Shown here piece by piece: positions 1-36,628 of a stretch of 36,628 bases of DNA. Below the pieces are notes generated by a model. It had not been told where the DNA came from and searched no databases. It worked only from the letters and a program-made list of their open reading frames with translations. The position numbers and the translations under genes were made by a program. Each line of letters opens with the position of its first letter. The first letter of the stretch is position 1. Origin of the DNA: an uncultured Clostridia bacterium (GTDB taxonomy: Bacteria > Bacillota > Clostridia > Oscillospirales > Ruminococcaceae); assembly GCA_947629945.1 (NCBI GenBank), contig CANRFR010000014.1, positions 1-36,628 of the forward strand, read 5' to 3'.

Positions 1-5
1 CTCAT
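1..5 (-). CDS. start codon of a gene running off the left edge
   Basis: Read on the minus strand, an ATG occupies positions 5 to 3 and is preceded by AAGGGTG at 18-12, a good ribosome binding site with 6 bases of spacing. A matching promoter lies just upstream. Only five bases of the putative gene are inside the window, so the product cannot be named. Confidence 0.45.
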
Positions 6-22
6 TTTTATCACCCTTATAT

Positions 23-51
23 ATTATATCACTTTTCTTCATATTTGTCTA
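23..51 (-). promoter_or_regulatory. sigma-A promoter of the leftward edge gene
   Basis: On the minus strand, TAGACA (51-46) and TATAAT (28-23) are separated by 17 bases. The -35 lies inside the 3' end of the broken macrodomain gene, so the edge gene has its own transcription start downstream of the ACGX operon. Confidence 0.65.
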
Positions 52-718
52 TATAAAGTTAGAGAATTAGTATTAAATATCACCCTTACCTTGCTTTGTG
101 TTTCGTCAATAAATTTGTTTACCGTTCGCACGGCGATTTCCGCTGCACGTTGGTTTGGAAAGTGAAATTCACCCGTTGAAATACAACAAAACGCCACGCT
201 TTTTATGTCGTTTTGTTCCGCCAATTCCAGACAGGAACGGTAACACGAAGCGAGCCGCCGCTCGTGATTTTCGCGCCGCCTGTTTTCTCCTCGTGTCCCT
301 GTTTTCGCATTATATCCGCGCAGGCTAACCGCAATTGCACTCCCGCAAACGTATGAACTGCGTTGTCGATACAACCGTGACAAGGGCAGAAGCAGCCAAG
401 CAGCGCGGAATTTGCCGCGTTGACTATCGCGCCGCATTTCAGCGTTGTAATATCGCCTTGCCATAAACAAATGTTACCGCGCAAGGGGATAAACTCCTCC
501 GCGTCGGTAACCCCTTTTTGAGCAATCTCGCCGCGCAGATATTCGTCTTGAACCGAGAGAAATTCATTGGAAACGGGTGCGGGCATACGAACATTCATCA
601 GCGATCGAAGAAGTCGTTTTTGTTCGCTCGGATCCGCGGGAATTTTAGCTGCCGAATATTCGGAAGATTCGCTAAGCAGCTTTTTTATAAGAAATATCCG
701 TTGTTCGTTTTGATTCAT
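39..718 (-). pseudogene. broken zinc-type macrodomain protein (protein-ADP-ribose hydrolase family)
   Basis: The first frame (from ATG at 718) encodes the N-terminal helical region, the WQGDITTL and IVNAANS macrodomain motifs and a Cys/His segment (CFCPCHGC). The latter is typical of the zinc-containing macrodomain hydrolases that accompany SirTM sirtuins in Gram-positive bacteria. After GGAKIT (about position 263) the frame is lost. Homologous sequence resumes in another frame at LASCYRSCLELAEQN and ends at 39. From memory of intact relatives, roughly 25-35 residues (the NLP..VLHTVGPI stretch) are missing between the halves. That implies a deletion that also shifts frame, rather than a single sequencing error. 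The start follows the upstream gene's stop by 4 bases, so it is the last member of the ACGX operon. An intact two-gene split is unlikely because the second half has no start site. Confidence 0.8.
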
Positions 719-722
719 TTTA

Positions 723-1334
723 TCACAACCTTTTGACAGCTTTTACCGGGCAGTTCTCAAAACACGCTCCGCAGTGCAGACAATGCTCCGATTGTATCCT
801 GTACGGCGAACCGCTCGTTATACATTTTTGCGGACAGCTTTCCGCGCACGTTCCGCAGCTTATACATTCGCCGGTAATAAAATATCCTTTTGAAGAAATC
901 TTTTTATCGCCGACAGCGTAACTCTCGCGGAAAATCGGCTTTACTCCGAGATTAAAATATTCGATTTCCATATCGCGGACTTCAAATATTATACCGATCT
1001 TTCGAGTGTTGTCGGGATATACGTTCGAGAGATACGGCTGCTCCGAAAAAATTATATTTATCTTTTCCGACTGCTCGTTGTCCGGCACGGGAACTGCTTT
1101 CGCGGAAACCCTTATCATTTCGTTAAATTTTGTATGCGCGAGTATCTGTACTCTGCCGTCCTTGAGAAGCTCACGGCAGAAGTTCTTCCCGCGTGCTGTA
1201 AAGAAATAAAAGCTTTCCTTGTCAAAATGTATCGCGCTCACACAGCGTATCTGCGGCGCTCCGTTCTCGTCGACGGTCGCAAAGGACAATGTGCCGACAA
1301 GCTGTAATTTTTGTAAACAGGTTTTAGCGTCCAT
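723..1334 (-). CDS. pyridoxamine 5'-phosphate oxidase-like protein fused to 2[4Fe-4S] ferredoxin
   Basis: A 203-residue protein. The N-terminal 130 residues or so resemble the split-beta-barrel flavin-binding pyridoxamine-phosphate-oxidase/FMN-binding family (TLSFATVDENGAPQIRCVSAI, then FYFFTARGKN). The last 55 residues form a bacterial ferredoxin domain with two cluster motifs, CISCGTCAESCP and CLHCGACFENCP. A flavin domain wired to two 4Fe-4S clusters suggests an electron-transfer or reductase role; the substrate is unknown. The ATG at 1334 is preferred over a GTG 12 bases upstream because GTGAGGTG sits at good spacing. It begins 8 bases after the nitroreductase stop, so the genes are very likely cotranscribed. 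In this operon it could supply electrons to the nitroreductase or radical SAM enzyme; that is inference. Confidence 0.85.
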   Translation of the reverse strand: MDAKTCLQKLQLVGTLSFATVDENGAPQIRCVSAIHFDKESFYFFTARGKNFCRELLKDGRVQILAHTKFNEMIRVSAKAVPVPDNEQSEKINIIFSEQPYLSNVYPDNTRKIGIIFEVRDMEIEYFNLGVKPIFRESYAVGDKKISSKGYFITGECISCGTCAESCPQKCITSGSPYRIQSEHCLHCGACFENCPVKAVKRL

Positions 1335-1342
1335 AATGCACC

Positions 1343-1918
1343 TCACTCAATTATTTTTACGCGATTTTCACGTCGCGGTTTGCGGTGCGGCTGCTCACCG
1401 TCAATGTATCCGAGAATCACAAAGCAAACCGCCGAATAATTTTCGGGAACGCCCCATTTTTTCATAAACGCCCGCCCTTCGTCGCTCGCGAACGTTTCCT
1501 CGCCGCGTGAAATTATACAGGACGAAATGCCAAGTTCCGTTGCTTGCAGAACCATATTCTCCGCGCAGCAGAACGCGTCCGCTTCTCGAAACAGGAAATT
1601 GCTCTGCCCGAATATTACAATGACCGACGGAGCACCGTAAAATCCGTTTTTTATATTGGGGTCGTCGATATTGCTCGGCTGCTCTTTTGAAACATAAGAA
1701 CCCGCAAGCAGCGAGCGGTCAAATTTAGTGAGATTCATCTGTCCGAGCCGCGTAGTAAGCGCCTTATCGCGTATCCCGATCATCATATTACGTTGTGCGC
1801 CTCCCGCGTTGGGAGCGTAATTCGCAGCCTCCAGAATAAGCTCCATATCGGAGCGGGCGATCTGTTTATCCGTGTATTTTCGTATCGAATGACGCGCCTT
1901 TATAATGTCCATCAGCAT
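1343..1918 (-). CDS. nitroreductase family protein
   Basis: A 191-residue protein of the FMN-dependent nitroreductase fold. It starts with the family-typical MDIIKARHSIRKYTDKQI and continues with a helix ILEAANYAPNAGGAQRN (FMN phosphate side), a central GAPSVIVIFG strand, and AENMVLQATELGISSCII, the usual second FMN-contact helix. The start at 1918 has AAGGAGAT 7 bases upstream and lies 2 bases after the radical SAM stop, indicating translational coupling. Family members reduce nitro or quinone compounds, but homologues also act as dehydrogenases in RiPP maturation. Its position inside the ACGX cassette suggests a peptide-tailoring or redox-support role. The family call is firm; the substrate is unknown. 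Confidence 0.88.
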   Translation of the reverse strand: MLMDIIKARHSIRKYTDKQIARSDMELILEAANYAPNAGGAQRNMMIGIRDKALTTRLGQMNLTKFDRSLLAGSYVSKEQPSNIDDPNIKNGFYGAPSVIVIFGQSNFLFREADAFCCAENMVLQATELGISSCIISRGEETFASDEGRAFMKKWGVPENYSAVCFVILGYIDGEQPHRKPRRENRVKIIE

Positions 1919-1920
1919 AA

Positions 1921-2967
1921 TTATATCTCCTTCCAGCATTGCGGGTCGGCGGCGTAAAAATCGCCGTTTGTTCCCTTGGCAACGGCGGGACAGCCGCGGC
2001 AGTACGCCAGTAACTCGCATTTCGCACATTTCGAGAATTTCGTATACTCGCGGTAACACTCCATACTCGTCACCCATACGTTCGCAAGCCTGTCCTCAAA
2101 AATATTTCCGACCTTGCTTTCCGCGACGCGGCGGCAGGCGTAAATATCACCTGTCGGCAATATCGTGATGTGACAGTTTCCGCAGTTGCAGCCGCCGTGA
2201 ATTTTCCCGTCCGTTTTTTCGGGCAGCTTGAACTCGCCCGTTTCATATTCATAGAGCGTCCAAAGATGATCTTTTTTATTGAAATAAGTATCGCACCCCG
2301 CCGCTTCGTATTCTTTGAATTTTCTGTCGCAAGCCGCAAGCAGAGCGCGGTATTCTTGCGGCGTCATGGAATCGTCAAGTTTGCTGTCACCCGGGCTTCG
2401 CGTGCCGCTTGGAACATACCGCGAAAACGCGAACACGTTTACCCCCGCCTTGACGACCTCGTCGATTATACCCGTGATCTCTCCAATGTTCTTTTTTGAA
2501 ACCGTGGTCATTATAACGCTTCGTATACCCGCGCGGTTTATGCAGCCAACTTTATTCAGCGTGCAGTCGAACGAACCGGGTTTTCTGAACCAGTCGTGCG
2601 TTTCACGCAACCCGTCGAGCGACATCTGATATTTTTCGCAGCCTAGAGCTTTCAGCTTGCGGCAAACCTCGTCGTTCAAATGGAACGGATTTCCCATAAT
2701 CGTAAACGGCACGGAATTCTCGTGGAACAGCTCCAACAGTCTCCAAAAATCGGGGTGAAGTATCGGGTCGCCGCCTGTAAGGTAGAGGTACGGCAGACGA
2801 TCGTACATCTCACAGAAGTCAAGACAGTTGTAAAACGTGTTTTGAATTTGCTCCCACGTCATAGAATCAATCTTTTTGCAAATGTCGCCCGAAAATATGT
2901 AGCAGTGTTTGCAGCGCTGATCACAGTTATCGGTTATGTGCCACTGAAAGGAAAAATAGGATTTCAT
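1921..2967 (-). CDS. radical SAM/SPASM maturase of the ACGX-repeat peptide system
   Basis: A 348-residue enzyme. The N-terminus carries the SAM-cluster motif C15xxxC19xxC22 (CDQRCKHC), followed by GGDP at 65-68, which contacts S-adenosylmethionine. The C-terminal third is a SPASM domain with Cys at 260, 262, 265, 278, 314, 317, 323, 326 and 344, arranged to bind two auxiliary 4Fe-4S clusters. SPASM enzymes typically form thioether or C-C crosslinks on ribosomal peptides. The gene starts 79 bases after a 106-residue peptide made of ACGxxDKPx repeats. That pairing matches the family I recall as 'radical SAM/SPASM domain protein, ACGX system'. GAGGT precedes the ATG by 7-8 bases. The probable substrate is the repeat peptide; the chemistry is not deducible from sequence alone. 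Confidence 0.9.
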   Translation of the reverse strand: MKSYFSFQWHITDNCDQRCKHCYIFSGDICKKIDSMTWEQIQNTFYNCLDFCEMYDRLPYLYLTGGDPILHPDFWRLLELFHENSVPFTIMGNPFHLNDEVCRKLKALGCEKYQMSLDGLRETHDWFRKPGSFDCTLNKVGCINRAGIRSVIMTTVSKKNIGEITGIIDEVVKAGVNVFAFSRYVPSGTRSPGDSKLDDSMTPQEYRALLAACDRKFKEYEAAGCDTYFNKKDHLWTLYEYETGEFKLPEKTDGKIHGGCNCGNCHITILPTGDIYACRRVAESKVGNIFEDRLANVWVTSMECYREYTKFSKCAKCELLAYCRGCPAVAKGTNGDFYAADPQCWKEI

Positions 2968-3016
2968 TTTGAGACCTCGCTTTATGTAAATCGGTTTTCC
3001 GAATTATTTCATTTGA

Positions 3017-3040
3017 CCCGACGGTAATGTTCCCGTCGGG
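3017..3040 (-). promoter_or_regulatory. GC-rich hairpin between precursor peptide and radical SAM genes
   Basis: CCCGACGG and CCGTCGGG form a perfect 8-bp stem with an 8-base loop in the 79-base gap between the repeat-peptide stop and the radical SAM start. On the operon strand it has no U-tract (TCAAAT follows); a T-run occurs only on the plus-strand side. It could protect the precursor mRNA 3' end or cause partial termination, giving more peptide than enzyme. Confidence 0.6.
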
Positions 3041-3046
3041 CGCTTT

Positions 3047-3367
3047 TTACTTGTCGCCAGCTCCGCAAGCAGTACTGCAAGCGGCGGGTTTGTCGGACGC
3101 TCCGCAAGCGGCGGGTTTGTCGGACGCTCCGCACGCGGCGGGCTTGTCGGACGCTCCGCACGCGGCGGGCTTGTCGGACGCTCCGCAAGCGGCGGGCTTA
3201 TCGGACGCTCCGCAAGCGGCGGGCTTGTCGGACGCTCCGCAAGCGGCGGGCTTATCGGACGCTCCGCAAGCGGCGGGCTTGTCGGATGTTCCGCAAGCGG
3301 TAGGTTTGTCACCGGCTCCGCATGCTGTTCCACCGTTAGTCCATTCTGCTAAATCCGAAAGTGCCAT
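3047..3367 (-). CDS. ACGX-repeat peptide (putative RiPP precursor)
   Basis: A 106-residue peptide. It has a short 14-residue leader (MALSDLAEWTNGGT), then nine 9-residue units of the form ACG-x-x-D-K-P-x. Seven central units are identical (ACGASDKPA), unit one is ACGAGDKPT and unit two ACGTSDKPA. The tail is ACSTACGAGDK. There are 11 Cys in total, one per unit plus two in the tail, evenly spaced by nine residues. The ATG at 3367 is chosen because GGAGGT precedes it by 7 bases, whereas the longer frame upstream has no binding site. It is the first gene after a strong promoter. The architecture matches the ACGX-repeat peptides paired with a radical SAM/SPASM enzyme. The very short leader and lack of an obvious cleavage site are unusual. 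The Cys are the likely modification sites (inference). Confidence 0.88.
   Translation of the reverse strand: MALSDLAEWTNGGTACGAGDKPTACGTSDKPAACGASDKPAACGASDKPAACGASDKPAACGASDKPAACGASDKPAACGASDKPAACGASDKPAACSTACGAGDK
3083..3325. repeat. nine tandem 27-bp repeats encoding ACGxxDKPx units
   Basis: In-frame tandem array inside the precursor peptide gene. Units differ mainly by silent changes: the Asp codon of the DK pair alternates GAC/GAT over units 2-5 in gene order, and the Ala codon before Cys is GCG in two adjacent units. This suggests expansion by duplication of one- and two-unit blocks. There are no unique spacers, so this is not a CRISPR array. Confidence 0.95.
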
Positions 3368-3422
3368 AGTTTTTACCTCCAAAAAATGTATTCGCAAAGC
3401 GGTTTTTGCTTTCCGTGTTTTA

Positions 3423-3451
3423 ATTATATAACGTTCAGAAAACAATTACAA
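3423..3451 (-). promoter_or_regulatory. promoter of the ACGX operon
   Basis: On the minus strand, TTGTAA (3451-3446) and a perfect TATAAT (3428-3423) are 17 bases apart. Transcription would start near 3416 and give an untranslated leader of about 50 bases before the precursor peptide ATG. Confidence 0.75.
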
Positions 3452-3457
3452 GTACGC

Positions 3458-3489
3458 ACTTTTTTATAACATAGTAACTTTTTTGTAAC
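3458..3489. promoter_or_regulatory. tandem 13-bp direct repeat upstream of the ACGX promoter
   Basis: ACTTTTTTATAAC (3458-3470) and ACTTTTTTGTAAC (3477-3489) differ at one base and repeat with a 19-base period. They lie immediately upstream of the ACGX operon -35 box, a position typical of activator sites. The rest of this 351-base divergent gap (3368-3718) is AT-rich and holds only the two promoters. Confidence 0.45.
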
Positions 3490-3645
3490 CTTTAAATTGT
3501 AATGGGCTTTGAAACAAAAAATTTTTTATATTACGGAAAATATACAAGCAAGATGTGCATATCCGATTAAATTAGGGTTTCTTAAAAAAGATTCCAATAC
3601 ATAATTATTTGTCGGCGATAAACAGCAATTTTTTTGTGTATGGGG

Positions 3646-3674
3646 TTGATTTTTGCAACAAGATATGGTATAAT
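3646..3674 (+). promoter_or_regulatory. promoter of the parE-parC operon
   Basis: TTGATT (3646-3651) and TATAAT (3669-3674) are separated by 17 bases, about 45 bases ahead of the parE-like start codon. Confidence 0.75.
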
Positions 3675-3718
3675 ATAAATGTATTGGTATTTTAGAGATA
3701 AAAGGTGATAGAACAAAA

Positions 3719-5701
3719 ATGGCTAAACAATCAAACTACAACGACTTAAAGGCGCTAAAGGGTCCGGATCAAGTGCGTCTGCGCCCCGCCGTAATTTTCG
3801 GCTCGGACAGTATCGAGGGCTGCCGTCATTCGGTTTTCGAGATCATCTCGAACTCGATTGACGAGGCGCGCGAGGGATTTGGAAAGCGCATTATAATAAC
3901 GCTTTATGCGGACAAGTCCATAGAGGTGGAAGATTTTGGAAGAGGTATCCCGATAGACTTTAACAAAGGCGAGGATAAGTACAACTGGGAACTGGCGTTT
4001 TGTAACCTCTACGCGGGCGGCAAATTCGATAACAACAGCGGCGAGAACTACTCCTATGCCCTCGGTCTGAACGGTTTGGGTCTTTGCGCGACGCAGTTTG
4101 CAAGCGAGTATATGGACGTTGTGAGCGCGAATGGACAGTGGCTGTACAAGCTGCGTTTTGAAAAGGGATTTAACGTTACAGACAACGAAAAGGGTTTTGT
4201 TCGGTCAAAATGCTCGAATACCGGAACGAAGATACATTGGAAACCCGATTTGGAGGTCTTTACGGACATTGACGTGGGTGTTGAGTACCTCGACGATATG
4301 CTCCGAAGACAGGCAGTCGTCAACGGCGGCATAGAATTTTTACGCAGAGTTGAGAATGAATTTGGTGAATTTGACGAAAAAACGTTCCTTTACGAGGACG
4401 GTATTTTCGACTACTTAAAGGAAGTCGTGGGGGACAAATCGCTGACTACGCCGCAGTATTGGCAGGCTCAGCGGCAAGGTCGTGACCGCGAGGACAAGGA
4501 TGAATACAAGCTGAAAATGAACGTTGCGTTCACATTTTCCAAGGAAATGCACTTTGTGGAGCATTACCACAATTCCTCGTGGCTGGAGCACGGCGGTTCA
4601 CCCGACGACGCAATGAAACGTGCGTTTTTGTCACAGATTGACGGATACCTAAAGGCGAACAACAAGTACAACAAAGGTGAGAAGTCCGTGAAATGGGATG
4701 ATATCGCCGACTGCTTAATATTTATATCTTCTAACTTCTCTACGCAGGCAAGCTACGCTAACCAGACAAAAAAGGCGATTACGAACGTTTTCGTCAAGGA
4801 CGCGATGACGGAGTGGCTCAAACACTCGCTTGAGGTGTATTTTCTTGAAAATCCCGACGAAATTGTGAAAATCGCCGAAAGAGTTTTGGTGAATAAGCGT
4901 TCTCGTGAAAATGCTGAAAAAGTGCGCTCGACAAGCATTGCGAACCTTTCCGCAAAGATAGACTTGACAAACCGTATCGACAAGTTCGTTGATTGCCGCA
5001 GCCGCGACGTCTCCCGCCGCGAGGTCTATATTGTGGAGGGCGATTCGGCACTTGGTTCTGTTAAACTGGCTCGTAATGCCGATTTCCAAGCCGTGATCCC
5101 TGTGCGCGGAAAGATACTGAATTGCCTTAAAGCAAGTTACGACAAGATTTTCAAGTCCGAAATAATCACTAATCTTATAAAGGTACTTGGGTGCGGCGTT
5201 GAGGTAAAGTCAAAGGCAAATAAAAATCTCAATTCGTTTAATATTGAGAATTTACGTTGGAATAAAGTCGTGATTTGTACCGATGCCGACGTGGACGGAT
5301 TTCAAATACGAACCCTCATTCTTACTATGATCGAAGAGCTTTGCCCGACTCTTATCGAACGAGGTTTTGTGTATATTGCCGAATCGCCTTTGTATGAAAT
5401 AAACAGTGGGCAAAATACCTATTTTGCATACACGGAAGCCGAGAAAACCAAGATATTGGGCAAGATAGGCGATAAGAAATACACTATACAGCGGTCTAAA
5501 GGTTTGGGCGAGAACGATCCGGATATGATGAGTCTCACCACGATGAATCCCGAAACGCGCCGTCTTATCAAGGTCACGCCGACCGACGCGGAGCGTACTC
5601 GGAAGATGTTCGATGTGCTGCTCGGAAACGATCTTGACGGGCGCAAGGAGTTTATTCGCGAGAACGGCAGTCGTTATCTTGAAACGGCAGATATAATGTA
5701 A
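3719..5701 (+). CDS. parE: type II topoisomerase ATPase/Toprim subunit (ParE/GyrB family)
   Basis: A 660-residue subunit of an ATP-dependent type II topoisomerase. The GHKL ATPase part shows EIISNSIDEA (about 41-50, Mg-binding Asn45), DFGRGIP (72-78) and the ATP lid GLNGLGL (116-122). The Toprim part shows EGDSA with catalytic Glu440 and the metal triad D522-A-D524-V-D526. PVRGKILN replaces the usual PLRGKILN, and GDSALGS replaces GDSAGGS. The sequence is clearly divergent from canonical GyrB, so this is probably the accessory topoisomerase pair (topoisomerase IV-like) found in many Clostridia beside a separate gyrAB. It forms the complex with the next gene, 39 bases downstream. AAAGGTGAT precedes the ATG. 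The family is certain; the gyrase versus topoisomerase IV assignment is less so. Confidence 0.9.
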   Translation: MAKQSNYNDLKALKGPDQVRLRPAVIFGSDSIEGCRHSVFEIISNSIDEAREGFGKRIIITLYADKSIEVEDFGRGIPIDFNKGEDKYNWELAFCNLYAGGKFDNNSGENYSYALGLNGLGLCATQFASEYMDVVSANGQWLYKLRFEKGFNVTDNEKGFVRSKCSNTGTKIHWKPDLEVFTDIDVGVEYLDDMLRRQAVVNGGIEFLRRVENEFGEFDEKTFLYEDGIFDYLKEVVGDKSLTTPQYWQAQRQGRDREDKDEYKLKMNVAFTFSKEMHFVEHYHNSSWLEHGGSPDDAMKRAFLSQIDGYLKANNKYNKGEKSVKWDDIADCLIFISSNFSTQASYANQTKKAITNVFVKDAMTEWLKHSLEVYFLENPDEIVKIAERVLVNKRSRENAEKVRSTSIANLSAKIDLTNRIDKFVDCRSRDVSRREVYIVEGDSALGSVKLARNADFQAVIPVRGKILNCLKASYDKIFKSEIITNLIKVLGCGVEVKSKANKNLNSFNIENLRWNKVVICTDADVDGFQIRTLILTMIEELCPTLIERGFVYIAESPLYEINSGQNTYFAYTEAEKTKILGKIGDKKYTIQRSKGLGENDPDMMSLTTMNPETRRLIKVTPTDAERTRKMFDVLLGNDLDGRKEFIRENGSRYLETADIM

Positions 5702-5740
5702 AGTCAGAACTTAATTTGCTTTAATAACGGAGAGTATAAA

Positions 5741-7963
5741 TTGAAGAAAAAGACAACTAAAAAAACGCAGTCCAATGCGGTAAACGCGTATATAGAAGGC
5801 TCGGGAAAGGTCGTTGAGAGCAGTATCGTCGATACGCTTGAAGAAAACTATATGCCTTATGCAATGAGCGTTATCGTTTCAAGAGCGCTTCCCGAGATTG
5901 ACGGCTTCAAGCCTTCTCACCGAAAGTTATTATACACAATGTATAAAATGGGCTTGCTGAACGGCGCACGAACAAAATCCGCGAACATCGTCGGGCAGAC
6001 AATGAAACTCAACCCGCACGGAGACGCGGCAATCTACGAAACAATGGTGCGCTTGGCGCGCGGAAACGAGGCTCTGCTGCACCCCTACGTTGACAGCAAG
6101 GGTAACTTCGGCAAGGCGTACAGCCGCGATATGGCTTACGCGGCCAGCCGTTACACCGAAGCGAAGCTCGACAGCATAAGCGCCGAGTTGTTTGCCGATA
6201 TCGACAAGGACGCGGTCGATATGGTGCCCAACTACGATAACTCAATGTTGGAGCCGAGCCTTTTTCCGGTGCGGTTTCCCGCAGTTTTGGTGAACTCGAA
6301 TTTCGGACTTGCCGTGTCGATGGCGAGCAATATCTGTTCGTTCAACCTCGCCGAGGTATGTGAAACGGCGGTCGCGCTTATCAAAAATCCCGAACATAAC
6401 GCGCTTTCAACCCTTAAAGGTCCCGATTTTCCGGGCGGCGCCTATATCGTTTACGATGAAACCGAAATGGAAAAGATTTACAGAACGGGTTTGGGTTCGG
6501 TAAAGGTTCGCGCAAAATACTCGTTCGACGCGGACGCGCGCTGTATAGAGGTGACGCAGATACCGCCCACGACTACTGTTGAAGCCATTATAGACCGCGT
6601 TGTTGATCTTGTAAAGGACGGGAAAGTCAAGGAGATAAGCGATGTTCGCGATGAAACAGACCTCTCAGGTTTGCGTCTGACGTTTGATTTGAAGAAAGGC
6701 TGCGACCCGGATCAAGTAATGTTGAAGTTATTTAAGTTATCACCTTTACAAGAAAATTTCAACTGTAATTTTAACGTGCTTATCGCGGGAACGCCGCGCG
6801 TAATGGGCGTTTACGAGATACTGAACGAATGGACGGAATTCCGCAGACAGTGCGTAAAGCGCAGAATTTACTTTGATTTAGGTAAAAAGAAAGAAAAACT
6901 GCACTTACTGCAAGGCTTAAAAAAGATATTAATGGACATAGATTATGCAATTAAGTTAATTAGGGAAACTGAGGAAGAAGCCGAGGTCGTACCGAATCTG
7001 ATGATCGGGTTCGGCATTGACGAGCCGCAGGCGGAATATGTTGCGGAAATCAAGCTGCGACACATCAACAGAGAGTATATCCTCAAAAGAACCGAGGAAA
7101 CCGACACTTTATCGTCGGAGATACAAGAAATGGAGGATATCTTAAATTCTCCCAAGAAAATTGACAAGGTTATTATTAACGAACTTAACGAAGTTGCGAA
7201 GAAATACTCGCAACCGCGCCGAACTCAGTTTCTGTACGACGTTGCGGACGATTACATTATTGAGGAGGAGCAGCCCGAGGGCTATCCCGTCAATGTCTTC
7301 TTCACGCGCGAGGGCTATTTCAAGCAAATTACGCCCAAATCCCTCAGAATGGCAAGCGAACAGAAGCTCAAGGAAAACGATGAAGTAATCTTTACCGCCG
7401 AGGTCTTGAGCACTTCGGAACTGCTGTTCTTTACGAATCAATTCAAGTGCTACAAGTCGCGCTGCGGAGATTTCCCCGAAACGAAAGCGTCTGTTATGGG
7501 CGATTACATTCCCGCGAAGCTCGGAATGGAGGACGGCGAAATGCCGATTTATATGGCGGTGACGGAGAATTTCTCGGAAATGTTGGTGATTTTCTTTAAG
7601 AACGGCAAATGCGCCAAGATACCGTTTTCGTCATATTGCACAAAAACAAAGCGGAAGCTGCTTCTTAACGCGTTTTCCGATATTTCGCCCGTTGTCGCGA
7701 TGTTCACGATAACCGAGGACTGCGATTTTGTGCTAAAATCCACGGCAGGAAAGATGATTTTGTTCAATACGGCGCTTATTCTCGCGAAATCCGCGCGTGA
7801 TACTCAGGGAGTTCAGGTTATGCGCTTAACAAAAGCGGAGCTTGCCGACGCGTATCTTGCGGAAAGCGTTGAGATTGGTGATATAGAGCAGTTCCGCATA
7901 AAAACTGTGCCCGCCGCGGGGCTGCTTTCCGATGATGATATAGACCAATTAAAGTTAATTTAA
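5741..7963 (+). CDS. parC: type II topoisomerase cleavage subunit (ParC/GyrA family)
   Basis: A 740-residue DNA cleavage and rejoining subunit. The winged-helix part shows MPYAMSVIVSRALPEIDGFKPSHRKLLY, close to the family consensus, followed by NPHGDAAIYE and SRYTEAKL. In the last, Tyr138 is the expected DNA-linking tyrosine. The C-terminal region (about 490-740) shows beta-strand repeats but no clear GyrA-box, favouring a topoisomerase IV-like role over gyrase. It starts with TTG at 5741, supported by GGAGAG 6 bases upstream; there is no nearby in-frame ATG. It directly follows the ParE-like gene and must be its partner. The fhs gene starts 19 bases after its stop, so transcription probably continues. 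Confidence 0.9.
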   Translation: MKKKTTKKTQSNAVNAYIEGSGKVVESSIVDTLEENYMPYAMSVIVSRALPEIDGFKPSHRKLLYTMYKMGLLNGARTKSANIVGQTMKLNPHGDAAIYETMVRLARGNEALLHPYVDSKGNFGKAYSRDMAYAASRYTEAKLDSISAELFADIDKDAVDMVPNYDNSMLEPSLFPVRFPAVLVNSNFGLAVSMASNICSFNLAEVCETAVALIKNPEHNALSTLKGPDFPGGAYIVYDETEMEKIYRTGLGSVKVRAKYSFDADARCIEVTQIPPTTTVEAIIDRVVDLVKDGKVKEISDVRDETDLSGLRLTFDLKKGCDPDQVMLKLFKLSPLQENFNCNFNVLIAGTPRVMGVYEILNEWTEFRRQCVKRRIYFDLGKKKEKLHLLQGLKKILMDIDYAIKLIRETEEEAEVVPNLMIGFGIDEPQAEYVAEIKLRHINREYILKRTEETDTLSSEIQEMEDILNSPKKIDKVIINELNEVAKKYSQPRRTQFLYDVADDYIIEEEQPEGYPVNVFFTREGYFKQITPKSLRMASEQKLKENDEVIFTAEVLSTSELLFFTNQFKCYKSRCGDFPETKASVMGDYIPAKLGMEDGEMPIYMAVTENFSEMLVIFFKNGKCAKIPFSSYCTKTKRKLLLNAFSDISPVVAMFTITEDCDFVLKSTAGKMILFNTALILAKSARDTQGVQVMRLTKAELADAYLAESVEIGDIEQFRIKTVPAAGLLSDDDIDQLKLI

Positions 7964-7982
7964 GTAATTAAGGGAGGACATT

Positions 7983-9653
7983 ATGCTGACAGATATTGAG
8001 ATAGCTCAACAGGCTAAAATGTTAAAGGTTGGGCAAATTGCACAAAAGCTTGGGATATCCGAGGAGGAAATCGAGCCCTACGGGCACTACAAAGCCAAAT
8101 TATCACAAAAGCTGATAGAGCGGGTTAAGGATAATCCCGATGGCAAGCTGATTTTGGTGACCGCGATAAACCCTACGCCCGCGGGCGAGGGAAAGACCAC
8201 CACTTCGGTAGGTCTTTGCGAAGGAATGAACAAAATCGGCAAAAAGACTGTCGTGGCGCTGCGTGAGCCGTCTCTGGGTCCGGTGTTCGGCATTAAGGGC
8301 GGCGCTGCGGGCGGCGGTTATTCGCAAGTGGTGCCAATGGAGGACATCAATCTTCACTTCACCGGTGACATGCATGCGATTACGTCCGCAAACAATCTGC
8401 TTGCGGCAATGATTGACAACTCCGTTCAGCAAGGAAATCCGCTTAACATCGACGTTCGTCGCATTTTGTTCAAGCGTTGTCTTGATATGAACGACCGCGC
8501 TTTGAGAAACTGCGTTGTCGGAATGGGTGGAAAGGTAAACGGTGTGCCGCGCGAGGATCATTTCCAGATAACTGTCGCGAGTGAAATTATGGCGATTTTG
8601 TGCTTAGCTAATGACTTAAATGACTTAAAAAAGCGTCTTGGAAACATACTTGTAGCCTACACCTATGATAATAAGCCCGTGTTCGCGCGCGACCTGAATG
8701 CTGTCGGAGCAATGACCGCGCTGCTTCGCGACGCTATAAATCCCAATCTCGTGCAGACCTTGGAGAATAATCCCGCGATAATTCACGGCGGTCCGTTCGC
8801 GAATATTGCACACGGCTGCAACTCGGTAAGAGCCACGAAGCTTGCTCTGAAGCTGTCCGATTACGTTATTACCGAAGCGGGCTTCGGCAGCGACCTCGGC
8901 GCGGAGAAGTTTTTCGACATTAAATGCCGTGCGGCGGGGTTGAAGCCCGATTGCGTGGTGCTTGTTGCAACGATTAGAGCGCTTAAATACAACGGCGGCG
9001 TTGCGAAAGCCGATTTGTCGGGCGAGAACGTTGAAGCGCTCCAAAAGGGCATTGTGAATCTCGGAGTACACATTGAGAATATGCGGAAGTTTGGCGTGCC
9101 CGTGGTTGTCGCTATAAACCATTTTGCTACCGATACGGACGCGGAGGTCGAAACAGTTCGTCAATATTGCCAAAAAATGGGCGCAAAAGTAGCGTTTTCC
9201 GATGTTTTTGCCAAAGGCGGCGATGGCGCTATAGATTTGGCAAACGAAGTCGTGGATGTAATTAATAATGAGAAGAGCAAATTTTCTCCGATTTATGACG
9301 ACAAACTCACAATCAAGAAAAAAGTGGGAATTATCGCGCGTGAAATTTACAGAGCCGACGGCGTGGTTTACACAGCTAAAGCAGAAAAGGCGATTAAGGA
9401 GATTGAGGAACTGGGTCTTGACAAAGTGCCCGTCTGTGTTGCGAAAACGCAGTACTCCTTGTCCGACGACCCCGCGAAGCTTGGCAAACCCGAGAATTTC
9501 GAGATCACGGTAAGCGATGTTCGAGCAAGCTCCGGAGCGGGCTTTGTGGTCGTTTACACGGGCGACATTATGACGATGCCGGGACTTCCCAAGGTGCCGA
9601 GCGCCGAGAAAATCGATGTTGACGAAAGCGGAGTTATTTCGGGGTTGTTCTAA
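7983..9653 (+). CDS. fhs: formate-tetrahydrofolate ligase
   Basis: A 556-residue cytosolic enzyme that joins formate to tetrahydrofolate using ATP to give 10-formyl-tetrahydrofolate, feeding purine synthesis and one-carbon metabolism in anaerobes. The P-loop TPAGEGKT is at 65-72. Further hallmarks are [34 protein letters not shown] and [14 protein letters not shown], all close to the family consensus, and the length is normal. The start is supported by GGGAGGA 4 bases upstream of the ATG. The stop TAA overlaps the next start by one base. No riboswitch fits in the 19-base gap before it. Confidence 0.97.
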
Positions 9654-10081
9654 TGGAAATTTGCACAAAAAGCGAACAGGAGACTCGTCAATTTGCACAA
9701 AAGATTGCGGCTTTGCTGAACGCGGGAGACGTGATACTTTATACCGGTGAAATGGGCGCGGGTAAAACCGCTTTTACAAAGGGCTTGGCGGAGTTTTTCG
9801 GAGCCGAGGAAGAGGTTACAAGTCCGACTTTCGCTTTAGTCCACGAATATCCCGGACAGATACCGATTTTCCACTTCGATTTGTACCGTATTTCCGATTA
9901 TGACGAACTTTACGCGATTGGTTTTTTCGATTACCTTGACCGCGGCGGTATTTTGGCGGTCGAGTGGAGCGAGAATATTCCCGAATTGTCGAAGGAATTG
10001 GAAAACGTGGTGAAAATTGATATTCAGAAAGTCAGTGAAAACGGACGTAAGATAATCGTATCCGGAAAATATTTCGATTGA
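9653..10081 (+). CDS. tsaE: tRNA threonylcarbamoyladenosine biosynthesis ATPase TsaE
   Basis: A 142-residue P-loop ATPase needed with TsaB and TsaD for the t6A37 modification of ANN-decoding tRNAs. Walker A is GEMGAGKT (32-39), followed by TSPTFALVHEYPG and the characteristic HFDLYRI and VEWSENIP segments. Length is typical. It overlaps the fhs stop codon by one base (TAATG), so translation is coupled. The partner tsaB follows after 47 bases; tsaD is not in the window. Confidence 0.95.
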   Translation: MEICTKSEQETRQFAQKIAALLNAGDVILYTGEMGAGKTAFTKGLAEFFGAEEEVTSPTFALVHEYPGQIPIFHFDLYRISDYDELYAIGFFDYLDRGGILAVEWSENIPELSKELENVVKIDIQKVSENGRKIIVSGKYFD

Positions 10082-10128
10082 ATTATACGGATTGTAATTG
10101 TTAAAAATGAACAAAAGGCGGTGAAATA

Positions 10129-10809
10129 ATGATTTTGGGAATAGACTCCTCGGCGATATCGGCGGGGTGCGCTTTAGTCGAGGACGGCAAACTGATTGCC
10201 GAACAGTATCTGAACACGCACCACACGCACTCCGAGACGCTGCTGCCTATGATAAGGAGCGTACTGCGAACGGCGGGCGTGGAGCTTTCCGATTTGGAGA
10301 AGATAGCCGTGAGTGCGGGTCCTGGCTCGTTCACCGGGCTGCGTATCGGGATTTCCACCGTTAAAGGGCTTTGCGACGCGGCAAATTTGCCTTGCATAGC
10401 AGTCTCGACGCTTGACGCTATCGCTTACAATTTTGTGCAAATTGACGGAATAATTTGTGCGTGTATGGACGCGCGCCGAAAGCAGGTTTACAACGCGCTG
10501 TTCAAGTCGGAAAACGGCGTAATAACGCGGCTTTGCGAGGATAGAGCCATAGCAGTCAACGATTTGGACGCGGAGCTTTCCGCGCTTGACGGCAAGGTGA
10601 TACTCGCGGGTGACGGCGCGGAGCTTGTGTACGGCTTGACTGAGGAAAAATACGCTCTCGCGCCGCCTGTGCTGCGGTTTCAGCGGGGGAGCGGAGTATG
10701 TTTCGCGGCGGAGAATGCTCCCGAAATATCACCCTCCGCGCTTATGCCGACTTATCTGCGGCTTTCCCAAGCGGAACGTGAACGGCTGGCGAGGGATAAC
10801 GTAATTTAA
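10129..10809 (+). CDS. tsaB: tRNA threonylcarbamoyladenosine biosynthesis protein TsaB
   Basis: A 226-residue ASKHA-fold protein that dimerises with TsaD in t6A synthesis. The N-terminal ILGIDSSAISAGCAL, the SETLLPMI segment and the family signature AVSAGPGSFTGLRIGI are all present. GGCGGTGA lies 5 bases before the ATG. It sits next to tsaE, as in most Firmicutes, but the usual rimI and tsaD genes do not follow; rpiB does. The 215 bases after it hold no gene and only the rpiB promoter. Confidence 0.95.
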   Translation: MILGIDSSAISAGCALVEDGKLIAEQYLNTHHTHSETLLPMIRSVLRTAGVELSDLEKIAVSAGPGSFTGLRIGISTVKGLCDAANLPCIAVSTLDAIAYNFVQIDGIICACMDARRKQVYNALFKSENGVITRLCEDRAIAVNDLDAELSALDGKVILAGDGAELVYGLTEEKYALAPPVLRFQRGSGVCFAAENAPEISPSALMPTYLRLSQAERERLARDNVI

Positions 10810-10974
10810 ATCCACATTTGAACGGGTAAACGGGTGAATAGTTTGGTGTCAAAAATAGGTGTTGCAGAACTTGTTTTTGGTGCGTTTGATAGGAGTATTG
10901 GCATATAAGCATTTCGGAAAGGCAAGTTTATAAATTTACCGCGCCGCGACCGAAAACAAAATTTACCAAATCTA

Positions 10975-11003
10975 TTGACCGCGGCGTGAAAATAGTGTAT
11001 AAT
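10975..11003 (+). promoter_or_regulatory. promoter of rpiB-upp
   Basis: TTGACC (10975-10980) and TATAAT (10998-11003) are separated by 17 bases, 21 bases before the rpiB start codon. Confidence 0.8.
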
Positions 11004-11024
11004 TAATTTAAAGAGGGTGAAATT

Positions 11025-11459
11025 ATGATAGCAATAGGATGCGACCACGGCGGTTTCGAGTTGAAATTGGCGGTGGAAAGTTATTTAAATCTTCAAAAGG
11101 TCGATTACGTCGACTGCGGCTGCAACGGTGAAAAGGTTGATTATCCCGATATCGCTGTGAAAGTCTGCGAAAAAATTACGAACGGTGAGTGCGACAAAGG
11201 CATTTTGCTTTGCGGAACGGGTATCGGAATGTCAATGTGCGCGAATAAGATCGCGGGAATACGCGCCGCAGTGTGCTCAGATACATATTCGGCAAAATAC
11301 ACAAGGCTTCACAACGACGCGAACGTGCTGTGTATGGGCGGACGCGTAGTCGGCGTGGGGCTGGCTTTGGAGATAGTTCACGAGTTTCTTGCGAATGAAT
11401 TTGAGGGCGGCAGACATGTCGTTCGTCTGGATAAAATGAAGAATTTGGAGGGCAAATAA
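11025..11459 (+). CDS. rpiB: ribose-5-phosphate isomerase B
   Basis: A 144-residue enzyme of the RpiB/LacAB family interconverting ribulose-5-phosphate and ribose-5-phosphate in the pentose phosphate pathway. It shows the N-terminal [13 protein letters not shown], the [17 protein letters not shown] catalytic-loop region and the [11 protein letters not shown] segment with normal spacing. GAGGGTGA precedes the ATG. The upp gene starts one base after its stop, linking ribose phosphate supply to pyrimidine salvage in one transcript. Confidence 0.96.
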
Positions 11460-11460
11460 T

Positions 11461-12105
11461 ATGGCTGATTTGGAAAATGTTATCGTGTGCGATCATCCTT
11501 TGGTACAACATAAGGTAACGCTTCTGCGCGATAAGAATACGGGCTCAAAGGAATTCCGCGAGCTTGTACACGAGATCTCAATGTTTATGTGCTACGAGGC
11601 GACGCGCGATCTCCCGCTGAAAGAAGTGCAAATTCAAACGCCGCTCGGCGAACTTGCTAACTCAAAGGTGATAAGCGGGCGCAAGGTCGCATTTGTGCCG
11701 ATAATGCGTGGCGGTCTGGGAATGGTTGACGGAGCGTTGGCGCTCGTTCCCACCGCGAAAGTAGGTCACGTTGGCATTTACCGCGACAAGCAGAATGGCA
11801 ACAGTGCAACAGATTACTACTGCAAGCTGCCGTTCGACATCGCGAACCGCGAGGTCATCGTGCTTGATCTTATGTTGGCTACAGGAGTTTCCGCAGTCAA
11901 GACCATAGATATTGTTAAGAAAGCAGGTGCTGCCAACATCAAGTTTATGTGCGTACTGACCTGTCCGGACGGCGTGAACGCGCTCCACAAGGCGCACCCC
12001 GATGTTGAGATTATTTGTGGTGCGGTCGATAAGGGGCTTAACGAGGAACTGTATATAGTTCCGGGTATCGGCGACGGCGGCGACAGGTTATTTGGAACAA
12101 AGTAA
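11461..12105 (+). CDS. upp: uracil phosphoribosyltransferase
   Basis: A 214-residue cytosolic enzyme converting uracil and PRPP to UMP. Family motifs are [10 protein letters not shown], the PRPP-binding stretch [14 protein letters not shown] (normally DPMLATGGSA; here Leu replaces Pro and Val replaces Gly) and the uracil-binding C-terminal [14 protein letters not shown] (usually PGLGDAGDR). These small deviations do not remove known catalytic residues. It is cotranscribed with rpiB. A structured stretch follows its stop. Confidence 0.95.
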
Positions 12106-12115
12106 ATTTAAGTAA

Positions 12116-12185
12116 GGGCAGTTTCGTAACGGGCGGGAACGCTGTAACAAAGCGGAGGTTTCTCATTGTGAGGACGGAACTGTCC
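12116..12185 (+). other. structured intergenic element between upp and the SUFU gene
   Basis: Bases 12116-12127 can pair with 12174-12185 over 12 positions (two G-T wobbles). The closed loop contains two further small hairpins (CGCT/AGCG at 12140-12154 and CTCA/TGAG at 12162-12172). No long T-run follows, so it is a doubtful terminator. It could be a leader structure for the next gene or a small repeat. Confidence 0.4.
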
Positions 12186-12204
12186 TATTTGAAATGAGGT
12201 CATT

Positions 12205-12825
12205 ATGGCTGACGAAGAAGTTGTGATGGACGGCTGGAACGCGATTACGGAGGCGTTCGAGAAGCTTTACCCCGGGCAGACCGACCCTAAACACTACGGA
12301 ACGCTTGTTCCGTGGATGTTCGGCGGTCCCGACCCGTTAGACGGTATAAGTATATATGACGGCGGCGACTACTGGCATTTTGTGACCTACGGTCTTTCAG
12401 AATTGTATGAAAAGGAAAGCGATAACTCCGAGTGGAGCGGCTACGGAATGGAGTTCACAATGCGGCTCAAAAAGGGCTGTTACGAGGACGAAGAAGGCGA
12501 GTTCGGCTGCATTTGGGGAAATCTCCAAAAGATAGCCAAGATAACTTTCGAGAACGACGAGCTTTTTCTCCCATGGGAGTATATCTACACGGGGCAAAAA
12601 GACGGTATAGATTTGGAACACAAGTCCGCGCTGACGGGCTTTATAACGGTGCCCGACACGAAAGTCAGGAGCATACAAACTCCGAACGGACGCGTTGATT
12701 TTGTGGAGTTTATCGGAGCGACCGACGCGGAACTGCTGAAAATTCAGAGTAAGGAAACAAACGTGCGTGAGCTGTTTCAAAAAATTGGTGACGTAACCGA
12801 CTACAATCGCAAAAGTTTGTATTAA
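12205..12825 (+). CDS. SUFU (suppressor of fused) domain protein
   Basis: A 206-residue protein matching the bacterial suppressor-of-fused domain family: HYGTLVPWMFGGPDPLDGISIYDGGDYWHFVTYGLSELY, then SGYGMEFTMRL and the closing DVTDYNRKS. Bacterial members are soluble cytoplasmic proteins of unknown role, often considered immunity-like. No signal peptide or membrane segment is visible. ATGAGGTC precedes the ATG at 12205. It is bracketed by a structured element upstream and a good terminator downstream (12914-12943). The frame stays open past the TAA for 24 more sense codons to a second TAA at 12898. Confidence 0.85.
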   Translation: MADEEVVMDGWNAITEAFEKLYPGQTDPKHYGTLVPWMFGGPDPLDGISIYDGGDYWHFVTYGLSELYEKESDNSEWSGYGMEFTMRLKKGCYEDEEGEFGCIWGNLQKIAKITFENDELFLPWEYIYTGQKDGIDLEHKSALTGFITVPDTKVRSIQTPNGRVDFVEFIGATDAELLKIQSKETNVRELFQKIGDVTDYNRKSLY

Positions 12826-12900
12826 GGTGAGTTGATTGACGATTTCAACGCCGCGAATTTCTTCATTACCCACAAAGACTTGAAAAAGTTCGATATTTAA
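12826..12900 (+). other. in-frame coding-like tail after the SUFU stop codon
   Basis: Directly after the TAA at 12823-12825, the same frame continues for 24 sense codons (GELIDDFNAANFFITHKDLK, then KFDI) to TAA at 12898-12900. No start codon has properly spaced ribosome-binding sequence. It may be a former C-terminus cut off by a nonsense change, a readthrough product, or chance. Confidence 0.4.
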
Positions 12901-12913
12901 AACGTTTTCTATA

Positions 12914-12943
12914 ACTGGGATTGCAGAAAAAAATCCCAGTTTT
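12914..12943 (+). terminator. rho-independent terminator after the SUFU gene
   Basis: ACTGGGATT (12914-12922) pairs perfectly with AATCCCAGT (12932-12940), followed by TTT. It separates the SUFU gene from recQ. Confidence 0.8.
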
Positions 12944-12976
12944 CAGCAGCGTAAGATTTTATGAAAAGGTAACGTT

Positions 12977-14815
12977 ATGACAAAGCTTGAGGTACTGCAA
13001 AAATATTTCGGACACAAGTCGTTCCGCGGCGGTCAGGAGCGGCTTATTGATTGCGTCCTGAACGGCGGAGACTGTCTTGGCGTAATGCCAACGGGCGCGG
13101 GAAAATCCGCGTGCTTTCAAGTGCCCGCGCTTATGAAAGACGGCGTTACTATCGTAATTTCGCCGCTCATTTCGCTTATGCAGGATCAGGTGAACCAACT
13201 TGTACAAAACGGCATAGAAGCCGCTTGCATAAACAGCGCGATTTCTTCTCAAGAGTATTTCGCCGCGTGCGAAGCGGCAGAGCAAGGACGGCTGAAGCTG
13301 CTTTACGTCGCGCCCGAGCGTTTGGAGACCGAGGGGTTTCAAAATCTCTGTTCACGGCTCAATATTCCGCTTGTCGCGGTGGACGAAGCGCACTGCGTAT
13401 CTCATTGGGGACAGGATTTCCGTCCGTCTTATTTGAAGATACGCGAGTTTGTGGAGAGCTTGCCAAACCGTCCCGTTGTGGGCGCGTATACCGCGACCGC
13501 GACCGACGCGGTAAAGAACGACATAGTACACCTCCTCGGACTGCATGAGCCTTTTTCGCTGACCACTGGATTTGACCGTCCGAACCTCTATTTTGAGGTG
13601 CGCCGTCCGTCTTCCAAAACCGTTGAGCTGCTCGATATTCTGCGCGGAAATTCGGGCAGCGCGATAGTTTACTGCTCCACGCGCAAAAACGTGGAAAAGG
13701 TTGCCGACGTATTGAGCCGCAACGGTTTCAAGGCGGGCGCTTATCACGCGGGAATGTCAACGGAGGAACGCGCCCGCGTACAGAATGATTTTATCTATGA
13801 CCGACTTGACGTGATAGCTGCCACAAACGCCTTTGGAATGGGCATTGACAAGTCCAATATCGCGCTTGTGGTGCACTACAATATGCCCAAGGACATCGAA
13901 AGCTATTATCAGGAGGCGGGCAGAGCGGGGCGCGACGGCAGTGCGGCTCGCTGCATAATGCTTTACGGCTTCGAGGACGTTAAGACTGCGGAGTTTATGA
14001 TCAATGTGAGCCACGAAGACGAAAACATCTCGCCCGAGGATCGCGCGGAACTGATAAAGCGCGATACAATGCGGCTTCGCAAGATGGAAAGCTTCGCCCG
14101 AACCAACGGCTGTCTCAGGCGGTTTATTTTGAATTATTTTGGAGAACAAACCGATGGCGACTGCGGTAACTGCGGAAACTGCCTTAAGGATTTTGAGACT
14201 GTTGACATAACGCTTGAAGCGCAGAAGATTTTGTCCTGTATTTTCCGTTTGAAGCAGCGCGGATTTCCGCTCGGCAAAACCAATGTGTGCAAGATACTTC
14301 TCGGCAGCGAGGATAAAAAGCTCGCCGATTGGGGTCTGACAACGCTCTCTACATACGGAATAATGCGCGGCGAAAACACCTCATGGCTGCGCGAAATTAT
14401 GGAGTATTTGGAGACGGAGGGCTACTTTTTGACGGATAACGACCGTCATGTCTGCGTTTTGACGTCAAAGGCGGACGAATTCATAAAGTCGAAAAACAGC
14501 CTTACAATGCGGACGGACAAGCAGAACGGAAAGAAGCCGTACATTCCGAAGAAAATACCGCTCCAAGCGGACGAGCAGCACCAAAATCCGGAGCTTTTCG
14601 AGCGTCTGCGTGAGCTTCGCAAAAAACAGGCAGCGGCTCTCGGAGTGCCGCCATACGTTGTTTTCGCCGATTCCGCACTGTGGAGTATGTGCGCTGTTTT
14701 GCCGAAAACACCGTCGGAATTTCTTACCGTAAGCGGAGTCGGCGCGCGAAAAGCCGAACGTTACGGCAGAATTTTTGTAGCGGAAATAAACGATTACCTT
14801 AAAACCCGAACGTAA
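12977..14815 (+). CDS. recQ: ATP-dependent DNA helicase RecQ
   Basis: A 612-residue 3'-5' helicase in DNA repair and recombination. In order: FRGGQERLID (Q motif), Walker A MPTGAGKSACF (37-47), AVDEAHCVSHWGQDFRPSY (Walker B and aromatic-rich loop), TATAT, FDRPNLYF, YCSTRKNVEKV, GAYHAGMS, and QEAGRAGRDG with the arginine finger. A RecQ-type zinc site is present (CLRRF, then CGNCGNC), followed by a winged helix. The C-terminus from about residue 540 is an HRDC domain (LRELRKKQAAALGVPPYVVFAD). The domain set and length are complete. AAAAGGTAA lies 5 bases before the ATG. No clear promoter was found between the terminator at 12943 and the start. Confidence 0.96.
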   Translation: MTKLEVLQKYFGHKSFRGGQERLIDCVLNGGDCLGVMPTGAGKSACFQVPALMKDGVTIVISPLISLMQDQVNQLVQNGIEAACINSAISSQEYFAACEAAEQGRLKLLYVAPERLETEGFQNLCSRLNIPLVAVDEAHCVSHWGQDFRPSYLKIREFVESLPNRPVVGAYTATATDAVKNDIVHLLGLHEPFSLTTGFDRPNLYFEVRRPSSKTVELLDILRGNSGSAIVYCSTRKNVEKVADVLSRNGFKAGAYHAGMSTEERARVQNDFIYDRLDVIAATNAFGMGIDKSNIALVVHYNMPKDIESYYQEAGRAGRDGSAARCIMLYGFEDVKTAEFMINVSHEDENISPEDRAELIKRDTMRLRKMESFARTNGCLRRFILNYFGEQTDGDCGNCGNCLKDFETVDITLEAQKILSCIFRLKQRGFPLGKTNVCKILLGSEDKKLADWGLTTLSTYGIMRGENTSWLREIMEYLETEGYFLTDNDRHVCVLTSKADEFIKSKNSLTMRTDKQNGKKPYIPKKIPLQADEQHQNPELFERLRELRKKQAAALGVPPYVVFADSALWSMCAVLPKTPSEFLTVSGVGARKAERYGRIFVAEINDYLKTRT

Positions 14816-14833
14816 AAAAGTTTGAACAACGAT

Positions 14834-14852
14834 TTTGTATATTTTATACAAA
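14834..14852. promoter_or_regulatory. operator-like palindrome upstream of nrdD
   Basis: TTTGTATA and TATACAAA form perfect 8-bp arms around TTT, ending 14 bases before the nrdD -35 box. It does not match my memory of the NrdR box consensus. It could be a regulator site or a weak AT-rich terminator of recQ. Confidence 0.45.
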
Positions 14853-14866
14853 TATCCAAAAGCCCC

Positions 14867-14895
14867 TTGAATTGCTCAACAGAATGTGGTATAAT
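14867..14895 (+). promoter_or_regulatory. promoter of nrdD-nrdG
   Basis: TTGAAT (14867-14872) and TATAAT (14890-14895) are separated by 17 bases. The leader of about 140 bases contains a hairpin with CGCCGC/GCGGCG arms and a TTGATCAA palindrome. Confidence 0.75.
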
Positions 14896-15042
14896 ATAAA
14901 TTAGAACACAACCTGTTGTAAGTAAATTAAGCCGCGTTAACCTTGATCAAATTTCGCCGCGCTCTTATACAGTGCGGCGTTTCGTATAAATACGGTTGCT
15001 TAAACAGATTAAATTACTTTAAAAAAGAGGGATTTACTTAAA

Positions 15043-17163
15043 ATGATCAGAGTCGTAAAGAAAGATAATACTTTGGAGGATTTCGACGTTCAAAAGGTGG
15101 TAAACGCAGTGAACAAGTCTGCGGCGCGCGTGATGTACAATTTCACCTCCGAGGAACTGAATTTCATCTGCAAATTTGTCACCGATAAGGCGCTCTCGAC
15201 CGAAAAGGACGAGATAACGATAGCGCAGATGCACAACATCGTTGAAAGCGCTCTCGAAGCCACAAATCCCGCCGTCGCAAAGAGCTACAAGGACTACCGC
15301 AACTACAAGCAGGACTTTGTTCACATGCTCGACGAGGTTTACGTTAAATCGCAGTCCATTATGTATATCGGCGACAAGGAAAACTCCAATTCCGATTCGG
15401 CGCTGGTTTCCACCAAGCGCTCGCTCATTTTCAACGAGCTTAACAAGGAGCTTTATCAGAAGTTCTTTATGACCGCGGAGGAGCTGCAGGCGTGCCGTGA
15501 CGGCTACATTTACGTTCACGATATGAGCGCCCGCCGCGACACCATGAACTGCTGTCTTTTCGATATGAAGTCGGTTATGGAGGGCGGCTTTGAGATGGGA
15601 AATCTCTGGTACAACGAGCCGAAAACGTTAGCCGTGGCGTTTGACGTTATCGGCGATGTGACCTTAGCCGCGGCGTCCCAGCAGTACGGCGGATTTACTG
15701 TGGCAAGCGTGGACATTCTTCTTGAACCGTACGCTCAAAAAACCTACGACAAGCAGTTTGCGCGTTACAAGGAAATCGGAGTTTCCGATGAAATTGCCGA
15801 CCGCGAGGCTATGAAAGATGTAGAGACCGACTTCCGTCAGGGCTTTCAAGGGTGGGAGTACAAGTTCAACTCCGTAAGCTCTTCGCGCGGAGACTATCCG
15901 TTCATCACAATGACGGCGGGCACGGGCACGGGAAAATTCGCGAAAATGGCGAGCATTATTATGTTGGAAGTCCGCAAGAACGGACAGGGCAAGAAAACCT
16001 GTAAAAAGCCCGTTCTTTTTCCGAAAATCGTGTTCTTGTACGATGAAAAGCTGCACGGACCGGGCGGAGAGCTGGAGGACGTGTTTGAAGCGGGTATCGA
16101 GTGTTCGCAAAAGGCGATGTATCCCGATTGGCTCTCGCTTACCGGAGACGGCTATGTCGCATCGATTTATAAGAAATACGGCAGAATAATCAGTCCGATG
16201 GGATGCAGAGCGTTCCTGTCTCCGTGGTTCGAGCGCGGCGGTATGGAGCCTGCGGACGAAAACGACAAGCCCATATTTGTAGGTCGTTTTAACATTGGAG
16301 CGGTATCGCTGCACTTGCCGATGATCTACGCGAAATCCGTTCAGGAGGGCAAGGACTTTTTCGAGGTGCTGGACTACTACCTCAACCTCATCAGAAAAAT
16401 TCATTGCCGCACTTATGATTATCTGGGCGAAATGAAAGCCTCCACCAACCCTCTGGCGTATTGCGAGGGCGGCTTCTTGGGAGGACATCTCGGGATACAC
16501 GACAAGATTAAGCCGCTGTTGAAAGCCGCTACAGCTTCGTTCGGCATTACCGCGCTCAACGAGCTTGAACAGATCGCCGACAAAAAGTCGATAGCCGAGG
16601 ACGGCTCTTTTGCGCTGAAAACGATGGAGTTCATCAATAACCGCATAAACGATTTCAAGAAAGAGGACGGTCATCTTTACGCTATTTACGGCACTCCTGC
16701 CGAGAACCTCTGCGGACTGCAGATAAAGCAATTCCGCAAGAAGTACGGCATTGTCGAGAACGTTTCCGACCGCGAGTACGTGTCAAATTCGTTCCATTGC
16801 CACGTTTCCGAGGACATCACGCCCATTGAGAAGCAGGATAAAGAGGAGCGTTTCTGGAATCTGTTCAACGGCGGTAAGATACAGTATGTGCGTTATCCGA
16901 TCGACTACAACAAGGGCGCGGTCAAGAGCCTTGTGCGCCGCGCAATGCAAAAGGGTTTTTATGAGGGCGTGAATTTGTCGCTTGCGTACTGCGACGACTG
17001 CGGCTACGAGCAGCTTGAAATGGAAGTCTGCCCAAAGTGCGGCAGCAAAAATCTCACAAAAATAGACAGAATGAACGGCTATTTAAGCTATTCGAGAGTT
17101 AAGGGCGATACGCGTCTCAACGCCGCGAAAATGGCGGAAATTGCCGACAGAAAGAGTATGTAA
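15043..17163 (+). CDS. nrdD: anaerobic (class III) ribonucleoside-triphosphate reductase
   Basis: A 706-residue glycyl-radical enzyme that reduces ribonucleoside triphosphates to deoxy forms without oxygen. An N-terminal ATP-cone (IRVVKKDNTLEDFDVQKVV) gives allosteric control by dATP/ATP. The core holds YVHDMSARRDTMNCC and the loop region near FNIGAVSLHLP. The C-terminus has the structural zinc site CDDCGYEQLEMEVCPKCGS. The glycyl-radical position is NGYLS with Gly679, 27 residues from the end. NGYLSYSRV replaces the RVCGYLG seen in the enterobacterial and phage enzymes, as in other clostridial NrdD. The ATG is preceded by AAGAGGG. The activase nrdG follows 31 bases later in the same transcript. 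Confidence 0.95.
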   Translation: MIRVVKKDNTLEDFDVQKVVNAVNKSAARVMYNFTSEELNFICKFVTDKALSTEKDEITIAQMHNIVESALEATNPAVAKSYKDYRNYKQDFVHMLDEVYVKSQSIMYIGDKENSNSDSALVSTKRSLIFNELNKELYQKFFMTAEELQACRDGYIYVHDMSARRDTMNCCLFDMKSVMEGGFEMGNLWYNEPKTLAVAFDVIGDVTLAAASQQYGGFTVASVDILLEPYAQKTYDKQFARYKEIGVSDEIADREAMKDVETDFRQGFQGWEYKFNSVSSSRGDYPFITMTAGTGTGKFAKMASIIMLEVRKNGQGKKTCKKPVLFPKIVFLYDEKLHGPGGELEDVFEAGIECSQKAMYPDWLSLTGDGYVASIYKKYGRIISPMGCRAFLSPWFERGGMEPADENDKPIFVGRFNIGAVSLHLPMIYAKSVQEGKDFFEVLDYYLNLIRKIHCRTYDYLGEMKASTNPLAYCEGGFLGGHLGIHDKIKPLLKAATASFGITALNELEQIADKKSIAEDGSFALKTMEFINNRINDFKKEDGHLYAIYGTPAENLCGLQIKQFRKKYGIVENVSDREYVSNSFHCHVSEDITPIEKQDKEERFWNLFNGGKIQYVRYPIDYNKGAVKSLVRRAMQKGFYEGVNLSLAYCDDCGYEQLEMEVCPKCGSKNLTKIDRMNGYLSYSRVKGDTRLNAAKMAEIADRKSM

Positions 17164-17194
17164 AGCGGGCAAAAAACGTAAAGTAGGAGTATAT

Positions 17195-17683
17195 ATGCGT
17201 TATCATAACATAACCACCGACGATATGCTTAACGGCGACGGACTGCGTACCGTGCTTTGGGTGGCGGGCTGTACGCATCACTGTAAAGGCTGTCACAATC
17301 CGATAACATGGGATATCGACGGCGGTATTGAGTTTGACGAGGCGGCGGAGCGCGAGCTTTTCGAGAAGCTCGCTCCCGATTATATAGACGGTATAACTTT
17401 CAGCGGCGGAGATCCTCTCCATCCGAAAAACCGTGATAAAATAACGGAGCTTGCCAAAAAATGTCGCGAACGCTGCCCCGGTAAGACTATCTGGCTTTAC
17501 ACGGGCTTTGATTTCGATGAGATAAAAGACCTTGAAGTCGTTTCGTTATGCGATGTTATAGTCGACGGGGAGTTTATAGAGGAACTGCGCGATCCCAAAC
17601 TGCATTGGAAAGGCAGTTCCAATCAGCGTGTGATTGACGTTCGTGAAACGATACGTCTCAAAAAAATAGTGCTTTTTGACTGA
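17195..17683 (+). CDS. nrdG: anaerobic ribonucleotide reductase activating protein
   Basis: A 162-residue radical SAM activase that creates the glycyl radical on NrdD. The cluster motif is C26THHC30KGC33HNP, followed by the family-typical ITFSGGDPL (SAM-binding GGDP), and LYTGFDFDEI. The start at 17195 is chosen over a longer frame because TAGGAG lies 6 bases upstream and MRYHNITTDDMLNGDGLRT aligns with known N-termini. It is encoded directly after its substrate enzyme. Confidence 0.96.
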   Translation: MRYHNITTDDMLNGDGLRTVLWVAGCTHHCKGCHNPITWDIDGGIEFDEAAERELFEKLAPDYIDGITFSGGDPLHPKNRDKITELAKKCRERCPGKTIWLYTGFDFDEIKDLEVVSLCDVIVDGEFIEELRDPKLHWKGSSNQRVIDVRETIRLKKIVLFD

Positions 17684-17736
17684 ATGAGTGTGGTTTTTGC
17701 CACAAAAATTCGTTAAAATGGCGGTAAAAAAAACAC

Positions 17737-17765
17737 TTGACAATTTTGTGTAAACATTATATAAT
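17737..17765 (+). promoter_or_regulatory. perfect consensus promoter ahead of a structured leader
   Basis: TTGACA (17737-17742), a 17-base spacer and TATAAT (17760-17765) match the sigma-A consensus at all 12 positions. The next protein start is 320 bases downstream, so this promoter either drives a long tetR leader or a separate small RNA. Confidence 0.85.
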
Positions 17766-17771
17766 ATAGTT

Positions 17772-17873
17772 ACTCACAGGTGTTATCTTTTTAGCGGTTC
17801 GGTTTGTCAACGCTATCCCGTAGCCGAGATAGACAGGTTCGTTGGGAATTTAAATGTTTGTGAAAATTTTTTC
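17772..17873 (+). ncRNA. candidate small RNA or structured leader
   Basis: The roughly 100 bases after the consensus promoter contain an imperfect hairpin AGCGGTT/AACGCT, a second hairpin CTATC/GATAG, and a T-run (17867-17872). No protein frame with a ribosome site is seen. No known RNA family is recognised. It could be only the 5' leader of tetR. Confidence 0.3.
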
Positions 17874-17892
17874 TACTGTAATGAAAACTCAA

Positions 17893-18051
17893 GGGCACCT
17901 CAAAAAACCGGTTTGAAAAGGGAAAATCGGCAGAGTGCGTCGGCTGCTGGGAAAGCCGACGAAGCAAGGCTTTATGCCTTGCAAGGAGGTTTGACGACGC
18001 AGACGGCGTGCTCTGCTGATTTTCCCTCAAACAAGGTTTTTAGAGATGCCC
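17893..18051. mobile_element. palindromic MITE-like element A
   Basis: A 159-base imperfect palindrome. The left end GGGCACCTCAAAAAACC matches the reverse complement of the right end (GGGCATCTCTAAAAACC). The match continues inward through GGGAAAATC[G/A]GCAGAG. The centre is a GCAAGGC/GCCTTGC hairpin with a 5-base loop. No transposase gene is present. It fills the gap before tetR, and the last bases supply a spurious upstream ATG for that frame. No convincing target-site duplication is visible. Confidence 0.75.
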
Positions 18052-18084
18052 AAAATATCTTTTTTGAAAGGACGGGATCTTGCC

Positions 18085-18723
18085 ATGACCGAGTCTGCTT
18101 CTCGACATGATTCCGATAAGAGGGTAATCCGGACGAAAAAGGCGATCAAAGCGGCTCTTTTCAGAATAATGGAAGAAAAGGACATCTCATCTATCAGTAT
18201 AAGTGAGCTTACGCAAGAGGCAAATATCAATCGCAGAACGTTCTACACCCATTACCGGAACATAACGGACATTCTTGACGAAATTGAGGGCGATCTTGTT
18301 GAAGCCCTCAGGAAATTGATACAAGGCATTGACTTGAGGGCTTCGCGGCAGAGCGCGTACGATTTGTTTATGGGATTGAATTCGCTTATCACGGTGGAAT
18401 TCGATTACTATTTTCATTTGATGCGCGTAGATATGCGCGGTATGTTAATGTCACGTCTGAAGAACGTGATAAAGGGAATGACGGATATGCTGCTTCCGCA
18501 GCTATGCGAAAAGCATGGCGAGAATGCAGCTGTGATTTCGGCATTCATAGTTGGCGGATTTTTCAATATGTATTTGGAGTGGCATAACCACCCCGACGGT
18601 TTGAACATTGAGGAAGCGGCAGAGCTTGCGGGAGATATGGTGGGGCTTTGCATTGATAATGTTGGTATAACGCTTGTAAGAAACGGCACAGATGATGAAT
18701 ATGATTTAATGCGGCGGGCTTGA
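18085..18723 (+). CDS. TetR/AcrR family transcriptional regulator
   Basis: A 212-residue protein with an N-terminal TetR-type helix-turn-helix: TKKAIKAALFRIMEEKDISSISISELTQEANINRRTFYTHYRNI (about 18-61). The C-terminal ligand domain is divergent and helical, similar to the AcrR-like 'TetR_C' type with LITVEFDYYFHLMRVDMRG. The ATG at 18085 is preferred over one 39 bases upstream, because that earlier codon lies inside element A; AAAGGACGG precedes 18085. No drug-efflux or enzyme gene sits immediately next to it on the same strand, so its target is unclear. A good terminator follows at 18827. Confidence 0.85.
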   Translation: MTESASRHDSDKRVIRTKKAIKAALFRIMEEKDISSISISELTQEANINRRTFYTHYRNITDILDEIEGDLVEALRKLIQGIDLRASRQSAYDLFMGLNSLITVEFDYYFHLMRVDMRGMLMSRLKNVIKGMTDMLLPQLCEKHGENAAVISAFIVGGFFNMYLEWHNHPDGLNIEEAAELAGDMVGLCIDNVGITLVRNGTDDEYDLMRRA

Positions 18724-18826
18724 CGCTCAAAACGGGAAAAGCATATAACATCAGCCGAACTCGTAAAGAGTAAATAAATCGGAAGATCGATAGGGCGGAC
18801 GATAAGTTTTCTGTGAGAATATCGGA

Positions 18827-18860
18827 CCCCGCAATTCGGATAATCCAAATTGCGGGGTTT
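18827..18860 (+). terminator. terminator after tetR
   Basis: CCCCGCAATT (18827-18836) pairs perfectly with AATTGCGGGG (18848-18857), with an 11-base loop and TTT following. The other bases of the 300-base gap 18724-19023 show no gene. Confidence 0.8.
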
Positions 18861-18948
18861 GATAATAAAACCGAGTTAACAAGAATTAAAACGCAGCCAA
18901 ACAGGGCGACGCTGAGGAACGCTCCTGCCAAATGCAGTCTTCACGGTG

Positions 18949-18978
18949 AAAAGCAGCGGAGAAATCTGCTGCTTTTTT
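18949..18978. terminator. bidirectional terminator between convergent genes
   Basis: AAAAGCAGC (18949-18957) pairs with GCTGCTTTT (18968-18976), giving T-runs on both strands. It lies between tetR (plus) and the DUF3810 gene (minus) and most likely ends the latter. Confidence 0.75.
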
Positions 18979-19023
18979 AATTTTCCGTTTACGCTGCCGG
19001 CTAAATAAAAGTTTGAGGGGCTG

Positions 19024-20118
19024 TCAACCGTCGCTTTCCGCGTAGTATGCGAGTATAAGTTCGGTGACGCGGTCGTAGGAAAGGTCGCCCTCGGGAACGC
19101 CTTGGACTTTGATAAAATTGTCGTTGATGTCAAGAGAAGCGTCCATAACATTGCCCTCGTGTGAACTTATGAATTCGTTCATAGCGTTAAAGTCCAGATA
19201 CATACCCGGGGTTATGTATTGCTGAATGTCCTCGTACATTTCGCGGCTGTATTCGTAAAGAGCGTTGGAGCAGTAAACGAACGCCTCCATATAGCCCGAG
19301 TATCGGTATTCGGCGTACGGACTGTTGATACAGGACAAAAACGCTAAGAAATTGCACTCGTTTTCAAACGCTACGCCGCGCGAGTGCGCGCTTTCATGAG
19401 CCGCCGTGAACGGAATTCCGTAGTCCGCTTGAGCGGTGTTCACGTTACATTCCACGGTGAACGGGCAGTAAACGCCTACTATTCCCGTGTAAGACCACGG
19501 CTCCGAAAGGAGTACGGGTTTTTGACGGCTGACGGCGGTTTTAAGATACGGATATTCCTTTTCAATGGCTTTGTAGCCGTCTTTCGCGCGTTTAAGTTCG
19601 GTGTAAAGGCTCTCCGAAAGCTCGAACGGCTCGTCCTCGGAAAGCCCCAGCTCCGTTCGCGCTTTCCGGGCGCCTGCGGCGAGCTTTTCACAGGCGCTTT
19701 GAAGGTCTTTGGGAGTTTTCTGCGAGGTGTCCAGTTCCATCAGGCGCTCAATAGGGTAGCGGTAGTAATTGACTCCATGACATCCCATATACATAAACGC
19801 GGCTATCCCCGCCGCGCCGACAAGGAACTTTCCCGCGCCCAACAGAGTTTTCCCTCGCCGCCCCTTGTTCTTAACGAGTTTTACGATAAGGATAACAAGC
19901 AGCGTAATAACGGCGGGAGCCGCCAAAATGACTAGCAATTCGGTCAGTGAAAACGGCACAAGGCTCGTCAGAGCGCCCAAGGGCACGGTTAGTACTTTGA
20001 ACAGCCCGCGTGAGAATACATATTCCGTAACGTCGGGAGTGTGAGGCAGTATAACGTACATCAGCGCCGCAAGGATCAGCGGGATAAATACCCAAAAATT
20101 TTTAAAAAACTTTTTCAT
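19024..20118 (-). CDS. DUF3810 family membrane protein with HExxH zinc-peptidase-like motif
   Basis: A 364-residue protein. There are probably three N-terminal membrane segments: about 8-26 (FWVFIPLILAALMYVIL), 55-82 (FSLTELLVILAAPAVITLL) and 94-112 (LLGAGKFLVGAAGIAAFMY). A soluble domain follows, with AAHESAHSRGVAFENECNFLAF at about 239. HESAH fits HExxH with a downstream Glu, as in zincin metallopeptidases, and the arrangement matches the DUF3810 family. Function is not established; membrane-anchored proteolysis outside the cell is plausible. GAGTGA precedes the ATG. It is single-gene, transcribed opposite to its neighbours, and ends at the terminator 18949-18978. Confidence 0.85.
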   Translation of the reverse strand: MKKFFKNFWVFIPLILAALMYVILPHTPDVTEYVFSRGLFKVLTVPLGALTSLVPFSLTELLVILAAPAVITLLVILIVKLVKNKGRRGKTLLGAGKFLVGAAGIAAFMYMGCHGVNYYRYPIERLMELDTSQKTPKDLQSACEKLAAGARKARTELGLSEDEPFELSESLYTELKRAKDGYKAIEKEYPYLKTAVSRQKPVLLSEPWSYTGIVGVYCPFTVECNVNTAQADYGIPFTAAHESAHSRGVAFENECNFLAFLSCINSPYAEYRYSGYMEAFVYCSNALYEYSREMYEDIQQYITPGMYLDFNAMNEFISSHEGNVMDASLDINDNFIKVQGVPEGDLSYDRVTELILAYYAESDG

Positions 20119-20205
20119 AATTCACTCATTTCATACAAACCATACAATCTTTTTTTGTGCAAATCGCTGAAATTCTTCTTGTTTTTACCATCTATACTAA
20201 ATATG

Positions 20206-20214
20206 TGCTAAAAT
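20206..20214 (+). promoter_or_regulatory. possible extended -10 of the 20303 gene
   Basis: TGCTAAAAT fits an extended -10 (TGnTAAAAT) about 90 bases before the gene; no good -35 is visible at 17 bases. Confidence 0.35.
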
Positions 20215-20223
20215 AAAAACAGC

Positions 20224-20284
20224 AATTAATTATGAACGATTGATTTTTCGGTGTCCGCTCACGGCGGACGATTCATAATTAATT
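20224..20284. repeat. 61-bp inverted repeat ahead of the 20303 gene
   Basis: AATTAATTATGAA (20224-20236) is perfectly repeated inverted at 20272-20284. An internal GTCCGC/GCGGAC hairpin lies between. The element ends 5 bases before the GGAGGGG ribosome binding site of the next gene, so it would fold in its mRNA leader. Confidence 0.8.
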
Positions 20285-20302
20285 AAAACGGAGGGGTTGT
20301 TA

Positions 20303-20887
20303 ATGCGGCAAATCGAAAACAGCAGCGATTGGCAAAGCGGATATTTGAGAGACATACAGATAGCGCATACAGAGCTTGCGCTCAACATTGACTTCGACCA
20401 AAAAAATGTGCTGTGCGATATATATTCGCTGCCATCGCAAAATCATCAGACTTTTTTTTGTAAGATAGCGTCGGAAAACGGGTTTATGAAGCTGATCTAC
20501 GCTAAAGCCATACAGAGTTCAATCTGGTTTTCGGATCCGATATATATGTACCGTTTTGAAGAAGCAAAGGGTTTTGAAGACCACCCAGTGCGGCGCGGCA
20601 AGATAATATGCGGTAAGAAAATCGTCAAGAAGACCGCCGTAGAGCAGTTAATGAATATGCTGGATGATTTGGAGCCGGAGCAGCCCGATGATCTGGTGAA
20701 CCCTGTCGTTGACGCGGATTTCACTGCAATACGCGTTTATGAAAATGGCGCGGTTACGCGCGAGATATTTTACACTGACGCGGATAAACTGCGTTTTCGC
20801 AATAGTGACGACCAAAAAAAGTACGTGGGTTATATGCGCGCTCTGCACCTATACATCGAATCGCTTATCGGAATTGGGATGTGCTGA
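20303..20887 (+). CDS. hypothetical protein, 194 residues
   Basis: I do not recognise this protein. It is soluble, without signal peptide or membrane segment, and moderately acidic. It has a Lys-rich patch near 101-113 (GKIICGKKIVKKT) and a central acidic stretch (LDDLEPEQPDDL). The pattern of alternating beta-like segments suggests a single globular domain. The ATG at 20303 is chosen because GGAGGGG lies 6 bases upstream; a TTG six bases earlier is too close to it. The codon pattern is like the neighbours. It ends 7 bases before the convergent HAD gene. Coding status is well supported by length, ribosome site and composition; function is unknown. Confidence 0.75.
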   Translation: MRQIENSSDWQSGYLRDIQIAHTELALNIDFDQKNVLCDIYSLPSQNHQTFFCKIASENGFMKLIYAKAIQSSIWFSDPIYMYRFEEAKGFEDHPVRRGKIICGKKIVKKTAVEQLMNMLDDLEPEQPDDLVNPVVDADFTAIRVYENGAVTREIFYTDADKLRFRNSDDQKKYVGYMRALHLYIESLIGIGMC

Positions 20888-20894
20888 CGGCGAT

Positions 20895-21554
20895 TTACGG
20901 CTTGCGGCAGTTATCCGTTATCAGTTTTTCTATGTCGGAAAGGTTTGCGGCAATATAGTCCGCGCCGCAGTTCATAAGCTCGTCGAATGAACCGAAGCCG
21001 CACAGTACGCCCGCGCAGCGAACTCCGCAGGCGTGCGCGCCCTCAACGTCGTAAGAGCGGTCGCCAACCATAAGCGTGGTTTCGGGATCGGATCTTGTAG
21101 TTTTCAGCGCCAGAGCGATAACGTCCGCTTTGGCGCTTATTTTTCCGTCAAAGCTCGCGCCGATTACGTTGTCGAAATATTTCTCGAAGCCAAATATTTT
21201 GAGTATTTTTTCGGCGTACTCTTGTGGTTTAGAGGTCGCGAGACAAAGTGAAACGCCCATGTTTTTTAGCGTTTTCAGAAGCTGTTCCGCGCCGCTTATC
21301 GGTCGCTGCTCAAAAATACCTTTTTGCGGATAGTATTCGCGGTAAAGCCGCACAGCTTCCCGAGAGCGTTCGTCGCTTAATCCGAACTGTCTCTTGAATT
21401 CATCGAAGAGCGGCGGACCCACGAAGCTTTTGAGACTGTCGCGCGGCGGCGCGGGAATGTTCAGGTGTTCCAGCGCGTACAGCACCCCGTTTGATATTCC
21501 CTCAAACGAATCGCTGAGGGTGCCGTCCAGATCAAAGAAAACATTGGTTATCAT
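20895..21554 (-). CDS. HAD-superfamily hydrolase, phosphoglycolate-phosphatase-like
   Basis: A 219-residue haloacid-dehalogenase-type phosphatase. Motif I is FFDLDGTLSDS (nucleophile Asp8 or 9 region), the cap is helical, motif II is LATSKP, and motif IV is MVGDRSYDVEGAHACGV. The arrangement is that of the Gph/PpaX-like subfamily acting on small phosphomonoesters; the exact substrate is unclear. AAGGAGA precedes the ATG by 8 bases. It has its own very strong promoter flanked by palindromes. Confidence 0.92.
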   Translation of the reverse strand: MITNVFFDLDGTLSDSFEGISNGVLYALEHLNIPAPPRDSLKSFVGPPLFDEFKRQFGLSDERSREAVRLYREYYPQKGIFEQRPISGAEQLLKTLKNMGVSLCLATSKPQEYAEKILKIFGFEKYFDNVIGASFDGKISAKADVIALALKTTRSDPETTLMVGDRSYDVEGAHACGVRCAGVLCGFGSFDELMNCGADYIAANLSDIEKLITDNCRKP

Positions 21555-21588
21555 TGCGCGGGTCTCCTTAACAGTTGATAAAATCGTC

Positions 21589-21605
21589 GAGTGGTTGTAC
21601 CACTC
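21589..21605 (-). promoter_or_regulatory. hairpin/operator at the HAD-gene transcript start
   Basis: GAGTGGT and ACCACTC form perfect 7-bp arms around TGT, about 8 bases after the predicted start point of the HAD promoter. It could be a repressor site or a 5' stabilising hairpin. Confidence 0.4.
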
Positions 21606-21619
21606 AAAATTCTATTTTA

Positions 21620-21659
21620 ATTATACCTCATTTGAGGTTGTTTGTCAACAGTTGACAAA
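21620..21659 (-). promoter_or_regulatory. consensus promoter of the HAD gene with overlapping palindrome
   Basis: On the minus strand, TTGACA (21648-21643) and TATAAT (21625-21620) are 17 bases apart, a perfect match. The -35 lies inside a palindrome, TTTGTCAA-CAG-TTGACAAA (21641-21659), and the spacer carries CCTCA-AA-TGAGG. This layout suggests repressor control. Confidence 0.75.
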
Positions 21660-21706
21660 AAAATCCAATTTCACCGCTTTTTCACCTAAAATTTGAAAAA
21701 AGGGGG

Positions 21707-21735
21707 TTACATTTAGGAAAAAAGTGTGCTATAAT
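21707..21735 (+). promoter_or_regulatory. promoter of the penicillin-binding protein gene
   Basis: TTACAT (21707-21712) and TATAAT (21730-21735) are 17 bases apart, with TG one base before the -10 (extended -10). The leader to the ATG is about 90 bases. Confidence 0.75.
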
Positions 21736-21832
21736 ATAAAGTGTATGATTATAAACTGCGCAGAAACGCGTATCAATTTACCGAGGAAGCGCTGATTAAA
21801 TCGGGCTTCCCGAATAAAAAAAGGGGTTTAAG

Positions 21833-24175
21833 ATGAACAACAGACGTAAATTTCGCTATATCAAAATTAAAGACGATGAGCCCAAGAAAGAGACAGCCGT
21901 AAAGAAGAAACGCGGCAAAGCGAGCAAAAACATAACAAACGCGCTGACGGTGGTCGGAACGACCATATCGGCAATGCTTCTGATATTCGTGATAATGATG
22001 TGCATTGTGGCGACGGTCATCACGGTGTATATTCTCGATTTCGCGGACACGGGATACGATATCAATCTTCGCGACGCGGAAACCAAGTTCACGACCATGA
22101 TATACGGGTATAACGAAGAGGGGCAAGAGGTGGAATTAAAGCGCATAGCCTCCGAGCAAAACCGTATCTGGGTGGATTATGACAATATCTCGCCGAACCT
22201 TATACACGCGGTCATCGCAACGGAGGACAAGCGTTTCTACGAGCACCAGGGCGTGGATTGGCGCAGAACGGTGTTTTCTTTGGGCGCGGACGTTCTGAAC
22301 CTGTCAAGAGCGGGCGAGGGCGGCTCAACGATCACGCAGCAGCTTATAAAGAACCTCACGGGCGACGATGAACGCTCTTGGGAACGTAAGCTGCGTGAAA
22401 TTTTCAGAGCGCTGTCGCTCGAGAAAAAATACACAAAAACCGATATTATGGAGAGTTATCTCAATAACATAGGCTGGGGCGGTATGAACTATGGCTGCGG
22501 CGCAGCGGCGCAGTACTATTTCGGTAAGGACGCCAAAGATCTCGATATTGCCGAGTCGGCTATTCTGGCTTCAATGATAAAGAATCCTTCGGTGCGTTCG
22601 CCGTATATAGATCTGAAAAACTGCAAGGAGCGCCAAGAAGATACGCTTTACTATATGTACGAGCAAGGTTATATCAATACGGACGAGTATAACACCGCGC
22701 TTAACGAGCAAGTGAAGTTTGCGTACACGGTATACGGGAACGATTTCGGATATACCGACCCGCGTTCGCTTGAGAATAATACAAGCGACATTGAAGACGG
22801 CGAGGATGAAGAGCCGACGCGCGCTGCTTACCGCTGGAATGAATACGAGATATCACAGGATTGGTACGTTGACGCGGCGATACGTCAGGTCTACGAGGAT
22901 TACGCCGACCTTAAGGGAATTTCTTACACGTCGGCGAAAAATGAGATATCCAACGGCGGCTATAAAATATACATTAATGAGGATATGGCTCTGCAAAAGA
23001 AGCTGGAGGAAATGTACAAAGACCCGTATCTGGTGATGTACAGCTACGACCCCAACGCCGAGGACGAAAAGCTGCTTCAATCGGCGTTTGTGCTTATGGA
23101 CTACAACGGTACGATAAAAGCGGTGATAGGCGGACTGGGCGACAAGCCCGGTGACAACTGCTGGAACAGAGCGACTATGTCGGTACGTGCGCCGGGTTCT
23201 ACAATGAAGCCGATATCGGCGTATTCGATGGGTATTCAGAACAATCTTATCACATACTCTACAATGATACCCGACAAGGGCGTTTACCTTGACGGTTCAA
23301 ATGAAGAATGGCCTCTCGACTTTGAAAAGTATAACACGGGTACGCTTATGCCCGCGTGGAGCGCGGTCAGCAAGTCAACGAACACCATCGCAGTGCGAGT
23401 GGCAAGACTTGTTACTTTGCCCGTGCTTTACAGTCAGCTTGAAAATGCTTTGGAGATAACCACGCTCGTTCCCGAAAAGGATGAGCAGCTCTCGCCGATA
23501 CCGCTCGGCGCACTGACGGACGGAATTAAGCTGTATCAGCTTGCCGGCGCTTATCAGATGTTCGGCAACGGCGGCATATTCTACCCGCCCAAAATGTACA
23601 GCAAGGTGATAGACGGCAGAAATAACGTGGTGCTCGAGCAGGATTTCTATGGCAGTCAGGCTATAGACTCCGACGCGGCTTGGGTAACCAACAGAATGCT
23701 CCGTACGGTGGTTTCCGTGCCCAATGGTTCGGGTCGCTACGCCGACCTCGGCAACGTTGAGGTAATAGGAAAAACGGGTACCTCAAACGACGGCAAAAAC
23801 CTGTTGTTCGTAGGACTTACTCCGAACTACATCGGCGCTGTTTGGATGGGCGTTGACGACGGTACGGAAATTGACGTTGCAAATGCAAATCACAAGTACG
23901 CCGCCGAGATATGGCACGATATTATGGAAGACATTGAAGACCTTTCGACCGTTCAAAATTTTGCCGGCGACTCTACCGTTCAGGAACTGCGCTACTGTAC
24001 CGAAACGGGTCTGCTTGCTTCCGATAAGTGCGAGAACACCAATATCGGTTACTACAGACCGAGTAATATCCCTCCGTACTGCTCCGGCGACCACGAAGCG
24101 GAAGTCCAGAAGATTTGGGACGAATGGAACGCCATAGACGCTAACGACGGAGTAAAGCCCACTGAGGAAGAATAA
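21833..24175 (+). CDS. class A penicillin-binding protein (transglycosylase/transpeptidase)
   Basis: A 780-residue bifunctional peptidoglycan synthase. It has a basic cytoplasmic N-terminus (to about 35) and one membrane segment, about 42-71. The GT51 glycosyltransferase domain shows EDKRFYEHQGVDW (catalytic Glu131), GGSTITQQL, and LSLEKKYTKTDIMESYLN. The transpeptidase domain shows APGSTMKP with nucleophile Ser456 and Lys459, SKSTN (SxN) and KTGTS. It is anchored outside the membrane and polymerises and crosslinks lipid II. An acidic linker (about 313-325, DIEDGEDEEPT) joins the domains. The ATG is preceded by AAAGGGG. ftsY follows after 30 bases, so the two may be cotranscribed. Confidence 0.95.
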   Translation: MNNRRKFRYIKIKDDEPKKETAVKKKRGKASKNITNALTVVGTTISAMLLIFVIMMCIVATVITVYILDFADTGYDINLRDAETKFTTMIYGYNEEGQEVELKRIASEQNRIWVDYDNISPNLIHAVIATEDKRFYEHQGVDWRRTVFSLGADVLNLSRAGEGGSTITQQLIKNLTGDDERSWERKLREIFRALSLEKKYTKTDIMESYLNNIGWGGMNYGCGAAAQYYFGKDAKDLDIAESAILASMIKNPSVRSPYIDLKNCKERQEDTLYYMYEQGYINTDEYNTALNEQVKFAYTVYGNDFGYTDPRSLENNTSDIEDGEDEEPTRAAYRWNEYEISQDWYVDAAIRQVYEDYADLKGISYTSAKNEISNGGYKIYINEDMALQKKLEEMYKDPYLVMYSYDPNAEDEKLLQSAFVLMDYNGTIKAVIGGLGDKPGDNCWNRATMSVRAPGSTMKPISAYSMGIQNNLITYSTMIPDKGVYLDGSNEEWPLDFEKYNTGTLMPAWSAVSKSTNTIAVRVARLVTLPVLYSQLENALEITTLVPEKDEQLSPIPLGALTDGIKLYQLAGAYQMFGNGGIFYPPKMYSKVIDGRNNVVLEQDFYGSQAIDSDAAWVTNRMLRTVVSVPNGSGRYADLGNVEVIGKTGTSNDGKNLLFVGLTPNYIGAVWMGVDDGTEIDVANANHKYAAEIWHDIMEDIEDLSTVQNFAGDSTVQELRYCTETGLLASDKCENTNIGYYRPSNIPPYCSGDHEAEVQKIWDEWNAIDANDGVKPTEEE

Positions 24176-24205
24176 GAAAAGAGCGAGGAAGCAAGAACAC
24201 GATAT

Positions 24206-25333
24206 ATGGGAATATTTGACAAATTCAAAAGAAAAAAGGCGGAAGAAAGCTCGAAAGAAGAAATAAACGAGAAATTTTCCGAGAACGCGGCTCAAACGGC
24301 TGAAGCGCCGTCGGACGAGGAGAAGCGACCGTCTTTGCTGGAGCGGCTGGGCAGCGCGCAACCTATCTTCACCGACCACGAAAGCGATATACAATTCCAA
24401 GAGGAATATGAGGCGGAGCTTAAAGAACAGAGCTTTTATAAGCTGAAAGAGGGACTGCGGAAAACCAAAGACGGGTTTATGTCCAAGGTGGAGCAGGTGC
24501 TGAATTCGTTTACTAAAATAGACGAGGACTTTTTCGACGAGCTTGAGGAAACGCTGATATTATCGGATATCGGCGCGGAGACCTCTGCGGATATCTGCGA
24601 TAAACTTCGCGCGGAGGTTAAGAAAACGGGTACGACCGAGCCTGCCGAGGTCAAGCAAATGCTGAAAAATATTATTTCGGAAATGCTTTCGGGTGATAAC
24701 TCGCTGAAGCTCGACACAAAGCCGTCCGTGATAATGGTTATCGGCGTGAACGGCGCGGGAAAGACCACGACCATAGGCAAGATGGCGGCAAATTTCAAGG
24801 CGGGGGGAAAGAAAGTTATCGTGGCGGCGGCGGATACGTTCCGTGCGGCAGCTATCGACCAGCTCAACGTTTGGACTGACAGAGCGGGTGTCGAAATAGT
24901 AAAGCACAGCGAGGGCAGCGACCCGGCGGCGGTCATTTTTGACGCGATCTCGGCGGCGAAAGCCCGCGGCGCGGATATCGTTCTGTGCGATACGGCGGGG
25001 CGGCTTCATAACAAGAAGAACTTGATGGAAGAGCTTAAAAAGATAGCGCGTGTGATTTCGCGCGAGCTTCCCGAGGCTAGCGTAGAGACGCTTCTTGTCC
25101 TTGACGCGACCACGGGTCAGAACGCCGTAAGTCAGGCGCAGCTTTTCAGCGAGACCGCCGACATCACGGGTATAGTCCTCACAAAGCTTGACGGCACCGC
25201 AAAGGGCGGTATCATTATCCCCATTAAGAACGAACTGGGCTTGTCCGTAAAACTTGTGGGCGTTGGAGAAAAAATCGACGACTTACAGCCGTTTGTTCCC
25301 GAGGATTATGTGAACGCACTGTTTGACGATTGA
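24206..25333 (+). CDS. ftsY: signal recognition particle receptor FtsY
   Basis: A 375-residue SRP receptor GTPase that docks SRP-ribosome complexes at the membrane. The N-terminal 80 residues are charged and variable (short A domain, [19 protein letters not shown]). The N domain begins near residue 70 ([15 protein letters not shown]). The G domain shows [15 protein letters not shown] (P-loop), [30 protein letters not shown], and [10 protein letters not shown]. Length and motifs are complete. The ribosome site is modest (GAGGAAG, rather far). A terminator at 25340 ends the transcript. Confidence 0.97.
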
Positions 25334-25339
25334 CTTTTT

Positions 25340-25375
25340 GGAGAGAAGGTGCACAGCCTCTCTCCTTTATCTTTT
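25340..25375 (+). terminator. terminator after ftsY
   Basis: GGAGAGA (25340-25346) pairs with TCTCTCC (25359-25365), followed by TTTATCTTTT, 6 bases after the ftsY stop. Confidence 0.8.
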
Positions 25376-25421
25376 CCCGACGGTGCTTCGGAAGATACTA
25401 AACAGGCTCTAACAAAAGCCC

Positions 25422-25450
25422 TTGACTTTACGAAGTGTTTGTGGTATAAT
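25422..25450 (+). promoter_or_regulatory. promoter of the rdgB-yhbY-nadD cluster
   Basis: TTGACT (25422-25427) and TATAAT (25445-25450) are 17 bases apart. Two more TATAAT hexamers (25482 and 25524) lack good -35 partners. The leader to the rdgB ATG is about 120 bases. Confidence 0.7.
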
Positions 25451-25579
25451 AAAGAAAACGTTGGAAACGTACAGCGAAAACGTTATAATTTCAACGAACA
25501 TAACATTGGTACTGAAAAAATGGTATAATGATTGTTAGGACAATATTCAATTTCATTTTTCAAAGAATGGGAGATAAAG

Positions 25580-26230
25580 ATGGAACATCAACAAGAAAAA
25601 ACCCCCGTCCGAAAACGGCAGCAGGGTGTCGCAAAACACACGCGTTTGATTATAGCGTCGAACAACGCGGGCAAAATAAAGGAGTTTAAAGAACTGCTAA
25701 GTCCATACGGGTATGAGGCAGTGTCGATGAGAGAAGCGGGTTTCGACGAGGAAATAGCAGAGGACGGCGAAACGTTTGAGGAAAACGCTCATATCAAGGC
25801 GCGGGCAGTGTTTGAGGCGACGGGCGAACCCGTTATCGCCGACGACAGCGGCTTGGAGATAGATTTTCTGGACGGTGCTCCGGGCGTGTATTCCGCAAGG
25901 TACGCCGGCGAGGGCGCTACCGATAAGGACAGGTGCGATAAGGTTTTGAGAGAAATGCACGGCGTCGAGCGCGAACTTCGCGACGCCAGATTTGTGTGCG
26001 TTATTTATTTTATCCGCGCCGAGGACGCGGAATATTCGGTTCGCGGCGAACTAAAGGGATACATAGGCGATAAGCCGCAAGGCAAAAACGGTTTCGGCTA
26101 CGATCCCATTTTTATGGTAAGCGACAACGAAAGTATGGCAGACCTTTCCGATAAGGAGAAGAATAAGGTCTCGCACCGTGCCGCCGCGTTCCGCAAGCTT
26201 GCCGAGATTTTGGAGACGATCGGCGGTTGA
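25580..26230 (+). CDS. rdgB: RdgB/HAM1 non-canonical purine NTP pyrophosphatase
   Basis: A 216-residue house-cleaning enzyme hydrolysing ITP, dITP and XTP to monophosphates. The family signature begins at LIIASNNAGKIKEFKELL and continues through EDGETFEENAHIKA, IADDSGLEIDFLDGAPGVYSARYAG and GKNGFGYDPIF, ending near KNKVSHRAAAF. The ATG at 25580 is chosen because GGGAGAT lies 4 bases upstream. This leaves about 20 extra basic residues before the usual N-terminus, a short tail of unknown use. It heads a run of RNA- and NAD-related housekeeping genes. Confidence 0.95.
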   Translation: MEHQQEKTPVRKRQQGVAKHTRLIIASNNAGKIKEFKELLSPYGYEAVSMREAGFDEEIAEDGETFEENAHIKARAVFEATGEPVIADDSGLEIDFLDGAPGVYSARYAGEGATDKDRCDKVLREMHGVERELRDARFVCVIYFIRAEDAEYSVRGELKGYIGDKPQGKNGFGYDPIFMVSDNESMADLSDKEKNKVSHRAAAFRKLAEILETIGG

Positions 26231-26275
26231 CGGCACTTATTTTCAAAAGAAAACCGTTTAAAATAAGAGGTATAT

Positions 26276-26737
26276 ATGACGAGTAAAGAAAGGGCAGGTT
26301 TGCGCTCTAAAGCGCAAAGTCTCGATACGATATTCTTTGTGGGAAAGTCGGGGCTGACGGACGAAATAGTAAAACAGCTCGATAACGCGATAAACGCTCG
26401 AGAGCTGATAAAGGTGGGGGTTCAGGAGAACTGCGAACTCTCCGCCCGAGAAGCCGCCGACTTGATAGCGCCTCGGCTTCGCGTGGACGTTGTGGCGGTT
26501 ATCGGACGGAAGTTCGTGCTTTGGAGAAAATCCGAGAAGCCTAAAGCCGTATCCAAAAAACAAGAGATCAAGCCGCTTTATAAAGTAAAAGCCGGAGCGA
26601 GAGTAGGTGCGAAAGTACGGAATGACAGCCGAAGCGGCAGCCGGAGCGATAGCCTGAACTTCAGCAAGGGCGGCACTACGGGCAATTCGCGTGGAAAAAC
26701 CATACGCAATATAAGAAAGGGAACAAAGAAAAGCTGA
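26276..26737 (+). CDS. yhbY: YhbY-type (CRM domain) RNA-binding protein
   Basis: A 153-residue protein. Residues 1-95 or so form a CRM domain (KERAGLRSKAQSL; VGKSGLTDEIVKQLDNAINARELIKVGV; VVAVIGRKFVLWR), known in YhbY/YqeI to bind pre-50S ribosomal particles. The last 55 residues are a basic, Ser/Gly-rich low-complexity tail (SRSGSRSDS near 125), longer than the usual YhbY of about 97 residues. The tail is probably disordered and RNA-binding (inference). AAGAGG precedes the ATG. It lies just before nadD, as in Bacillus (yqeI-nadD). Confidence 0.92.
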   Translation: MTSKERAGLRSKAQSLDTIFFVGKSGLTDEIVKQLDNAINARELIKVGVQENCELSAREAADLIAPRLRVDVVAVIGRKFVLWRKSEKPKAVSKKQEIKPLYKVKAGARVGAKVRNDSRSGSRSDSLNFSKGGTTGNSRGKTIRNIRKGTKKS

Positions 26738-26788
26738 CTTGCCGAAGCAAAATATCGGCGGGCGGCTTCGAGCGTTTAAATAAAAAAT

Positions 26789-27427
26789 ATGGCAGATAAT
26801 GAGATAAAAACGGGAGTGTTCGGCGGAGCGTTCAATCCGCCGCATAACGGACACGTAAACTTGGCGCGTGAAGCGATAGAACAGTTAAATCTGCGAAAGC
26901 TGCTGATAATTCCGACGTTGGAAAGTCCGCATAAGGAGACGAAATCGGCGCCGTTTGAACAGCGGTTGGAGATGTGCGAACGGGCGTTTACGCCGCTTTC
27001 GGGTTCGGGACGGTGCGGCTGTCGGATAGAGATATCCGATATCGAGCGCGAACTCGGAGGAATAAGCTACACGATAAACACGATAAGGGAACTGAAAAAG
27101 CGCCGTCCCGGAGAGCGGCTTTATTTGCTGATCGGCGGCGATATGCTGTATTATTTTCCGAAGTGGTACAAGTATGAAAGCTTGCTTAAAGAGAGTACCG
27201 TGTGCGCCGTTTCCCGCGAGGGCGACGGGTTTGCGGATATGGTGGAGTTCGCTCGGGAGCTGGGGCGCGTTAAGGTTCTGCCGTCAAATGTTGTGGAGGT
27301 CTCTTCCACCGACGTTCGCCGAAAGGCGGCGGCAGGGGAGGATATCTCGCAATCGGTTCCGCAGAGCGTTGCGGAATTTATCGCGGCAAATAAGATATAC
27401 AGCGCCGTGCGCTCGGACAAACAGTAA
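26789..27427 (+). CDS. nadD: nicotinate-nucleotide adenylyltransferase
   Basis: A 212-residue enzyme of NAD synthesis, joining nicotinate mononucleotide to AMP. GVFGGAFNPPHNGHVNLA contains the nucleotidyltransferase HxGH-type motif (HNGH, 19-22). IPTLESPHKE and the C-terminal SSTDVRRK (the ISSTxxR motif) complete the fold. The ribosome binding site before the ATG at 26789 is poor, suggesting coupling or weak initiation. It belongs to the conserved yhbY-nadD-yqeK-rsfS order. Confidence 0.95.
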   Translation: MADNEIKTGVFGGAFNPPHNGHVNLAREAIEQLNLRKLLIIPTLESPHKETKSAPFEQRLEMCERAFTPLSGSGRCGCRIEISDIERELGGISYTINTIRELKKRRPGERLYLLIGGDMLYYFPKWYKYESLLKESTVCAVSREGDGFADMVEFARELGRVKVLPSNVVEVSSTDVRRKAAAGEDISQSVPQSVAEFIAANKIYSAVRSDKQ

Positions 27428-27517
27428 AGCGGTTGGAGGAGTTACCTTTCAACGGCGGTTTAACGGAGGTGTTAAAGGGTCTGCGAAAATCGAAAGTTCG
27501 CCGACCCGGTTTGAAAT

Positions 27518-28111
27518 ATGAGCAGATACGCGGATTACGACGAGTATGAGGAGCTGCTGAAAAAGCGGCTGTCAAAGAAAAGATTTACGCATAGTATGAA
27601 CGTTGCGGAAGAATGCTTTAAATTGGCGGAGAGGTACGGAGCGGATAAACGGCGCTGTTACTTAGCGGGAATGCTGCACGATATAATGAAAGAGGATCTG
27701 CCCGAGCGGCAAAGACAGTTCACGGTGGAGAGCGGATTGTCGCCCGACCCCGTGGAAATAGCGACAAAAAGCCTGTGGCACGGTGTTGCGGGGGCGTATT
27801 ACGTGCGCGAGATCTTGAAGATAGAGGACAAAGAGATCATAAACGCGATAAGGTATCATACGATAGGCTGCGCGAGAATGACGCTTATGGAGAAAATAGT
27901 CTATCTGGGAGATATGATAAGCGACGAACGGGAATACAAGGGCGTGGATAAAATGCGCGATTATTGCTATAAGGACGTTGATTTGGCAATGAGCGTAGCG
28001 CTTATTTATCAAATAGGGTGCGTGTGCTCAAAGTGCGGAGGACTTCCGCTCACTACGGTTGAAGCGTATAATTATTACTTGAAATTCAATAAAAACAAGG
28101 AGAAGTTATGA
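27518..28111 (+). CDS. yqeK: HD-domain nucleotide hydrolase YqeK
   Basis: A 197-residue HD-superfamily metal-dependent phosphohydrolase. Members of YqeK hydrolyse diadenosine tetraphosphate symmetrically to ADP. Visible metal-site motifs are RFTHSMNVAE (first His), AGMLHDIMKE (HD pair), SLWHGVAGAYY, and IRYHTIGCARMTLMEKIVYLGDMISDERE (last Asp). No clear Shine-Dalgarno sequence precedes the ATG, and 90 non-coding bases separate it from nadD. The stop overlaps the rsfS start (ATGA). Confidence 0.94.
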   Translation: MSRYADYDEYEELLKKRLSKKRFTHSMNVAEECFKLAERYGADKRRCYLAGMLHDIMKEDLPERQRQFTVESGLSPDPVEIATKSLWHGVAGAYYVREILKIEDKEIINAIRYHTIGCARMTLMEKIVYLGDMISDEREYKGVDKMRDYCYKDVDLAMSVALIYQIGCVCSKCGGLPLTTVEAYNYYLKFNKNKEKL

Positions 28112-28461
28112 CGGATAAAGAAGAACTTGAAATAGCGGTAAAAGCCTTGGACAGCAAAAAAGCCGAGAAGATAACGGCGCTGAAAGTCAAAGATTTGACG
28201 ATACTCGCGAATTATTTCGTGATAGCTTCGGCAACGTCGACAACACAGGTCAAGGCTCTTGCCGACGCGGTGGAATATCATTTGGAGCAGGCAGGGGTTA
28301 GTCCGAAAAGCGTGGAGGGCGTTCAAAGCCGCAATTGGATAGTACTGGATTATGTTGATGTGATTGTACACGTTTTCACCGAGGAAGCGCGGGAGTTCTA
28401 TCAGCTTGAGCACCTATGGGCGGACGGCGAGAAAGTGGACGTTTCCGAAATGCTTAAGTGA
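28108..28461 (+). CDS. rsfS: ribosomal silencing factor RsfS
   Basis: A 117-residue protein of the RsfS/Iojap family that binds ribosomal protein L14 and blocks subunit joining in starvation. Family features are VKDLTILANYFVIASATSTTQVKALADAVEYHL and the closing WIVLDYVDVIVHVFTEEAREFYQLEHLWADG. AAGGAGAAG precedes the ATG, which overlaps the yqeK stop. It ends the yhbY-rsfS cluster. Confidence 0.96.
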   Translation: MTDKEELEIAVKALDSKKAEKITALKVKDLTILANYFVIASATSTTQVKALADAVEYHLEQAGVSPKSVEGVQSRNWIVLDYVDVIVHVFTEEAREFYQLEHLWADGEKVDVSEMLK

Positions 28462-28516
28462 GCGTGTGTTTTTCTTTTTACGGTTTTGATGTGCGACATA
28501 ATATCGAGAGAAAAAG

Positions 28517-28546
28517 TTGACAATTTTTGGATAATTTCACTAAAAT
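28517..28546 (+). promoter_or_regulatory. upstream promoter candidate for rpsU
   Basis: TTGACA (28517-28522) and TAAAAT (28541-28546) are 18 bases apart, ahead of a stronger promoter at 28579. Confidence 0.5.
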
Positions 28547-28578
28547 CGTAAAAACGGACGTTTTTTTGTAATAAGTAC

Positions 28579-28607
28579 TTGACAAAACACAAAAGTTGAT
28601 GTATAAT
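28579..28607 (+). promoter_or_regulatory. main promoter of rpsU
   Basis: TTGACA (28579-28584) and TATAAT (28602-28607) at a 17-base spacing are a perfect consensus match, fitting a highly expressed ribosomal gene. Confidence 0.85.
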
Positions 28608-28680
28608 AATTCATATACTGTATGTATATAGTTACAAAAAGTAAAAACCTGTGCTGTTAGGCAAAGGGAGGGAAATATAG

Positions 28681-28854
28681 ATGGCGGAAATTCGTCTTGG
28701 AAAAAACGAATCTCTTGAAACCGCGCTCAAGCGTTTCAAGCGTTCGTGCGCAAGGGACGGCGTTCTTGCTGAGGTTCGTAAAAGAGAGCATTACGAAAAG
28801 CCTTCGGTAAAACGTAAAAAGAAGTCCGAAGCTGCTCGCAAACGCAAGTATTGA
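28681..28854 (+). CDS. rpsU: 30S ribosomal protein S21
   Basis: A 57-residue basic protein of the small ribosomal subunit. It starts [21 protein letters not shown], continues through [20 protein letters not shown] and ends in the Lys/Arg-rich [15 protein letters not shown], all typical of bS21 in Firmicutes. GGGAGGG lies 8 bases before the ATG, and a perfect consensus promoter drives it. It is monocistronic, with structured sequence after the stop. Confidence 0.97.
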
Positions 28855-28864
28855 TTTGCATTTT

Positions 28865-28925
28865 GTAGACAGTGCAAATTAAGGCGGCGCGGCTGTGTTG
28901 TTCACGGCGAAGCGCGGCGCTGTCT
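28865..28925 (+). repeat. inverted-repeat structure after rpsU
   Basis: AGACAGTGC near 28870 pairs with GCGCTGTCT near 28925 (one G-T), with GCTGTG/CACGGC nested inside. An overlapping ATTTGCA/TGCAAAT hairpin lies at its left side. No T-run follows directly. Its role may be 3'-end protection or it may be a degenerate repeat. Confidence 0.45.
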
Positions 28926-28942
28926 AAAAAGAAAAACGGTTG

Positions 28943-28970
28943 AAGCGGGCAAGGTTTGTCCGCTTTAATT
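28943..28970 (+). terminator. probable terminator of rpsU
   Basis: AAGCGG (28943-28948) pairs with CCGCTT (28960-28965), followed by TAATTGT. The T-run is weak. The remaining gap to 29139 shows no clear gene or promoter. Confidence 0.55.
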
Positions 28971-29139
28971 GTACCTTGCAAGCGAGCATTTAGCGGCTAT
29001 TAGAATAAGTTCAATAGCTGTCCGCGAAAAGTTTGCACAATATTAAATTTACCCAAGATTATGTCGCATTTTAGGGGAGTAACGATAAAATCCGGTGCGT
29101 GAATCCGATTTAATCAGGGCTTCAAAAGTAGGAGGAATC

Positions 29140-29322
29140 ATGGAATTTAAGGGATATAAACCGGATCTCGGGCGGAAAATATCGGCGCCGCAGAATTGGC
29201 TGATGGAGCGAAATGATCGGGGCAGTCTGCTTTCGATAAACGTGTACGCGGAAAAGGCTCGCGGGGTTTCGGCGGGATTGTCAAAGGCGGCGTTTTCGCG
29301 CGGTGAAAACAATGATTTTTAA
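29140..29322 (+). CDS. small hypothetical protein, 60 residues
   Basis: Not recognised. The ATG at 29140 has an excellent GGAGG 4 bases upstream. The protein is polar and slightly basic (MEFKGYKPDLGRKISAPQNW at the start), with no membrane segment. Its 3' end overlaps the start of yqeG by 11 bases in another frame, which suggests translational coupling. It could be a genuine small protein or a translated leader for yqeG. Confidence 0.6.
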   Translation: MEFKGYKPDLGRKISAPQNWLMERNDRGSLLSINVYAEKARGVSAGLSKAAFSRGENNDF

Positions 29323-29806
29323 ACCTACGTACTGGCTGAAAAGTGTGTTGGCTATCGATGAAGAGTTTCTGAAAATGAATAGGGTGCGTGCGTTGGTGCT
29401 GGATATGGACAACACGCTGTCAATGCACGGCGACCCCGCCGCCGAGGACGGAGTTGCGGAGTGGCTGGATAAAATGCGTTCGCTGGGAATAAATATGCGG
29501 GTGGTGTCGAATAACACGAAAAAGCGCGTCGCTCCGTTGGCGGCGAAGCTCGGACTGCCGTTCACCGCGAACGGAGCTAAACCGCTGACATTCGGCGTGA
29601 ACCGCGCCGTTCGGGAAATGGGCGTGCCAAAGTCCGAAACGCTTGTTGTGGGCGACCAGATCTTCACCGACGTTATGGCGGGAAATCTGGCGGGAATAAG
29701 AACGGTGCTTGTGGAGCCGTTTCGACTGGAAAAAACTTGGACGTTCAGGCTCAAACGCAAGGTTGAGAGCCTTGTGTTCCACAGAAATTACGATGATTTG
29801 TTATGA
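29312..29806 (+). CDS. yqeG: YqeG family HAD IIIA-type phosphatase
   Basis: A 164-residue protein of the YqeG family. The N-terminus FKPTYWLKSVLAIDEEFLKMN is followed by the nucleophile motif LVLDMDNTLS, a VVSNNTKKRV segment and the motif VVGDQIFTDVMAGNLAGI. Relatives include phosphatidylglycerophosphate phosphatases; the bacterial YqeG substrate is not settled. The ATG at 29312 is preferred to a GTG 9 bases upstream because it matches the family N-terminus. In Bacillus yqeG lies near nadD; here it is about 2 kb downstream of that cluster. Confidence 0.92.
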   Translation: MIFKPTYWLKSVLAIDEEFLKMNRVRALVLDMDNTLSMHGDPAAEDGVAEWLDKMRSLGINMRVVSNNTKKRVAPLAAKLGLPFTANGAKPLTFGVNRAVREMGVPKSETLVVGDQIFTDVMAGNLAGIRTVLVEPFRLEKTWTFRLKRKVESLVFHRNYDDLL

Positions 29807-29821
29807 TGGGAAGGTGAAGTG

Positions 29822-30658
29822 ATGATAACGTTTGGACCCGGCGGCAATTCGATAAGCTGGGGAAAACTGAAATTTCCGCAGGATTTGCCGGAGTATTTGA
29901 AAAAGCTCGGGCTTAACGGATATGAGGTGGAGTGCGGGCGCGGAGTGCGTATTTCCGAGGCGGCAAAGGCTCTGCCGAAGATAGCAAAGGAGCACGGGAT
30001 ATACATTTCGCTTCACGCGCCGTATTTCATTTCGCTTTCCTCTGTTGAAGAGGAAAAGCGGCAAAACAGCGTCGGATATATTCTCGAGAGCGCGAGAGCG
30101 GCGAAGCTTGTCGGCGCGGAGAAGATAGTGGTGCACAGCGGCTCTTGCTCTAAAATGAGCCGAGCCGAGGCTTGCTTTTTGGCAAAGCAAACCTTGCTGA
30201 ACGCGCAGAAAGCTCTCGACGGCGAGGGGCTTTCGGATATTATTATATGTCCCGAGACTATGGGAAAGATAAACCAACTCGGCACGCTTGAAGAGGTCGT
30301 GGAGCTTTGCGGCGCAGACGAGCGTTTCTTACCGACGGTGGATTTCGGACACCTGAACGCGCGCACGCTCGGCGGTATCAAGAGCCGCGGCGACTATGCA
30401 AAAATGCTCGATTTTATAGAGAACGAGCTGGGTCACGAGCGGTTGTCCAAAATGCATATCCACTTTAGTAAGATAGAGTATACCAAGGGCGGCGAGAAGA
30501 AGCACTTGACGTTCGAGGACGAGGTTTACGGTCCCGATTTTGAGCCGCTGCTCGAGGAAATTCACAGCCGAGGACTTCAGCCTTCAATAATTTGCGAGAG
30601 CGATGGCACTCAAGCGGAGGACGCCGCCGCTATGAAAAAGTTTTTTGACAGCTTATGA
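29822..30658 (+). CDS. TIM-barrel protein, endonuclease IV / xylose-isomerase-like
   Basis: A 278-residue AP-endonuclease-2-fold protein. The metal-site pattern of endonuclease IV is recognisable: ISLHAPY, VVHSGSC, CPETMGK, VDFGHLNA, MHIHFSK, KKHLTFED and ICESDGTQ supply His/Glu/Asp at the expected strand ends. It is therefore probably an active metal enzyme, either a deoxyribonuclease IV-like DNA repair protein or a sugar-phosphate isomerase relative. Overall sequence is divergent from classical Nfo. The ATG at 29822 follows AAGGTGA; a GTG 3 bases earlier is also possible. It is 15 bases after yqeG, so the two are probably cotranscribed. Confidence 0.85.
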   Translation: MITFGPGGNSISWGKLKFPQDLPEYLKKLGLNGYEVECGRGVRISEAAKALPKIAKEHGIYISLHAPYFISLSSVEEEKRQNSVGYILESARAAKLVGAEKIVVHSGSCSKMSRAEACFLAKQTLLNAQKALDGEGLSDIIICPETMGKINQLGTLEEVVELCGADERFLPTVDFGHLNARTLGGIKSRGDYAKMLDFIENELGHERLSKMHIHFSKIEYTKGGEKKHLTFEDEVYGPDFEPLLEEIHSRGLQPSIICESDGTQAEDAAAMKKFFDSL

Positions 30659-30728
30659 AGCATCGCTCTTCGCGGACGAATTTGGCGTTAAAGCGAGTGC
30701 CGACGGCATTTGTCAAGCGCATATCAAG

Positions 30729-30909
30729 TTAAGGCAACACCGCACAGAGATTGTCGTTCGATTGCGCAGACAGATTTTTCGTCAGATTGTACAAAGTGAG
30801 CGCTGCAAGGCTGACGCCTTGCAAGCGAACTTTGTGCAAGATGACGGAAAAGATGCAAGCAAGCGAATGACAAAGCCCGTAGGGCGGTCTTTGTGCGGTG
30901 CTGCCTTAA
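30729..30909. mobile_element. palindromic MITE-like element B
   Basis: A 181-base imperfect palindrome. The ends TTAAGGCAACACCGCACAGAG and CTTTGTGCGGTGCTGCCTTAA are inverted copies with two mismatches. The arms continue through TTGTAC/GTGCAA-type segments to a central GCAAGGC-TGAC-GCCTTGC hairpin. TTAA at each end may be the target duplication. No transposase is encoded. It fills most of the 330-base gap between the TIM-barrel gene and aroQ; nothing else was seen in that gap. Confidence 0.85.
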
Positions 30910-30988
30910 AGAGCGTTTCAGCGTACGTAAATCGAACGCGGCTAAACCACGCAGTGCTCGATTTGCTGTCTAAATTAAGGAGCTAAAA

Positions 30989-31429
30989 ATGAGAATTATG
31001 GTTATTAACGGTCCCAACCTCAATTTGTTGGGGGAGCGGGAACCGGCGGTCTACGGGGGAGAAACGCTGCAAAGTTTGAATATGCAGCTCTCGGAAAAGG
31101 CTGCGGGAATGGGTTATGATTTAGAGTTCTTCCAGTCGAACAGCGAGGGCGAAATAATAGACAGACTGCACGAGGCTCGGCTTGACTGCTCGGGAGTGAT
31201 ATTGAACGCGGGTGCGTATACGCATTACAGCTACGCGCTGCGCGACGCGATATCGGCGGTGAGAATTCCCGTGGTGGAGGTGCATATCAGCAACGTCGAC
31301 AGCCGCGAGGATTTTCGGCGCAACAGCGTGATAGCGCCGGTTTGTTTGGGGTCGATCTCGGGCTTCGGAAAGTACAGCTACGCATTGGCGCTGATCGCTT
31401 TGGACTATTATTTCGGTGAAAAGAAATGA
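30989..31429 (+). CDS. aroQ: type II 3-dehydroquinate dehydratase
   Basis: A 146-residue dodecameric enzyme of the shikimate pathway, converting 3-dehydroquinate to 3-dehydroshikimate. The N-terminus VINGPNLNLLGEREPAVYGG contains the flexible-loop Arg and catalytic Tyr22. NSEGEIID, ILNAGAYTHYSYALRDAI and the catalytic-His segment VEVHISNV follow, with the GFGKYSYALAL end. AAGGAGC precedes the ATG. Its stop overlaps the M24-family gene (ATGA). The order aroQ, M24 protein, efp equals yqhS-yqhT-efp of Bacillus. Confidence 0.97.
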   Translation: MRIMVINGPNLNLLGEREPAVYGGETLQSLNMQLSEKAAGMGYDLEFFQSNSEGEIIDRLHEARLDCSGVILNAGAYTHYSYALRDAISAVRIPVVEVHISNVDSREDFRRNSVIAPVCLGSISGFGKYSYALALIALDYYFGEKK

Positions 31430-32508
31430 CGGAGAATGTTGAGAAAACGGCGCTGGCGCGGCTTAAGGAACGATTGCCGAGCGATAATTCGGCGGCGCTT
31501 GTGATGTCGCCGCTGTCGCTGAGGTTTTTGTGCGGTTTCGATGTGGAAAGCGGTATACTGCTCGCTTCAAAGGAAGTGAGCACGATGTTTGTGCCGCAAA
31601 AATATGTCGGGCTGTATAAAAATAAAAGCACGGAACTTGAGATATCCGCTTTGGACAGCGGCGGGCAAATGCTGGATATTTTGATAAAGTACGGTATAAA
31701 ACGCGTTTATATCGAAGCAAACAAGATGACGGTCTCGGAATACAATGTGATCAAGGAGCAGCTCCACTACGCGCGGCTTGACGTTACAAACGCGCTTGAC
31801 AACGTTCTTCTGGAGCTTCGCTCGGTGAAAAGCGCGGAAGAACTTGCCGCCGTTACCAACGCGCAGAAAATATGCGACAGGGTCTATGACAGGCTGTTGG
31901 GTTCTCTGCGTCGCGGAATGTCCGAGCGGCAGATCGCTTCTATGCTGAGTTTTTATTTGATGAAGTTCGGCTCGGAGGGCGAAGCGGTTCCCATGACAGT
32001 GCTTTCGGGAGAGAACACGTCGGATCTGTCGCTGAAACCCGGAGAACGTCAGATAACCGACGGCGATTTGTTAATTTTGGAGTTCGGCGCGAGATGGCAC
32101 GGTTATTGCGCCAAAATGTGCCGAACCGTCGCTGTGGGCAATGTAGACCTAAAGCGCGAAAACGCTTACAACGCCGTTTCCTGCGCTATACAGGACGGCT
32201 TGAGGGCGCTGCGCACGGGGGTCGGCAGCAAGGTCGCCGACAGCGTGGCAAGGGCTACTTTGAACGCTTGGGACGTGGATAAGTACTGCGTCACGACCTT
32301 TGCACACGGCATAGGTTTGGAGCCTGTCGAGCCGCCTTATCTCGGACGGGGCGGCAGCGTTTCACTTAAAAGTTCTACGGCTCTGTTTGCAAAGGTCGGC
32401 GTTTCCGTTCCGGGACGTTACGGCGTCAAGATAGGAGATATGGCGGTGCTTACTGATATAGGCTGCACTAACCTCACAAAGGCTACAAAAAGCTTTGTGC
32501 ATATTTGA
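31426..32508 (+). CDS. M24 (Xaa-Pro peptidase-like) protein with degenerate metal site
   Basis: A 360-residue protein with the creatinase N-terminal domain (1-130) and a pita-bread M24B domain (140-360), the YqhT/PepQ-type layout. In active enzymes the metals are held by Asp, Asp, His, Glu, Glu. Here the first Asp is Glu219 (LEFGARWHGYC), the second is Lys230 (AKMCRT instead of SDMTRT), His294 is kept (AHGIGL), the first Glu is Lys323 (FAKVGV instead of TVEPGI) and the last Glu is Asp344 (LTDIG). The LPH and EVHE histidines are also absent. It is full length with an intact frame, so it is probably a non-catalytic relative rather than decay. It overlaps aroQ by 4 bases. Confidence 0.88.
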   Translation: MTENVEKTALARLKERLPSDNSAALVMSPLSLRFLCGFDVESGILLASKEVSTMFVPQKYVGLYKNKSTELEISALDSGGQMLDILIKYGIKRVYIEANKMTVSEYNVIKEQLHYARLDVTNALDNVLLELRSVKSAEELAAVTNAQKICDRVYDRLLGSLRRGMSERQIASMLSFYLMKFGSEGEAVPMTVLSGENTSDLSLKPGERQITDGDLLILEFGARWHGYCAKMCRTVAVGNVDLKRENAYNAVSCAIQDGLRALRTGVGSKVADSVARATLNAWDVDKYCVTTFAHGIGLEPVEPPYLGRGGSVSLKSSTALFAKVGVSVPGRYGVKIGDMAVLTDIGCTNLTKATKSFVHI

Positions 32509-32569
32509 ATGACCGCGGGAGAAATTTCGCATCGAGCGATTTGCGTTAAAGAGTGGGGCGGCTCGTCTC

Positions 32570-32632
32570 GGAGAGCGTTTTTCTCGCACTCCGCTCCTCG
32601 CTCCGCTCGTCGGGAGCACTCAAAAAACGCGT
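32570..32632. repeat. hairpin-rich repeat preceding the cloverleaf
   Basis: GCGTTTTT (about 32576) pairs with AAAAACGC (about 32630), enclosing a GCTCC/GGAGC hairpin and CTCCGCTC-type short repeats. It directly precedes the cloverleaf element and is probably part of the same composite repeat. GATTTGCGTT near 32540 and AACGCAAATT near 32775 may be its outer arms. Confidence 0.5.
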
Positions 32633-32633
32633 C

Positions 32634-32712
32634 GGTTCGCGGACAATTTTTGCTGCGCAAAAATTCGCCGCCGTTTGGCGGCGGTTCGCCTGTCGGCGAA
32701 CGTCCGCGAACC
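32634..32712. repeat. perfect four-way cloverleaf palindrome
   Basis: An 11-bp outer stem, GGTTCGCGGAC (32634-32644) with GTCCGCGAACC (32702-32712), encloses three perfect hairpins with no base between them. They are AATTTTTGC/GCAAAAATT with a 3-base loop (32645-32665), CGCCGCC/GGCGGCG with a 4-base loop (32666-32683) and GTTCGCC/GGCGAAC with a 4-base loop (32684-32701). Every base outside the loops is paired. It lacks tRNA landmarks. Confidence 0.9.
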
Positions 32713-32794
32713 CCGGGAGCGCCGTTGAAAGCGGACGAGCGGTAACGAGCGATAAACTTTTTGGCGAAAAACGCAAATTTCTTTAAAAAAGTAC

Positions 32795-32823
32795 TTGCAA
32801 AATAGGGAAGAATTTGTTACAAT
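32795..32823 (+). promoter_or_regulatory. promoter of efp
   Basis: TTGCAA (32795-32800) and TACAAT (32818-32823) are 17 bases apart, with TG one base before the -10. The transcript would begin near 32830 and carry a leader of about 225 bases containing element C. Confidence 0.65.
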
Positions 32824-32861
32824 ATATAATGAGGTTTGTATGGCTCCGAGTTGGGGGCATA

Positions 32862-33023
32862 AGAACCTGTCTTCAGAGGATTTGTGCGTGGATTTTCGAG
32901 CAAATTTTGCCGAGGACAAGGCAAAATTTCGCAGGCTTGCTGTCGCAAGTCAAGAAATTTTAACGCAGTCCTCGGTAAAATTTGCCGAAAAGACGCGTGC
33001 AATATCCTGTGAAGACAGGTTCT
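32862..33023. mobile_element. palindromic MITE-like element C in the efp leader
   Basis: A 162-base near-complete palindrome. AGAACCTGTCTTCA at the left end is perfectly inverted at the right end. Pairing continues inward (AGGAT, TTTTCG, GCAAATTTT, CCGAGGAC) to a central GCTTGC-TGTC-GCAAGT hairpin. It lies between the efp promoter and the efp ribosome site, so the RNA would fold into one long hairpin. No transposase or target duplication is seen. Confidence 0.8.
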
Positions 33024-33054
33024 AAATTAATGTAAAAAATTTTGGAGGTTCGCT

Positions 33055-33615
33055 ATGATAACAGCGGGAGATTTCAGAAACGGTATGACATTTGAAGAAG
33101 ACGGCAACGTAATGCAGATAATCGAGTTCCAGCACGTAAAGCCGGGCAAGGGCGCGGCGTTCGTTCGCACAAAGGTTAAGAACGTCATCACGGGAAGCGT
33201 GGTTGAAAAGACTTACAACCCGTCCGCAAAATTCCCGACGGCATTCGTTGAGAGAAAGGATATGGAGTATACCTATTCCGACGGAGAGTTGTATCACTTT
33301 ATGGATCAGGAAACTTACGAGGACGTTCCCGTAAACGCCGCTGACGTTGGAGACAACTTCAAATTCGTAAAGGAGAATATGGTGTGCAAGGTGCTCAGCT
33401 ATAAGGGCAAGGTTTTCGGCGTAGAGCCGCCTAACTTCGTTGAGCTTCAGGTAACTCAGACCGACCCGGGCTTCGCGGGTAACACGGCTACTAATGCTAC
33501 AAAGCCCGCAACTCTCGAAACGGGCGCGGAAATTCGAGTTCCGCTGTTTATCAACGAGGGCGAGCTTATCCGTATAGATACGCGCACGGGTGAGTATATG
33601 GAGCGCGTTAAGTAA
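33055..33615 (+). CDS. efp: translation elongation factor P
   Basis: A 186-residue three-domain beta-barrel factor that rescues ribosomes stalled at polyproline. Domain I carries the tip loop KPGKGAAF with Lys32, the position modified in other bacteria. Domains II (about 67-128) and III (130-186) show the EF-P signature [17 protein letters not shown] and the end [29 protein letters not shown] lies 6 bases before the ATG. It follows the aroQ and M24 genes but has its own promoter beyond the repeat cluster at 32,570-32,712. Confidence 0.97.
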
Positions 33616-33725
33616 CGCTGAAGAATGTACCGCACCGCAGGCGCAAGTTGCACTGAAAACGCTGCCGTAAGCGGCAATCGTTCAAATTGAAGATGTTGAA
33701 ATTTTAATGTGAATAGGGTGGTTTT

Positions 33726-34118
33726 ATGAGCAGTATAGGTGAAAAAGTATCGTATTTAAAAGGTCTCGCCGAGGGACTTAAATGCGACGACAAGATAGTA
33801 AACGGGATATTGGACGTTCTGGCGGATATCGCGGCGAACTTGGAAGAGGTGGACGAGGAGCTTGACGATGTGGCTTCCGTAATGACCGATTTGGAAGAGA
33901 GCGTTGCGGATATCGAGGACGACTTATATGGAGACGAGGACGACGATTACGACGGTATAGAAGATGATATCGCGGATATGTACGAGACCGTTTGCCCGAA
34001 TTGCGGCAACTCTATCCGTTTCGATTACGAGCAAGCAAACGCGGGCGGTATGGATTGTCCGAACTGCGGAAAGCGTTTGATTTTCGAGTTGGACGAGGAC
34101 GATTCGGACGAACTGTAA
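33726..34118 (+). CDS. CD1247-type acidic protein with C-terminal zinc ribbon
   Basis: A 130-residue protein. The N-terminus SIGEKVSYLKGLAEGLKCDD matches the CD1247 N-terminal domain found in Clostridia, usually next to efp. A helical, probably coiled-coil stretch (about 20-62) leads into a very acidic segment (DDLYGDEDDDYDGIEDD). The C-terminus is a two-knuckle zinc ribbon, CPNCGN and CPNCGK (about 90-115). It is cytoplasmic and of unknown function; the ribbon suggests nucleic-acid or protein binding. The ribosome site is weak (AGGGTGG). A terminator follows at 34125. Confidence 0.85.
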   Translation: MSSIGEKVSYLKGLAEGLKCDDKIVNGILDVLADIAANLEEVDEELDDVASVMTDLEESVADIEDDLYGDEDDDYDGIEDDIADMYETVCPNCGNSIRFDYEQANAGGMDCPNCGKRLIFELDEDDSDEL

Positions 34119-34124
34119 TTTTCA

Positions 34125-34162
34125 AAGCCCGTTCTCGAAACCGAGAAAGGGCTTAAATTTTA
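34125..34162 (+). terminator. terminator after the CD1247-type gene
   Basis: AAGCCC (34125-34130) pairs with GGGCTT (34149-34154), with CTCG/CGAG stacked inside, followed by AAATTTT. Confidence 0.75.
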
Positions 34163-34191
34163 CGTGCTTCAACCAAAACAAAGAACCGATA

Positions 34192-34388
34192 AATTGACAA
34201 TTGACAATGTACAGTGTATAGTTGACAGTGTATAGTTGACAGTTGACAGTTTCGGTTGCGCCTACGGCGCTTTATTTAGATTGTCTGCGTTTCGGTTCGC
34301 GTACAATCTAAAATAAGGCGGCGAAGCCGCACATTAACTGTCAATTGTACACTGTACACTGTCAACTGTCAACTATACACTGTCAATT
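34192..34388. repeat. 197-bp palindromic element E built from TTGACA/TGTCAA repeats
   Basis: The left arm is a run of short direct repeats (ATTGACA, GTATAGTTGACAGT twice). The right arm is their inverted copy (ACTGTCAACT, ATACACTGTCAATT). The centre has TATTTAGATTGT/ACAATCTAAAATA arms and small GC hairpins (GCGCCTACGGCGC, GCGGCGAAGCCGC). It ends 14 bases before hisC, so it covers that gene's 5' region. The many TTGACA hexamers could mimic -35 boxes. Confidence 0.85.
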
Positions 34389-34402
34389 ATTTTGGGGGTA
34401 AA

Positions 34403-35458
34403 ATGAGCTGGCGTGACAATATAATAAAAATAGAGCCTTACGTGGCGGGGGAACAGCCGAATAAGACGGACTTCATAAAGCTGAACGCAAACGAGAACCC
34501 CTATCCGCCGTCGCCGAGAGTTAAGGAAGCGGTGGCGAGGTTTGACACGGAGCACCTTAAGAAGTACCCGAGCGCGAACGCTGTTCCCTTGGTGAAAGCA
34601 ATTGCAAAGCGCGAGGGCTTGAAGCCCGAAAACGTGTTCGCGGGGAACGGTACCGACGACGTTTTGTCGCTGGCGTTCAGAGCGTTCTTTAATTCGGAAA
34701 AACCGATAATCTTTCCCGATATCACCTATTCGTTCAATACCGTGTGGTGCGATATTCTGAAAATTCCGTATGAGACCGTGCCCGTAGACGAAAACTTTAA
34801 CATCAGCGCCGAGGACTACGCACGGGAAAACGGCGGCGTGGTCATCGCGAACCCCAACGCTCCGACTTCTATAGGAAGAGATTTGACGTTTATTCGTGAA
34901 ATACTCGACTGTAACCGCGATTCCGTGGTTATAATAGATGAAGCGTATGTGGATTTTGGCGGTACGACAGCCGTGCCGCTGCTTAAAGAGTATGATAATC
35001 TGCTGATAACGCGGACGTTCTCAAAATCGCGAAGCCTTGCGGGTATGCGCTTGGGCTGGGCAATGGGAAGCGCGGAGCTTGTCGCGGCGCTTTATGCTAC
35101 TAAAGACAGTATGAACAGTTACCCTGTCGACAGCATAGCGCAGTCGGCGGGAGTGGCTTCAATAGAGGACGAGGATTATTTTCAATGCACGTTAAAGCGC
35201 GTTATCGCAACGCGCGAGCGTTTGACAAAAGAACTTCGCGCTATGGGATTTTCACTTCCCGACAGTCAAACGAATTTCGTGTTTGCCGCTCACCCGAAGT
35301 ACTACGCAAAGGAGATATTCGAGTATCTGAAAACCAAGGATATTTACGTGCGGTGGTTCAACAAACCGAGGATAGACAACTATCTGCGTATAACCATTGG
35401 CTCGGACGAGGAAACGGACGCTCTTATCGCGGCGCTCAAAGAGTTTGTAAAGCCGTAA
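34403..35458 (+). CDS. hisC: histidinol-phosphate aminotransferase
   Basis: A 351-residue PLP-dependent class II aminotransferase acting in histidine synthesis (and often able to use aromatic substrates). Motifs: LNANENPYPPSP, KYPSANAVPL, GNGTDDVL, IANPNAPTS, the Asp of IIDEAYVDF, and the Schiff-base Lys in TFSKSRSLAGMRLGW. The C-terminal NYLRITIGSDEE is typical. TTTGGGGGT lies 5 bases upstream of the ATG. No other his gene is in the window, so it is an orphan here. The next gene starts 5 bases after its stop. Confidence 0.95.
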   Translation: MSWRDNIIKIEPYVAGEQPNKTDFIKLNANENPYPPSPRVKEAVARFDTEHLKKYPSANAVPLVKAIAKREGLKPENVFAGNGTDDVLSLAFRAFFNSEKPIIFPDITYSFNTVWCDILKIPYETVPVDENFNISAEDYARENGGVVIANPNAPTSIGRDLTFIREILDCNRDSVVIIDEAYVDFGGTTAVPLLKEYDNLLITRTFSKSRSLAGMRLGWAMGSAELVAALYATKDSMNSYPVDSIAQSAGVASIEDEDYFQCTLKRVIATRERLTKELRAMGFSLPDSQTNFVFAAHPKYYAKEIFEYLKTKDIYVRWFNKPRIDNYLRITIGSDEETDALIAALKEFVKP

Positions 35459-35463
35459 GCGAA

Positions 35464-36060
35464 ATGGGAGACTTCGTTACTAAGCTGAAATACGGCAATA
35501 CTAACACGTTCTTCGTTCGCGGAACGCGCGGCGGTCTTTTGGTCGACACCGATTATGCGGGCACGCTTGGCGCTTTTTACAAGGAAATTAAAAGACACGG
35601 TATAGATTTAAGCGATATAACCTACGTTCTTGCGACGCACTTTCACCCCGACCACATCGGGCTTGTAGGCGGGCTTCAGGAGCATGATATCGGGCTTTTG
35701 CTTATGGAAACGCAAGTCGGGTATATCGGGTTTTCCGATAGTATTTTTGCGCGGGAGAAGCGGACGGACTATGTGCCCGTGAATCCCGATAAGGCGGTCA
35801 TTATAAAGTGTGCGGAGAGCAGAGAGTTTCTTCAAAGGCTCGGTATTGAGGGCGAGGTGGTTTCCACTCCCTGTCACTCACCCGACAGCGTTTCCTTGAT
35901 ATTGGACAACGGAACTTGTTTTGTCGGTGATTTGGAACCTATCGAGTATCTTGAGGCTTATGAGAGCAACCCAAAACTCAAAGCAGATTGGGAGCTGATT
36001 TTGAGCCGCGGGGCAAAAACCGTTCATTATGCTCACGCTAATGAAAGAGCGATTTTCTAA
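35464..36060 (+). CDS. metallo-beta-lactamase-fold hydrolase
   Basis: A 198-residue MBL-fold protein. The zinc motif HxHxDH is H59-F-H61-P-D63-H64 (THFHPDHIGLVGGL). The third His is in TPCHSPDSVS, the bridging Asp in CFVGDLEP and the last His in HYAHANE. Members include hydroxyacylglutathione hydrolases and quorum lactonases; the substrate is unknown. The ATG at 35464 is chosen because the protein then starts at the family-typical first strand (VTKLKYGNTNTFFVRG); a much longer frame upstream overlaps hisC and is not real. There is no obvious ribosome site, so translation is probably coupled to hisC. Confidence 0.88.
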   Translation: MGDFVTKLKYGNTNTFFVRGTRGGLLVDTDYAGTLGAFYKEIKRHGIDLSDITYVLATHFHPDHIGLVGGLQEHDIGLLLMETQVGYIGFSDSIFAREKRTDYVPVNPDKAVIIKCAESREFLQRLGIEGEVVSTPCHSPDSVSLILDNGTCFVGDLEPIEYLEAYESNPKLKADWELILSRGAKTVHYAHANERAIF

Positions 36061-36111
36061 AGTAAATTGCGCGGATAACCCGCGTGAAGATATTGAAACG
36101 GAGGTATTTTT

Positions 36112-36576
36112 ATGAAAACATTGAAGAAGCTTACGGCAGTGCTGTGCGCGGCGCTGTGTCTGCTGTTTACGGGGTGCGACGACGACAGCTTTGCGAAAAA
36201 CGAATACGACGACAATGCCAAAATCGCTTCTTCAAGCGACCGCTGTGTTAAAGTCAACGCCGTTATCAATAATCTGAACGGGAATTTTAAGTACTACACG
36301 GCGGAATTCAACGGGCGCGATACTATATGGACGGATTCGCTCGAGCGCGCGAGGAAAGTTACCGTGTCTGTTTCTATGTCGTTAGACAGCGGCAACGCTA
36401 AGGTGGTGTATATCAACCCCGACGACACCGTGACGGTTTTGGCTGAATGTAACTCCGAGCAAGGCAGAGTTTCTCAAAAGAACGTCGTTGAAATGCCCGA
36501 GGGCAAGAACAGGATAAAGGTCGTGGGCTACGATTGCGATAAGATGTCCATTGTCACGAGTTTTTACGGGTTGTAA
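36112..36576 (+). CDS. putative lipoprotein, 154 residues
   Basis: The first 21 residues form a lipoprotein signal peptide: basic start MKTLKK, hydrophobic core AVLCAALCLLFTG, and lipobox LFTGC with Cys22 as the lipidated residue. The mature part begins with an acidic linker (DDDSFAKNEYDD) and probably folds as a small beta-rich domain. It should be anchored on the outer face of the membrane. I do not recognise the family. AACGGAGG precedes the ATG by 9 bases. It is the last gene in the window; the final 50 bases are G-rich and show no feature. Confidence 0.8.
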   Translation: MKTLKKLTAVLCAALCLLFTGCDDDSFAKNEYDDNAKIASSSDRCVKVNAVINNLNGNFKYYTAEFNGRDTIWTDSLERARKVTVSVSMSLDSGNAKVVYINPDDTVTVLAECNSEQGRVSQKNVVEMPEGKNRIKVVGYDCDKMSIVTSFYGL

Positions 36577-36628
36577 GCGAACAATCCAGAGCGTTCCGAA
36601 GAGCGACGAGGGGGAGAGGGGCGAGGGA

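Follow-up and report, generated by a model that had tools for sequence, protein, structure and literature searches.

The repeat peptide and radical SAM enzyme of the ACGX system, a pair already named in NCBIfam, were found to be part of a longer unit that also comprises an HxlR regulator and a macrodomain/sirtuin pair, which is described here for the first time. In the order that we propose, a divergent HxlR gene and an operator would be followed by the ACGX peptide, the radical SAM (rSAM) enzyme, a nitroreductase or MDR protein (then a PNPOx-ferredoxin protein), a zinc macrodomain protein and a class M sirtuin. The four genes of our initial locus quite probably belong to a stress cassette of gut Clostridia, which cultured commensals such as Ruminococcus bromii YE282 (L109) and Butyrivibrio sp. 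INlla14 (L136) also possess. As for the peptide itself, judging from sequence we see about an even chance that it is an rSAM-modified intracellular component of an HxlR-controlled redox/electrophile-stress cassette and not a secreted antibiotic. The modified peptide would then remain in the cell as a polyvalent carrier that is redox-active or handles thiols/metals, and an rSAM peptide family that has a name but no description would be moved from the antibiotic frame to the redox-stress physiology of gut anaerobes.

In the window (the whole analysed stretch of 36,628 nucleotides), the cassette occupies positions 723..3367 of the reverse strand. It encodes the repeat peptide (P0001, 106 aa, 3047..3367), an rSAM/SPASM enzyme (P0002, 348 aa, 1921..2967), a nitroreductase-family protein (P0003, 1343..1918, PF00881) and a protein that joins a PNPOx flavin domain to a two-cluster ferredoxin domain (P0004, 723..1334, PF01243 and Fer4), with 79, 2 and 8 bases between successive genes, exactly as given in the preliminary description. 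With an alternative GTG start at 1346, the last two genes would overlap. The nine Cys-containing ACGxxDKPx units counted earlier were likewise recovered, followed by a terminal ACSTACGAGDK (11 Cys altogether), and the peptide gene contains a 27-bp tandem repeat of 8.3 copies with 95% matches. Assignment to the computationally named ACGX system, for which a search with the NCBIfam models had been suggested, was borne out by both proteins: P0001 scored 71.5 bits with TIGR04341 (target_ACGX, cut-off 28) and P0002 scored 568.7 bits with TIGR04340 (rSAM_ACGX, cut-off 400). These scores support the proposal that the enzyme has its own Cys-repeat substrate, which it would modify. The models name the pair only, the HxlR, operator, macrodomain and sirtuin context being added here, and our literature searches found no paper on the ACGX system among the matches listed. 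The preliminary description did not include the divergent HxlR gene, the operator common to these cassettes, or the pair formed by the zinc macrodomain and the class M sirtuin. In the window, the gene set extends beyond position 723, since a zinc-macrodomain gene (NF003163 type, 39..718, reverse strand; frameshifted in the assembly, with the model match at 251-718) begins 4 bases past it, at 718.

We then considered how closely the peptide and the enzyme are coupled. In a sample of 396 genomes of the family, the peptide model matched 24 genomes, 23 of which also contained the rSAM; in the exception (G279), the contig stops 32 bases past the peptide match. In 8 of this sample's 31 rSAM genomes the search gave no peptide match, although in seven of these (G038, G241, G246, G277, G321, G385 and G403) it was seen by eye. 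The eighth, G061, begins at a contig edge. Among the 117 ACGX loci whose rSAM frame was found by pattern (a pattern that missed some ACGX loci, e.g. L012, L045 and L049), the peptide adjoins the rSAM in 114. In two of the other three (L063 and L084) the start of the locus coincides with a contig edge, and in L133 no peptide was found. The peptide filter accepted 113 of the 118 loci with a pattern-found rSAM frame; besides these three, it left out L016, which is not ACGX, and L054, which carries a peptide that the filter missed. Such constant pairing argues against an unmodified repeat protein that would buffer metals or thiols while the rSAM acts elsewhere or on few sites. Cys/Asp repeats are common metal ligands, and arrays of between 2 and 15 CG units (with cut or N-interrupted frames among the shortest) would suit a buffer, but we regard this explanation as decidedly unlikely.

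The arrangement of Cys and acidic residues, which is reported for the first time in this analysis, bears on the chemistry. The ACGX peptide set has 679 Cys, and the residue at Cys+4 is Asp or Glu for 412 of them and another Cys for 244; at least three of the 679 (two in L131 and one in L107) are not part of an array, and neither the units within one array nor many of the loci, which come from near-identical MAGs, are independent. In the window peptide, 10 of the 11 Cys belong to CX3D/E. Of the core Asp residues, 380 of 411 have Cys at -4, while for core Glu this holds in only 32 of 403. Six degenerate units without Cys also lack Asp. The five ALG units all derive from a single genus (three loci). 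Asp is encoded by both of its synonymous codons (191 GAC and 103 GAT of 342), and the acid at Cys+4 is kept under both leader-like N termini that precede the repeats, MALSNLxGW or MSEMLKRVA (263 D and 31 E of 310 for one type, 31 D of 32 for the other).

A repeated CX3D/E thioether motif in which both Asp and Glu are used is described for the ranthipeptide freyrasin of the PapA/PapB system, in the part of the source available (PMC9413430), and ACGX peptides resemble PapA in both respects. The regular thioether ladder of the preliminary description is plausible because the core Asp residues so consistently occupy Cys+4, the PapB motif, but 244 Cys residues have another Cys and no acid at +4, and by score the enzyme is nearer to SbtM than to PapB. 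Each Cys would be joined to the Asp or Glu four residues on, with a change of -2 Da per CX3D/E unit, and CGxACGxxD units would retain a free first Cys. An extra acidic residue in the double-Cys units was also considered; judged by eye, units like ACGTACGAGDKKP (L044) speak against it. Unlike PapA/PapB, the ACGX system has a second motif, CX3C, a near-invariant ACG and a sub-threshold score of 62.8 bits for P0002 with the PapB model NF047865 (cut-off 340). On sequence grounds we tentatively favour PapB-like Cys-Asp/Glu thioether chemistry, at somewhat less than an even chance, over thiooxazole formation, its main rival.

In the latter case, each A-C-G would become a 5-thiooxazole, with a change of -4 Da per Cys, and the product would be a copper- or soft-metal-binding repeat peptide, the rSAM-made counterpart of the MNIO-made EGKCG captophorins/bufferins. 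SbtM, which according to the available part of PMC11002830 converts Cys to thiooxazole and thereby removes four hydrogens, is the best-scoring named family for P0002 after TIGR04340, and its model (TIGR04082) also matches all 10 members of set A1. However, as a thio(seleno)oxazole maturase P0002 remains far below the cut-off (162.3 bits against 350), and its match starts at profile position 198, about 195 N-terminal profile positions being absent. In 329 genomes of the phylum the SbtM model gave eight sub-threshold matches: the window enzyme, five ACGX enzymes accompanied by an ACG peptide (L186, L187, L188, L190 and L191), L192, which was not resolved by pattern, and L185, for which no ACG peptide is listed. 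No sequence in these genomes exceeded the SbtM cut-off and could be placed in a tree, so the apparent affinity of the ACGX enzyme to SbtM or PapB is one of profile scores. The near-constant Ala at -1 (662 of 679 Cys) and Gly at +1 (677 of 679), which include the Cys without Asp, would also agree with thiooxazoles, but this context is partly a product of the peptide filter: at least two [APST]CG[AST] were required, so that conservation at -1, +1 and +2 is partly selected and that at +4 is not. EGKCG peptides, too, are repeated X-C-G peptides, for which the available parts of PMC12668002 and PMC12538549 propose a role in stress and copper detoxification and, for one cluster without a nearby protease, an intracellular fate; they are made by MNIO/DUF2063 enzymes where ACGX uses a radical SAM enzyme, and the parts cited state no Asp-at-+4 rule for them. 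Thiooxazoles would require neither Asp/Glu at +4 nor the joint loss of Cys and Asp, and no metal transporter or metal regulator was present among the identified neighbours. We therefore consider the thiooxazole explanation rather unlikely. Comparison with solved structures yielded eight distant radical SAM matches, the best being SkfB (59 bits), and an AlphaFold2 model of the rSAM built from 10 sequences was set aside (mean pLDDT 57, C-terminal part unreliable). An anti-phage role was set aside; PADLOC gave the rSAM two weak viperin matches (47 and 30 bits) and the other six proteins none.

Maturation is usually signalled by an rSAM/SPASM enzyme encoded beside a small Cys peptide, and with the leader-like N terminus this arrangement would be consistent with a precursor that is cut and exported as a RiPP bacteriocin or signal. 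The neighbourhood makes this highly unlikely: no transporter, peptidase or immunity gene was found among the well-conserved neighbours identified, mostly clusters of more than seven loci, and redox, HxlR and ADP-ribosylation genes occurred instead, in part from a survey with flanks of 1.5 kb for most whole-genome loci. Clusters 8, 10, 11 and 13 were set aside as shadow frames from their position and strand. An ABC-transporter-like cluster, judged by eye, was limited to 5 loci and lay near +5.2 kb. Of the redox genes, the nitroreductase proved to be exchangeable with an unrelated quinone-reductase-like MDR: among 106 loci, 71 had the nitroreductase only, 31 the MDR only, one both and three neither. 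The PNPOx-ferredoxin gene probably does not serve maturation exclusively, because it was also present in 13 of 20 sirtuin/macrodomain cassettes without ACGX (hand-picked for flank, with neighbours unseen, from the 69 rSAM-less genomes whose macrodomain exceeded the cut-off).

The same operator was shared by cassettes with and without ACGX, which is a new observation. In the window, its core AAAGTGCGTACTT lies at 3450..3462 (reverse strand, exact match), and the conserved stretch reaches upstream to about 3492. With at most two mismatches, the operator was detected in 94 of 104 regions upstream of ACGX peptides, compared with 0 of 104 shuffled ones, and before 18 of the 20 ACGX-less cassettes. 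The genome of the window contains no other site that matches a 16-mer around it with at most one mismatch. The HxlR gene was divergent in 83 of 95 loci; it was absent beside the peptide in the remaining 12, including the window, whose genome carries a homologue on contig C85. A Cys near the N terminus of HxlR was found by pattern in 63 of 65 cases, and the other two have Cys then Asp. A GTTAC...GTAAC-like inverted repeat was recognized by the patterns used in only 44 of 99 upstream regions. HxlR is predicted to control the cassette through the operator. The promoter claimed earlier corresponds to a promoter-like sigma-70 site, TTGTAA-17-TATAAT (3423..3451, reverse strand, consensus scan), overlapping the operator end, but two such sites occur in the stretch and 1.1 are expected by chance. 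Between the peptide and rSAM genes lies a hairpin with an 8-bp stem (3017..3040, reverse strand; listed for the forward strand, where T residues follow it), and a stable hairpin recurs in related loci when compared with plain, not dinucleotide, shuffles. Because the promoter adjoins the peptide gene and the hairpin separates the two genes, the peptide is probably produced in excess over the enzyme.

Finally, 41 of the 56 loci with at least 3.9 kb of downstream flank contained a macrodomain or sirtuin gene downstream (macrodomain 38, sirtuin 40), and 15 had neither. In the family sample, macrodomains over the cut-off were present in 26 of 31 rSAM genomes versus 69 of 365 others (Fisher p 2.5e-13, relatedness ignored), and in 18 of the 31 a macrodomain was located within 5 kb, the broken window copy counted. 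Intact macrodomains over the model cut-off were found in relatives. One search for related stretches retained the best 80 of 594 matches (544 confirmed) and thus leans to near relatives. The window macrodomain protein has CFCPCHGC, corresponding by eye to the Zn-loop Cx4HxC, and all 37 clustered sirtuins of ACGX loci have QG in place of HG. As described in the available parts of PMC4518038 and PMC11490716, the extended SirTM operon comprises GcvH-L, LplA2, Zn-Macro (Cx4HxC), SirTM (QG for HG), OYE and LLM and is linked to oxidative stress. Judged against this description, the ACGX cassette has the Zn-Macro, SirTM and oxidoreductases in common with it, while the ACGX peptide and rSAM would take the place of GcvH-L and LplA2, and the counterparts of OYE/LLM are the nitroreductase/MDR and PNPOx-ferredoxin; HxlR and the operator are on the ACGX side. 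Neither GcvH-L nor LplA2 appeared among the neighbour clusters inspected. By analogy with the proposed switching of lipoyl-GcvH-L in Staphylococcus and Streptococcus, the modified ACGX peptide might be the target still missing for the class M sirtuin of these Clostridia, although we think this unlikely: Asp/Glu would be ADP-ribosylated after Cys modification and the zinc macrodomain would reverse this, switching a multivalent redox peptide off and on, with radical SAM modification replacing lipoylation and nitroreductase/MDR replacing OYE/LLM. As a small, enzyme-linked repeat peptide that shares the operon and whose acidic residues recur at regular intervals, it would be a concrete, testable candidate target of sirtuin ADP-ribosylation. 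A single clade of ACGX-linked macrodomains was rejected, as the ACGX label needs nine changes on the tree, at least five of them forced by well-supported branches (the bootstrap being not fully settled); its clustering still exceeded that in 500 shuffles. The sirtuin tree requires eight changes of the label, only two of which are forced by well-supported branches. The sirtuin of the window's own genome, on contig C166, reads YTQGDYG by eye.

The minus strand of the window carries a gene for an ACGX repeat peptide of 106 residues (3047-3367; nine units of the form ACGxxDKPx, with ACSTACGAGDK at the end), followed by genes for a SPASM radical SAM enzyme (rSAM; 1921-2967), a nitroreductase (1343-1918) and a protein combining a PNPOx flavin domain with a two-cluster ferredoxin domain (PNPOx-ferredoxin; 723-1334). 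The intergenic gaps are 79, 2 and 8 bases, and all of these elements were found as the preliminary description had given them. Within the peptide array, 27-bp units repeat in tandem with 95% matches. The promoter described earlier corresponds to a promoter-like site 5' of the peptide gene on the minus strand, detected by a consensus scan of the sequence. Four bases past the ferredoxin gene lies a zinc-macrodomain gene split by a frameshift (39-718, minus strand), which may be a true lesion or an assembly error. The peptide scored 71.5 bits against TIGR04341 (cut-off 28) and the rSAM 568.7 bits against TIGR04340 (cut-off 400), so the pair is the ACGX system named by NCBIfam. This is the computationally named system to which the preliminary description had pointed, and the comparison with the ACGX models and the neighbours of homologous loci that it proposed was carried out. 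A full-text literature search by system name and NCBIfam model identifiers returned no paper on it, the hits for the name looking unrelated from their titles.

Among 396 genomes of the window's family, a profile search matched the rSAM (E <= 1e-60) in 31, in 28 of them over the cut-off. The peptide model matched 24 genomes, 23 of them among the 31 with the rSAM; in the remaining genome (G279), 32 bases of contig follow the peptide match. Eight rSAM genomes were missed by the peptide model: seven had a peptide recognizable by eye and one started at a contig edge. More ACGX enzymes with ACG peptides appeared in four other families of the phylum sample. In a contig scan, the best 80 of 544 confirmed stretches were, by their titles, mostly MAGs, many of them from animal gut. 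The short contigs that hold two ACGX loci (L107 and L124) bear the titles Succinivibrio and Sphaerochaetaceae, which may reflect transfer or mis-binning. At another locus (L133), which has 6 kb of sequence upstream of the rSAM, no ACG peptide was found.

Open reading frames near the rSAM were clustered, identified through representatives and counted on 115 non-duplicate loci. A divergent gene for an HxlR-family regulator was present less than 3 kb upstream in 83 of the 95 loci for which 1,490 or more upstream bases were available. In 63 of 65 proteins its near-N-terminal Cys, which we take to be the redox-sensing position of YodB/HypR, matched the search pattern; in the other two this Cys is followed by Asp. 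Next to the rSAM, nitroreductase and a quinone-reductase-like enzyme (MDR) are mutually exclusive (nitroreductase 71, MDR 31, both 1, neither 3, n=106; Fisher p 3.3e-22, kinship ignored). Where 3.9 kb or more of downstream sequence was available (56 loci), a zinc macrodomain was present in 38 and a sirtuin in 40 (either 41, both 37, neither 15). The macrodomain representative scored 353 bits against NF003163 (cut-off 272), and all 37 clustered sirtuins of ACGX loci had QG instead of HG, which marks class M sirtuins (SirTM) according to PMC4518038. In the 396-genome sample, a macrodomain over the cut-off occurred in 26 of the 31 rSAM genomes vs 69 of the 365 others (p 2.5e-13, kinship ignored), and it lay less than 5 kb from the rSAM in 18 of the 31, the window's frameshifted copy counted. 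The identified well-conserved neighbours included no exporter or peptidase.

The window contig stops at the macrodomain end of the cassette. In the same genome, a class M sirtuin gene lies on contig C166 (locus L165, 4020-4922, minus strand), less than 60 bases from the contig end and reading inwards, as would be expected if it followed the window macrodomain gene; it groups beside ACGX-linked sirtuins on the tree, with weak support. Contig C85 encodes a homologue of HxlR (locus L166, 5186-5665, plus strand) that shares 70% identity with the HxlR of another ACGX locus (L136) and lies apart from cassette and operator, next to genes that by eye resemble potassium-transport genes. At the place of the relatives' HxlR, divergent from the window peptide gene, there are two large genes (3719-7963, plus strand) that by eye resemble topoisomerase IV subunits of ParE/ParC type.

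About 90 bases 5' of the peptide start, we found a conserved stretch ending AAAGTGCGTACTT. Allowing up to two mismatches, this putative operator occurred in 94 of 104 ACGX upstream regions and in none of 104 shuffled ones (90 of 99 with duplicates removed). The window copy is exact (3450-3462); the 16-mer around it was found at one other place in its own genome, with two mismatches (reversed control pattern: three places). The putative operator was present in 54 of the 60 ACGX loci that carry a macrodomain or sirtuin; loci with a long flank but neither gene had it in 11 of 13 cases. As a control, 20 macrodomain loci (L145-L164) from genomes without the ACGX enzyme were searched. All 20 contained the sirtuin, 13 the divergent HxlR and 13 the PNPOx-ferredoxin gene, while nitroreductase, MDR and ACG peptide were found in none. 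In the ACGX slot, some carried an NAD(P)H-binding/NmrA-like gene (PF13460) or a Pfam-less gene that looks by eye like a metallo-beta-lactamase-fold protein. Since the same putative operator (at most two mismatches) stood upstream in 18 of the 20, together with sirtuin, HxlR and other slot genes, peptide, rSAM and nitroreductase/MDR appear to form a module inserted into a broader HxlR/sirtuin/macrodomain cassette. Across the macrodomain tree the ACGX label switched nine times, with five or more of the switches on well-supported branches (bootstrap not fully settled); the sirtuin tree showed eight switches, two or more of them on such branches. From this, it can be inferred that gain or loss of the ACGX link occurred repeatedly.

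Cysteine context was counted on 679 Cys of 108 distinct peptide reading frames. Position Cys+4 was occupied 380 times by Asp, 244 times by Cys and 32 times by Glu, the other 23 cases having a different residue or the end there; conversely, Cys stood at -4 of 380 of 411 core Asp vs 32 of 403 core Glu. The resulting CX3D/E rule does not account for the 244 Cys that are followed by a further Cys at +4 (CGxACGxxD units). It held for the main leader type (263 D and 31 E of 310) and for the MSEMLKRVA leader type (31 D of 32), and over 342 units the codons at the Asp position included GAC (191), GAT (103) and Glu codons (31). Cys-less ACGxx-like frames gave 14 matches, eight being leader or linker stretches and six reading as degenerate units (five ALG[AV]AS units, all from a single genus and spread over three loci, and one AYGAAG unit), none of which retained the Asp. 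In one locus (L003), the rSAM is 93% identical to the window's, yet the peptide has only one full unit and the terminal one; array length thus seems to change fast, although assemblies may collapse repeats. While the peptide/rSAM pair was already named, the cassette, operator and CX3D/E rule are added by this analysis; none of the three was among the literature matches listed, most subscription papers lying outside the search.

The same motif, CX3D/E, is that of PapB, which joins the sulphur of Cys to the beta carbon of Asp or the gamma carbon of Glu (PMC9413430). After ACGX, the best-scoring named family for the window rSAM was SbtM (162 bits), followed by heme-biosynthesis and other SPASM families; PapB scored 62.8. 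SbtM converts Cys to thiooxazole with loss of four hydrogens (PMC11002830), and repeated EGKCG peptides, turned into 5-thiooxazoles by MNIO enzymes, are described in PMC12668002 and PMC12538549 as binding copper, one being proposed to be intracellular. Although the SbtM score speaks for thiooxazoles in ACGX peptides, we regard these as rather unlikely and tentatively prefer thioethers, a possible outcome, because of the Cys-Asp coupling of the repeats.

A hairpin separates the peptide and rSAM genes (z < -2 against plain shuffles in 90 of 103 folded spacers, out of 108), which fits peptide made in excess over rSAM, as seen in many RiPP clusters. Under redox or electrophile stress, HxlR would leave the operator, leading to synthesis of much peptide and little rSAM. 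The rSAM would modify the Cys repeats, and the modified peptide would stay intracellular and act with the NAD(P)H oxidoreductases, while the sirtuin would add, and the macrodomain remove, ADP-ribose on some target. In the known SirTM operon, this target is lipoylated GcvH-L, probably modified at Asp, and GcvH-L binds the OYE enzyme of the operon only if lipoylated (PMC4518038). The words 'radical SAM' are absent from two SirTM papers, PMC4518038 among them. The layouts are alike (carrier, equipping enzyme, oxidoreductases, eraser, writer), but the parts differ. By this analogy the ACGX peptide might itself be the sirtuin target, which we consider improbable, given that 15 of the 56 long-flank loci lack the sirtuin/macrodomain pair and that the pair also occurs without ACGX.
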